Below are positions 1 to 64,000 of a DNA stretch of 64,000 nucleotides, piece after piece. The DNA comes from Bryum argenteum. Its lineage: Eukaryota > Streptophyta > Bryopsida > Bryales > Bryaceae. Under the pieces are notes generated by a model. The model saw only the letters and a list, made by a program, of their open reading frames with translations, was not told the DNA's origin and did no database searches. The stretch is from NCBI GenBank assembly GCA_037043015.1, contig CM073329.1, positions 16,384,648 to 16,448,647 of the forward strand, written 5' to 3'. The position numbers and the translations under genes were made by a program. How positions within the stretch are numbered: position 1 is the stretch's first letter; the number at the start of each line of letters is the position of its first letter.

Positions 1-2098
1 TTGAGCTTTTCTACCACTCAGGTGAGGTACTCATAACATCAAGATTGGCTCTTGGGTGACTCTTTAGGACTTTCTTTAGGTGACTCTTTGGGTGAATTTC
101 TAGGTGCTAAATGGCCATAAACAACTTTAAATTCCCTGTCCTATATTTACTAAGGTAGGAACTCCTAAAATGATCCCATGTCCAATTGAATTTTCACCCT
201 TGTGTTAAGTTAATATGTTCGGGAACATGTACATTTGTCATTGATAAGAAGTCCAAAATGCTCTTGCACTTGGTTACAAGAATATGTAAACTTGGCAATC
301 CTAATCGGAGGAAATAAGGTAGGATGTTCAAATGCCGCATAGGACCACAAAGTACATAGGAACAAAAACAACACAATGCGGTTATTTGACCACAAGGTAT
401 ATCATAGCTTCAAAATGTAATGTATCCTATTAATAAACCTACTACCTTCACTTCCAAAGTCCAGAATTAAATCAAGAGAAATTCAAAATAAATGATTCCA
501 ATTGGACAAATCTCTTACATATTCTATACATTCTCCATAATTGTTTCCCTTGGCCACTCCCCAACGAGCTTGCCGATATGAAAATTGTGCAATTTGCAAA
601 CATCATACCTTAGCAATTGGAAGCGTTATGCCTCAACCTTATACAAACAATTTTCGAAACTTGTACGCACCTCAAGTAGAAGCCTGTTAGGAGGAGCAAC
701 CAATAGAACTCCCGGGGAAGTGATAGTGCCAGTAATGAGAGTTCAAACAAACAATTAGACTCATAGTTCAGGTAGGTGTACAACTGGCGGCAGCCACCCA
801 CCCCGCCATGATGGCAAACCTTTGCACTACATAAATCGGAGAGGTGCCCATTAGCTCTCTCTCTTTTTCAGTTGAATTGCTTACCTTAACAAAGCCTTGG
901 CATCTCCCACTCTTTCTGTTGCTCAGTGCACGTTGCTATTTAAATTTGTTTTACTTTCGTCGTTCGTTTTATAGCATTTACTGTGGGCTGCATTGGTAAT
1001 ATAGGCTTCCTGCGCTGTTGTCCGCACTTGCTCTCGTCCCTGCTTGCTCCTCTGCAAGCTCCGCCATCCCAGTTGCGCTCCCATCAATCTTTTCCTGCCA
1101 ATTCGCTTCGTCACTGTGATCTAATCCGAATTCATAGCTCATCGCAAATAACGCGGTGGAATTTGGTGGCGGTACATAGCTTTCCGTGGCTTCTCCCCCT
1201 GTTTCTGACCTCGGGTACACCACTCTCCTACGAACTTGATTTTCTTCGACGACTTGAGAGCTTCATTCGATCTCTTCAATGCGCTTTTTATTTTAGTGCT
1301 TGGTAACAATTGGAGTCGTCTGTATTTTAGGGTTTTATTGAGGGAAACGGACTCGTGAGCTCTGATTGCGGCTTTCGTACTCCGCTGATTTTTCAGACGG
1401 TTTACGTTTCGCTTTGCCACTCTGGTTTGTTAGAGGATGAGTCCATGTGTATGTGTGTAAGTTAGGCGTTTGCGAGGAGGAACTCTGTTTTGGTGTAAAA
1501 CCTGGAATTGTGCTTCATTTATAGAAGTGGCAGTGAATAGAAGAGAAGAGGAGTATGCTTTGAAGCGAAGTATCTGTTACACTTTCACGTAGCGTTCCTG
1601 AGGTCACGTAAGTTTTTCATTTACGATTTGAGGCTGCTACGAGTTGGTTAAAAAATCCGTCACTCTTCTGAATTAGTTCGTACGTAATTGCTCTTCCTGT
1701 TTTCTCTTGAACTTCTGTAAGCGGTATTGTATGACTCTGAAGTTAATCGTAGAGCATTGTTCGGAGTGTTGATTCAAAGTTGAAGGAGTACGTGTTACTT
1801 GCTTTCGTTCGAGTTGTTCTTTTATCTTGGAGCTTTTTTCGAGGTCTGTACCTTGTTTCGTATGCTTTTCGATCAAACGTAGGGTTTGCGCAAGGGTTTG
1901 GAATGTTTGTAACTTTTCGTTGAAGGAAGTGTGTGTGTATGTGGAAGAGCGATGAGATAGATGGCGTGGTGTGTAAATGTGTATTGCGCTAAGTTGTGCT
2001 TTGTTGCTACTTTTCAGTTGTTCAGAAGAAGCGATCGGCTATAAGAGTTGCGGCAGTTGCATGAAGGTGTCTTTTCTCGAACTCCGTAGTTCCTCAGT
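1..2098. other. Intergenic region and 5' leader of the ATG18-like gene
   Basis: I see no convincing coding sequence here. The open frames on both strands lack family motifs and overlap each other. The last several hundred bases, T- and G-rich with no long plus-strand ORF, are likely promoter and 5' UTR of the gene starting at 2099. A pyrimidine run at about 856-870 followed by CAG could be an intron acceptor or simply low-complexity sequence. Confidence 0.5.
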
Positions 2099-3886
2099 AT
2101 GGCCCTAGCAGCGCCTATGCAAGTATCGCCCTCACAGCAGGGTCGTCATAACAAGTTTAGTAGTGATTCGATGTCGCATTCGCCAGTCTCCTCCACTTCG
2201 GGGCTTACAACGTCTCCTCGGAATTCACCCGAGCGGGAGGATTCACCCGAAGCGCCACCTGTAGAGGAAGCTCTTCTCTCAGTCGGGTTCAACCAGGACT
2301 ACGGATGTTTCGCATGTGGCACACAGACAGGGTTCCGCATCTACAACTGCGATCCCTTCAAGGAGACATTTCGTCGTGACTTCGATGGTTCCGGCATTGC
2401 TTTAGTGGAGATGCTATTCAGGTGCAACCTCTTAGCTCTTGTGGGTGGTGGCAAGGCACCTCGGTATTCTCCCAACAAGGTCATGATTTGGGACGATCAG
2501 CAGAGTCGATGTATTGGAGAGCTTTCGTTCAGGAGTGATGTTCGAGCCGTCCGTTTGCGGAGGGACAGAATTGTCGTCGTGCTCGAATTCAAGATCTATG
2601 TGTACAACTTTGCCGATCTTAAGCTGCTTCACCAGATTGAGACCTTGTCGAACACTAAGGGTATCTGTGCTCTATCTCCTGGGTCAACGTCGTGCGTCCT
2701 TGCCTGTCCTGGGCAGCGCCGAGGGGAAATTCGGATAGAGCTCTACAGTGTGAGGAAGACAAGGTTCGTGCAGGCGCACGACTCGTCTTTGGCTTGTATG
2801 GCACTCACCCAGAATGGTGCATTTTTGGCCACAGCTAGTAACAAGGGCACCCTCATTCGCATCTTCAGTACTGTGGATGGTTCGAAGTTGCAAGAGGTAT
2901 ATCAGCTTTTTATGCTGACCATAATTTTACTATTTCTTGTAATTTCTACATTGTTAATGTTTTGAAAACAATCGCTGGTAGGGTTGATCCTAAAGGATAG
3001 TTCTATATTGACACCGTAAATTACTTTTTGCAGCTTCGACGAGGAGCTGAGCGAGCAGAGATTTATAGCATTGCCTTCTCTCCAAATGCGCACTGGCTTG
3101 CTGTTTCTAGCGATAAGGGTACCGTGCACGTATTTGGATTGAAGTCCACAACTGAAGAAGCTCGGTCTGAGACAATTACAACGACGGCGTCACCGTCTTC
3201 CAATGAAACGGCACTAGCATCTGGTGGAAGCGGCGGGTATCTCCTTAATGCTCCGGCATCATTATTGTCATTTGCAACGGCAAATGCGGGTTCATCGTTG
3301 GCCTTCATGAAAGGTGTCCTTTCCTTTCACCTCCAAGAAGCAATTTGTATCTTACTCAAAACTGCGTGCATCTGGGACTGCTACTGTAATGGCTACGTCT
3401 GCTCTAGTCAAGTCACTTATACTCGAAACTATCTCATGTGGTAATCATACACTGACTTCAAGGATTTATGGCAGGTGTTCTGCCGAAGTACTTCAGTTCA
3501 GAGTGGTCGTTTGCACAATTCCGTGTGCCTGAAGAGACGAAGACAATTGTTGCATTCGGCCCGCAGAAAGATACTATTGTCATTGTTTGCGCGAATGGCA
3601 GGTTTGTCTTTTCAGATCATAATGATTATGTTGCAACTTATTTTTTTACAGCTGTATTGGATCATTTATAGTACTATCATTGTTCCGACTTGGTTCCTTT
3701 TGATCATCATCCTTTGCTTTTCCATGTAAGTATTTGGCTAAGAGCCTATTGTAACAGTACATCTTGTGGGCTTGGTTCAGTTACTACAGGTGCTCCTTTG
3801 ATAGTACCAACGGTGGGGAAATGGTACAAAATGAATTTGAGCGCTTCTTGAAGAACGATGCCCCGGAGGAAACTGTCACTGTTTAG
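2099..3886 (+). CDS. ATG18: ATG18/WIPI-like PROPPIN autophagy protein (four exons)
   Basis: PROPPINs are seven-bladed WD40 propellers that bind PI3P and PI(3,5)P2 on the phagophore and help recruit the ATG2 lipid-transfer machinery. Exons read as 2099-2896, 3034-3313, 3475-3601 and 3781-3886, all with GT-AG borders and consistent phase, giving 436 residues. The phosphoinositide-binding motif appears as [16 protein letters not shown] at the start of exon 2 (about residue 267); the L form instead of yeast FRRG is normal in plants and animals. It is followed by [17 protein letters not shown], a PROPPIN signature. Residues 1-45 form a Ser/Pro-rich leader. The C-terminus, after a GSYYRCSF stretch, ends in TVTV. 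A low-complexity Ser/Thr/Gly loop follows blade 6, where the family has its membrane-inserting loop. Start chosen as the first ATG of the open frame. Convergent with the ferredoxin gene. Family assignment is firm; the exact paralogue (a, c or d type) is not resolved. Confidence 0.93.
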
Positions 3887-5289
3887 ATGAGTACAGTCCG
3901 CCAGATTCAGAGCACTTTATGGAAGTGGAGCTAATGGGTCCACGGGTTGTCGCATGACTCAGTACTGCTAACGATTGGCCGAAGGATATTTTCACATGGC
4001 AGTTGAATTGACTTGAGGTGTTTTTGATTCTAGTGATTTACGGTAGCATGATTCCTACGTACAACAGCCATTGATTGTGCCTGAAGCAGACGCAGCATCT
4101 TCATGTAGATTCGAAGTTTACGCTGATATGTCGCTCAGTAAGGTTGAGTGTGGGCGAATATCTCAGCTAGCTGTACAGTATAGTGCTAATTTGTAGAAAG
4201 GCGTTCTGCAGTAACTGTATATATCACATTCTATTTGACAGAAGACATCATTTTTTTTTGTAATGCCGTGTATCACAGATATGGTTTCTGACAGATCATA
4301 GAAGAGTTCCTTTTCTGAGTGAGGAGTATATTCACTGGAAGGTTAGTAACTGGACCTTTTTAGCAAGGTACCCAATGTATCCCTATTACAAGCGAGATTT
4401 GTCCTAAAGCCTCACGAGAGAGTGGCTATCTGTAAAACCTGCAACAAGAAATAAGGAATAATATCTAACAATCTGCAACAAGATACAAGAACTTAAGAAA
4501 GTGTAGTCTATGCCCATACGCTTACAAGGAGAGTAACTTGTCATATACCGTAGTAAATACCAATCTTGCTGCAGTGCTACATTGAAAACTTTCTTAACCA
4601 CTCTTGTAGTTTAAGGGAATTATAAATGGACGTACACCATATACTTCTATGCACTTCATCTTGTTCATTTGAAACTCAATACTCACTACAATCACTCGTT
4701 CATGGAAGGAATTCATCTCCCAAGTAGACTACAAAATGTCACATGAAAGTATTACGACAGTGCACTGCACGAACAAGGGTTCAGCGGAAAGGGACATGCG
4801 ACAGAACTGATTCATAGAAGTGCAGAAGAATAAGGTCACTTTATTAACCCCCTCCTGATGACACCACCATCATCACAATATAGTATAAAAAGGGGTCATG
4901 TAACATTCAGCTTAACTCTTAGCTGAATCAATCCAAATGAAAACCTCTGATCTGATATTCTAGTCGCATTCTCTCCAACTCCGAAGGCTTGAGACGTAAG
5001 GAAGGGTGCACAAGCAGCGACCATGTACCCAAGTAGCCCTTCTTTGAAAGTGCGACGGCATAAAATCCTGTGGAATATGGGGATGCACGCCACCTGAACA
5101 TAGAATCTCGTGTCAGTTCTACCAATACAGTTTTCAATCATGCAAACAGAATCCAAATAACGCAGACTGAAAATTTGACTCAACAGCGTGGTCACCTAAA
5201 GAGATTATTGTTACTAATAAACTATCCAACCATGTACACAGTATCCAAATGACATATACTGTGTAAATTTGACTCAAAAGAGTACTTAC
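3887..5289. other. Convergent intergenic region, 3' UTRs of ATG18-like and ferredoxin genes
   Basis: No supported gene. The region must contain both 3' UTRs. The minus-strand ORFs at about 4896-5195 have no recognisable motif and may lie in the spliced 3' UTR of the ferredoxin transcript, which appears to have an intron donor just after its stop codon. Confidence 0.5.
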
Positions 5290-5295
5290 CTGTTG

Positions 5296-5874
5296 CTAGT
5301 GAGGTTTGGGAACATGACCGTCCACAGCAAAATTGCGGGTGGCTGCCGGAAGAGCGAGGCGCAAACCGTCGAGCTCAGGCTTGGCAATCACTTGGCAACC
5401 CAAACGGGAGGTTTCTGTCAATCCAAAGGCAAGGTCCAACATGTCATTCTCTTCGTCCGAAGGCTCAGGAAGCTTGTTGTAAAGCTCCTCATCGGTGATG
5501 ATAACGTGACAAGTGGAACACGCCAAGGAACCCTCACAAGCTCCTTCCAGTTCGATGTCATTCTCGTGCGCTGCTTCGAGCATCGACATCCCCACTGGGA
5601 CCTTAATCTCCGTCTCCTCGCCGTCTTTGTTCACGAACGTCACTGTGATCTTCTCCGCATTCGGCTCTGGCTTCGCAGCTGCTGAAGTCGACAACGGTCT
5701 CAAAACAGATGAACCCCAAACCCTAGTGTAACTTCTGTCTGAAACCCTAGTATAATTTATCTCCGATACCCTAGAATACAAGGAGCTCGCTGCATTCAAA
5801 TTGCCACCATTTTGCACCCTCCTCGATTGCAGCAATCGCACGGCCAGGCTCCGTAACCCCGCCGCTCCCCTCAT
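5296..5874 (-). CDS. MFDX: Mitochondrial adrenodoxin-like [2Fe-2S] ferredoxin
   Basis: A vertebrate-type ferredoxin that passes electrons from NADPH-adrenodoxin reductase to the mitochondrial Fe-S cluster assembly machinery and to biotin and other synthesis steps. The single exon encodes 192 residues, close to plant MFDX proteins. Residues 1-70 are Arg/Ser-rich with few acids, like a mitochondrial presequence. The ferredoxin domain runs from about residue 75 ([14 protein letters not shown]) to 180. Cluster ligands are visible as [10 protein letters not shown] (C-x5-C-x2-C) plus the distal Cys in TSRLGCQVI. The acidic [13 protein letters not shown] segment matches the reductase-binding helix. 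Start is the first ATG. Six bases past the stop codon, CAG/GTAAGT on the minus strand looks like a strong intron donor, suggesting a spliced 3' UTR. Three near-identical units containing CCCTAG lie in the presequence coding region. Confidence 0.93.
5700..5782 (-). repeat. Telo-box-like short repeat within the ferredoxin presequence
   Basis: On the plus strand the motif ACCCTAG(T/A)(G/A)TA recurs three times at about 24-base spacing (near 5708, 5743 and 5768). It encodes the repeated peptide (Y)(S/T)RV(S/W). The core AAACCCTAG matches the plant telo-box. It may be an expansion within a tolerant presequence or may have a regulatory role; the latter is speculative. Confidence 0.55.
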
Positions 5875-6793
5875 CTCTATCGAACACCCTAATCAGTGAT
5901 CGAGCGCGTGATCAAGGTGAAGAGCCAAAATTCAACAGAGTGGCTCACAATCGGATTTCAACTTGAGGATCCCCACAAGAGAGTGTCTGCAAATTGAGGT
6001 TTAAGCTTGAATAAGCAGCAGGAGATGAAGTAATAAGAGAATATGTAGTCTATTTCGTTCGCAAAGAATGGTGAAAGCTCCAGAAGAGATTGGCAAAAGT
6101 GTGACGATGCCGTGGAGGAAATAAACGACCCTCTTGAGTGAACGGCAAACAGAAATCCCTCAGCCTACAGTAGTGTAAGAACCAGTTGATGGTCCAGGGG
6201 TGGAAAGATTCTATTCGGTTGTGGTGCGAGGTGATCGAATCGCGCTTCGGACGGCATCAGCACACCAAGCGTGTGCATAGATTCACAAATTAGGGTTTTG
6301 CTCTCAAATGGCATATCCTCGCATCGAGTTTCTGCAGCCAAGCACACAAGAGCAGCTTCATTATGAACGACAACAGATTCTGTTCCAATTTCCTCGCAGG
6401 AGATGGATGAAACTATTCTCCGTGGATGACTTCTTAAATGCAATGCGTTAGACATGTAAGAATATTTGACAAATTGGGATTTTGAAACCTGAACCTGTTT
6501 TCGATTAAGTTATCACGTTTTCGATGGTGCGACAAGTGGACTTGCGATTGTAAATATGCTTCCCACATTCATTTCCTTTTCAGGCGTTTAGGCTTATAGT
6601 AACCAGAAGTTCCATTCGGAATGCATAAAAGAATATGGAAGCCAAATTCCTTGTTAACATACAGATACCAGATACGATACAATGCATGGACAAGGCCTTT
6701 CCAGCACTGCAACGGATGACCTCATGTCATTAGATGTTGACTGTAAAATGCTCGATGAAAGCTACAGACCCACGTTCAAACTCTCTCTCTGTG
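5875..6793. other. Intergenic region upstream of ferredoxin gene
   Basis: This should hold the ferredoxin promoter and 5' UTR. A 96-codon ATG-initiated minus-strand ORF at 6165-6455 has no recognisable domain and I do not call it as a gene. A short CT microsatellite precedes the MITE at about 6778-6790. Confidence 0.4.
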
Positions 6794-6795
6794 TA

Positions 6796-7758
6796 CAGTA
6801 CCCACCAACAAGTTTACGTTCAGAGCAAGAAGAGATAACATACCTTCAACTTTCAAATGACCACCATTTTTGTAAAATCTATCCAATTTGCAAATCATGA
6901 AGTATGAAAGAAGGTACTGCATTTTCCTTTACCAATACATGAAAAACTTCCAAAAAAAGTGTAGATTCATTTGACAACTTTAGTATCTTCTAACTTACTT
7001 TCTAAAAACTACCTTTAGCTGTTCTGAAGACCATTACATGGAGAGGTTTGTTGAGGAAGAGAGTACCAATATCTCTTTAGAAACCTCTTTTGATGCCCTT
7101 TACATATATGTGGCTCACAGTTACAAATATTGAGTTGAGTTGATGTAAGAAACCTTGATGTTGTCTCTTATTGAAAAAGTTACATACACATTTTGAAGTG
7201 CAATGATTGCTCATGGATTTTTCTAACACATGGAGCTTGGATTAGCATGAAAGAGATAGTTTTGATAATATTTGTTACGATTTGAAGACTTTGGTGGTAG
7301 TTTGATGGAATTTGGATATTCTAGGTTCTAGATATGATCATTTGAAGTTGCTCTTGTTTATCTTGACATCTACTTAGAGTACAAAAGTCCAATCTTGAGC
7401 TTCTTTGGGGGTACAATTCAAGTTCTTTCTAAAAAGCAATTGCATATGTAGATAGTGTATCGAAAAAGCTTTCTTTTGAGGTGGTGGAAGTTTACCATTG
7501 TGTCATGCCTCACCAAAAGTAGCTTGTTATAAGAGCTACGGGAATATAATAGATAATATGTTAAAAAGTCATATATTAAAATAGAATTTCTAGTATTTAT
7601 TGAAATTTCTTGTAATGATGGTATAAAATACTACATTATCCCTATGGTAAAATTTGTAGTTGGCAATTTTGATCATTTTTGTGAACGTGGTAATTGTTTG
7701 AAGATTGCAACATGTTCTCTTGTCTCAATTCTGAACGTAAACTTGTTGGTGGGTACTG
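6796..7758. mobile_element. Non-autonomous Tc1/mariner-type MITE (963 bp, TA target duplication)
   Basis: Both ends begin CAGTACCCACCAACAAGT in inverted orientation, followed by matching TTTACGTTCAGA. The similarity continues weakly for about 100 bp inwards. The element is flanked by TA at 6794-6795 and at 7759-7760, the target duplication of the Tc1/mariner superfamily. The terminal 18 bases differ at one position from the termini of the transposase-bearing element at 12227-14252, so the two elements belong to one family. No transposase remains: the interior is AT-rich without long ORFs. It lies between two host genes. Confidence 0.85.
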
Positions 7759-8638
7759 TACAAGTTCCAATAACACTAGAGACTTGCTCCTAGACGTAAG
7801 AGTCTCAAGCATATGAACGGCACATGTGAACCAGTAGTCCGTCTCTGAATGGGATTCTAACATGTTGCTGGTAGACGAGATCTTGTTGCTGCTTTTGATG
7901 TAAATCAGATTATACAGTATATACTAAAGATACAATTAGCCTCACCAACTAAAGCTCGATCGAATGAATGTTTTGAGCGGTCATCTGTAGACTGGCCACT
8001 CTCGATAGATGGCACCCACACCACATTTTAAGTGTTGCTGGCGCTACAGTTGCAATCAAGCAATTCGTGTGGAGCAACCCCTTCGACGCACATCCGTATG
8101 CTCATCACCATGAGCGGTGCAGTGGCCCCGTCGCAATAGTGAGTTTCAAGCCTCGTGGACTTCAGGTTCATTGAGATTGTAAAAGCCTTCTTGATCAGTT
8201 ACACTAAGCAGGTTCTACTTCGTGAGCACAAGCTCCATCGAAGAGACCCGTTCTTAGAAGTTCCACGCCACATTCTTCGAGCAGGAGGTTTCCAGTGATC
8301 TTGTTGGTTTCCAACCTTATGAAAGCTGGGCCAAATCACCAATTACATTTCTAATGTCCGGAGAGTAATCCCAACTCTGCATCCCAGACTCCTTCGAACA
8401 CAAGAAACTACTCATGGACCAAAGAACCACCGTGAACATGAGCAAAAAAGTAGAATGTTTCTTATAACATCTGATTGAAGATAACCATGAATGGAAGAAT
8501 CTCTGTCGTCACCACTATGTTTTACATTTAGTATGCAATGCTTGAAATGATTCTCTCACACTTCGCCTGTGTGCCTCTCGCCTACACCTAATGAATCAGG
8601 GTTTAGGGTTTAACTATCACTGTAGGGTTTGAATCCCG
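7759..8638. other. Intergenic region, including 3' UTR of the small membrane-protein gene
   Basis: No coding sequence supported. Two plant telomere-type TTTAGGG units lie at about 8600-8613, inside or next to the 3' UTR of the minus-strand gene ending at 8639. I see nothing else. Confidence 0.4.
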
Positions 8639-9122
8639 TCATCTATCATCGCTTACAGCTTCATCCTTCTTACGAAACAATATGGCTGTGTCATCTGCGA
8701 GTCAATTTGCAATTTACGATCATTGAACAAAACAAAGCAAAATTTTCAATCTCTGCGTATTCGCACCTCAAGAACAAAAGCGAAGCAATTACGTATCGCT
8801 AAACCGAGCAAGTCGGCAATCGCGAGACGAGCAATAATATCCACAGGCGAATTTGAAAAAATGAAAAGGGAGCAGGTATAAGGCGTTCAACTACGAGATT
8901 GAAAATAGGAAAATAGTAGCACTCACTTTTTACTTGCTCCTTGATCCAGACTTCTACCAACATTCCCGCTCCTACGCCTGCCATGGCGAGGAACGAATAC
9001 AAGGCGATCGTCTTGGGGATGGATCGGCGCGGCAGAATGTAGCACTCCGGAACTAGCCTGACCTTGGCCTTGCCCACCGCGCGCTCCGGCGTCTGGTAGA
9101 ATTCTGTCTCCCGATTCGCCAT
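8639..9122 (-). CDS. Small single-pass membrane protein (two exons, 83 residues)
   Basis: Exon 1 is 9122-8927, beginning MANRETEFYQTPERAVGKAK. It has a good GTGAGT donor, and exon 2 at 8694-8639 keeps the frame to a stop, giving 83 residues. After a basic segment with LVPECYILPRRSIPKT, one hydrophobic stretch (about residues 40-58, ALYSFLAMAGVGAGMLVEVW) forms a single membrane span, followed by a short charged tail. The pattern resembles short conserved plant membrane proteins, possibly of mitochondria, but I cannot name the family securely. The exon 2 choice rests only on an acceptor and phase; reading through the donor would give 107 residues with a less polar tail. Confidence 0.68.
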
Positions 9123-10003
9123 CGCCTTCTGTTTTGCACAAATTTCTAACCTATATCATTGCAAAAGTAAAGAAGACACCACCCACTCGAATTACAAATT
9201 CGCGTCTGCCTCGCCGAATTCCTTCAACAAAACCCCTTAACAATTCCCCTCAACAAAACCCCTTAACAATTCCCCTCAACAAAACCCTGGAACGGAGCAT
9301 GAGAGAACATTGACCGTCGATGAACAGTTTTCCATCCATGGATGAATCATCCGTTGCCTCTAGCAGCAAATGTGCTGATGAATGCCACCTACAATTCTGG
9401 TGGTATTCAAGGTAAGTAGTTAATCCTATTCTATATTAATTTTACTGATTTTTTGAATTTTTAACCACCAATATTCCAGTCAAGAAGTTGAAGAATGACG
9501 AACACATCCGGACTAAGGGAATCCAGTATTCCACATATGAGGATAAGGCTTTGGACATACAAAATAGGGTATGTAGGAGGATGGTAGTGCTTACAAACCT
9601 TCAATTGAGTCAAGGATTTGTGAGATACACCCATTGGAAGGTAGTACGTACTTGCCTTGAAGTTACTCAAAACACAACATGGTCATACATTTTTATAATT
9701 TCTTTGTGTCTTGAAATCATCCGAAACACAACAATAGAAATGCCTTTTCACATTAATGGTCATGGTATCACATAAAATTAGCCATCACAATAACTTAGGA
9801 AGATGGTAGCCATCACCCATGATGATTGTGTTTAGTTGAAGTGCATTGTTGTGTTTTTCTTGGAGGGCCTCCCGAGGCTTTACTTTGTTACAGGGGAGCA
9901 TCTTTCTCTTTGACATGTGAATATATGTTTGAAATCAATAGCACCTATTCCATCTCGTGTTCCAATATTATATTGCATCTTTCCCATGATAAACTCATCT
10001 ACA
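9123..10003. other. Intergenic region with a short tandem repeat
   Basis: Upstream region of the small membrane-protein gene. At about 9225-9290 a 26-base unit (CAACAAAACCCCTTAACAAT plus TCCCCT) occurs about 2.5 times in tandem. The short ORFs at 9488-9775 have no recognisable motif. Confidence 0.5.
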
Positions 10004-10095
10004 TCTATAACAAAATACCAAACGGAAATCCTTCCTACACACCAACGTACCAACTTACCAACCTACCTACCTTCTTTTATGTTATTTGTATTATG

Positions 10096-10128
<33 letters not shown>

Positions 10129-10243
10129 ACGGACATGTATAAAAATAATGAACATAATATGAGGAAATGGTAGACATGTGGATAATTTTTTAAAAGTACC
10201 ATATAAAGAGCTTTTCCCTTTGGGAGGACAGTTACATTACTAG
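10004..10243 (+). mobile_element. Short non-autonomous Helitron-like element, 3' end CTAG
   Basis: The piece starts A/TCTATAACAAAATACC and ends ...ACATTACTAG. A short hairpin (TCCC-TTT-GGGA at 10215-10224) lies about 16 bases before the terminal CTAG, as in Helitron 3' ends. It contains a poly(A) tract (10096-10127) followed by a roughly 110-base tail that is similar to the 3' tail of the adjacent larger element ending at 16133. No coding capacity. The 5' border is less certain than the 3' border. Confidence 0.55.
10096..10127 (+). repeat. Poly(A) tract, 32 bases
   Basis: An uninterrupted A run inside the small Helitron-like element. An A run of nearly equal length occurs at the homologous position (16002-16034) of the neighbouring element, so it is a family feature and not a retroposition tail. 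Confidence 0.9.
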
Positions 10244-12043
10244 TCTATATATATAAAAGAATAGGGTGATCGATCCGGCAATCCTTCCTACCCACCTATG
10301 TACAAATTGAGGGATGCTAAGTCTTAAGCCATGAGCAATGAGCAATGAGCAATCAACTCTTGAGCAGTAAAATTTATAAATTTTTAGCTAATTATGGACC
10401 TATAACCGCATAAAGTAATTATATCACGAAATGATGCAAAAGTGTATAAGCCAAGGGTTTCATTTAGGAATACATTCAAGACTTGGAGTAATTCAGAAGG
10501 TAGTATAACCGTGGTATGGTATATTGTACAATTTATAACATTAGATAGATCAAAATTAAATTTACATACATTGTATCACTATGTTCATATAAAAATATAT
10601 GTCTACGTATAAACAGTGATATTAGGACGGTATACAAACACATAATTATAGAAGAAAGCAAAATGTGCACATATGTAATGCTAAGTAGATACGTTGGAGT
10701 CACAACCCTCAATCAAAGAGGTATTGAAGTTATTCTCCTCCTCCTCAGGATGTATATCTATGTATTTATGCACTTAAGAATACATGTACATGGCTTCTAA
10801 ACTAGAAAAGGTAAAGGGGCTTTCACTAAAGCCATAGCCAAACCTTGTGCATAGAGAGGTAATGTAAAGGTACTGTGGGGACTAGCTAGGAGGGCCTCCG
10901 ACAAAGCTTTGAAATACATTTTAGTATATACTTAGTGATATGTAAAGGGAAATAAAATTAAAAAACAAAAAAACGTCTACATAACATTTGCGGAGACCTT
11001 ACAAGTATACAACCTACACTCTAAAGCGAATGGAATGATGTCAATTTTGATGAGGCTCTTCAAGTTTATCCCATACAAAACGTCCATGCGCTTTTGTTGT
11101 GGTTGAGGAGGGAGGCTTAACCCGTGAATGGTTTGACTCATTGATAGAAAAAAGAACACATTTTCTAAAAAGGTGTCATAAATGGAAAGGGTAAGTATTT
11201 GAATATCAACTGTATAAATCTTAAGTGGACATATTGTACATCATGTCGCTCAAATTTTGAGTCATGAGGCCTTATAGATTGCAAGATCGTAACATATTAC
11301 TACTCATTTAACATCACAAAATCTCAGCATTTTCACTTTGAAATAAAAATGCTACCAATAGACTAATTGCAATGAAAAAAATCAACAACTACAAAGATGT
11401 TAAACTTCATCTCAATAAAACCCTTGGAAATAAAAATCCATGAGAAATTATTTTTTGCGCAAATAATAATTTTGTAATTGTGAAAACTGCCAAAAGGAAA
11501 CATAGTCTAAGTCTCAACCCTTTGCACTCAAATTAATGCCCTATCTTTGATACATCTTTGATTTTTTCAAGGTTTCTATCACAAAGCTAGACTCTAATTG
11601 GAACCTATTCCAAAAACAAAGTTAAAATCTAACGGTTAATGAAGGAGATATAGCCCCACAAAAATTATCCTTTCATTCACTTTTTTCATTGTAGAAACAT
11701 CATTGCAAATCCAATTCCAAAGTTATTTGGATAAAAAATCTCCCAACTAGAAAGTTGTTAGTCTCCTTCTTTAGATCATGATTCTATAAAAAAAAGTTCA
11801 TAGACACATCTTTTTGATTTCCCATGATAGCCTCACAATGGTAAAACATGCACCACGTTTGAAACTCAAAAACAAGAGCTTCCTTCACAAAAATGCAAAC
11901 CATTTATTCATAATTTATTTTATGGATTTTTAATTTTCACCACACAAACTTGACTTGATTTGGAACTCAACCCAAGTGATTTCACTAAAAACAGACTCCG
12001 GATGAAGAAGATATGGCAATTCAAAGTTTTTGCCCTTCATCAA

Positions 12044-12205
12044 CAATGTTGTTTATTGCAAATAGATTTCTCAAATTGAGCAAATCTTTGCAATATTAAC
12101 TAGACAATGTTGTTTATTGCAAAAAAATTAGTTTAGTTGCGGGCCGCTTACAAGCAGCCCATGTACTAATTTCTCAGAAAGAGTTAAACTTTGCAATATT
12201 AACAA
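12044..12205. repeat. Interspersed short direct repeats next to the Tc1 element
   Basis: ACAATGTTGTTTATTGCAAA occurs at about 12044 and 12104. CTTTGCAATATTAAC occurs at about 12088 and 12189. They lie just left of the Tc1 insertion and look like local tandem duplication. Confidence 0.6.
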
Positions 12206-12226
12206 GATAGATTGCTGGTAAATGTA

Positions 12227-14252
12227 CAGTACCCTCCAACAAGTCTTGCAACCATTTTGTGAACTCTTGAAATTCTCTAATTCATTTTCAAAATGGGAGG
12301 ATTTTATCAAATTTATCCTATTAAATCTTTTGTGTTATGGACCCTTCACGTGTTCATAAAATGTCAATGTTAAAAAACAAAATCTCTATTTTTGATGAAT
12401 TATTTTATCTTTTTCACTTAATTTCAAAAAAAATTAACTGAGAAATATATATGATGATTTTTTAAAATTTGATTGCACCAATCTATAGGATATATCATTG
12501 TTCACATTCTTGGTATTACAAAGATGCATACTATGTAGGTAAAATTCTCCTCTATGTGGCTCTAAAGTATTTTCATAGTTTCCATTCATTCATATTCTAG
12601 GCTAAGGAAATCAAACTCATATATTAAATCAAAATTTGATCAAATAAAGTCAAATAAGGTATCATTACAAAGCTATAGTAGTATAGAAGCCTAATATGAT
12701 ATGAAGTTTACAATATGTCTTACTCACTAACAAATATTCTACGAAGAAATGGAACACCTACTACCATCGAGTGCTACCACCTTGTTTGCTATTACGACTT
12801 TCATCCGGGTTGGCATTGTTGAAATCAACTTCTTGATGCTTTCTTGAGGTATATCCCCCCAAGCCAGATTGACTAATGTCCACATTTCGTCTTTGTTTCG
12901 TGGTCTATTTCTCTGTTGCACTTGATCTTTAACTTGCTTCCAGACATTCTCTATAGGATTAAGGTCAGGAGAATTTGGTGGCCATTCAAGCTTTTTCAAT
13001 CCAAGTTCTTTGTCTCCAATCTTTTTGTATATTACTACCATGTCTTTGGAGCACCATCCTTCATTAAAATGAGGTGCTCATAGTGGTCATGGTGCCAATA
13101 ATAATGCTCTAATGCTCCTTGAGATACTATCTCTACAAAGTCTTTGGCAGTCGTCTATTAGGAGGAATTAACACCAAATAAGACTTAGAAGAGCCAGGTG
13201 ATAGCACCCCATACCATAATTGAAGTCCTTCCGGATTTGAATGTAGGTGCTAAGCAATTGTAGTTGTAGCATTCATATGCTTTTCGCCAGACACGAATTT
13301 GGCGTGATGGTTTTCCAACTTCAAAGGATGACTCATCGGTCCAAATCACATTACTCCAATCGTCAATCGTCCAATGCAAGTGCCCCTTTGCAAAAGCCAA
13401 CCTCTTTGCCTTGTGTATGTCACTCAAGAATGGTTTCTTCACTGCAATGCAACTGTTAATACCAAGCTCATGAAGCTCTTTACGTAAAGTTGACATGCCC
13501 ACGGAAGATGTCACATTTCTGCACAATTCTGCAAGAGGAGCACGACGATTACTACTAAGATCTCTATGGAGCCTTCTCCTATCTCGATCACTCATGTTTT
13601 TCGGCCTACCGGATCTACTTCTTGGCAATACAGAGCCACTAATTCTAAATCGCTTGAGAATCCTTGAAATAGTCGATTTTGGCCTTCCTACAATGTTTCC
13701 AATTTCACTCACCGACATGCCACCTTTCTGCATACCAACTATCATGTGTCGTATATCATTTGATACATAACTCCTTGTCATGGTGCACAATCCTCAAACA
13801 ACACTTACATCCACAAAAAGTTTGATAAAAAAGGTCCTAACAACAACACAGAAACGATATGTTTGACAAACAGGACTTGTTGCACACAACTTTTCTAAGA
13901 AATGTGTACCATCAAGATGACTTACAAACAAGTATGTGTATCTCTGGACCCTCCCAAGCTCAAACATACTCAAAATCTGATATCCCAGAGAAGAAGTGAT
14001 CACATTAAGAAGGGTACTCTTTTCCAAGATTTTTAAGCATGATGGCAATTTTGGTAGACACATGGCAATGGATGCCTCTTTATATTTAGAAAATGCTTGG
14101 TGTATGAAGGTAACTGGAACACCTTCCATGATGCAAAAAATCTCATGGAGATGTGATGATTATCATGCCAACACCACCATTCTAAAACAGGCCATGGGAT
14201 ATGTTTTAAGTGAAAAAACAGAGTGTGTTGCAACACTTGTTGGAGGGTACTG
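12227..14252 (-). mobile_element. Tc1-like DNA transposon, complete ends, 2026 bp
   Basis: The termini are CAGTACCCTCCAACAAGT plus (C/G)TTGCAAC, inverted, 25 of 26 bases identical, flanked by TA at 12225-12226 and 14253-14254. Element size fits Tc1 elements of about 1.6-2 kb. Its transposase relic is on the minus strand. A 963-bp MITE at 6796-7758 shares the termini. Tc1-type elements are scarce in seed plants, so copy number and distribution in this genome are of interest. Confidence 0.9.
12739..13790 (-). pseudogene. Tc1-type transposase, frame-broken
   Basis: Transposases of this family cut and paste the element at TA sites with a DDE catalytic triad. The N-terminal part (13790-13185, start MCTMTRSYVSN) has a helix-turn-helix (MSVSEIGNIVGRPKSTISRI), a GRPKNMSDRDRRRL linker and the first acid in WTDESSFEVG. 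The second acid is in MKDGAPK and the Glu in SPDLNPIENVW, about 34-35 residues later, which is the Tc1 spacing and not the D39D of typical plant mariner elements. The frame changes about three times between roughly 13190 and 13030, so no intact protein is encoded. The C-terminal piece is open from 13041 to 12739. Loss of function is clear from the sequence. Confidence 0.88.
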
Positions 14253-15997
14253 TACTACTTGGACACGACGCGTGCATGTGGGCCATAGCCATGCCTATCT
14301 CACATAGCGGATTCAAACCGAAAACCATAGATTTTTTCACAAAACAACATTGAATTCTTCACCGCGTTTACGTGGCTTATCCTACAATACAGATGATACA
14401 ACAAAATACTAGTCAAACGTCAGAGAAGGAGTGCTCAAATCACTTCTAAATCCTCACCGCATACACACGGACAAGACACATAATCGCCTAACACACCATT
14501 TATATGAACTTCAACAACATTCACCAAGTGATGTTTCAGAATTCGTATCCCTTGAGGTGTTGAAGGATTAGTCTCCAAATCTTGACTACTTTCTTGCACG
14601 GTCTCTCATGCCTCTCAAGCTCCTATCCCTAGGCCATCTCAGGCTCATATTTTGGAGCTACCTCGTCATTTTTGCACATCAAAGATCTTAAGATCTATAA
14701 TTATAACCATCCAACAGCTGACGCTTGATCTACCATATCAAAAATGTTCTTCATCTACAACACAAAGGAAAGAAGCGAAGAAAACTCCAAACAGAAACTA
14801 ACATTTCTTCTTCACTAATGCCCAAACCTTAATACCATGACGATTACAATAACTAATATTACAAAACCTTGACCATGTCCCTTTCAACCCTAAAATATCC
14901 ACTACTTAACCACATTGAGAAATTCTTGGCATTGCTTTCTTCCTAAAAGATCTTGAAGCTAGATTTATTCGTAAGTATATCTCCTTCCTAATGCATTCTT
15001 TTCATAACATATTGAACTGATACCATCTATTCTTACTAAAAATTTAAACATACTCTTCATATACTCTCCCCATTACTCTCACCAACGGAGCGTTGATCTC
15101 TATATCTTGCAAACTCAACTACGCTCTTGCCTTCATGCATGTACCAACTTGGAGCTATTGCTAGGTCATCCATTATTTTGCTACAAGTAGTTGATTCTAC
15201 TAGATAATTTTATTTTATATATAAATCATTTATTGAATATAGATATTCAATTCTCACATCTTCATGTCAACTACAATATTCTATGTTATAGAAAGGCCTG
15301 TTTAAGGGACTCTCATGTTTCTATGACAATACCGTACTTGCATGACCATTTCGGCTCTGTAAAGCCAAATAATTAATTAATTTTGCACATGTCTTTGAAC
15401 TCCGCAAACCTATTTTCCTCGCAATTCCAATTCTTTCGTACAAATATGTCTTTTCTATTTTTAGAAATTTTATAGAATTTTTGGCACCTAAAAATAGGTG
15501 TTAATTTCTCCCGAAATAGCATGAGTTTATGGTAGTCTACACTACTCATAAACTCATGCTTGAAGAAACTAAACATATATGTATATTTTGTACATTAAAG
15601 TCGTCTTATATGAATTTGCAAATTACAAATTTCGTACGCGGTTTTTCTTGTGATGTATTTGTATAATATGGCACCTAAACCTGTGGCATAATCTTCAGCA
15701 TGCTGCATTGATTCACAGTTTTAGGCAACTATTTCCACGGTTATAGGCTCTCACAACCACAAATCAATTTTTGGGAAGTAGCTATATTTTCATAAAATTA
15801 ATCTTAATTCATAATACTTTGCAAATTTATCTCTCATCTTAAGCTCACTGCTCAAGAGTTTCCGCTAACCACTCATTGCTCAATGCTCATGGCTCATGAC
15901 CTAGCTTCACTCGTACAAATCTACCTACCTACCTTTTATGCTTTTTGGATTATGCATAAAAAATAATTTCTAATAAAAAAACAAACATTAATAAATT

Positions 15998-16001
<4 letters not shown>

Positions 16002-16034
<33 letters not shown>
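16002..16034 (+). repeat. Poly(A) tract, 33 bases
   Basis: The counterpart of the 10096-10127 tract, followed by related sequence (CACATAAAAATAATAAACAT), about 100 bases before the CTAG end of the larger Helitron-like element. Confidence 0.9.
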
Positions 16035-16035
<1 letters not shown>

Positions 16036-16133
16036 GGGCACACATAAAAATAATAAACATAATACTCTTCGAGAAAAGGTAGACACAGGATACTTTTTCA
16101 GCTTCTCCGTCGAGACGATGGGGACCTTACTAG

Positions 16134-17812
16134 TACATTCATAAGAGACTATTCAACACAATAATAAAATTGTCAAGTTGAATAGTCCTACAAAAAAACA
16201 TGCCCACCACTCTTGGTTATCAACTTTGAGCTTCCACATCTCAAGCTCTAATAAAGTTATTCGAATGCTTGAAGTGCTGTTCACCTTCTCACATCCCATA
16301 GAATAGCCTTGTATTAAAGTTGAATAGAATTTCGAAGAACCAAATTCATAGAATTTTTGTTAAAATAGGGGTAAACCTAACTCCTTGACTTGAATATTGG
16401 TTGTTACTTTGTAATTACTTATGGCTTGTAAGGCAAGTTAGGGTTTGCATCAAGTGGTAAGGAATTGAACACCACTCCCAAGGTAGCAATGTTCTTCTTA
16501 TCACCATACCACCGTCCTTTTTTGAATTTTGTGTCACTTTTGGGCCACTAATGAGTCACTTTTGGTGGTATGCTTGAATGTCCAATTTTTAATTTTTCAT
16601 CAAATCTCCTTAGTATAATAACACATGAGTTACTCTAATTTCAACCATATAATTTCTCAAATGACTCACGAAGATAATGTGAATGAAATCTATTGTCACA
16701 AGTCTTTCATGATGTTAGTGAAAATGATTCCAAAATTTCGCAAGTTACTGAGGTAAAATGCTATTACCAAGCCTATTATTACTTAGATTCTTTAAACTAC
16801 ATTGCTGTGTTCTTCATTTAAAAAAACATCATACCTAAAAAAATCATCATCTGAAAGAAATTCTTGACCCACATAATGACCTTGAAATAGTAAAACATGC
16901 CTCCCAAAGCAAAAACCAAAAATTGTTGCACAAACATGCATGCCATACATGTCATATCCAGTTTTCGCCATTTACTTTCATCAGGAACTCACTGTAAACG
17001 TAGTGAGTTTCCTAGACTCATGTCCAAAATCCCATCTCAAAACTCAAAATTGCAGTCGCACTTTCTATGAGAACAAACTTCCAGGTGCTAAATGAAAACA
17101 AGCTCTAAACAGGAAATTGACTTGGTTACTTAGCAGTAACTCCACCTTTCTCATTCGCTTCTCCTGTCTGCAAGTTTACTCGATCGAATGTAAACTTCTC
17201 ACCGAGAGCCTGTTCCCATTTCAAAAACATTTGGTTATTATCAGTATAGTCATTCAGAAGCTGCCGAATGCTCAAGCTCTTTACCAACTAGGTGAAGAGG
17301 GGTCGGCACCGGATTAACGTGTAACAGAATTTACAGTTTGAGATTTGGTGATTCCATGCATTTTCTTGAGTTGAGTGTTCGACAATCTGGCTAAGTCGTT
17401 AATCAGAAACCCGGATCAAGCCAACCTTCTACGTCATAGGAATGTGGTAGCAAACTGTAAAATGATGATCTGCATAAGATAACAAACTCGTCGTAACAGA
17501 TTAAGTTCCTACCTTCTTAGCGATATGCTTCGGGCCATAATCAAGCCAAGAGTTTCTTCGACACTCGGGGTTCTGCACGAACGAATGTAGACCCTTGTCT
17601 CGCTCCTCCGAAGTTATATCAATGTGTACGTACTGGACTGAGGTTATTGTGCTCAGGTCTGCAAAAAAGCTTCAACATCTAAATCGGTGTAGATAACTGA
17701 ATAATATGATGTAATTCCATATACTGTGACACGATTCAATGCAATGTGGCTCCTTCAATACATTTGAACATCAATGCTTCCAACCGTCATGCAAGCATCC
17801 AACACCAACAGG
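16134..17812. other. AT-rich intergenic region
   Basis: No supported gene, RNA or repeat. The ORF at 17117-17317 is short and lacks motifs. Confidence 0.4.
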
Positions 17813-18166
17813 TGTGATGTCGGTGTTGTGATTAGATCATAGCCTAGCCGCCAGATTAGTAGCTCTAACTCTACGTCCCCCGACTTAGTCTAGGGGAAAG
17901 ACGCTGTCAATCTAAACTTACGTCGGTAGTTACTACATGACTCGGTCGTGGCGTGCCGACTTTGGCAACGTCTAGTAGGGCTTTTGGTCACACATGACCG
18001 AAAATCGCCACCCAGTAGAAATCGGCGCAGTCTTCTATATATACGGCTACTAATGGCATTTCGATCAAACCCTTAGAACATCAGTTCGTAAATAGTGGTA
18101 TTCTTCTCTCTAGCTTGGAGTCTTACATTTCCGGAAGAGGAGACTGAAGTGATGAGCAACATCACA
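17813..18166 (+). mobile_element. Probable 5' LTR of an incomplete LTR retroelement
   Basis: A 354-bp segment begins TGTGATGT and ends ACATCACA, the TG...CA inverted ends of an LTR. It contains a TATA-like CTATATATAC at about 18033, then a CT-rich stretch, consistent with promoter and R/U5 regions. I find no second LTR in the window, so age cannot be estimated from LTR divergence and family is unassigned. The element looks incomplete. It could instead be an unrelated promoter with a chance palindrome. Confidence 0.4.
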
Positions 18167-18188
18167 CTCGAACGCAGAAATCAGGTCA

Positions 18189-18680
18189 GTGAGCGGCAGG
18201 AAAAAGAGTTACTTCTATTCATACTCGAAGCATATTTTCAGGCCTCAGTTTAGCTATCGAGCGAAAGGTTCAACTGAAGCAGCAATCGACGAGATGGAGA
18301 ACCAGTATCCGCACCAGAACCAGCAACGTGGAGACCGACGGGATGACCAGCTGCAGCACCATCCGCCAGTAGCAGGACAGCCGGCTCGTCCGCAGAACGG
18401 CAGAGGCAATGGTAATCCACTTGCAGCCGGACAGCAGCCTCGGCAGCAGGGGATCACTGCCAACGGCAACCATGCAACACAAAATGCTACAAGGAACGAA
18501 ACAGCAACGCCTAACGACGCTAGTTCGTCCGGATCGAATGACTCCAGGCGACGTCCACGGCGCAACTGGCCGGACGAGACCATCTCGCCGGGAGTCATTC
18601 TTCCTTCTACTCGACCGAGAACGACCATCGAGTTCGTGACCGAACTCCCAGATCTCTCGGGAGAAGACTATGCAAACTAA
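18189..18680 (+). other. ORF directly downstream of the putative LTR (possible gag-like fossil)
   Basis: A 163-codon open frame starts 23 bases after the LTR-like segment. It is Gln/Asn/Pro/Arg-rich and low in complexity, with no recognisable domain. Its GC content is well above the flanking AT-rich DNA. The position suggests the N-terminal part of a gag region of the same incomplete retroelement. It could alternatively be a lineage-specific host gene using the upstream segment as promoter. Confidence 0.35.
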
Positions 18681-21600
18681 GCCTTACTTATCGTGCAAGT
18701 AACATGGTGTAGACCGATATGTACATAGGATCGGAGGCTTGCTATGTAGAAAATGATAAGATCTTAAATGCGGCAATGTATCCTATGAGATCGTCTTTCT
18801 CGGTTAGTTTTTCTGCTTGATAAAGTCTGGTTCTATCGAAACAGTTCTTCGTATTGGCTATTGCACAGGATCTTACATGGACTATTAATTTAATCATCTT
18901 GTCATGTACACTAATATTTCCGTGTATTCGAGGCATCATCATGTGTTTCACATGATTGTACTGGAAGACCAAATTTGTTTCGAGTTGACATCTATACAAA
19001 CGCTTTATGTCATTCGGTGTGACAGAGCATTCCGGGAACTCTATATGCAATTCGAGGGTATCCCTGCTTGTGACGGTTCTCTTTCAAGTTCAAGACTAAA
19101 ATTTAAGTACAGTAGGAATGTGATCAGAGCAAATGGTCTGTTCAGTCGATATCGTTGTGTCGGAGGCTCATACAACACTAGTCGATGAAAATCCCTGGCA
19201 CCCTTACATGTTTACTGATCGCTCCGACAACAATCCAGGAGCTCATATGTGTAAGTTGGGGATTCTTTTTCAGTAGATCACGTACAACAAGTACCTGATT
19301 GGGAAACGAAGACTCGACTTGGAGGGTTATTTCACTTACCTGGAGATATTAGGTTGAATGATGCACACGGAAACGAGTGGACAGATCCACCGACGTCTGC
19401 GCGATCTCGTGTGACTGCGGAGTGTTATGTCCCCTGCTGAACATTTTCACCTTCCCAAGCTTTCTTGTCTGTAACACCTCAAATAAGGTGAGTCTCACTG
19501 CCGAAGCGTTCTTTTCAACTACATGCAAGTATGTATATGTGCTGTATACCACAGAGTATTTTTGTGTCAAAAGGTGAGCACTGCTGTCAGGCACAGATGA
19601 GCTACGGATTCTTGCTACTTCTGGTATATCGAAGATCGGCCGACAGTGAACAACTTTAGAACAGATTGCCAACATTGAAAGCGCTCGCTGTACGTATCCT
19701 AGATGGCTGAATATATTCCGCACAACCGTCCTTAACAACGTCTGTAAGTAAGTGTGTCTCGATCAAGACGTGAATGAAAAGCTTCAGATCTGCACGTTTA
19801 CACAGTACTGGAGTTGCTGATTATAAGGTAGACTATCGAGAACTGTTGTGTAGGATCAAAGCTCTGTCTTCTAAGTCTATGTGCAATCACGTCGACTGTG
19901 TACAAGTTAAAAACTGTAACATCAGTCGTTGTCAACCAAGGCGAGTTTCTGCTTGCTATCATCTACTGATACGATTCTGTGAACTGCTTCTACAATTCAC
20001 CTAGTAAGTGATCCATTACCACACTTTAACTTCAGAGCTATAAGACTCTTCAGGACTTCAAATGGCGATATCTATTCAGATTTCAGAGTGATCAAGCGTG
20101 TAAAGAAGATTCCTTGGATACTGAACACACCGATCGACTATTGTGCATGTCTCATCTCATCAAACTAAGTAACTTACTGCATGGTACAATCCATCAATGA
20201 TCAAAGTTGACATACTCACAGCTTCACAGTAGGCCATTCACAGAGTCAAGATGATCGGTCGGGTGCTCTTACTGTAGATGCTCACTCTGAGGCGGTCCAA
20301 AACTGTCCGAGATTCTCCACTGCGTCATGTGCATATCTTAAGGCTCCAACAAACTGGCCACTTGAACCTGGTAGAAGCTCGATGACCAAACATCATCATG
20401 CCTGCGATCTTAAGGCAACTCGTGAATCTAACTTGAATCAACTACCGACAATCCTTTGATCTGATACAAACAAATCTCCACCACCCTGAGAAGAAAGCAT
20501 GCACTTGTGGCTTCTGCAGACAATCATCTCTTTGCAGCATACGTTGAGTATCCCCTCTGCGGCGACCAGGAGATGATAACACACAATGCCAGTATCGTGG
20601 CTGTCTGCACAAGGAGAGGCTTCCGGAGAGGCTACAGGGGAGATGCAATGGATGTGCCTTGCTTGCTGCATACGAACCAGATTCTTTTCTGATAGATTGT
20701 CTTCTGAGGTCTACGATATAGTAGTAAAATAATAGCTGCGACGAACGTGGAAGCAGGATTCCTGGGTTGGAGAATATGTTTACGATCGCTTACGCAATGA
20801 ATCAAGGGAGAGTGCTCAAAACTGGAGCGGTGCCAATAATGTAGCACTAGGCTTCTAAGCCCACAGGTACGTAATAGCTTCTTCACTCAACAGTAGCATG
20901 TACTCATGGCAGACATCATACCATGCAAAACCAGGGCACTGTTTAGGAACACCTAAAAATTCATCTTCAAAAATTCATAGCAAATTGTAAAAGAGTCCAA
21001 AAATCATAAATCCACTTTGACTATCGTTCCACTTACTTTCCCCATGCATGAAAATTGCTTCCATCGCTATCTTCACTGCAGATTGGGAGATCTGATATTT
21101 GAGTCATATATGAGCCGCTTCCTTAGAAAGTAAAATCTTCAGCATTGTGATGATTTGGAGGGGTTCGAATGAGGTTATCAGACAAGACATAAGTCAATCT
21201 TCCACCTTGATTCGGACACTCCAATACTTCCGGGAATAGCAGTACGATGTGATCATTAGTGTACTCAACCGCCACTTGCATGTGGATGCTCAAGGCATCT
21301 CCAGCGGTGCAGCATTCAATATGTTGGAATCAATGAAGGAAAAGGAACCAAAACCTATATACCTATATAGACAGCCAATTCAGAATAGAGCGCCAATTTT
21401 GACCTCAATTTGCTATATTATGAGTGGTACCATCAGCCATGGGCAAGAGAGTTAGGAGTTTTTATCTTTCTTTTGTGTTTGCCCTTAAAATTTGAAGCAA
21501 CTATAATATGATTGATTGGGAAATAGGCAACATATCCAAAAGGAAATGGAATAAAATTGTGAGTTTTCTTCCTATAGAATCAAAGAGGGTATCGCGAGAT

Positions 21601-22105
21601 TTCAGTCAATATCAAACACAATCAATTCCAAAGTTGTACGAGCGAGATTCAATATTTCTCCCACCAAAATAAGACAAAGTCAACATGTATAAATTTGTAG
21701 GAAATACTAGGAAAAAATAGCGAATATAGTAGGAGTTCTTGCCCTTAGATGTGGCCATAAGTTCAAACACGAGTTCACGACATCAAAGCTATGCTATCTT
21801 TGAATAAACTCCAAATGAAAGCATTCTCTTGACAATCTCATTTCACTTCTAGATCAACTCATTCAATTATATCTATAGGATGGTGGGATAAACAAGATAA
21901 GTGACCCTTAGATGATGAAATAAGTCAATTTAATCTGCTCCAATTACAGAACATGTTCAAAATACTTCAATTTTTATTTGGTATTTCTTTGAATATTATC
22001 TTTGTATACTTTGGAGTGTACTTAAGTGATGCAAGATGCTTGAGTTTCTACACTTAAAATTGAGATGTGGAAGCCTTTAATAGTCATTTTTTTCTCCCTT
22101 ACTTC
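18681..22105. other. Long intergenic region without supported genes
   Basis: Many short ORFs occur on both strands (for example 19349-19738 minus and 20438-20671 minus), none with a recognisable motif or convincing splice partners. The part up to about 20.9 kb is less AT-rich than what follows and could contain further decayed retroelement sequence. Confidence 0.35.
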
Positions 22106-22109
22106 TTAA

Positions 22110-22370
22110 CCCCTAAAGATGCACGATGTTTTGGGAGCTTGAAATCCCAACACTGACCATTATGTACTAATGCAGGTACGTCCAATATTTTTGGAAATTT
22201 TTGATAAATTCAACCGTAGGATCTTGAAATAGACTACCATAGGTAGTAGTGTGAAAATTTTCAACCGTTGGATCATCACTGGATGTGAGATCATAACATT
22301 TGAAGCTAACTGTAAATTTTTTTTGGCCCTGACCGTAAAAGCCGAATCGGTGGCCGTGGTCGTTTAGGGG
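22110..22370. mobile_element. TTAA-flanked MITE, piggyBac type (261 bp)
   Basis: TTAA lies directly outside both ends (22106-22109 and 22371-22374). Terminal inverted repeats begin CCCCTAAA on each side and resemble the CCCTTAAA ends of the piggyBac element at 40952-46300. The interior has no ORF but contains two direct copies of TCAACCGT(A/T)GGATC. This fits a piggyBac-superfamily non-autonomous element. Confidence 0.68.
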
Positions 22371-22374
22371 TTAA

Positions 22375-23380
22375 AGCATGTGGAATCTATAGTACTTTTG
22401 ATGAAGTGGAATTTGAGTACTTCACTACATGGCTAAAATTAATGTGTGTGTTCAAAAAACTGTGTTTAATGTACAATAATGTGAAAAGTTCAATGTATGT
22501 CAATACATATAAAAGAGATTTAAAACAAGAGTCTTTCTATAACTTGTGTAGGATGTTTGGTGTAAATAGTCATATATGAAAATAGTATTGAGTATTTTGC
22601 TAAGTCCAAATCTAGAAATGGTAGTTTAATGTGCGCATGTATATGTTAACTCTTTACATCCCATCTTTTTTCATGTGTAAGGATAATCACTAACATAGTA
22701 TGCACGTCAAAATAATTTTCTAGTTAAATTCTATAGTGATTCCTTAAAATCTCATATTGGTGCGAGTTATAAAGAGAATGATCATTTTCAATTTGCTTTT
22801 GAATGTAGAGCCATTTCAAGTCACTGAAAAACCTTCAAAAATATTGTTGTACAAATTTAAGAAATAAACAAGAAAATTTTAAGAAATCAAACTTCAAATC
22901 ATAAACTTTTGAAATTAGCCGACGTATTCATGTATTTAAATTGGTGGTTTAAGGAAAAACCAAGAATATCTCGCCTTTATCCACCCAAATTTGGACATTA
23001 TTTAGAGGAGACAAGGAGAATGTCCAACCCTTGAAGGCCCAAAATGAGTGCCTTTGAAAGACACAAAGCGTATAAGACTCCAGGAATTCAAGATGGTGGT
23101 GTGCAATGTGTAGGAGGGCGGCTGTAAACCCTAATGTGGACTTTTGAGTTTTTTGAAACTCTCACTATCGGCCTTGAAGCTAAGAAAGGTGCTACAATTG
23201 TGAAGACCTTCATGGACACCATGCGATTAATCGAAAAGTTTTAAAATTTTTTATTTCTTCATCGGAATTACACTTTCTGCGAGTTTCAGGTCAGTTGGAT
23301 AAGGTACCAAGAGCAGCCGGTCAGAATCAATCGCTTGTGGCTGAGGTCGGGAGATTATTATTTTAAGTGCGACGTCGCGT
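22375..23380. other. AT-rich intergenic region before the LINE
   Basis: Nothing recognisable; the 5' limit of the following LINE may lie in its last few hundred bases. Confidence 0.35.
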
Positions 23381-23804
23381 GGTGGTCAAGAGTAGACAGA
23401 ATGCCTCTGTTGAAAGATCTTCTAATCAGGGAGGATACGTATTTGGTTGACTAGTGATCGAACGTTTTCGTACGGAGGGGGGTATCCCATCATGGCATTT
23501 TTAAGCTAAGTGGACGCGAAAGGGTACAGGCCGTGCAAGTCGCATGATAGCTACCGGCAAGGGGCGTCAGATCGAGGGAGTGGCAAAAGCGGGCAACATG
23601 TGCCAGCGACTGGAGCGAGTGGTAACGAAGACCCAAAAGGCGCGTGCGTCGCGCTTTGACAACCCAACCTCGGAGTCGCAAGCACTCACTAGTACAATAT
23701 TGGAGTGAAGATTCGCAAATCTCTTATTATACATGTGAGATTTCTTGATGTTGAGAAGATTCAGGCTAAAATAGAGAAGATCTAGAACACTAACTATCAT
23801 CCGC

Positions 23805-24315
23805 ATGATCTTGAACAAGGGTTTTGAGGTTAGAAGCTCGAAATGGCTAATAGACCTGGCAGTGCGCGCCAAGGCAACAATGACTCATTACAAGGAGGCA
23901 ATGTTTGGATACCACTACGTCAAATTTGGCTCACATGTGGAGCTGAATAGGGCGCTCAACCTTACACACTTTGTACTGAATGGAGCAAGGATTATACTTC
24001 ATGGTTGGGTTCCGGCATTTAATCCTTGCTACCCTAATAAAAGCGCTTCTCACCCCTCTTTGGAATACCCTAAAATTCCTAGGACTTAACTTTTCTTCAA
24101 ATGCTTGGAAAGTGGTAGCAGCTGCAGGCCCAATGATTATAGCGGACCCCAATAATTACAAGAGGGAGTACGAGCGCTTCCTTCTCGCCCTGTACATTGA
24201 TGTAGGACTACTGGCATGGATGGAGATCAAGGGAAATTTGGAACGCCACGTGCGCTCAAGTCATCCAAAATATGATGATGTCATCACCCGCTCCTCAAAA
24301 TGCGTTGAAACCTGA
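23805..24315 (+). pseudogene. LINE ORF1 fragment with DUF4283-like domain
   Basis: Two overlapping frames together carry a DUF4283-type region. The first contains ILHGWVPAFNPCYPN; the second contains FSSNAWKVVAAAGPMIIADP and the signature-like RFLLALYIDVGLLAWMEI. In plant L1 elements this is the nucleic-acid-binding ORF1 protein that coats the RNA. The switch between frames near 24085 shows at least one frameshift. The domain is remembered by pattern, not aligned. Confidence 0.65.
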
Positions 24316-25589
24316 CATATTGTAGGGGAATGCGCGACACCAAAACTATCAATCATTGCCAATGTCAACATTGTAGCCGTTGTCACAACCATCACAAAGC
24401 ACCCATCTAGATGATGGTCTTAGCAAGAAGGCTTCGTTGAAAGACAAAGAGAGGCCCTAGTCGTGCCGACAAAAAAGCTAGCAGCCAATGCTACGATGCT
24501 TGACGCGGCCATGTCCAAGGCATCTAAGTTGTCGGTATCCTCAATTGCCGAAGAAGGCGAGTTCACGTTAGTAACGTACAAGAAAAGTTAATAACCAAAA
24601 AAGAAGAGCAAGTATCCAGAGCTCAAAGAGACAAACAAGAGATCTGCAAAGCAACGGAAGCTAAGGAGAAAAAGAGAGGTGATGGATCCGCCTCCAGTAG
24701 CGGTTCTTGAAGACCATGGCTCCCAAAGAAGCAATCTCAGGCACGTGACAAGGGTAAGGCCGTAACGCCTACACCTTTATGTCCGCAGTCAGGTGCCTTA
24801 GTGCTCAAGAACACTTCCAGTCCCTTGTCTACGACCCGTCAAGCTAGTTCCATTGGCAATTGTCTGTATTGGGATCCAAACCCGGTTCAAGCACCGCAAT
24901 GCCTTCGAGCAGTGCAAAGACAATACTCTCGTCAAGAGATATCCTCAAGCTTGTTAGATATAGTTCTTTGTCTTGACCGGCCTCTGAGTCATAGCAGGAA
25001 ACAAGCCAAATGCAACTTCACTCTGGGTCGGCTCTACCAAACCTGAGCCTTGCAACTACTACAGACATCTTCTGTAACTACTGGCCAGGGTCAGGCACCC
25101 AAGCTATACCCGCTAAACCGCTTAAAGAGACGCTCGTATAGATTGGCGCGTGCAAAATTACCTACATTTTCACTCAGGTCTCCGCGGAAGAAGCAGCGAC
25201 ATCGCTCAGGGAAATGCTAGAACTTTCGGAGGGTACTCCACCTCCGGGCAAAGCAAGAAAGGTCTTTGATCCCTCCGCCAATACAGAGGCAACCGCCAAG
25301 AGAATCGTTGCCCGCACCTAGAAATTTACCCCCAATGCACTATCCATTGGTTCCTAGTTTGCAGCTACCTCGTTTGTCGCTGCCTCCATCCGACGCTCTA
25401 ATGAGAATGGTAGATCTTTAAGCTGTAGGGGGACAAGATACCCCACTCTATCCGGACCCAATCAATCTCAACCATACCATTGCGGCATTGCCATGGACAT
25501 TGATTGACCGTCCCAGACTTTGTACCAACTCGGTATACACTAGATAATGTTCTAGGGCGCATTTCAGGTTGGAGTATCCCAAAAGGACA

Positions 25590-25778
25590 AAAAAGAGTTC
25601 CGAAAAGGAGTGAAAAGGAGTATTAAAAAGGAGTGGAAAGGAGTACTAAAAAGGAGTACTAAAAAGGAGTGGAAAGGAGTACTAAAAAGGAGTGGAAAGG
25701 AGTACTAAAAAGGAGTGGAAAGGAGTACTAAAAAGGAGTAGAAAGGAGTGCTGAAAAGGAGTAGAAAGGAGTACTAAA
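25590..25778. repeat. Minisatellite inside the LINE
   Basis: About eight tandem units of 23 bases, AAAAAGGAGTGGAAAGGAGT plus ACT, with small variants (AGTAGAAA, GTGCTG). It sits between the ORF1 and RT regions of the LINE. Confidence 0.9.
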
Positions 25779-26239
25779 AACTGTGCACTGAAAATTATTA
25801 TATTTTTGAAAATTTGAAGCATATGAACACCTAGATATAGTAGTGTTTGTATGGTAATGCCAAAAAAATCAATTAAATGAAATTTTAACATGCATTTTGG
25901 ATTGTGGAAATTCACCATGTAAATTGCACTATACACTTGCAAATGATAAAAATATGTCCCTTGAACATTCTTTCACCCTTCCCTCAAGTTTCATGGTCAT
26001 GGCATAAAATAAACTTGTCTGGATGAGTCCTTTTTACCCTTTTTTAAAAACAGGACAGTTTTGGATATTTTATTAAAAGGACTTATCCGGAAAGGAAGAT
26101 GGTGAACAAAAATTTGTACGTTTGGATATATAAGTAAACTACAGTAATATGCGTACCTTATTTTCATAATAGAGCTACCAAAAATTTGCATGAAGGTGAT
26201 CCTATAGGGGTCTAAGAAGAGGGGGGTGGGGGAAAATAT

Positions 26240-26820
26240 GAGTGAGACAGTCCTTTTGGATACCTCAACCATACTATCACCCTCTAGATACACACAAAAG
26301 AGTGGATTGGGTCACCACGTCTGCGCAAGCCATGGTGCTGCTTAAACTCAATTTCCAAACAACGTATGACATGGTAAATCATTCTTTCATGTTCAGAGCA
26401 CTTCAGGGATTTTGGAATCTCCCAAAACTACATCAATCTTGTGTGCTTGCTTTCTATAAACGGAAGAGCCACAATTTTTTGCAATGGGCAGAAGTCGACA
26501 ACGTTTGAGTTAACCACAGAGATACACGGTCAGGGGTGACCCTGGCACCATACCTGTTTCTCTACATCGGCAAGGTCGTTAATGCAACGGCAAAGCACCT
26601 GATGGATGTCAGTACGCTATAGAGAATTAACATCCGTGCATCAGAGAAGCAGCAACTCGTTCTACAATATTCAGACAATACAAGCCTTACCTTGCATAAA
26701 TCGGTCGAGAATTTGGAAGTTGCAAAATCCTTGTTGAAGAAATTTAAACAAGAGTCCGGACTGGAGCTCAACTAGGCCAGAAGCCTCGCTTACTAGGTGT
26801 CAATTGATTCTCCCCCGCTC
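26240..26820 (+). pseudogene. LINE reverse transcriptase fragment
   Basis: The fragment carries LKLNFQTTYDMVNHSFMF (consensus LDFEKAYD), then APYLFLYIGKVVNA, then LVLQYSDNTSLTL where the catalytic YADD box has become YSDN. It ends in an SGLELN segment. The frame holds stops, and catalytic Asp residues are altered (LDFEKAYD to LNFQTTYD, and YADD to YSDN), so it is inactive. The order and spacing are those of non-LTR reverse transcriptases. Confidence 0.75.
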
Positions 26821-27243
26821 TGGCTCCACACACTAACATGTCAGTGGGTCCATGAGCGTTCTCTCTAAAAGCTTCTCGGCACTCTGTTCAAGGTAAAACT
26901 CGACGTTGTTAACGTTGATGAGTTTCTACTCAAAACAATCAACAAAAAGATGAAGTTTTGGCAGACATCAAAATTGTCTCTCACGGGGCAGGCTATTGTA
27001 GTCAACATGTTGTTGCTGTCAACGCTCTCGTATTTTGTCTTGATATGGGGGGATCGCTAAACGTAATCTGGCAAATCAAAGCGGTGGTGCGCAACTTCTG
27101 GCACCACGAAGAGAAGTAGAACGCGAGTCTCTTGGGATGAGTGTCGCGTCGCAAGAAACAATGTCGGTTTGGGGCTCATCGATCTGGAAGATGCAATGCA
27201 TGCCCTGAAGGGCAAATGGATACTACAGGCGTTGCATACTGGC

Positions 27244-27317
27244 AAATGAAATCTTACTAGTAGCTAATGAAATCTTACTAGTAGCAAATGAAATCTTACT
27301 AGTAGCAAATAAAATCT
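27244..27317. repeat. Tandem 21-base repeat abutting the CACTA-like MITE
   Basis: Between three and four copies of AAATGAAATCTTACTAGTAG plus C lie immediately left of the MITE. Each contains the CTAGTAG core of the MITE terminus, suggesting that the tandem units arose from the element's end. Confidence 0.8.
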
Positions 27318-27550
27318 TTCTAGTAGAAAGTGACGGCCGTAATCACTTGACCGTCATGACTCATAGTGTGTATTTAGTGTATACTCTATTAGGGTGTGGT
27401 ATGCTTATTACAACCCAAAAAAATCTAAGAAAAAGTGACAAATATCATAATTTATTTTGATGTTATTAGAAGCACAACCAAAACTGACATGTTGTGTCAT
27501 TACGGTCAAGTCATTACGTTTGTCACTTTTAGTGCCATTTTCTACTAGTG
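27318..27550. mobile_element. CACTA-like MITE inserted in the LINE (about 233 bp)
   Basis: The right end inverted reads CACTAGTAGAAAATGGCACT, a typical CACTA/EnSpm terminus. The left end reads TTCTAGTAGAAAGTGAC. Inner inverted similarity continues with GTGAC, GTAAT(C/G)ACTTGACCGT and ATGAC on both sides, with an 11-base gap in the left arm. There are no ORFs. The expected 3-bp target duplication is not visible, perhaps because of the tandem repeats at the left border. Confidence 0.7.
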
Positions 27551-28760
27551 TTTACAACTGTTTTTGTTGTATAGGATTGCTATGCTGCAGCCAACCGATG
27601 CAAGCAAATGGCCTCCATCTTACCGTTGGCTTATGTTTGCTAAGCTCAGAGCATCAAGAGGATCCTGCGTACGGAATCGCCTGATGAAAGCATGGAAGCT
27701 AATGTCTCCGGCTATTCAACATGTACTCCCATATAACGTAGAGCAAGGTTCGTTTTTACCTCTCTCGTTCTTGGCTAGGAAGATCCCTTGGCCACATAGC
27801 TTCACAGCCTCACGTCTGCCAAGAATTATGTGCGCGGGCATGCAGAGAGTCTGCAATATCTGGGATAGCAACGCAACTCGGTCCTTCTCCTGGAATGACG
27901 CCTTGGAGAAGTTTCAACTCAACCGGATGAGGTCCGGCCTATCAAAAATTGTTGGATTCCTTTCCACCTTCGTGGCGGGCGATCCTAGTGTCTGGAAGCA
28001 AAAAATTTAATCCTCACGAGTTCGTGGGGATATTCAATGTTTCCCTTGACCATCCGCCCTTCCGCATTTCCAGACTTCCAACGACAATCGTCCTGAGGCG
28101 ACGACTATCGACCCTAGCTACGTGGTCGGCTCCCCGGGAACCATGTCAACTTTCGCACATGAGATCAACTGCAATTCTCTTATGATCGAGTAGTTAGAGC
28201 GCGTCGGAGTCGTTCATGTGTCTTACTGAGGGTAGACGAAAGTGGATGCTAGACTCTGGTATTTTGCCATTTTGGACTTGTAGCCACGCTCCCCTTTGAT
28301 CCAAGACGGTGGCGTTGGTCCAAAGACGAACTATTGTTTGATTACTCGGCAAAATTGGGTAGACAAGTTATATACCCTTGCACAACCTTACACCTGCAGA
28401 TCTGTGCATAAGAATGGGTGGAAATTCTCCCTACAACTTATAAACTAGATTGGTCTAAAGTGTGGACAAAGTATAAACCCCAAAAAGAGGTGGGCTTTCA
28501 ATAGTCAGTCTATCATAAGACTATTGCAGTAAACACTTGAAGGCGGCAAATGTGCCCAAGAATCAGTGACGACTGCAGCTCTTGTCTCGCATGTACGCAG
28601 GTCCTGCATTTCTTCGTAGAGTGTCCCCGCGCTATTCATGTATGGGACTATGCACAGTACTTGCTCTACTCTTTTAGTACCCGATGGCACACTGCTTGAC
28701 TAAAGACCTCGCCTTATAGCTGGGGAAGTACGGAACTGAAGACACCGTAGGGTGTGAAGG

Positions 28761-30290
28761 AAGAACTTTTGCGCCTCAGAGCCAGACAAGGTTACCTCTA
28801 AATAGTACTTAGATAGTCGAAAATACAAAAGTCTCACTCTAGAGATACGTAGAATCCTTGTTCATGTATGTATTGATTTCGCGATTAATTAATACATTAT
28901 TTAATTCAAATAAAATAAAAATGAGTGCCTTTAGGTTGTTAAGAAGATTATAATTCAAAAAACGGATGATAGAGGTTGATGTAGGATACAATCATTGCAT
29001 TTCCCAAATTTTACATGTCACCATGCAATCTCAATGAATGATTTTTTTGATGATTTGGCTTTGTGTGAAAGTATTATGTATGGTAAACACCCACAATTAA
29101 ATCTCTGGAGTTCTACAAACACAAATAAGTTGTAGAAGTTCTGTTTGTTTCAACAAAGGTTGCACTTAAATTTGAGAATGTTTTAGGAAGAGTGCTCACC
29201 CTCTCAAAAAACATAAGTTTTATTTGGCTTCCAACAACCAAGTTGTAGGATCACACACAACTTGAATCCAAATTACAATTATTTCATACAATTGTATATT
29301 CAAAGACCTCCCTCACATATTCCTCAAGTGGATAAAAAATGTTCGAACTTGGGGTAGTAAATTAATACAAACCTGAGTGTTCAAACATGAACATCTTGCA
29401 CATTTGAGGGTTAACCTCTGAAGAAGAAGCTCTATAGTGACCTCCAAACAGCCACATGTGAAGTCCATGAGCAAAGTTATTTTTTGAATCCGATTTTGAG
29501 AAATCCAACCTTAAAATTAGTCTACCTACCAATGCTTATCATATTCCACCATACCGATCCTGAGTTGTATCCAGTCAAATTTTCAATTTTGCAAAAACAA
29601 CATATCTTTTGTAGTCAATTATAATCGATCTCAAATTTGGATTAAATAGCCTCTAGTAGTTCTGTTCTTGGCCGCTTTTGAACAATTAACTCAGAGACAT
29701 GTGTAATTCCTTCTAATGCACAACTTAAAGCGTCAAATGGAGTTGATCAAGCAATTCAAGAGCATGACCAAAACATCATTGAACTGCGTTGCCCTAACGG
29801 TATGAGCGAGAGATACGACACTGTGTGCTATACGCTCAGGGTACAAGTGCGCATTTCAGGGAGTTGATTCCGCAACTGACGAACGCAGTGTGGGAGTAGC
29901 ATGTACAGGTTTAGGGTTTAAGCAGGTACGAGAGTTGCATGCACAAAGTAGAATGTGCTCTAGGAATGCCACTATCTATTAATCTTTTAATTGATGTCGG
30001 TACTTCAAAGTCGGTTAGCACTTAGCGTGATGACCTTACGGGAAGCTCACAATTCGACTCAATCTAGGTCTGCGTTCCACGTAGAATGTTTCTATCCCTT
30101 TATACAGCAAGATTTCTAGAAGTGTGTTTAACCATTGCTAGCCATATGGTTGATCATGATTCTTTGACCGTGTGTGTCCCTTGTCTCTTATGAATGTCTT
30201 GTTAAAAATGTGCAGGTCATTGAGCTGCTACTAAATCACTAAGAACGCCACTTCTTTGACAACAAAAAAATAGAAATTAAAGTGTGGATA
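28761..30290. other. AT-rich intergenic region
   Basis: No supported gene. A GGTTTAGGGTTTAAG telomere-like pair lies at about 29910. Otherwise I see nothing. Confidence 0.35.
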
Positions 30291-30294
30291 TTAA

Positions 30295-30365
30295 CCCTTA
30301 AGCGCCCAAGCATGCCCCTCGGGCTTGCTTTTTAGTGTATTTTCAGAGGGTTGGGCGTTTAAGGG
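30295..30365. mobile_element. Minimal 71-bp piggyBac-type MITE
   Basis: TTAA at 30291-30294 and 30366-30369 flanks a 71-bp segment starting CCCTTAAGCGCCCAA and ending TTGGGCGTTTAAGGG. The ends match the piggyBac termini at 40952 (CCCTTAAACGCCCGAG) at nearly every position. Little more than the inverted repeats remains. It lies about 340 bp upstream of the F-box pseudogene. Confidence 0.85.
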
Positions 30366-30631
30366 TTAAGGTGCAATCCTGGTTTGCTTGTAAGACTTCA
30401 GCTCTCATGCTTGCTTGCTGTGAGTAGTTTGAATTTAGATTTGATCTTAGTGTTGTGGGAGATTTGATTTGATAATGGAGACATTGACGAGATACAATAA
30501 TGGGACGCCGAAGACTAAACTGATGGGAGTGCTTGCTGTGACCAGTATTAGGTTAGATTTTGTTTGAGTGAGGTTTGGAACTCATAACGTCAGAGGTTAT
30601 TGTGCAGGGTTGCTTCATTAGCTCCCTCCGG

Positions 30632-32145
30632 ATGGCGGGTTTAGATAGCAAACCAACAAGAGAACTGAAGCTTACGGCCGTGATGAAAGCGAACGACATA
30701 TTGCAAGGGTTTGTGGATTCGCTTGCGAACATTGTCGAGGAAGAGATATCTTTCGATTCAGAAGTGGATGTCATAAACCGTGATCATATAAGGGGACTTA
30801 CATACCGGTTGAAGATTGTGGAAAACCTTGTGAGAGAGAATCTCGGAGAGCATGTTCCAGACATTCAAGAGATTCTGGCAGGATGTGATGAGGTGGCAAT
30901 TCTCAGTTCAGCAGGTGGCAATTCCGCTGCGTACGGTGCTCTTAGCACGGGTTCAATTGCAAATGTTGGTGTGGGAGGAGCAAGCAAGTCAAACACGGAG
31001 TTCAAAGCAGTAAATCAGAGACGAGCATGTTGCAAAACTATGCACATCATCAAGAGGTGATGGATAGTAGGCTGTGGGAGAAACTTCCGAGAAAGGTGGT
31101 GCAACATATTTGTTCATTCCTCCCTCTATCTGAAACGTTAAAGCTACAGACGTTTCTCAAGCCCTCGTCAAGGATGCCTGTAGCCACAAACTTTAGACAA
31201 TCCTGTGTTGAGACCCATCAGGATTTGTTCGGTATAGTGATGGCGAATATGAATCACATTGTATCGCCATATTAGATTCTAAGCATACTGAGTGGCTTCA
31301 TTTGGACCTCAACGACATGATCCGTCATGTTACTATGATTATACGAACGGGGACAAGGAACTTTTTGCACACGATGGTAGATTGATAAGCTTCCTCCACA
31401 TTCTTTCATATGTTTGAAGGATTGGCAAGAAAATCCTAGCAATTTAGTTTTCAATTCATTAACCGGCGATAAAAGAGGTATTCCTCCATGGAATATCACT
31501 TCTCGTAAGGATAAGGATGGGCCGTTCATTTGCACTTGAAAGTAGATTCAGAAACAGGATTTTACAAATTGGTTCTGGTTACTCAAAGTGGAATATTCTG
31601 GAGCGGAGCAGGAGTGTACTCGGCAGTGTACTGGTCAGAAATATATGATTCCAAGAGCGAGCTTTGGAGTTTTATATACCTGGCGTTGTGAAGTTTATTT
31701 TGACTGTGGCTCAAGGCTAAATACAGTTGTGTAGGAATGATGAACAACCTTTTGAAAAGAGAGATCTCGTGTGGATCCTCGATTTCTTGCGTTTGTGAAA
31801 GATTATCGGTTTGAGATTGGTTATGTTGACCATGCTGGGCACGATCGGGATTACCGTTTGTTGCACATGTCAGAGAGTGTCTGGGTAAGCGACTGGATTA
31901 CAAGGTCTACAGCAAGTTTCCCAATGGAGGAGCCTCCAAATGACCTCAAAACAAAAATACTGGCATGTCAGCGTTACATTCTTGTGGTTGCAGATGATGC
32001 GATGCCCCTCGCTATCAACGTAGAGAAAATACGATGTGCTGGAATTTGGAGGCCAATATTTTATGATGAACAATTACATGTAATGTGCGATCTCAATTGG
32101 ACTGGTGGGTGTATTGCAATCAAGGGTGCCATGGGGTGCATATGA
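30632..32145 (+). pseudogene. F-box protein relic with N-terminal extension
   Basis: F-box proteins are substrate receptors of SCF ubiquitin ligases. An opening frame (ATG at 30632, MAGLDSKPTRELKLTAVMKA) encodes a helical segment of about 140 residues that I do not recognise. In another frame follows MDSRLWEKLPRKVVQHICSF with LPLSETLKLQ, a typical F-box start seen in plant F-box/kelch proteins. Downstream to 32145 come pieces in shifting frames with stops; the last (31771-32145) begins VDPRFLAFVKDYRFEI and contains WRPIFYDEQLHVMCDLNW, like an F-box-associated beta-propeller remnant. Several frame breaks make a functional product unlikely. Unrecognised introns could explain one or two of the shifts. 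Confidence 0.55.
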
Positions 32146-34693
32146 AATCAACTTTTGAATCTAGTCTTTGTTTATTCAGAATAGTTGGTAGTATGGTTCA
32201 CTGATGCACACCATTCTCATAGAAGAGGTGAGAATTGTTGATAGTATGTTCCACCATTGGATACCATTTTCATAGTTTCCGTAAAGAGGTGAAAAGTTGT
32301 GGATATGTAAATGTACAGTACTCGAAAAACTGTAGATTCTCGAAACATGTGATGCTATGGACCAGATGCTTTGTTTCTCAATGAATAATACATTTCAAGA
32401 AAAACAATAAAAAAAATGTACACTTCATGCACCATGCACCCTACTTGTGATGGTACTCCTCACTTTGTTTGCGACACTAACACCCTGAAACGCTCACTTT
32501 TACTTAGTACAAATTGAAACATATCATAAGATTTTTTGGAAGTACTTGGTTATGAATGAAGGTTGTTTCAATGAGGTGGAATCTCAGAGGTGCTTTACAC
32601 TAGAAGTGAGAAAACAAGAGAAAATACATTTGAACCAATGAATGGGAGGCTTAGGAATTGAGAAGTCAAAGAAGTGAGGTTTTACACAAGCAAATTTGAG
32701 TTAAGGGACAAGAAGAGGCAACAATGAGCAGACATGGACAATACTGTTGTCCTTTGTGGTAACAAAAGTGCACAATGATGAGGGCCCCCAAAATTGTAGT
32801 TAGGTGGGTCTAACTAAATATCCAGAGGGCCATTGGGCAAAATAAGTGCGGCGAGATTAACTTGGTTATTCGCAAGTGCACGTCTTCTGTGATGGTAGTG
32901 AGTAGATAGGCTCACCTCTACACAAATAAAACAAATGGATACCATTTATTGAAGCAAAGATTTCGACCAATCACCCGCCTTGAAAGCCAACCACAAGTCC
33001 ACAACCCTTTAAAGGTCAACCAATCACAACCCTTACAAGGTTCACCAACCCTTAAAAGGTCAATCAATCACAACTCAATCTTGAAAGGTCAACCAATTAC
33101 GCCTCTCAAAGAAGGTCAAAGACATGGCGATTGTAATAGTCTTTTGCTGCTTTCGTACAAAAGACTAAAACCACAACCAATTATTTAGTGTAATTTGAGT
33201 TCATTTTAGAAAAAGCTCCACATGGGAGTCTTTGACCTTCTCTAACTTTACATTACATTCAAAGGCCACGACATCTCAAGGATTGGCTTCTCAAGTATGG
33301 GCCATGGTCCAAGTAGACTTTGGCTAGATGTTTCTCATTTTTAATGTAAAAGAGCGTATAATAGTTTTTTTTGGAGAAAAAACAAAAAATAGTGCTATCC
33401 ACAACATGTGAAGTGAGTTCACTGTAACATTTTACACCTACTCAATCTTTAGTACGTACAAAGAGGGTTTATAGTTATCAAATTCTTTGTCTTAAGTCAA
33501 AAGTTATAACAATTCTATGTCAACTCTTACGGGTAGCACTATTTTTGTTATTAGATTGGTTCTTAAAGTTTAGCTTGTCATCCAAAACAACTAAAAACAA
33601 CCTTTTGAGCACTTAAGAATCAAACTTGATTTATCATTTATGTTTCCTTAAGATTTGATACCACAAAATAATAGCACTACTATACCAAAATGAGGACTTA
33701 AGGCCCTTTTGGATTTATTCACTTACTTGGTTCAATCAACTAATAGAGAAGAAAAGCCTTTCATTTACTATTTCCCTCAAAACAACCTAGTTTTAAGGTA
33801 ATGTGATTACTTCAAAATTGTAACCTCTTTTGATGATTGCAATTAAAAAATCACATACCTAATTGTACATGTACTTGTTTACAAAACCTAAAGTCAATAT
33901 TCTTCACCCTTTGTGCTCAAGCTAAAAAAAAATGTTTTTTTCTTGTAATGAGAGGGAAAATTGTACATCCATGAGGCACTCCCTTGCATGTGTGATGCTT
34001 ATCACCATAGTCTATTCAATCGCAGTGAAGTCCATTGGCTTCATTTATGATAGGTATGGTCAAAATTCTTGATGACTACATGTCTATTATCTTCTAAACA
34101 TTAAAAAAATTAAGTAAGAGATTAATATAACCTACTTTGTTTGAGAAGTCAAATAAATTCTTTATTTGCTTTTGGAGTAAAGAATTAGGACCGGAGATAT
34201 CTTTCTCACCTTTATTCCTCTTATCTTTCTCACTAAACTTGCTTCCGTAATGGGAAAAGATGCGCATCTTTCTTGAAGTAGATTCAGTGCCGAAGAGGTC
34301 AAGTCTGGATGAGATAGGAAGCGGAGATCCTCCCGTTCCATCCCCCAAACGTCCACAATACCAACAGTCAATAACTTCTCAAATCTGTAATAATAATTTA
34401 GCACTTTCGACTTCCTCAGGCAAAAACCTTCCTGACTGACTTGCAACAATTGCAATGCCTTCCGCTGCCACAATCAGCAACTTCCCTGACCTAATTGTGA
34501 GTGCATTGCAAGGCAAAGCCAAATCCTTGCAACCAAATGAAAGAAATCCGTGACCAGCCATTTGAAGAACATGTCACAGAATCATGTATTAAAGATGCCC
34601 ATTGTGATGTTTCGAGTGTGCAATGCCATTCTATCTATCTCTAGCACATTCCAGGAACATGAGCCTTGAAATGAGCTGTTTAAGAAGATTCTC
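32146..34693. other. Intergenic region with a degenerate tandem repeat
   Basis: At about 32985-33120 a repeat based on AAAGGTCAACCAATCACAAC occurs four to five times with variation. A CAGTACTCGAAAAACTG stretch near 32314 superficially resembles the Tc1 end but has no partner. No genes recognised; the minus-strand ORFs around 34.1-34.5 kb lack motifs. Confidence 0.45.
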
Positions 34694-37600
34694 ATGAGCA
34701 GCAGTGGCGAGGTTGGAGGAAAGCTCGGAACACAATCATTTTACATGCAAGTGAAAGAGTTGAAGAGGTCGGCGTGTAAGTTCTGTGGGCGGACGTTGTG
34801 CAAAATAGGGCTCTCTGCGAAGATGCAGCAGCCATCGACAGAGAATGTAGTGGGTGGCTTGCGACAATTGACACTGCAACAGGTGCAAGAAATCTCGGCG
34901 GCGAGCAATCTCCGCAAACAGTCCAGCCAAGCTCCTTCCTCACCTCGCTCTGGACAGGGCGGCCCTGACCTTCAAGCACAATCCGAGATGAATTCCACTG
35001 AAGACACCGATTCTCGATACCAGCTCGGCAAGCATGAGTTTAACCACAACGCTCGCAAGCTGTGGGCCAAGCTCAGCCCTCCCCCTCTTCTTCTCACTAT
35101 GTCCCTCGCCATCCTTGCCTTCCTCATCTCCTGTACGTCTTCTCATCCCATCACCTCAAATCTAACCTCTTGCAATTGAGCTCAGTAGAGTACTCGTGAG
35201 ATCATTCATTGCCCTGGATGGAAGCAGATCTGCACGCAAAACGGACGTTGCCGGAACTGCCCACTGGAACCTGTGTTTGGCATCAAAGCAGCCTGATCAA
35301 TAACAATGTATCACCCAACTGCCACTTTGAGGTACACACTGCTCAGTCTTATTCTACTTCCAACCTCTGGAAGGATTTAGAATTTTGGATTCCAGAGTAA
35401 GGAATCTCATATTGACGTTATCGCTGGTGCCATTTTGTATGGAAATATGAAGGGTGAAAGAGATTGCACATTTCCCTACCAGATTTCAATTACTCAAACT
35501 TGTCAACATCGTATTATCTATTGTAGTTTAGTCTCTTAAGAGTCATTCTCTACTCTGGATTCCTCATAATTTTTGCTTCAGTTGTGCCATTCTCTTCTTT
35601 CGCATTCTCACTATGCCATTCAACACCAATATAGTGGAATAGGAGATTTATATTCTCAGTGGAAGTAATCTTCTTCGTCGTGACATGAAGGTTAGGGATC
35701 CCAAGTTTCTTGAGATTTTAGGGAGATCTCCGAGGCTGGAGGCAGTGGCTCGCACGGACGCCAAAGGGGGTGTGGTGTATTTTCCCGACTTAAATGAATT
35801 GTACTACTCGACCCATGTGACGAAGAAAGGATTAATTCAACCCGGGCATAATTCCGAGGTACGATACTAGATTTCTTACTTGGTCGGAGAATGAGTGTGG
35901 TACTCGCATGGTGAAGTAATCTAGTGCGGATGATGGAAAGTAAGGTAGCATGATTGATGGATGCCCAGGTGAAGAAGGTGTCGTTGACGTCAAGGAAGGT
36001 GACGACAGTGTTGCCGGTGACGGACGTGGCGAGCGGCATGGCGCTGGACTTGGACGGCAACCTCATCATCTGCGAGCACGGGCAAGGCGAGAGAGGCGGG
36101 TACGTGCAGCGCCTGGACCTCAAGCGACTCAACACCACCATCGTGGCCGACAACTGGTTCGGCGTGCCTTTCAACAGCCCCAACGACGTAGTTGTCAAAC
36201 GCGACGGCTCCATTTGGTTCACTGATACCACATATGGTTGGTAAGGCTAACCTCCTCTGTCGAGATTCTGCATATTCTCTACATCCACCTCAATCTCAAA
36301 CAGACTGAGCACTTGTCTAGATTGAGCAGCTGAACCCCAATTCCGTTAAAATGGCACTATGCCATGTGCCATTTTGTCACACAAGATTTTACATTTGTGC
36401 TCATACAAAATGGTGTATTCTGTAATATCACAATTTTTTTTGTAATATCATTTCTTTATATACATTGTCACTCATTTTCCCTAATATCACCTTAAAATTC
36501 TGTTATATCACATGATTTTTGAACTGCAGTTCAGAAAGTTGAGGTGTGCCATTTTACCGGAATAATGCCATTTTAACGGAATTGGGGATAGCTGAAAATG
36601 AGTTTTGCCAAAACAACCCTTAAGTGACAAGCGTATGCCATTTACGGAAATTATATACCACTCAAGAATTGCTACCTCTATGTTCTGAGTGATTGCCATG
36701 TTGAGAAGGTTTCAAGGGTGTGGAATATGTTAATCAAGAAGTACTAAATTTTGTCTTGGACAAAAGTATGAGTTGTTATGCGTGTGAAATAGAACCAATT
36801 CCATTGTCACTATGTTCAAGTGTAGCTCTTATTTTGCTCCTTTGACTTAGTGGTACTGCACTCAATTGTGAATATTAACATGTGGAGATGCTAGTTATTA
36901 AGATGGTGGTTTAGAGGTTTAAGAAATGATTTAGGTCGGCTTTTAGTAGAGTCACCCTCATGTGAGAAAGTTCAATTGTTCTAATAAGAGAGTTTTTTTG
37001 CCAGGGTGAAAGGGTTTAGGTCAAAACCACTTGTACAAAATCAAGTTTATCGCGTTGCACCGGAGTCTGGCATTGTGGATGCTATGGCCGATGGCTTCAC
37101 TCTACCCAACGGGCTTGCATTTTCAGAAGATGAGAAGCTCTTGTATGTCACTGATGGTGGCTATCAAGCTGGGTATGTTGGTCTTACTCAAGCTATTCTT
37201 CCGCAATGCTTTTAAAGTTGGCGGGAAAACCAAACTAAAAATTTATACTTACATGTGGATACTAGTTCTACACAGAAATGGCAAAACAGATCAAATGAAG
37301 CCACACCACATATATGCTTATTCAGTTTACTCAGATGGATCATTGGGGTCTCGACGAACATTTGCCGCAGTTGGAGTATATGATGGGAAGGCGCAAACAT
37401 TGGGAGTTCCCAATGGCATCAAAGTAGACATTCAAGGGAATGTCTACATTGGTTCCACTGATGGAGTTCAAGGTAGAGCAATAATTACAAAGATTTGCAA
37501 CTATTCTAAGAAAATAAAGAATCAATTGGAATAAAATAAATCAAATTTCTTATTGCACATCAACCATGATACATTAATGACAATCCTGACGCTCAAAAAG

Positions 37601-38767
37601 GTGAACATTGTAAAATGTGTCCCGTAAAACATTATTGTCTATGTGCAAGTAGTAGCATTATCGGATGTTTGTGTTGAAGAAAGAAAAAAATGTAAAGTAA
37701 TATAGTCAAAAAAGCTGAAATTTTATGTGTCATTGTCACAGTGTTTGATCACAAAGGCAAAGCCTTGGGACTCATTCGACTCCAAGGAGTCACCAACCTC
37801 GCATTTGGTGGAGACCTCCTCAACAAGCTCTTCATCCTCAATGGCACCGGCATTTATTGCATTGAGCTCAAGGTACTCTGATCTATGAATTCTTAAATTC
37901 ACATGCAATAAGTGTATTGTATGTATTCTAAGTTAAGTTGTTATTATTATCAGTTTGTTTGTTGTGTATCTCCCCTTTGATCAACGTTGTTCAACAAATG
38001 AAATTTAACTTATAGTTAATGTATGTGAAATTTGTATTGCCCAATGGCCATATTTGTTAAATTGAGACTTTTCTCAATTCCACTTTAGTGCTTGATGTTA
38101 TGTTTTCGCTAATTTGTTCACTAATCCTACATTTGTAATTGAAGTTTTTACTATGAATGGGAAGGTTACTGTCAACACCATGATAATCTAAAATTAGAAA
38201 GTCTAGAGATAGTCTAGATTGCTCCAAATGAGTGGCTTAAGTTTTAGGGCAAAAGTCTCAAAATTATTATTTTGTCGCAAAATAACAAAAATGGCCTTTT
38301 GGCTTTGATTGAGGAATCCACTTTAAACTAATGATTGAGAACGTTGATCAAATTTGTCAACCCTTCAAGATTTTTGATGCAAAATTACCTAAATTATCAA
38401 AAATGACCTTCTATTACTCCAAACCTAAAAAATATCAATCTAACCGTCATCTAAAAGCATCAAATGATGGTAAATTAAGTTAATTTAACTCTTTAATAAT
38501 GTGCCAACTATTTGAATGGTTGATTTCTTTTTCATTTGTGAGATTATAATGGTAAAAGTTGGCTAGTTTTTTTCCTTTTGAGGACGCTGAAAAGCCATTC
38601 CGAGTTTCTTGAATCTCTAGGGGCTATTCATAGAATAAACATTACAACTGTGTGATTGATGCTTACAATACATTAAGCCATCTAACTAGAACTATATATT
38701 CTTGAAGCAGGCAGTAGGTAGCGGCCTTCACTATCAATCTAGACGAAGAAGACTACGGAGACACTAA
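34694..38767 (+). CDS. SMP-30/gluconolactonase-like hydrolase with membrane anchor (eight inferred exons)
   Basis: SGL-family enzymes are six-bladed calcium- or zinc-dependent lactonases and esterases. Exons: 34694-35132, 35201-35331, 35691-35858, 35969-36240, 37005-37172, 37276-37472, 37742-37872, 38711-38767; phases agree and give 520 residues. Residues 1-140 are a Ser/Gln-rich cytosol-like region followed by one hydrophobic span (LLLTMSLAILAFLISC), so a signal-anchored protein is inferred. The propeller begins at DPKFLEILGRSPRLEAVAR. The metal-site loops NSPNDVVVKRDGSIWFTD and LPNGLAFSEDEKLLYVTDGG are clear. The usual first metal-ligand Glu of (H/S)EGPVY is replaced: the sequence reads AKGGVVYFPD. 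A later ATG (34822) is an alternative start. Exon 2 and the last short exon are the least certain; the middle exons are firm. Confidence 0.8.
36335..36587. mobile_element. Mutator-like MITE in intron 4 of the SMP-30-like gene (253 bp)
   Basis: Inverted ends CCCCAATTCCGTTAAAATGG plus CA are identical over at least 22 bases on both sides. Flanks are GCAGCTGAA on the left and ATAGCTGAA on the right, a 9-bp duplication matching at 7 positions, which is the Mutator length. There is no ORF inside. The near-perfect ends suggest recent insertion, or selection on the hairpin. Confidence 0.78.
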
Positions 38768-39599
38768 GAAGCTACACACATTTGGACTTATGGGGCTACT
38801 TGCATCAAACTTACATTAGGCTTTTGTGATTTGAAGGCACGTAGTAATTGCAACTTACCCCATGGTATAAATTCTGAAGTTGTAGTAAGTTGGTATGTGG
38901 AAGTTTGAAGGTGAAATTGGAAGGCTTCTTTCAATTCAAGGCTGTTGTACTAAGAATGTTCTTTGCAACTAAAGCTTTTAATTCATGAAATATGTAACAA
39001 ATATAGAAGATGCCCATTAAGAACATAAGTCAAATGATAATGTAAAATGTTCTTACGAAATGCAAATAGATGATAGCTATGAATATAGCCATAGACAAAA
39101 AAAGAAGAAGAAAAAAAAAAAAAAAAATCTATTTTTTTGCACAAACATTTTTTGAGGTATCTATCTTTTGATTTTCTTATTTTGTTCTGAGTGTCGAGTT
39201 ATAATTTTTGGCCATCGGGTGCTAAAAAGTCGATATTTGAAAAATTTTCAAAAAAAACTTAACACAGATTGTTTCATGAGAATCAAAATTGAAGTTCATA
39301 AATGTATAATATAAGCTGAGACAACAAATATAGAGTGTTTTATGAAGCAACAAGTCCTAACCCGTGTCCTCCGGACACGGACATCAAAAAGGTAAGATTG
39401 AAATTTATGAAAACATGTAAAAAATCCAGACCTAGGTATAAAAAATAATTATACCCTATTGAGAATCCTCCAACTACGTATTTCTTTTTATACCTGAGTT
39501 TAAATTTTTAGTTTTTTACGTGTTTTAAAAAAAAAAAATGATCGGCCCTTTTTGATGTTCTAGTCCATGGTCTTCCTACTTTTTAAGATTTATAGCTTG
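38768..39599. other. AT-rich intergenic region
   Basis: Contains A-rich runs at about 39100-39127 and 39527-39538. No genes. The 3' UTR of the SMP-30-like gene lies at the left edge. Confidence 0.4.
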
Positions 39600-40420
39600 T
39601 CCTACGTTCCCTTTTTCTAGGTTACCCATGCTTTGGCCCGTTCCCCGTTCTCATCATTTCTTTTGTGTTTCAACAACTTTCCTTTTTGGTTTCCGTCATT
39701 TGTTCCTAGTTTCCATCATTTGTATGTAGTTCCCATCATTCACTCTTGGTTCTCATTATTTGTTAGTAGTTCTCATCCTCCTTTCGTAATTCTTATCCTT
39801 TAATATCGATTCCTGGTTCCCCTCCGATGTTCCCTTGATCTCCCCTCAAAATCTTTAGAACAGTTACTCTTCATGTTGTGTATACATGACCAACTGATAA
39901 TGGCCATGACCATGCATGTCTTTGATTAATTTCTCCCCCTCATCCCGATGGATGAGCTTTTTATTTGGTGCTCCTCAAGAACTGACCCCATCCTTGATTC
40001 TCTCGTTGATTGTATCTCCTTGCTTTATAAGAACTTTATGATATCCTTCATTCCATGGATCCCTACTTCCCAGCTGTCCTCTGTTCTATTCTGGTTTCCC
40101 ATTCTCTTTTTCTTTACTAATCACTCCCAACCTCTAATTTCCCATTCGTGGTTTCCATCCTTTGTTCCCGATTCTGGCTCCCCCATCCGGCCATCCCCCA
40201 ATTTCCCTTCTTGGTTTCATCATTTGTTCCCGATTTCCATAATTTGTTCCCAGTTCCTATCATACATTCATGGTTCTCATTATTTGTTTTTGTTCCCATT
40301 CTCCGTGCCCAATTCCTAGTTCTTGTTCCATGTTCCCTTGATCTCCTCTTTACTCCTTACTTTGCTCCATTTTACATGTTCCACATTCCTTGTCCCTTCG
40401 ACTCTTGTTATATTAATGAG
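39600..40420 (-). repeat. Degenerate minisatellite of GGAAC/GATGG type
   Basis: On the plus strand TTCCCATCATTTGTTCC-like units of about 20-26 bases recur with heavy variation (TTTCCATCATTTG, TTCCCATCATTC, TTCTCATTATTTG, TTTCATCATTTGTTCC). The strand asymmetry, pyrimidine-rich on plus, is strong, and all plus-strand ORFs here are by-products of it. It lies just inside a Helitron-like 5' end read on the minus strand. Confidence 0.65.
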
Positions 40421-40559
40421 ATTTAATAAATTCTTAATAACAATCAAGTACCACCTACGGAAATCCTTCAAAATCTTTAAAACTCTTCATACCGTGTATA
40501 CTCTCATGGGCAAACCACCCTACTACCGGGAAGGATCACCAAGGGCAAACAGAGAAAAC

Positions 40560-40628
40560 CGGCTGCATCAGGTCGGGCAACCTGCAAAGGATCGCTAGCA
40601 GGTAATCGTGTTCTTTTATATATATAGA
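40560..40628 (-). mobile_element. Helitron-like 5' terminus (minus strand)
   Basis: Reading the minus strand down from 40628, the sequence is A/TCTATATATATAAAAGAA, matching for 18 bases the 5' end of the element at 10244. Both then contain a GATC...CCGG...TCCTTCC context. The element would extend to lower coordinates, through the minisatellite. I could not find its CTRR 3' end, so only the terminus is annotated. Confidence 0.5.
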
Positions 40629-41319
40629 TTCAAGGTATACTATGAAGTTTCAATGGATGACCTATTTTATCCATTTCACTTGAATTTGTGTTGCCATAAA
40701 ATTGCTTACAAAAAATTCTATATATATCTTTAAATTAAAAAAATAACTAAACTACTTTTTTAAGTATACTCAAAACGGTGAGAAATGTCCCGATTTTAAC
40801 TAATTAAAGGTCGATTTGCACCCAAAATATACGTAGTGGTAGCAAAAGTCTTAACATTGAATATACTTTATAATACAACTAGTTTCTTTGTTACACCTGT
40901 ACTACCACCACAGTGACACCAATGATATATCTATGTTTGAATAGACCTTAACCCTTAAACGCCCGAGCGGCCCTGAGACGGCCGTTCCAGAAGTTTCGGC
41001 CACTGTAGCCTTTTCATCTTCGAACAGAATTGGTCAAGGCTTGTGTCAAACTCGTCACGATCCGACAGCCAAGTGATCCCAATCATACGCGTGCGAAATT
41101 GTGAAGACTTGGAGATGCAATTTGTAATCCGCTTGTTACGGTTGAGGAGAGAGCAAGAGTTGGAGCTGCCCGATGCTCTACAACTTAGTTCCGATCGCCA
41201 TTGAGCTGCAGCGTTGCGCATGAGCGAGTAACTTTTGTGCAATCGCCTGTCAGAGCGGTTTAGCTCCTTTTTTAGATTTTCCGTTTCCGTTGTTGCAACG
41301 GTTTTGCAACGGCTCCGCG

Positions 41320-41976
41320 ATGGCACCGGAGTGGATTCGTCAACGACATGAGCTTCATGGTTCGGTGTTTCGAAAGGAACTAGAAAATTGGCTATTGATT
41401 TCGCAAGGTCAACGTGAAACAATTGTAAAGGAGTGTTTGCTCATGCTTGAAGAAGATTATTTGCTTTCGCTCCCTCTTCCGCCCGGTGTTGTGTTACCGC
41501 TTTTCCTGGTCCCAGGAATTCCCGCTTCCTATTCAGGCGACAAATCGTCTCTTAGCTGCATTGGAAGGAGAGACGGGCCGAAGGCGATTGCCAGGGGTTC
41601 AGTGACAAGTTGAACAATCTTATCCGAGAAGTTTGGTGGCCGGATGAATTATCAGACACACTCCATGGCGACGGCCTCAGAGAACGAACATCTTGGTGAG
41701 TCACAATTCAACCACTCTTCTGATTCGCAATTAGGGTTTGTTAGGACTTCGCCAATGCGTGTAGGTGGGTTCTTCGATAGTGCGACTTCGCCCACCGTAA
41801 GAGAAGGGCAGAGCATTGGGCCTGTGGAAAGATCGAATATCGCAAGAGGCGAGAATTTCGAGTTTGAACACGCTTCGCAGGCGCTTTCATCTCCCCATGG
41901 ACATCACCGATGGCAACATCAAGATGCATCTACAGAGCCAGAACAACCGGAAATACAAGAAACGGTGAGAATTTGA
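41320..41976 (+). other. Exon-like ORFs upstream of the transposase inside the piggyBac element
   Basis: An ATG at 41320 opens a frame MAPEWIRQRHELHGSVFRKE that, allowing one frame change near 41510-41610, continues through LNNLIREVWWPDELSDTLHG to a GTGAGT donor at about 41695. A second ORF (41644-41976, Ser/Gln-rich) ends at another GTGAGA donor near 41965, and an acceptor (TCGCAG) lies at 42912-42917, inside the transposase ORF. This may be 5' exons of the transposase gene or a captured host gene fragment. I recognise no domain. Confidence 0.4.
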
Positions 41977-42246
41977 ACCCTCTCATGTATTTTTGGGTTC
42001 GACCATTCATCACCGCCTTCTTTTCCTTTTTGGTATGTTATTCAAGCTATGCAGATTGTTCGAGACGGCCATCACAATACTGCAGACGCTTTTGTCCTTC
42101 CGTCTTGTGGCAGCCTGAAAGCGAATAGCTTGTATCAATTCTGAAAGGGAATAGCTTCTTGACGTTCTTTTCTATTTTCTGTTAGAATGCTTGAATTGTT
42201 CGTAGGTGGAGTAATTGTCTATGGCCAATTGTTGCACCCCTTCACA

Positions 42247-42458
42247 GGTGTATCCTCTAACGTGCATTATATTTTTTCCTACTATACGAATGTTTGGGCA
42301 ACACTACAAAGTCATAAATTTCTAGAGTAGTAGTCCGGAAGTATTTCAGTCAGGTGTATCCTCTAACGTGCATTATATTTTTTCCTACTATACGAATGTT
42401 TGGGCAACACTACAAAGTCATAAATTTCTAGAGTAGTAGTCCGGATGTATTTCAGTTC
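42247..42458. repeat. Recent tandem duplication (two 105-bp copies)
   Basis: The unit starting CAGGTGTATCCTCTAACGTG and ending around GTATTTCAGT is present twice back to back, with essentially one base difference (GGAAGTATT versus GGATGTATT). Such identity implies a young duplication within the piggyBac element. Confidence 0.92.
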
Positions 42459-42908
42459 AAATGAGCTGGTACCCGTATTTAGTTTGCAGTACTTCTTACA
42501 ATGTTTAAAATTGCTTGTGCACAATTCTCTACTACTTGTCTTTTTGCATCATTGTGGTCAGATAGGAAGCATATTGTGATCCTCGCGGAGATGAAGAATC
42601 TACTGAATGAAAGCACACTTTGTCTTACTCAAACGTCCCTTCTGAGGCTAGAAAACACCTGAACCTTGCCAACTCGAGGCTCTGAAAAACGTTTCCAATT
42701 TCAATGCTTTTGTACTTGCTCAGATTCGTGTCCATTACATAATTTAGGGCTTGATTGGTTTTGTCGAAAGGATTTGCTTTTTGAAGTATCGTGTTTGAGA
42801 GCGAAATTTTTCAATTGACTAAAATTTTGAATCCCTGTGACTTTACCCGGTATTTGGTGACGGATGGTTCGGACAGCGGGAGTTGATGCCGATGTTGATT
42901 ATGTTTGA

Positions 42909-45567
42909 ATGTCGCAGGGTCAGCAGTTCCCAGGAGGAAAACGAGGAGTTGCCGATCAAAGATCAAAAGCCTACAGAAGGGGAGCAATCGACATCCCCGA
43001 CTCGTCCGCTTTACATCAGCCATCTGATGCAGCCTATGATCAGAGGCTAGTCCTCTGCGGTTGTGATTTTCCTGCAGGGATAGGGAGATCAATGAGGCAA
43101 AGGTTCGAGCTTGACGAAGGGGGCACAGTGGTTGCTTTGCCGTTTTCATCACTCCGTGAGATGGTGCCTGCTAGGCAAAGCAACAGTAACCAGGCGCGAG
43201 AGACCGCAATAGGAGAGCTACATGCCCAAAAGAAGAAGACCATCAAAAGGGGAAGTGGTGTCATCAATCAAAATACCACAAGTAAGTCCCTAACATTACC
43301 ATTAGCCCACTATCTAAATTCTTCCAATTTGGATTCTCCACTTGAGAATCCTAATGGGGTTCATTGTGGGCTTATGCAGGAACCGCGTGAAGTGGGAGGA
43401 GAAGTAGATGAGCTACTAGAGGCGCTACAAGATGAAAATATTTGCATTTTAGATAGCGAAGCTTCAAGTCAATTTGAGCTTTTATGGACTAATGGTTGTG
43501 TACCTCAAAGAAATGTGATGTTGAGGAGTGATGTGAACAAACATTTCAACATTCCCTTGTATGACATTGGATGCTTAGGGAGATGTGTCATTGTCCCCAA
43601 ATGTGAATTACCGGATTTGCATATTCCATTGAATTGTGATGCATGTTGTTTGGATATGTTTTGGGGTACCGTGGTTGATGAATATTATGGTCCAATGTTA
43701 GCGATTGAAATGCTACGTGTTTTATTGTTTGGCCCTTGGGGTACATACAATGTGCCCGAAGCGGTTTGTAAGTTTGTGGATGAGAATTCGGTTTATGGAA
43801 AGGTAAGTGAAATTCAACTATGGGGTTCTAGGCTTCAAACCCCTAGTCCATCCAACGGAGATACATCCGATTCTTCATATGAACCTAATCAAGATTCCCC
43901 CTCATATTGTAGTGACATGGATAAATTAGATAATCTAGTATTGGCACCTAATTCTCGTAAATGGTTTATAAATTCTTCACCGACAACCAATGAACTAGGT
44001 TTAGATTACAATTTTTCTTTTACGGAATTCTCAAAACTACCGGTTTCCAATCAATTTGCCCAAGGCATGTGGAACTCACCGTCGAACGTCCTGCCCCCCG
44101 TTGTGTGGTTGGGAGGCAAGCAAGGTTTAGTAGATTACTTGCCCAATTGCAAAAGTCCTTTAGATTTTTTTTTACTATTTTGGCCTAATGAAATTTTGGT
44201 GAGAATTGTGAGAATGAGCAATTTGTATGCCACCTCAAGCCAAGAAGAAGGAAAAACAAGGGGAGGACGAAATTGGACGCCAATGACGGTAAAAGAACTT
44301 CTAACCTTTTTTGGTGTGTTGATGTATATGGCTACTAAAAGTTACCCAATGTTAGATTACATTGGTCTAAATCTTATGAACACCTATTTCAAACGGAAGC
44401 AATAAAAAAATGTATGAAAAGAAACCGATTTGAAGACATTCTAAGATGTTTGCATTTGGTGGATAACCAAAATGTAACAACCGCTAAACAAAGTCCTAAT
44501 TACAACAAATTAGCAAAAACAGAATGGTTAGTCAAAGAACATAATAAACTATGTTCTATGTATTATTACCCAGAACAAAATGTATGTGTTGATGAAATAA
44601 TGATAAAATATACAGGTAAATACGCCCCCATCCGTCAATATGTGAAAGCTAAACCAACACAATATGGTTTAAAAATATGGTGTTTAGCTAATTGTGAATC
44701 GAAATATGTACAAAGAATAGAAATCTATTGCGGAGCTAGTGAATCACAAGAAGAGGGCAATGTTGGTGGAAGAGTGGTGCTAAACCTAATGGGAGGTTTA
44801 GAAGGTAAGGGGCATATTGTCACGTGTGACAATTCCTTTACTTCACCTAACTTATTTTGGACATTGTTGGAGCGTGGAATTTTTGCTACGGGAACATGTA
44901 GGACAAACCGGATTGGATGGCTTCAAGCACTTACAAACTCACCGGCGGCGGGATCCCGAGGGCAAATTTGGTACCGGGTCCATGCAAGCGAGAAGATGTG
45001 CGCCGTCACGTGGCACGATAACAAACCGGTTTCATTGCTTTCTACTCCGTGTAGTCCAATAGATAATACAAAATCTTTGTTTATAACCCGCTGGCATGTA
45101 GGAGGGAAAATTCAAATCCCGGCTTCTCCAGTTTTGTTACATTATCAAGAGCACATGAGGGGTGTTGATGTGCATGATCAATTGCGCGAGTACTATTCTT
45201 TGCAAAGAAGGGACCACAAATGGTGGCATAAGATTTTCTTACTATTTTGGATCAATCTTTTTTGAATGCATACATTTTGTACAAGCAAACCATGGTAAGT
45301 AGAAACGCTAAACCTATGTCACATTTGAGTTTCTATGTTGAAATTGCTAACTCTTTGACCAAGATGCCCAAAGAGAAACCAACATGTATGTCCGGGGCGG
45401 CGGTTCCAAATCCCGGAAAACTGCACTACACCATGGCGTGGAGCGGCGAAAATCGTACCCGGCGCCGATGGGTAGTTTGTAAAAAAAGACGCCAATGGTA
45501 TTGTCTCACTTGCAATGTTTCCGTTTGCATGGGTGAGTGTTTTGTAATTCACCACTCACAACAATGA
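42909..45567 (+). pseudogene. piggyBac transposase (DDE_Tnp_1_7) with two frame breaks
   Basis: piggyBac transposases excise and insert precisely at TTAA. The first frame (42909-44405) carries a long Ser/Asn-rich N-terminal region and the start of the catalytic domain (WTPMTVKELLTFFGVLMYMA). The reading shifts near 44355, after which MKRNRFEDILRCLHLVDNQ follows (frame 44414-45265). Catalytic acids are visible in VCVDEIMIKYTGKYAPIRQY, in HIVTCDNSFTSPNLFW and in HMRGVDVHDQLREYYSLQRR, matching D268, D346 and D447 of the prototype. A second shift near 45245 precedes the frame 45247-45567, which has the C-terminal Cys-rich zinc finger (WVVCKKRRQWYCLTCNVSVC). With only two breaks and all catalytic acids kept, decay is recent. 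Confidence 0.92.
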
Positions 45568-45639
45568 CAAATTTTATGTATGTTTTTTTTCTTTTATTTT
45601 TTACATTCCCATGTATTCATTTTTTCCCCTCAATAAAAT

Positions 45640-45885
45640 AAACTCACACATACTATCTTATTTTATTGCAAAAGTGTGACATGTATGCATTTCTACTTTG
45701 AATAAATATGTGTATTAGCATACGAATGGACACTTCATTTAGGTCGGCCCCTTTCACTAAAATAACTCACACATCTTAGTTTTATTTTATTGCAAAAATC
45801 TAATATGTGTACATTTCTAATTTGAATAAATATACAATATATGGGCATACGAAAGGACACTTCATTCACGTCCACCCCTTTCAAA
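45640..45885. repeat. Imperfect tandem duplication (about 120 bp, two copies)
   Basis: AATAAACTCACACAT...TTATTTTATTGCAAAA...TTTGAATAAATAT...GGCATACGAA(T/A)GGACACTTCATT...CCCCTTTCA occurs twice (from about 45645 and 45763), with perhaps 85% similarity. It is older than the 105-bp duplication in the same element. Confidence 0.8.
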
Positions 45886-46300
45886 GGGACCGAAGCTTCT
45901 ATCTATCTTCTTTCTATCTTGAATGGGCCCAAATTACATCTCAACCCTTGCTCTCTTAGATAATATATAACATTTTTCAAAATAACTCATTTGAAGCCGT
46001 GGCCATGAGTTCGAAGCAATTGGACTCAAATGACTCCCTGGACAGTTCAAGAAAAAAAAAAAAAACAAACGACTCGGCTCCCTGGATCTGTTCTCGGTGG
46101 AAGGATTCTCAGTGGGTCCCAGTGATGAAAGCCGGGTGTTCCCGTCCTTGCCCAGCCAGTGCAGATTCACTCTCAATTCATTGCTCCGTATCTGCAGGCC
46201 CGACCCCACCTGTTGGTCTGCCCAATTCCAATTGATTCTTCCACAGATGCTCCACAGATGCTCAGGGCTGCCCGCTGGAGGAGCCTCGGGCATTTAAGGG

Positions 46301-47234
46301 TTAAGGAAATAAAGTCTAAAACCAAACCCCTTACATTAATAAAATGCAAGGCATATCTGCTTTGGAACATTTTTAATTGCCATAAGAATTTCAACACAAG
46401 GACAAGATTTGAATGCAAACCCAACCAAAGAAAGAACATCATAGATAAACATTCAAAGAAAAGGATATATTTCTTGATGTACAAGGTGTTTCTATAATCT
46501 AGAAACAGTGATCATCTGCAAACATATCTAGATCTTCTCCAATCAAAATCTTTCAAACAAGTTGAACTTTTTCCTTTGAATATATGCTAGATATTAACCT
46601 TTCTACATTATTCCACCACACGTCTTGCAAACTCCGCATAAATGATGTTTATAATGCACAAAACTATGGGTGATATTTGGCTCATTACTTCACAGCTATA
46701 GTGCCGGCCTTCTCCTTTATTCATTTTGACCGTAGGGGTGGACCCCACCTGAAAGCAACCTGGCGTCCACGTAGGCATCCAACGTGTAGCACCTGTCGGG
46801 CAATCCCGCGACCCGTTCAAATTTCAAACGGAACCCAAATTCCAAGGCGGAGCAAAGCAGGCAACGGCTCTTTGGCAACCAGCGGACAGTTGGTTGGGCT
46901 TCGTCGTTGGAGCAGGCAGGAAACTGCAGGGATCCGATGCACGCCTGCACTTCCCTCCCTTTCTCTCACTATCAATCATGAGCGCTCTCCTTTCTTAGGC
47001 CTCTAACTGTTACCGCGATCCCGTTGCCGATGCATCTTCCCTCTCTCTTGCTACCGCCATTCCTGCTTTGCACCCAAGAATTTCTCATTCTTGACTGTTT
47101 CATTGAGCCTTGCGAGAGGAATTGGACTATGATGGGGAGACAAGAGGGATGATCGTGCGCAGCCAAGACTATCGCGTACGTTGTTAGCTCGTTGTAGAGC
47201 TCTAGCGCGATCTTGATTGATTAGCAGGAGGTTT
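46301..47234. other. Intergenic region and promoter/5' UTR of the kinesin gene
   Basis: No separate gene supported. GC content rises from about 46.7 kb onward towards the kinesin start, as expected for a promoter and 5' UTR. Confidence 0.45.
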
Positions 47235-50200
47235 ATGATGAAGGGCGTTCTTAGTCGGGCTCGTAGTAACCTTCGAGGAGGCGATGCTGTTGGTAAGGAG
47301 AAGGAGCCTTTCTATGTCGGGCCGTATCGTTCCAAGAGTGCAAGTCCAGGGCGGAAGCCCCGTGGGAACAGCGAGAATGTCCCGCCTGATACCAACAATG
47401 GCCATGTAAGTCTCCATCCTCAAATATTTGCATTCATTTTACTCTGATTCCCTGATCACAAGCCTGTCATCGGCTTTCTGGAAGCTCCGAATGAGAGTGT
47501 GATCTCTGATGTGCAAGCAAGCGAGTCTGTGACTATGGGAACCCTAGGCGGGACGATTTGAGTTTGGCGAATTAGTTCGCATCACAATGCATCGGGTTTA
47601 CCGTCCAGAATTAAGTTCAAGGCTAAATGTGAATGGAAGGTGGCCAGGGTTTTTGTTTGAGAGCGAGTGATCAATGTATGCGAGGTCGAAGTAGTCGTCT
47701 TCTATGGACCTGTTCGAGCTCAGAGAAGTGGAGAATTTTCTGGCGCCGGTGCCTTTGCTTTAAGTGATAAGTCTTTGCGTTGGCAATGTAGGTGGCTGAG
47801 GTGATGTCGCCCGCGTCCAAGGCTGGGATGTCGAAGGCGCCTAAAATTCCTTCAAACAACAGCAGCCCAGCGCTTCCGCCGAAGCCGCCGAGGCCTTCCC
47901 CAGCCCGTATGGTAACGGCATTGAGCAATGTCAGCCATGGCCATGAACAGGGCAGCAACATCAAGCGGAAAATTAACTGGGACGCACCGAATGAGCACGT
48001 GCATACGTCTGTGGATACTTCTGCAGCCGACAGTGGTGTCAAGGTGGACAGGAATCCTACTGGCCCTGAGATCATCCCAGTATTAGGAGAACTGAGGCTC
48101 AGGCCGGGAAATTCATGAGGTTTCAGCTGGACTGATGCAAATTATGTGTGCAGGTCATTGTAAGAGTGAGGCCAATGAACAAGAAAGAAGAGGGGGAGGA
48201 AGCTGAACTAGCTGTGCAAACAATTTCGTCCACCTGTGTATCGTTGGCTGATCAGCAGTTCACATATGATGCTGTGGCAGGAGAGGATTCGTCCCAGGTA
48301 AATTCTCACCTGGCAGTAACAGTTCTTGTGATTCTTACAACTGCTTATAGATTTCTTCCCCTCTCGTTCAAGGCTTGCCTGAGAATCTTACTATGTCCTG
48401 TTTGCAGGAAGCCGTCTTTCAAATGGTGGGGATACCTATGGTTGAGAATTGCCTCGCCGGTTTCAATAGCTCCATTTTCGCCTACGGGCAGGTGTGAACC
48501 GCTCACGAAACTCTTATATTCTGAAGATTATGTGATCACTTTGCCCTAAGCTTGGAGCTGACCTTACGTTACCCTGAATTTGCCTGTGTGACAGACGGGT
48601 AGTGGAAAGACCCACACTATGTGGGGCGTGATGTCCGATTCAGAGGATTTTCCTAACGAAAATCGAGGTCTCACACCGCGAGTCTTTGAGAGGCTCTTTG
48701 CACGGATCGATGAGGTGTGTGAATGCTTCCATTTTATTGCAGTAATTCTTCGCGAGAATTTAAATTTAGATGCAATTTCTAAGCACTCGGTGGGGACTTT
48801 CAGGAAGAGAGGACTAGTGCTGACAAGCAGCTCGTGTACCAGTGTCGGTGCTCCTTCTTGGAGGTAAGCTGCAGTACTCTTCGGTTCAAGTTCTAAATTT
48901 GCAAAATGTATCTCACTAATGATTTCGCCATGACGATCCGTCGATATGACATTCCCTCTCCTATATGGTGCAGATCTACAATGAACAGATTACCGATCTG
49001 CTGGAACCTTCCCAGAAGAATCTCATGGTTAGCCTCAAAATTCGTTGTCCAGCATTCATAGTCATGTGCAGGGTTCCACATGCCAAGCTGAGTATGTTTA
49101 GATCTGCTGCCGGCCTTGTTATGGAAGTATTGTTTACTTACGTTGTTTCAAAACCATGCAGATTCGAGAGGATACAAAGACTGGTGTTTACGTTGACAAT
49201 CTCAGCGAAGAATTTGTTTCCTCAGTTCAGGATGTGACTCGCATTCTTACAAAGGTATGTTCCACTACCTGAAAGATAAATTGATGTTAGGCCTGCTTTG
49301 CTTGAAAACGTTCTGACGTAGCTCATCTGTTGCGATCAGGGCCTAGCGAACAGGAGGGTGGGCTCTACAACAATGAACAGCGAAAGTTCGCGATCTCATT
49401 CTGTATTCACTTGTGTGATAGAATCTCGGTCGAAGGTACATGCTCTCGAATTTCTCGAGTTTCGCTCTTGTCACTCATAATCTGGTTTAGCCAATTCAGT
49501 CACTGTGCGAGAGCAATGTTTTAACAGGCGAATGTTGACGTGCAGAGTGAGGGCGACGGCGTAAGCAGCGTCCGAAGTAGTAGATTAAATTTAGTAGATT
49601 TGGCCGGTTCAGAGCGACAGAAGGCAACTGGGTCTGCTGGTGAGCGCCTCAAAGAGGCTGGCAATATCAACAAGTCTCTCTCCCAGCTCGGGTACGCCAA
49701 CGCTCTGAACACTAGTTCGTTGCATACAGAACCTCAAGTTTGAATGAGGCGTGTTTGGTGTTGACATATCCTTCTTGAACTGGCCATGCAGGAACGTGAT
49801 CAATATCTTGGCGGAAGTTGCGCAATCTGGCAAGCACCGTCACATACCTTACAGAGATTCTCGCTTGACCTTTCTGCTTCAAGAGTCTCTCGGTGGGAAT
49901 GCAAAGCTGGCGATGATTTGTGCCGTATCTCCTGCAAGCAGGTTCATTTTCTTTTATCACAATTGCCACCCTTCTGTGGTTCAGGCTTGTTCATATCGTA
50001 TAATTATCATTACCCGCTGGAGCTTTTCTGATTTACAATCCTGTTATGATCCAGCTGCAAGAGCGAGACGCTTAGTACACTAAGATTTGCTCAGAGAGCC
50101 AAGGCAATTCAGAACAAGGCAGTTGTGAATGAGGAGAAAGCAAATGACGTGAACCTCCTCCGTGAGCAAATCCGTCAACTCAAGGTACCTTATCCATTTT

Positions 50201-53200
50201 CATGCTTGGCAGATGCCTACACTACTCTTGTACCACCACTTTTACTACCTCTTATACTATCTCCTCTTTTGCAAGTGAATATCTGTAACTGTGGATCATG
50301 TAACTGAATGTGCCCGCAGGACGAGCTAACAAGAATGAAGTCGAACAACGCTCCAGATGCTGCCAGTGGAAGTGGGTACAATACTGGCTGGAATGCCCGC
50401 CGGAGTTACAATCTTCTCAGGCTCAGTCTCGGCCATGCGATGACAACTCCACTTTTCGTGGACGATATCAATGACAATGATGACATGGAACTCGATGACA
50501 ATGATGAATTGTTTCATGATACATTAGATGAGTCTAGCTTAAACGCAATGGCGGATCGCCTCTCCAATGGGACTAGTGTCTCTCAGTCTACAGACATGGA
50601 ACTGGGCTCTCCCAGGGTACGGGACGATGAAAGGTCGAACAGGAAAGATGTCGGGACCAGTGAGCCCTTGCCTCCAGCTGAAGCACTGGATGGCTCGCCA
50701 ACGCTTGGATTAGTGAAAGATGCTGAGCCCAGTCTTCCGGCTGTCAACACGACTCGTGTTCCCTCGGATGCAACTGCTGGTCTCCATTCACCTACACGCA
50801 GTCTTTCCCCGAAAGAGAATAAGAAACCTCCCGCCTTTGGTCTAATTCCGCTCGCGGAGAATGAAGATGTCGTGGACTTCGGTACAGAAGTTGTTCCAGA
50901 AGGCATGACTGCGGTTCGGAGTTCCATGACAGCTCTACCTTCACCATCACCTAGAGATCGCCTCGCTGCGAGCCTCCAGAAAGGTCTTCAAATTCTGGAT
51001 AATCATCAAAAAAGTTCTCTTCGAAGGTGGGTGTTCGACATGCGCAATTGACGTTGTTGCTGCAAACGGTTGAGAACGTTGAACTTACTATAGACACCTA
51101 TGTTGCCTGCAGATCAACAAACGTCAGATTCTCCTTTCAAAGTTTGGAACCGAAAATCTCCCCGGAACCCGAGAAGGCTGCCCAAACTACTCCTAATGTT
51201 TGTTCCAAATGCTTGATGCGTTCCTCCATGTCTGGTGTCCGATCCTCTCTTCAGATTCCAAATCCGCATAAGAAAGCTCGCACTGTGGAGGCAGGAGTGC
51301 AGACATCCCCACCGAAGGATCTGTCACACAGCGCAGAATGGGCCAACCTTCTTGAGGTTGGTTGTAAGACGATGTTGCCAGATTCTCCAGACAGTTCGCT
51401 TGAAATGGTGGGCGACAATAAGTCGGAAAAGAAGAGTGGCACTCCTAAGAAGCCGGAATACGCTCAGGCCATTGAGGCTTTGTTAGCTGGTTCCATCAGG
51501 AGGGAAAGGGCAGCTGAAGAGGTTATGACTCAGCAAGCCGCAGAAATTGAGCAGCTCAACCGCTTGGTATTGCCCTGGTTCCTTACCTTGGTGCAGCTGC
51601 TCCATATATCTTACCTCTTTAGAACAAGCTGCTGACTACACTAAGATGATCTCTAATCTATGAGCGGAAATGCGTGTTTATTCTGTAGGTACGTCAGTAC
51701 AAGAACGAGAGGGAATGCAATTCGGTGATCCAGCAAAGCCGCGAAGAAAAGATCGTCCGTTTGGAAGCCCTTATGGCTGGGGTACTTCCTCGTGAAACAT
51801 TCCTAAACGATGAGTGGGCAGCCCTCCTACATGAACATAAGGTAGAAGAATCTTCACGCTTGTGATCTTGTTATCAGCAAGTCTGTTCCAGCTTACGGCA
51901 ATGCAGCATCTCTAGCTTGTCATTTAATTCTTTTGGTATTTCGAGGCTCATTTGGATAATGACGCGAAATTGTGTGCATGTCAGACCTTGCAAGAGAAGT
52001 TTGATAAACATCCGGAGGTCACACACTCCAAAATTGAGCTTGAGAGGCTCCTGGACGAGTTAGACCGGTACAAGACGTATTTTGATCTTGGAGAAAGAGA
52101 GGTCCTTTTGCAAGAGAACTCGGATTTGCGGAATCACGTGCAGACTTACCTGGAGTGTGACGCGCCTGCCCCTGCAAAGAACCGGGAGCTTTTCTTGACG
52201 TCAAAAGCGATCCGGGAATCAGCTGCTGGTCTAAGCCTTCGCACTGCAGTTCCGGATGGCATTTTGGTGTCTGATGATCCCCTTGAAACTGATCAGCTGG
52301 TGAACGAACGCAAGCTGTGGCAGGAAAGAGAGCTCGAATGGCTTATCCTCATGGAAGAGATGCAAGCGGAGTGTGAAAAGTACCGGCTACTTGCTGACAA
52401 GAGAAAGGTTGAGCTCGAGGGCGAGAAGAGGTACGCTCGTCATTTAGCAGACTTACATCCGAATGTTGCATCATTAATTCCTCAGGACAAACATCTGTTG
52501 GTATTCGATGACCAATTTTATTATATTTCAACCAATGGAGGACGGTGCTTGTGGTTGCCGAAACTAGAATCTTCACTCGGAAGTCTCACGATGAACAGAA
52601 TTCTCGCTTTTAGGCTTAAATTACTTACCGCCCCCTAATCAACTTGTTTCATTTTGAGTTACATGCTACTTCATTTGAAATTGAGTGCAGCAGTAATTGG
52701 CATGTCGCTGTTCACTGAACATATGTCTATGAATGTCAGATGTGCGAAAGAGGTACAAGAAGCTCTGCAGATGGCCATGGAAGGCCATGCACGGCAGTTG
52801 GAACAGTACGCTGAGCTTCAGGAGAAACACATCGTACTGCTCGGCAAGAACCGAAGAATACGCGAAGGCTTGGTGGATCTGAAGAAATTAGCGAAGAAAG
52901 CTGGAGTTACAGCCGTGGACACAAGATGGTTTGAGTGCCAGGCAGAACAGCTCGTAGCCATGAGAATCGACCACGAGCTTGAACGAGATGCCGCTAAAGA
53001 TGAAGCGCTGGCCTTGCAAGCGCAGCTTCGCGACACTGCTGAAGCTGTATCCGCTGCAGGCGAGCTTTTGGTGAGACTCAAGGAGGCTGAGGAAGCCGTG
53101 TGCATGGCCCAAGTAAGACCCTCTTTCCTGACAGCCCTGCAATGATTTCACATACTTAGAGTTGCTCTCTATCCTCTTTCTCGTAGGGAATACGACCAAG

Positions 53201-53724
53201 TCTCTCTGAAGTAAATTAATAATCAGAAACCTGTCATGTCTGATTAATAATGGCACATGACATTTGAAAACCCAGTGTAGCACAGCACTCTACTAAATAA
53301 GTTTGACTCTTCTGTTGTGATTCAGGATGCGGCAGCAATGGCAGGTCAAGAGGCAAACAAAGTACATAGAGAAATGGAGAAGCTCCGAAGGAAGCACGAG
53401 ACGGAACTCGCTAGTCTCCAACAAACCTTGCAGGAGGTTCGAACCAAGCCGCAGCTGTGTCCGATGTGTGTCATGGCAGAGCGTGTGAAGTTCGAGTTTA
53501 CCGAAGTAGAGCCTGAGAAAACAGTCCGAGCTTCGTCCCAGTCGAAGCACCAGTACTTCCGATCAGTGTCCACGCCCGGCCGTGGCTCTCGAAGCAGCTG
53601 GAATAGTGGAGTCAGCTGTGCAAGGGACGATGAGGAAGAAAGCGTCGCTGGGGAGCTCGAGGACAGGGGTCAGCTCCTGGAGAATCTTGACTTGGACGAG
53701 TTCGTTGATGAGCCTCTGTGTTGA
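47235..53724 (+). CDS. KIN12: Kinesin-12 (PAKRP1/KIN12 type) phragmoplast motor, 18 exons
   Basis: Plus-end kinesins of this class act in the phragmoplast midzone during plant cytokinesis. Exons: 47235-47405, 47792-48079, 48154-48297, 48408-48491, 48595-48714, 48804-48863, 48974-49027, 49162-49254, 49340-49435, 49528-49691, 49792-49941, 50055-50184, 50320-51026, 51113-51566, 51689-51841, 51985-52430, 52740-53112, 53326-53724. Total 1361 residues, in phase throughout and near the 1300 of Arabidopsis PAKRP1. The motor (about 154-495) begins [14 protein letters not shown]. It has the P-loop [15 protein letters not shown] (split by an intron), switch [14 protein letters not shown] and switch [19 protein letters not shown]. 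The tail is Ser/Pro-rich, then coiled coil, with two Cys-pair motifs (VCSKCLM and LCPMCVM). The N-terminus is basic and Pro-rich. Exon 2's donor (CA/GTATTA) is weak but fits phase. Class is firm; subgroup is inferred. Confidence 0.93.
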
Positions 53725-54298
53725 TCCGAAACCAACCTGTAACAATAATAACCCCAATAAGAATGTGATTCGAACCTGTAGAATAGTGCTTTCGTTTGGT
53801 ACATGACGGAACTTCAGAGAGTAGCGCGATGGCGAGTATGATTTTAGAGGCGACCCTTCATTTAATGCTACCCCTCTCTCATGATCTCATGAGGTCGATT
53901 AGTCAGTTCTAGCCCGGGGTGCTTTCTAAAGCAAACGCTAGAATAGCCCTCAGTTCTTGACTGTAAATTTCATTTTATTACCATTCAAGTTTTTCGGTGA
54001 CTGCATTACTCTTAACATCCAGAAGGGTATCACAAGCATGAGGCTGTAGCAGGAATGGCATACAGTATTCATGTGCAATGGAAGAACAAAAGTAAGGAAA
54101 ACTGATTCAATTTGTTGATATGGGTTATTTTATTGCTTAGTACACCTTGTTCCTTTGGGGAAGGTTATTTATTATGTAGGTTAGGGGAAGCCACCATATT
54201 GGTTATAGTTGTTTGTGAGCATAAATGCCCATAATGCCCTCCAACAATAGATAAAAAACATTTATGAAATTTAATACATAAACATGGTCGAATAGTCT
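53725..54298. other. Intergenic region, 3' UTR of kinesin gene
   Basis: I see no gene in this stretch. Confidence 0.4.
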
Positions 54299-54713
54299 TT
54301 AGGAGAAACCACTAACCTGTCTTTTTTTAGCTCTGTTGGACACAGTTTCAACAATGGCTATAAACTCTTCTTTGTCTTTTAGTGATCAAATGATTTTATT
54401 GTTGTTGCATGTTCCCAAATCAACCATTATATGTTTATTCCTGAAGAAAATCTTAACCGTACAAAGATCATAAAGCTCATACATAACATTGAAGTCAGGT
54501 ACTTCTTGTACTTCTTTTATATCAACGAGATATATCACAGCAAACTTCCGGATCTTTTCGGCAACTTTCATCAAAACTTCATCCATCTCCATACACACAA
54601 TATCACTGTCACATCCAAATCTTATGATGGTAACAGGCTCCTGTTCATTTCGAATGGCAAGATCAACGTGAAACGAGAAACGCATTATGCAAATGCCTGA
54701 GAAGATATGACAT
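54299..54713 (-). pseudogene. YLS8: DIM1/YLS8 (U5 snRNP 15-kDa, thioredoxin-like) retropseudogene
   Basis: DIM1 is a 142-residue spliceosomal thioredoxin-fold protein, extremely conserved. The minus strand from 54713 starts MSYLLRHLH (family MSYLLPHLH), shifts frame, then reads VTIIRFGCDSD, MEMDEVLMKVAEKIRKFAV, IYLVDIKEVQEVPDFNVMY and FFRNKHIMVDLGTCNNNKI. A TGA replaces the invariant Trp after KII. Then SLKDKEEFIAIVETVSNRAKK follows before the C-terminus is lost. A three-codon duplication (EVQEV instead of EV) is visible. The whole region is continuous without introns, suggesting an mRNA-derived copy, although no poly(A) tail remains. The protein is normally nearly invariant, so this divergence alone marks a pseudogene. 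The functional gene must be elsewhere. Confidence 0.88.
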
Positions 54714-54989
54714 TGTTAAAATTCTAAAACCTAGAAAAAAACACTCAATCAAAGATCAAAACATAGATGTATGATATATCAAATGGAATATAAAATATAG
54801 ATATGTCAAATAGATTTCCTTATCTACTTTTATATTCAATTCGCTTTTACTTTCTATCACTTCTACTTTGAGATTTCAATGCATTAAAAAAAATAAAAAG
54901 AAAACAACTCATCCGATTTTATCCTTCATGACTACCTAACTTTTATATTTTTCTTTTCTGAAAAGGAAATTAGCCCAAAAATTGATACC
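54714..54989. other. AT-rich spacer
   Basis: A- and T-rich sequence separating the DIM1 pseudogene from the group II intron-like segment; nothing recognised. Confidence 0.4.
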
Positions 54990-55794
54990 TAAACCAATCA
55001 TCATATCGGTTCCTAAGCCGTTCCATCACTGGAACGGCTTGGCTTCAAAACCATACGTGAGGCTTCCGCCTCATACGACTCCTCTATGAATTTTTACGTC
55101 TCTTGCTTGTTTCTAATATGGCAGTGCTTGTTCATAGGTTTTCTACGAACACACAAGGATTTCACTTTGATGTGCTCTACTTTTATGCTCTTGTGGTTCT
55201 CTAACATGTTTGGGCGATGTAATTAAGAGAGAACCCTTCAGCTTTAGTAGAAGAAAGAAGTCAACAACAAAAAAAAATCTAGATTTTTTTTTGCTGCTGA
55301 CTTCTTTGTTCACTTCGCTTTTCATTTTATTGGGCTCGTATTTTGTCTTGCCTTAATGTGCTTGTGGCTAGCTATCCAACTGAGTTTGACCACGTAATAT
55401 TCTCTTTTCACCCCAAAGGCTGTTGTGCAAGAGTCGTACAAAATCCAGTTATCTTGGTATACTTTCCCTTCGAAGAGCCAACTTCTCTTTTCGGGGAAAT
55501 ACTTTTGTTTGATTTTATCATGACCCCATGTCCGATGCCATCGGTATATCCATGCTCGGATCTTTTGAAAGATATCCTAGGATTAGTTTTGGAAGAACCA
55601 TCAGGATCAAACGGCCCATCACAAATCACCATAGACTTGTTGTCATATGGCACCATTTCCAGCCCACTAAGTTATGTGTAGCATCTGCACCACCACCATA
55701 GTCCACCCAACTATGGTGGGAGGTCCTTGGACCTTGTTGTATGGGTACCTCCAACCCCTTTGGGAGGATACCACGTCCGGTATCTTTCACGCAC
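54990..55794 (-). pseudogene. Organelle-type group II intron fossil (putative transferred organellar DNA)
   Basis: Reading the minus strand, a GTGCG 5' intron motif lies at 55794-55790. Downstream, at 55083-55048, is a domain V-like hairpin, GAGTCGTATGAGG-CGGAAG-CCTCACG, extremely close to the plant organellar consensus GAGCCGTATGAGG...CCTCACG. It is followed by a perfect 10-bp stem (AAGCCGTTCC / GGAACGGCTT, 55040-55015), positioned like domain VI. The catalytic AGC triad of domain V reads AGT. The segment is about 800 bp. Flanking exon sequence was not identified, so whether the source is mitochondrial or plastid is open. No maturase ORF. Confidence 0.6.
55252..55308. repeat. 57-bp near-perfect palindrome
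   Basis: The palindrome is centred on AATCTAGATT between 55280 and 55281, with nine A and nine T on either side. The arms (AGAAGTCAACAAC left, GCTGCTGACTTCT right) match at all but about two or three positions. It lies within the group II intron-like segment and may be an intron stem or a separate insertion. Confidence 0.85.
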
Positions 55795-56297
55795 TAGTGA
55801 CTAGTTAGCTAATAGCATAGCAAGTCGCTATACCTCGGAAGGGGAGAGTAGTATTGTCCCAATTTCAATTTCCTCTTGTCCGGACATGGGTCATTGTCAT
55901 TATAAATGGACACTTCATTCACACTAAGCCTTCATTTTCTACTCTTCCACTTCCCTTACGAAGTTGACTCTACGGGTCGAAAACAAACTAGCATTTGATG
56001 ACCCTACGCAAATTGCACAGTACAGATTTGAGGAGGCACCACAGGTCGAAAACAACTAGCACTTGATGATGGGACCCTGTCGCGGCACCAGGTGTGTAAT
56101 CAACTCCGACTGGTTTAGAGAGAAACGTCCAGTGACAGAGATACGCAGTTTAGGATTTAAGTTGGGTAGGGGCCGCGCGAACGCGAGCCCCCGCTGCCAC
56201 AAATTATGACGTGTATGCCTCCCGTGGGAAGATACTAGGGCTCCCATGACCGTAGTGCAATGGAGACAGTTACCCTAGGCCATCCACCTTCCTGATC
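55795..56297. other. Possible continuation of transferred organellar DNA
   Basis: This would hold the 5' exon side of the group II intron. I cannot name an exon: the minus-strand frames next to the intron contain stops. A 25-base direct repeat (GGTCGAAAACAA, then CTAGCA and TTGATGA) occurs at about 55975 and 56044. Confidence 0.4.
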
Positions 56298-56801
56298 ATG
56301 GATAGACCCCGCCCAGGTAAGTGGATACTGAGGCTTTTCCCGAAGCCCTTATACTCACTGGGCTTCTACTGTGAAGACCATCGATATGGGATATATACCG
56401 GTAGTGTTTTTCATCCTGTAATGATCACCCACCAGAAGGACTTGCAGCAATTTGCGACCTACGGAGGAATGCTTACATGCTTTCCGAATATCAGTGCTCC
56501 CATTGTAACTCAAAATTCCAGCGTCAAATCCTCGATTCGTAGCAGTACTGATACAATGAGTAGCAACCTAAAATACAGGTGTTCACCTTCTTCAGATCAC
56601 AAACATCATAGTCATGAGATGAGCAAGCAGGTCTTTCCAACAACGAAGTTCGAGTACGAAACACGCGGGCAAATTCCTCGACTTCAAAACATACGAATGG
56701 CTCAATTGGAACAAACCTTGCCGACCACAAGTTTCCTAAGGAGCGAGCGGACCTTCATGCAATCAAAGCAGGCTTCGGATAATTTTGCGGGAAAAATGTA
56801 A
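56298..56801 (+). CDS. Hypothetical 167-residue ORF
   Basis: An ATG-initiated frame beginning MDRPRPGKWILRLFPKPLYS. No recognised domain; Ser/Thr- and His-rich in the middle, Lys/Gln-rich at the end. Its unusual length for this AT-rich DNA is the only support. It begins at the edge of the putative organellar insert and may be a chance frame or an exon of an unrecognised gene. Confidence 0.25.
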   Translation: MDRPRPGKWILRLFPKPLYSLGFYCEDHRYGIYTGSVFHPVMITHQKDLQQFATYGGMLTCFPNISAPIVTQNSSVKSSIRSSTDTMSSNLKYRCSPSSDHKHHSHEMSKQVFPTTKFEYETRGQIPRLQNIRMAQLEQTLPTTSFLRSERTFMQSKQASDNFAGKM

Positions 56802-57553
56802 CATTTGCACTATTCAATCATCAATTGACAATGTAGTGTCCGAAATCGTTCGCCTCGCTGATCTAATTCGTCTTCACAATTCACAAGAGTAACTGTATAT
56901 GCACAGTCACTGACGAACACCATCTTATCTGCGACGCATGCGGTGCATCACCTCAGGTTCCCGAGTTCGTTGTCACATTCAATACAGACCAATACAGCGT
57001 ACTTACTTTCACTTAAGAGTGCCAGCACAATCGCTTTTCCCTCGGTTGTATCACGAGGTTTAAAGTAAACACTTCGCAGTATAAGAGTGTCGACGGTCGG
57101 AGAATTAGGCAGGATTCTGATTCATAAATAGCCTAAGCAGAAATGATATGTAACAAGCCTCAACCTGGCTAATCCTTCCTGGTAAGAGCACACCCTACCT
57201 GCACATGATTCACTCGGACCTCTGAAGAATCACCTTCTCTGTGTGGCACGTTTGTCACTACGTCACTCAATTCTGGGAAGAGTCTGATGCGCGATAAATT
57301 CTCTACAATCTGCAAGTCATATACTGCTGGTTGCAAATGTACAGCCTACAAGGATATACAACTGATAAAATGCTAAAAGGTGATCTTGCCAATTGTGTGT
57401 GTATCACAATTGGAATGTCTTCCATTTCTATATGAAAAGCCAAACAGTTTAATGCCAATCTCAACAGGGAAAACAGACAGCTTTGATAACACAGGAGATA
57501 TTCGTCCATTCTCTTCATATGTTGCAGCACCTGAAGTTTCTCGTGAGCATGGG
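56802..57553. other. Intergenic region downstream of the DnaJ zinc-finger gene
   Basis: Should contain the 3' UTR of the minus-strand gene. No further gene recognised. Confidence 0.4.
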
Positions 57554-58048
57554 TCAGTTCTGAGTACCATCGGAGATGCCGTTGAGAGACTGATCATCAT
57601 CGTCAGGGAAGTGAAACCCAATGACCCCTCGCTTCTCCCCTGTGCCCAGGCAGCGCGTGCAGTAGCTCATGCCGCAGCCGCGGCAGTCCCAGCACCACTG
57701 CGGCCACTCACCTTTAGGCAACATTGCCTGCTCCTTGAAATTGAGCCGCCCGCGTCCCGCACATCGATGGCACTTGACGCGGCCCTGGCCTTTGCAGACG
57801 ACGCAGGGCGGGTCGGGGATCACTCGCGGCTCCAGCTTCACATTCTCCTCCGACTTCACTTTCATGCTTCGAAACGGGCGAAGCCACACTCCGCCCATGA
57901 GGTTGAAACCCTCGTGCGCCGCCCTCACCTTGCATGCATGCCCTCGCTGGCGCCATTGCTGCTGCTGCCCTGTGCTTCTTGGATGCTCCACCACCTTCGA
58001 CGCCACAAAGGGCGAGGACACTGCGGATAGCCCTAGACTCTGCACCAT
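57554..58048 (-). CDS. DnaJ-type zinc-finger protein, probably plastid-targeted
   Basis: Proteins with only the DnaJ Cys-rich zinc finger (BSD2, PSA2, LQY1 and relatives) are thiol-disulphide or assembly chaperones, many in chloroplasts. The 164-residue frame from the ATG at 58048 starts MVQSLGLSAVSSPFVASKVV, a Ser/Val-rich, acid-poor leader resembling a transit peptide. The zinc finger covers about residues 83-145, with four CxxCxGxG-type units: CVVCKGQG, CHRCAGRG, CWDCRGCG and CTRCLGTG. MLPKGEWPQWCW and GVIGFHFPDD flank the last two and look like conserved signatures of a plant-specific subgroup. The third unit has Cys in place of the second Gly spacing, a small deviation. No introns visible. 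The specific client or partner is unknown. Confidence 0.82.
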   Translation of the reverse strand: MVQSLGLSAVSSPFVASKVVEHPRSTGQQQQWRQRGHACKVRAAHEGFNLMGGVWLRPFRSMKVKSEENVKLEPRVIPDPPCVVCKGQGRVKCHRCAGRGRLNFKEQAMLPKGEWPQWCWDCRGCGMSYCTRCLGTGEKRGVIGFHFPDDDDQSLNGISDGTQN

Positions 58049-59601
58049 GCTTGGCACACCTTTTCAATGATAATTTGGCTCCTAGTGCTCCGAACCCCGA
58101 CTGAGAACCCTTAAATTGAGCTTGACTACTCCAACACTCCTTCAATCGGCATTCGCAGGATGATTCTATCACATCAAGAAACATACATCCAGAACTAAAT
58201 CACTCAGAACCACGAATGATTATCACTTAACCCCATTTAAGAAAGATACAATCCGATGGAAAAGAAGCTGGCAGAGAAACAGAGCCTACATTGGTCATTT
58301 GCTTTAATCAGTATAACCGACCTCTTAGAAACAAACAGTCAAACCAAGACAATGCTTCAAAGAATTCAAAGTAGCAGATTATGCAACTTGTTAATTATTC
58401 ATATAATAGAAAAAGCACTTGGCTTTGAGTCGTTTGGCTGCCGCTCGAGCATCCAACGAATGTCTAACGTTTCTTGACAATTTGTTCGTATAATAGATGG
58501 TACTAATGAGTAAAACCAGAAATTCTTACCTTTTTCACTTCACAAACAGGCTTGACATTTTCTATGGCATTAACCAACAGTCTTAATACTGAGCTAGACA
58601 ATGAAAAGTTTCGTGAACAATAGCACAACATTCCGAAAATTCATCCCTTCGCAAAAATTGAAGCCCAATTCACAACTGAACAAATTTGACTCGAACCACA
58701 ATGCACCCTGTAACCCTGATAGAGAAGCAGAGGAATCTCAGTTCTGGGAAGGAAAGATTGGAGAGCCTGATAAAGTGTAGATTTGTCAAGCATCGCAAAA
58801 CCAAATTGATAAACTTACAACATAATTCGTCGTCCCTCAAAGCATAATGCGATTGAATTCGAATATCGCCTTCTTTCGCCCCTGACAATTGCAATTGCCC
58901 ACGGAAACCCATCCTGCAATTAGTATGAACTCACATACTCGTGCAGCGACTCTGCCGACCGAAGTCGCTGAAAATGCACTCCTCGAACACTGTTCCGGAA
59001 AGTGGTAGGGCTTTCTTTTTATATTGATGTCCTGTTCGAGGTCCGGAAAATCAGCGAGGTCCTCATCATCAGGTCCTGAAAAGCGAGGTAGGGGTGTCCA
59101 TGGGCTTCTTAGAAACACAACACTGACCTCTAAAGGAATTGCATCGTCATTGAATCAATTCGGTTCTCCACTGAAGAAGATGCAAAAGAAGATTCACTCT
59201 CATTCCTTTCCATTGCAATGTCGATGTGATTCTCACGAGCGCAAGAATTTGTTGTGAGGTGGATTTCACTACTTCGTTTCAGAGTCCTCAAACATATTGT
59301 CGGTGGATTTCATAGTGCCCAAGATGAGCTTCTCGTTTTCCAAATCTGAGATAACAAGGCTTGATTGCAATGTTGGTTAATTGTGAGTCTGAGAGTATGA
59401 AGTGTCATGTTTATTGATTTGGTTGGTGCGCGAGAGGATGAAACCCTAGAATTTGAAGATGTCGCGATACCACTAGAGTTGAGTGTTTGCGATTATGTCG
59501 TTCGGATTCTGAGTTATGGTCGGATTTTCTCCTTATTCTTTGTGAGTTTACAATATGATTATGAATTCGCCTCTTAAGATTTTCGAGTGAAGAGGGATAA
59601 G
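58049..59601. other. Divergent intergenic region between DnaJ zinc-finger and CHIP genes
   Basis: Serves as upstream region for both genes. A minus-strand frame at about 59170-58950 (EVSVVFLRSPWTPLPRFSGP, then DDEDLADFPDLEQD) has protein-like composition and a possible GTATGT donor near 58942. It might be an exon of an unrecognised minus-strand gene. I do not call it as a gene because no partner exon is evident. Confidence 0.4.
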
Positions 59602-62032
59602 ATGCATCAAGAGCAGAGCAACATGGCAAGTAAGATGAATCCGCAGAAGCAAGCGGAGATTCTGAAGGATCAGGGCAACATGTGCTTTAAGAAGGATCGA
59701 TTAGCTGCCGCTATCGAGGCATACACTCAGGTACATGCTTCTAAGCTCAGATACTTCCGAATTCACTCCGTTCTTTGCAGTTGTGCATCACTGACCTTGT
59801 AGGCCAACATACTACTACCACCGCCTCTATTATCATGTGTTTGTTAGTTAGTTTGTGTCTTCATTGGAGTGGCAACATGCCTGCTATTTTATGTATATAT
59901 TTAACTTCAGGTCAGCACTTCATTTTACCAATAAAACTAGGGTTCCTTGTGAAAACCGATGTACAGATAAGTCAAGCTAACTCATAAAACCCATCGATTT
60001 TCTCCTTTTAGTAAGGCAAAGGAGATTGTCAATGAACAGGAGGCCGTTTATTTGAGAGATGGAACCCTTGAATTCTTACTGCTATGAATCCGCCAGGTGG
60101 TGATGAATCTATTTTCGGTGGTATACGCAGGCTATTACTCTGTGTTCAAATGTGCCTGTATACTGGACCAACCGTGCGCTCTGCCATCGGAGGCGCAAGT
60201 AAGTTTACTGACCTGATTTCTGAAGTTTATTTAGCCATGAATAAGACATCTCATTGATATTCTTCGTCTAAATGTCGAGATGCTCCACTCGACTTCGGAC
60301 ATCTTTGGTGTTGTAAAGTTGTGTTCTTGCGCTTTCAAGAATGCCTTATCTCGTTGTAAATCGCTCTGAGAACGTGAGCGTTGGCAAGTGAGATATTGTT
60401 ACTGAGTACTGATTGTGCTTGACAGCGAGTGGGGAAATGTTGAAGACGATTGTAAGAAAGCTCTGGCGCTCGACAACTCATCTGTCAAGGTAGCGCACAA
60501 AATGATATGTTCATTTTCACAGCTCTAGAACTATACAACGTTGCTTTTCTACAGATTTGTTCCCATCTGTGGGTGCTAAGGAATATGGCCGTCCTCTATG
60601 TTCAGACGCATTTGGGACCTGAGTTGTGGATTTTTGCAGGCACATTACATGTTAGGGTTGGCGCTGTTGCAACGAAAGGAGTATGCTGATGCCGTGAAGG
60701 AACTTGAGAAGGTGTGCTTCTTTATCTGGATATGTCTGTTCAATGTACAAGCCTTAGCTCAATTCGACGGAAAAGCCTCAGTTCAGTTTATTGTCTACGA
60801 CCAAACAGGATATATAACGAATATTAGTTCTTTGAGTCCATGTACTTCAGCTGCATAGAAAGATTGTTGTCTTAGGTGTGCATGTCTCCAGGCATTGGAC
60901 CTTGGAAGAGGAGGAATTCCAGGCAACTATATGGTCGAGGAGATATGGCAAGAGCTAGCAAAGGCTCGGTATACAGAGTGGGAACAAGGGGCTGCACTTC
61001 GTCGTCGGCAACAACCTGCATTGAAGTGCGTTGATACTTTCCAGCTGCTACCACAGCGATTCACGTTAACCTACAATATTGTTATTTTTTTCCAGCTTTG
61101 GATCAATAGAGTGATTGATATTGTCCTGTCAGGGAGTATTGTGAATCTCTTATCAAGGAGAAGTACGAGAAGAGGGTGAGAGAAGTGAAAGAGGCTGGAT
61201 CGTCCGAGGTGCTGGCCATGAAGGACCAACCATCCATCTTGGACGGATCTGAACAAGAGCAGAAGGATGAACAGGCGAGAGCAGACCAACTTCGTCTTAA
61301 GCTCCTCGATGCACTTGATGAGACTCACCAAGAACGGCTTCAAACCCTCGCTGATGTTTTCAAGAAAGCGCAACTTCCGGACCTGCCAACTGAGGTATGG
61401 TGCAAACGAATAGATACCAAATTAAGGTCTAAATTGGTTCTAAACAGCATCTGAAACAATCCCAACAATATTTTGGACTGACTTGCAATATGCGGCTGTT
61501 CTCATCTTGAGTAATGCATAATCGAAATAGCTAACATCATCTAGAAGGACCAGATTTGATGGTGTCTGGTATGTGAAACAGATACCCGAGCATCTCTGCT
61601 GTAAAATCACTATGGATATTTTCCGAGACCCAGTTATCACTCCAAGTGGCGTGACATATGAGAGAGCTGTTCTTTACGAGCACCTGAGGAAGGTGAGTTT
61701 GATTCATCTGAATAATGCTCGGTTCGAGGTTTTGGCAGTTTACAGTTCATGGCACTGTTCCAGATGGTCTTACACAACCTGAAGTGGGGTATGTAGCGAT
61801 TATTGAAGGATAAGTGTGATTTAGAAGTAGACTTTTGCTTCAAGGAACGCAATTATTATGGGTTCGTTATTGGTATGTGGCGTGTTCAAATTATGTGGTA
61901 TTATATTTTCAGGTTGGTAAATTCGATCCATTGACACGAGCTCCACTGTATCCGAATCAAGTTGTTCCTAATTTAGCTCTAAAAGAAGCAGTTCAAGCCT
62001 ACTTGAAAGAGCACGGGTGGGCATACAATTAG
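59602..62032 (+). CDS. CHIP: CHIP (STUB1-type) E3 ubiquitin ligase, TPR plus U-box, eight exons
   Basis: CHIP docks on the C-terminal EEVD of Hsp70/Hsp90 through its TPRs and ubiquitinates bound clients in the cytosol. Exons: 59602-59730, 60131-60198, 60426-60489, 60640-60711, 60892-61025, 61133-61394, 61582-61692, 61913-62032, giving 319 residues (human 303, Arabidopsis 278). TPR 1 begins AEILKDQGNMCFKKDRLAAA, TPR 2 contains VYWTNRALCHRRR, and TPR 3 contains AHYMLGLALLQRKEYADAVK. A charged helical linker (REVKEAGSSEVLAMKDQPSI and onward) matches the dimerising coiled coil, slightly longer than usual. The U-box reads IPEHLCCKITMDIFRDPVIT, PSGVTYERAVLYEHLRK and GKFDPLTRAPLYPNQVVPNL. It ends EHGWAYN, where CHIP proteins typically end in Trp-x-Tyr. 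Start is the first ATG; no downstream Met fits the TPR better than those at codons 8 and 12. Confidence 0.94.
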
Positions 62033-64000
62033 GAAGAAGGCAAGTATGAGCTATGTACCATAATGTTGCTTTTTTGGTAGCAAGCTGGATCTAGGACTCT
62101 TCCAATTAATGATTGATATTTATGTAAACATTGCTTGCATAGGCTTGCTATGCTATGCATTGAATTGTTAGTGAAGTAAGGGATAACAAATTGCTAGCTT
62201 TGTGAGTAGACTAAGGTTTACTGGATCATTAGAGTAGTGATTATTAGGTGGTTCCGAATGTTGATGTTTGCAAGTCTTGGTTCATAAAGAGAAAAATGAT
62301 GGATAATATTCATCTTCTCTACTACTTGATAGAAAGTATATCTTGGAAATCGACTTGTTGAACATGACATTATTTGCTCATTCATGTTAGTAACTATATG
62401 TCTATTTGTCTCAAGTCCAAGCAATTTTGCCATGAAATTCATGTCTTGGTTTAGGTTCAATCAATGTAGCAAGTTTCTTAATTTCAAATCATTTTGTAAG
62501 CCAATTTGCACTTTTTGCCGAAACATGTACAAATTCCATTGCAATTTATGCAAATTTGATATGCAATTTGAGAATGTTTAAGATTCCATAATGCCCTTAG
62601 GCTCATGAGGCCATTAGCAAATATAAAGTGCCCTCACAGGTCTTTATGTTGAGTAAGGTCCCAATCACGGGGGTCTTCTCAAATATAGAGTGCCCTCATT
62701 TTCAAGAAAAGCCATAGAGTCCATGGCACTTTATACTTGGGAAGGCTTTAAGATTGGAGGCCTTTACCTATACGAAAATCATTCCTCTATAAATGCTCTA
62801 TGATCATCACATGCCATAAGAATGAGAAACACTATGGATCTGTTTGCACATAGAGGTATAACATATGGTAGTGAGAGTGTAAGGAATGAAACTACATACA
62901 TCACTTTGTGCAAACTGACCCAAAGACAATTTGATGACAGGAGGCTCCTAGGCAATGACCTCATCCTCTATGATTTGTACATAATATTGATTACGTGTTC
63001 CAAATGTAAGTTGGCATAGACTCCTCATAAAATTGGAATATCTCGAACCATTGTCTACGCATCCCTGTGATGGAATTTGTTATCAAAAGTGATGAAAGCA
63101 AGCTTGACCTCTTGCACTGCACACACGGTCAACCTTGTTCTCTTCGACGATGAATCTAGAAAAGCTCTCTTGAAAAGCAGTCTGTTACTGAATCTCCGAC
63201 GGTCCGTCCTTGAATCGGGGTAACATTACGTGAGCAGAAGCAAATTCCATTGCTTCCATGACATGGGATTGTGGCGGCTGTGACTGCCGATAGAGCCCTA
63301 GCTTCAATGCTATTTGAAAATCGATATTATCAATCACTTCTCACAATTGCTGACTTCAGCAACATCTCTGTCGGTAATGGATTCATGTTGCCTCATGCCC
63401 CAGTCAACAGATCTCACAAAATCCTGCAGTATACTCAACTTCCCCTGAAGCTGCAGTCCCTGGCCGTTAGCTCGTTCTGCACAAAGTGCTCATTTAGCTC
63501 ATGTGGTTTGAGAAACTTCCGGCCACATCTGTTCACCGCCTCACGCAAACACTATACAACTTCGTCCCTGAGTGCTCAATTCTTTGCATGTTTGCTTCTA
63601 ACTGTTTATATGAGAATTTCTCAGAAGTTCATATGTAGACGATTTCGGACATGTATTTCAAAGATATCCCTCCTCTTTGTCGTCGTTCCAATGTTCATGA
63701 ATATTCTTGGCATATCTTAACTTGCAAGAGTTCTTCACTTTGTCATCAATACATTTTCAGATAAGTGCTGCTTGGATCTTCGCTAGAACTTATTGAATGA
63801 TTCTGCAGATAAATTTACATGTTTCATATATGAATATCTTTTTGAAGTAAAGTATGAGTTGATTTTCATTGAAGAGATCTTGTTTTATTTAACTACACAC
63901 TTACAAACGTATCCTCCATGTGAACTGCAATTGTTGCTTTTTGCTCCAATTAACCACTGAAGATCCACGGCTACCGAATTAGTTTTTTGAGAAAGAGGGG
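62033..64000. other. Intergenic region to window end
   Basis: AT-rich. A short direct repeat (AAATATA(A/G)AGTGCCCTCA) occurs at about 62620 and 62681. The 149-codon frame at 63271-63720 begins with GTG, lacks motifs and is not called. No gene is supported. Confidence 0.4.

Follow-up and report, generated by a model that had tools for sequence, protein, structure and literature searches.

What occupies positions 40952 to 46300 of a 64,000-nucleotide stretch of the moss Bryum argenteum genome (here called the window), and does its family still contain members capable of movement? An initial annotation, made from the sequence alone, described this locus as a nearly intact piggyBac transposon with a recent look. 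The analysis presented here retains the family assignment, the ends, and the TTAA duplication, and corrects the description of the copy's condition and age. Very probably, the element is what is left of an autonomous cut-and-paste piggyBac transposon, a dead member of a plant-genome family that is large, resident, and probably old.

Element termini and target site

Elements of the piggyBac superfamily target TTAA and carry ends that start with CCC. The window element, 5,349 bp in length (40952..46300, + strand), lies exactly between TTAA duplications at 40948..40951 and 46301..46304, and homology with L053, its closest copy, ends at its termini. The left terminal inverted repeat, CCCTTAAACGCCCGAG (40952..40967, + strand), and the right, CCCTTAAATGCCCGAG (46285..46300, − strand, given as the reverse complement), begin with CCC and are identical at 15 of 16 bases. 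The left 16-mer occurs in 171 exact copies in the genome and its reversed control in none, a difference that excludes a chance match. Together with the DDE_Tnp_1_7 domain and aligned Asp residues described below, these features bear out both the assignment to piggyBac and the proposal that ends and TTAA duplication are preserved. The same arrangement, with TTAA beside recognizable ends on both sides, is seen in 10 of 20 copies fetched from elsewhere in the assembly; the remaining 10 have at least one end that is missing, altered, or diverged by more than three mismatches. A search of the same genome for the empty site of the window insertion, with the flanks joined as the query, hit nothing beyond the two sides of the occupied site.

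Transposase core and state of the window copy

The main transposase exon (42918..45567, + strand) contains the DDE_Tnp_1_7 core (44154..45244, + strand), and two pieces of the conceptual protein match this Pfam domain above its gathering score (E=1.7e-10 and 4.3e-56). Alignment to the solved transposase 6x67, the T. ni piggyBac, pairs four Asp residues of the element (codons at 44591, 44828, 45167, and 45176) with Asp residues that are catalytic in that enzyme, as the initial annotation proposed for the catalytic acids. By analogy with piggyBac, these residues would carry out excision of the element and insertion at TTAA, whereas binding of the ends would fall to the C-terminal finger, perhaps with help from N-terminal parts of the protein. 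The finger itself, a cysteine-rich zinc-finger-like region at 45469..45555 (+ strand), does not bear out the initial description as preserved. In the window copy, Trp stands in for its first Cys (at 45469), a position that is Cys in all 17 of the other fetched copies that have the motif (17 of 20). Later finger Cys residues are missing from L040, L041, L042, and L051.

The coding region is also more heavily damaged than the two frame breaks previously counted. The main exon is broken near 44339-44348 and 45235-45241, and a conserved upstream exon, overlooked in the initial annotation, is broken as well (near 41457-41517), bringing the total to at least three. These breaks are not common to L053, in which the upstream exon is open and a single main-exon break falls at residue 489 of the L052 protein, versus residues 467-469 for the window break. 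With its frame breaks and the lost finger Cys, the copy is more damaged than "nearly intact" implies. Nor does it stand out as young, since the nearest relative located is ~97% identical to it, and the closest sampled pair reaches 98.4%. The window copy is dead and one among many, an ordinary finding for the window itself.

Family size, short elements, and the prospect of active relatives

The element is not unique. Beyond the 171 exact ends, at least 116 strong transposase-domain matches were found (116 of 776 candidates scored); 23 of them contain an internal stop, in a set that comprises the best candidates and is biased toward intact copies. Exact end motifs number 3,633 in the assembly, compared with 0 in the reversed control. 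Copies are distributed over contigs C1-C11, with protein identity to the window element ranging from 92% down to 40% and synonymous divergence among copies from ~0.01 to >1.

A further 841 short places of 356-384 bp (control, 0) have both ends of this coding family, as expected of piggyBac-type MITEs. In the three of the 841 whose sequence was read, all 21 terminal bases, counting the TTAA, agree with the window element. Those 21 bases are all that the short elements read and the window element have in common. Sharing the same outermost ends, these ~370-bp elements have probably been mobilized in trans by the transposases of the coding family.

Many relatives have open frames, and in L044, L052, and L054 the main exon is a single open frame of 875-915 aa. 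Active relatives of the window copy are plausible. The competing possibility, that the family is extinct, with all copies fossils and no transposase now made, is unlikely in our judgment, yet has to be taken seriously. It is favored by the dead state of the window copy and by the 1.6-3.3% divergence of the closest fetched full-length pairs (96.7-98.4% identical, with homology that stops at the element ends and no match of ≥200 bp between flanks). However, only 20 full copies were read, selected for matching the window best, and six domain matches elsewhere have an identical score of 258.4 bits, as expected of near-identical copies.

Architecture and selection ahead of the core

The unexpected part of the finding is a stretch of ~500 residues ahead of the piggyBac core, containing two conserved, selected regions. 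The first, termed ORF A (~125 aa), corresponds to the upstream exon located by tblastn at 41320..41695 (+ strand); the second, the N-terminal extension (~250 aa), lies at 43398..44150 (+ strand) and is conserved in other copies. In intact relatives, the transposase would comprise ~1,000 residues, starting at the N-terminus with the ORF A domain and continuing through a variable linker, the extension, the DDE core, and the C-terminal cysteine-rich finger.

Purifying selection on the transposase core is strong, with a median dN/dS of 0.08 in the other copies (25 of 28 pairs kept), a rough ratio because most kept core dS values exceed 1 and are saturated. Corresponding medians are 0.19 for the extension (24 pairs), 0.19 for the C-terminus (18 pairs), and 0.54, denoting weak constraint, for the region before the extension (9 pairs). 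These main-exon values come from 8 of the 20 fetched copies, chosen for long open frames, a selection that favors intact copies. ORF A, compared in 9 of the 20, has a median of 0.21 in its own frame (16 of 36 pairs kept) versus 1.37 and 2.11 for the two alternative frames (34 of 36 kept). All medians exclude pairs with dS ≤0.05, undefined dS, or fewer than 30 codons. Two very close pairs outside the DDE median, L052-L043 and L052-L049, give ratios of 0.69 and 1.05 from few changes.

In the subfamily of the window element, the ORF A domain would be a separate exon, spliced onto the remainder. A GGTGA donor is found at the same place and phase in all 16 copies with the motif; in the window copy, the donor GTGAGT at 41696 would open a putative 49-nt intron (41696..41744, + strand), with the acceptor placed by the frame switch. 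An intron of this length is very short. A second, overlapping gene after ORF A was also considered, and the donor and frame switch would fit a short intron better. The intron would be followed by a putative, weakly constrained linker exon (41745..41964, + strand), in whose frame dS exceeds dN in 9 of 10 non-independent copy pairs, with the lowest ratio of the frames in 8 of 10; one of the ten pairs contradicts coding in this frame, and L039, L040, and L044 have stops in it after the donor. A putative second intron (41965..42917, + strand), phase 0 at both ends, would then lead to the main exon. Within it, the window copy has a ~106-bp tandem duplication that is not seen in L053, as judged from BLAST overlap.

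ORF A and the extension have no significant Pfam or PDB match, and an AlphaFold prediction of the extension, made with the window sequence only (311 aa), gave no usable fold (mean pLDDT 31.6, pTM 0.19). In viral contigs, 28 matches to two patterns, both from the extension, yielded no confirmed relative. This lack of matches, along with the position of ORF A outside the main exon's open frame in the copies read from the window's subfamily, could suggest that both regions are host-gene fragments captured by one lineage and not part of the transposase. Such a capture is improbable. An ORF A search returned 150 matches, and even at 40% identity one of them precedes a transposase match by ~2 kb (C2:7741958 and C2:7744131). 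In sister subfamilies, moreover, ORF A, extension, and DDE core occupy one open frame at three loci, C4:25528671-25531484 (1056 aa), C8:13617065-13619791 (1059 aa), and C4:3817720-3820452 (994 aa), as judged from identical listed open-frame length, order, strand, and coordinate phase. Selection on ORF A in its own frame only likewise argues against captured fragments and for a domain of the transposase.

Origin of the family

That piggyBac is best known from animals, a view also found in PMC10813416, might point to contamination from an animal, fungus, or alga, or to one very recent horizontal arrival. This origin is very improbable, and contamination is already contradicted: the spread over C1-C11, in an assembly with 90 chlorophyll a/b-binding matches that corroborate the initial placement in a plant genome, and the wide synonymous and protein divergence of the copies argue against a contaminant, and likeness to two solved transposases is confined to core and finger. 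Older horizontal transfers may still have contributed. A domesticated transposase gene, though compatible with purifying selection in other copies, is already refuted for the window copy, one of many dispersed copies, with three frame breaks inside TTAA-flanked inverted ends, and has next to no probability as an account of it, while another locus of the family could be domesticated.

Comparison with known systems

piggyBac, of insect origin, is a major genome-engineering tool, and its evolution was reportedly treated by Bouallegue et al. in 2017. Insect-derived piggyBac is in current use, according to an excerpt of PMC10905368. Excerpts of the plant literature name piggyBac as a plant class II superfamily (PMC10794571), state that it has been isolated from plants (PMC10813416), and tabulate 1,230 piggyBac fragments in Ceratopteris (PMC6890710) and one in Stipa (PMC8319324). 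The superfamily label in these land-plant repeat tables and reviews is the same as here, but none of the excerpts presents a full-length element or a transposase from plants. A full-text search gave no description of piggyBac in bryophytes among the matches listed, in keeping with the view that such elements are little described in land plants; for one moss genome paper, PMC10619864, the one displayed of two text matches was "piggybacking".

As a native plant branch that has many open frames, precise ends, and an architecture of its own, the family would provide a natural system in which to study how elements transpose into TTAA in plants, and might supply transposases adapted to plant hosts. 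Its N-terminal domains raise a concrete question, namely which resources outside the known core a piggyBac transposase can draw on. Tentatively, and with the odds against it, one may picture an old, vertically kept, still mobile plant piggyBac branch that drives a MITE population of nearly a thousand copies. Its ~1,000-residue transposase would have two extra conserved domains before the core, which might serve to recognize the ends or to target chromatin.

Angiosperm MITE superfamilies include piggyBac-type MITEs (PMC10004981, in excerpt), likewise short plant elements of this superfamily; in the moss, by comparison, there are 841 copies of 356-384 bp whose ends are those of coding elements in the same genome. 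CCCTT is the commonest start of piggyBac ends, and piggyBac measures ~2.47 kb, in the excerpt of PMC10813416, versus 5.3 kb for the window element. The window core aligns by profile with 6x67 and with piggyBat 9c0f (E=1.4e-29 and 2.2e-27), and the C-terminal cysteine-rich region aligns with that of piggyBat. Profile matches to these chains, of 594 and 578 aa, start only at position 396-405, whereas the moss family places ~500 residues ahead of the core.

Element structure and inactivation

The piggyBac element in the window is a true but dead member of a large family. It spans 40952-46300 (5,349 bp; the window itself lies at C9:16384648-16448647 of the assembly) and is flanked by TTAA at 40948-40951 and 46301-46304, exactly the extent and target-site duplication proposed in the initial annotation, which also described the ends as preserved: 15 of the 16 outermost bases agree between them, with similarity declining beyond 16. 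Across the 258.8-Mb assembly (25 contigs) there are 171 exact copies of the 16-base left end and none of its reversed control; for a shorter end pattern with 16 fixed bases, TTAACCCTTAAANGCCC, the counts are 3,633 and 0.

Pieces of the coding region match the Pfam domain DDE_Tnp_1_7 (core, 44154-45244; E=1.7e-10 and 4.3e-56), and sequence matches are found to two solved transposases, 6x67 and piggyBat 9c0f. Asp codons at 44591, 44828, 45167, and 45176 align opposite Asp residues of 6x67, bearing out the proposed retention of the catalytic acids, and a profile search aligns the C-terminal cysteine-rich region with its piggyBat counterpart. Apart from the first finger Cys, lost in this copy, the element has every defining feature of piggyBac that could be tested.

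The transposon is more damaged than its description as nearly intact suggests. The main exon (42918-45567) is interrupted near 44339-44348 and near 45235-45241, and the two frame breaks originally counted are joined by a third near 41457-41517, in a conserved upstream exon that had been overlooked. The C-terminal zinc finger, previously considered preserved, carries Trp at its first Cys, a residue retained in all 17 other fetched copies with the motif. Because of these lesions, the window copy very probably yields no working transposase. Its closest relative, L053 on C8, is 96.7% identical across 5,366 aligned bases; since the upstream exon of L053 is open and its single main-exon break lies elsewhere, the window breaks postdate the split between the two. 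A tandem duplication of ~106 bp at 42246-42456, within the putative second intron, is absent from L053.

Family size, short relatives, and possible recent movement

The search for further copies called for in the initial annotation revealed many relatives in the assembly, and the window element is not unique. A protein search, scoring 128 of 768 candidates, lists 131 matches on contigs C1-C11 at 92% down to 40% identity, including the window's own and some elements in pieces, and a Pfam family search, scoring 116 of 776, gives at least 116, all above cut-off and 23 with an internal stop as counted from the match table; both totals are lower bounds biased toward well-preserved copies. Full regions were fetched for the 20 copies that best match the window element. 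In 10 of them TTAA adjoins recognizable ends on both sides, and in four (L044, L050, L052, and L054) the main exon is one uninterrupted frame of 875-915 aa, that of L050 stopping before the finger. Immediately past the right TTAA of L053 and L046 comes a second end-like stretch (TTAACCCCTAAA...), as though a single TTAA served two piggyBac-like elements.

The assembly also contains short relatives. Both ends, TTAA to TTAA, delimit 356-384 bp at 841 places (the search pattern is its own reverse complement, and the 841 per strand are identical places), with exactly 370 bp at 40 of the 50 listed. Three that were compared are 93.8-98.4% identical to one another and agree with the window element at 21 of 21 terminal bases, counting the TTAA, with no longer match reported; from ends and length, the other 838 are presumed alike in their interiors. 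At C4:12941406-12942439 there is also a 1.03-kb relative of the window element with an internal deletion, and we infer that short and deleted elements alike are mobilized by transposases of the family.

The closest full-length pairs are L041/L052 (98.4%), L040/L044 (97.7%), L043/L047 (97.3%), and window/L053 (96.7%). Homology within each starts and stops at the element ends, give or take a few bases, and no flank matches of ≥200 bp were found between their members; these pairs look like separate insertions rather than segmental duplications. The 98.4% pair, together with six identically scored domain matches elsewhere in the assembly (Pfam family search), suggests recent movement. Divergence is mosaic in L041/L049 versus L043/L047: ORF A, the upstream exon, has dS ~0.2 between the groups, yet main-exon dS for L043-L049 is 0.02-0.04, as if lineages had exchanged parts. 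Since synonymous divergence between lineages is mostly >1 and the core protein is little altered, the family has either resided long in the genome under ongoing selection for working copies or arrived repeatedly, readings that these data do not separate.

Other features of the window and assembly

An open frame on the reverse strand (13185-13793) matches N-terminal domains of Tc1-type transposases (HTH_Tnp_Tc3_2, E=9e-15), which marks it as a fragment of a Tc1-like element, here in a plant. A U1 spliceosomal RNA gene (56166-56324, reverse strand, 119 bits) accompanies host exons for a PROPPIN (ATG18-like) WD40 protein (2090-2965, forward), a 2Fe-2S ferredoxin (5296-5892, reverse), and, scoring under its cut-off, a DnaJ-type cysteine-rich match (57554-58063, reverse). 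Elsewhere, clusters of chlorophyll a/b-binding matches on C2, C3, and C5, covering only ~31-161 of the profile, are perhaps expanded stress-type light-harvesting genes.

A long N-terminus ahead of the piggyBac core

Ahead of the core, the main exon contains a ~250-residue extension (43398-44150), conserved in all seven aligned sequences. Farther upstream, ORF A (41320-41695) is a separate exon whose ~125 residues include PGPRN.RFLFRR-like and WWPD motifs; it is 53-72% identical to L053 among the other six aligned copies, and its DNA is unalignable with the window in 13 of the 20 fetched. Neither region has a significant Pfam match (DUF1127, E=0.84, and Opy2, 9.2, were dismissed as noise), and the N-terminus has none in the PDB, the matches of one profile search at E≤1 starting only at profile position 396 and a second search giving nothing at E≤10. 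Selection was measured on 8 of the 20 copies for the main exon, chosen for long open frames, and on 9 of 20 for ORF A. Median dN/dS values are 0.08 in the core, where dS is mostly saturated, 0.19 in both the extension and the C-terminus, and 0.21 in ORF A, whose other two frames give 1.37 and 2.11; constraint is weak directly ahead of the extension (0.54).

ORF A most likely forms the start of a ~1,000-residue transposase, a reading based on its donor-like end, frame continuity, and single frames in sister subfamilies. A donor-like NG|GTGA closes it, with phase unchanged, in every one of the 16 copies that have the motif (the window's and 15 of the 20 fetched). Constraint appears to resume in a different frame ~49 nt later, where dS exceeds dN in 9 of 10 pairs and the ratio is the lowest of the three frames in 8, one pair clearly contradicting it; this putative linker frame (41745-41964) connects, in matching phase, to the main exon (41964 to 42918). 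At three loci of sister subfamilies, ORF A is followed by the extension and then the core, all sharing a coordinate phase and listed under the same open-frame length (C4, 1056 aa; C8, 1059 aa; C4, 994 aa), and ORF A and extension likewise share one phase and frame length at C5:3580937, C2:31984781, and C3:5187931. Counter to a joined protein are linker-frame stops in L039, L040, and L044 and the very short putative intron of 49 nt.

Public protein databases contain moss proteins annotated as piggyBac-derived. No description of piggyBac in bryophytes was found in the portions of the open-access literature covered, and subscription papers and repeat databases may catalogue such elements. Three papers name piggyBac for plants (PMC10004981, PMC10794571, and, in its abstract, PMC10813416), and it is entered in repeat tables of a fern (PMC6890710) and a grass (PMC8319324). 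The interest lies in the architecture and numbers of the family rather than in the window copy: the long N-terminus and the size of the element differ from known piggyBac, though other plant or algal piggyBacs may share the N-terminus.
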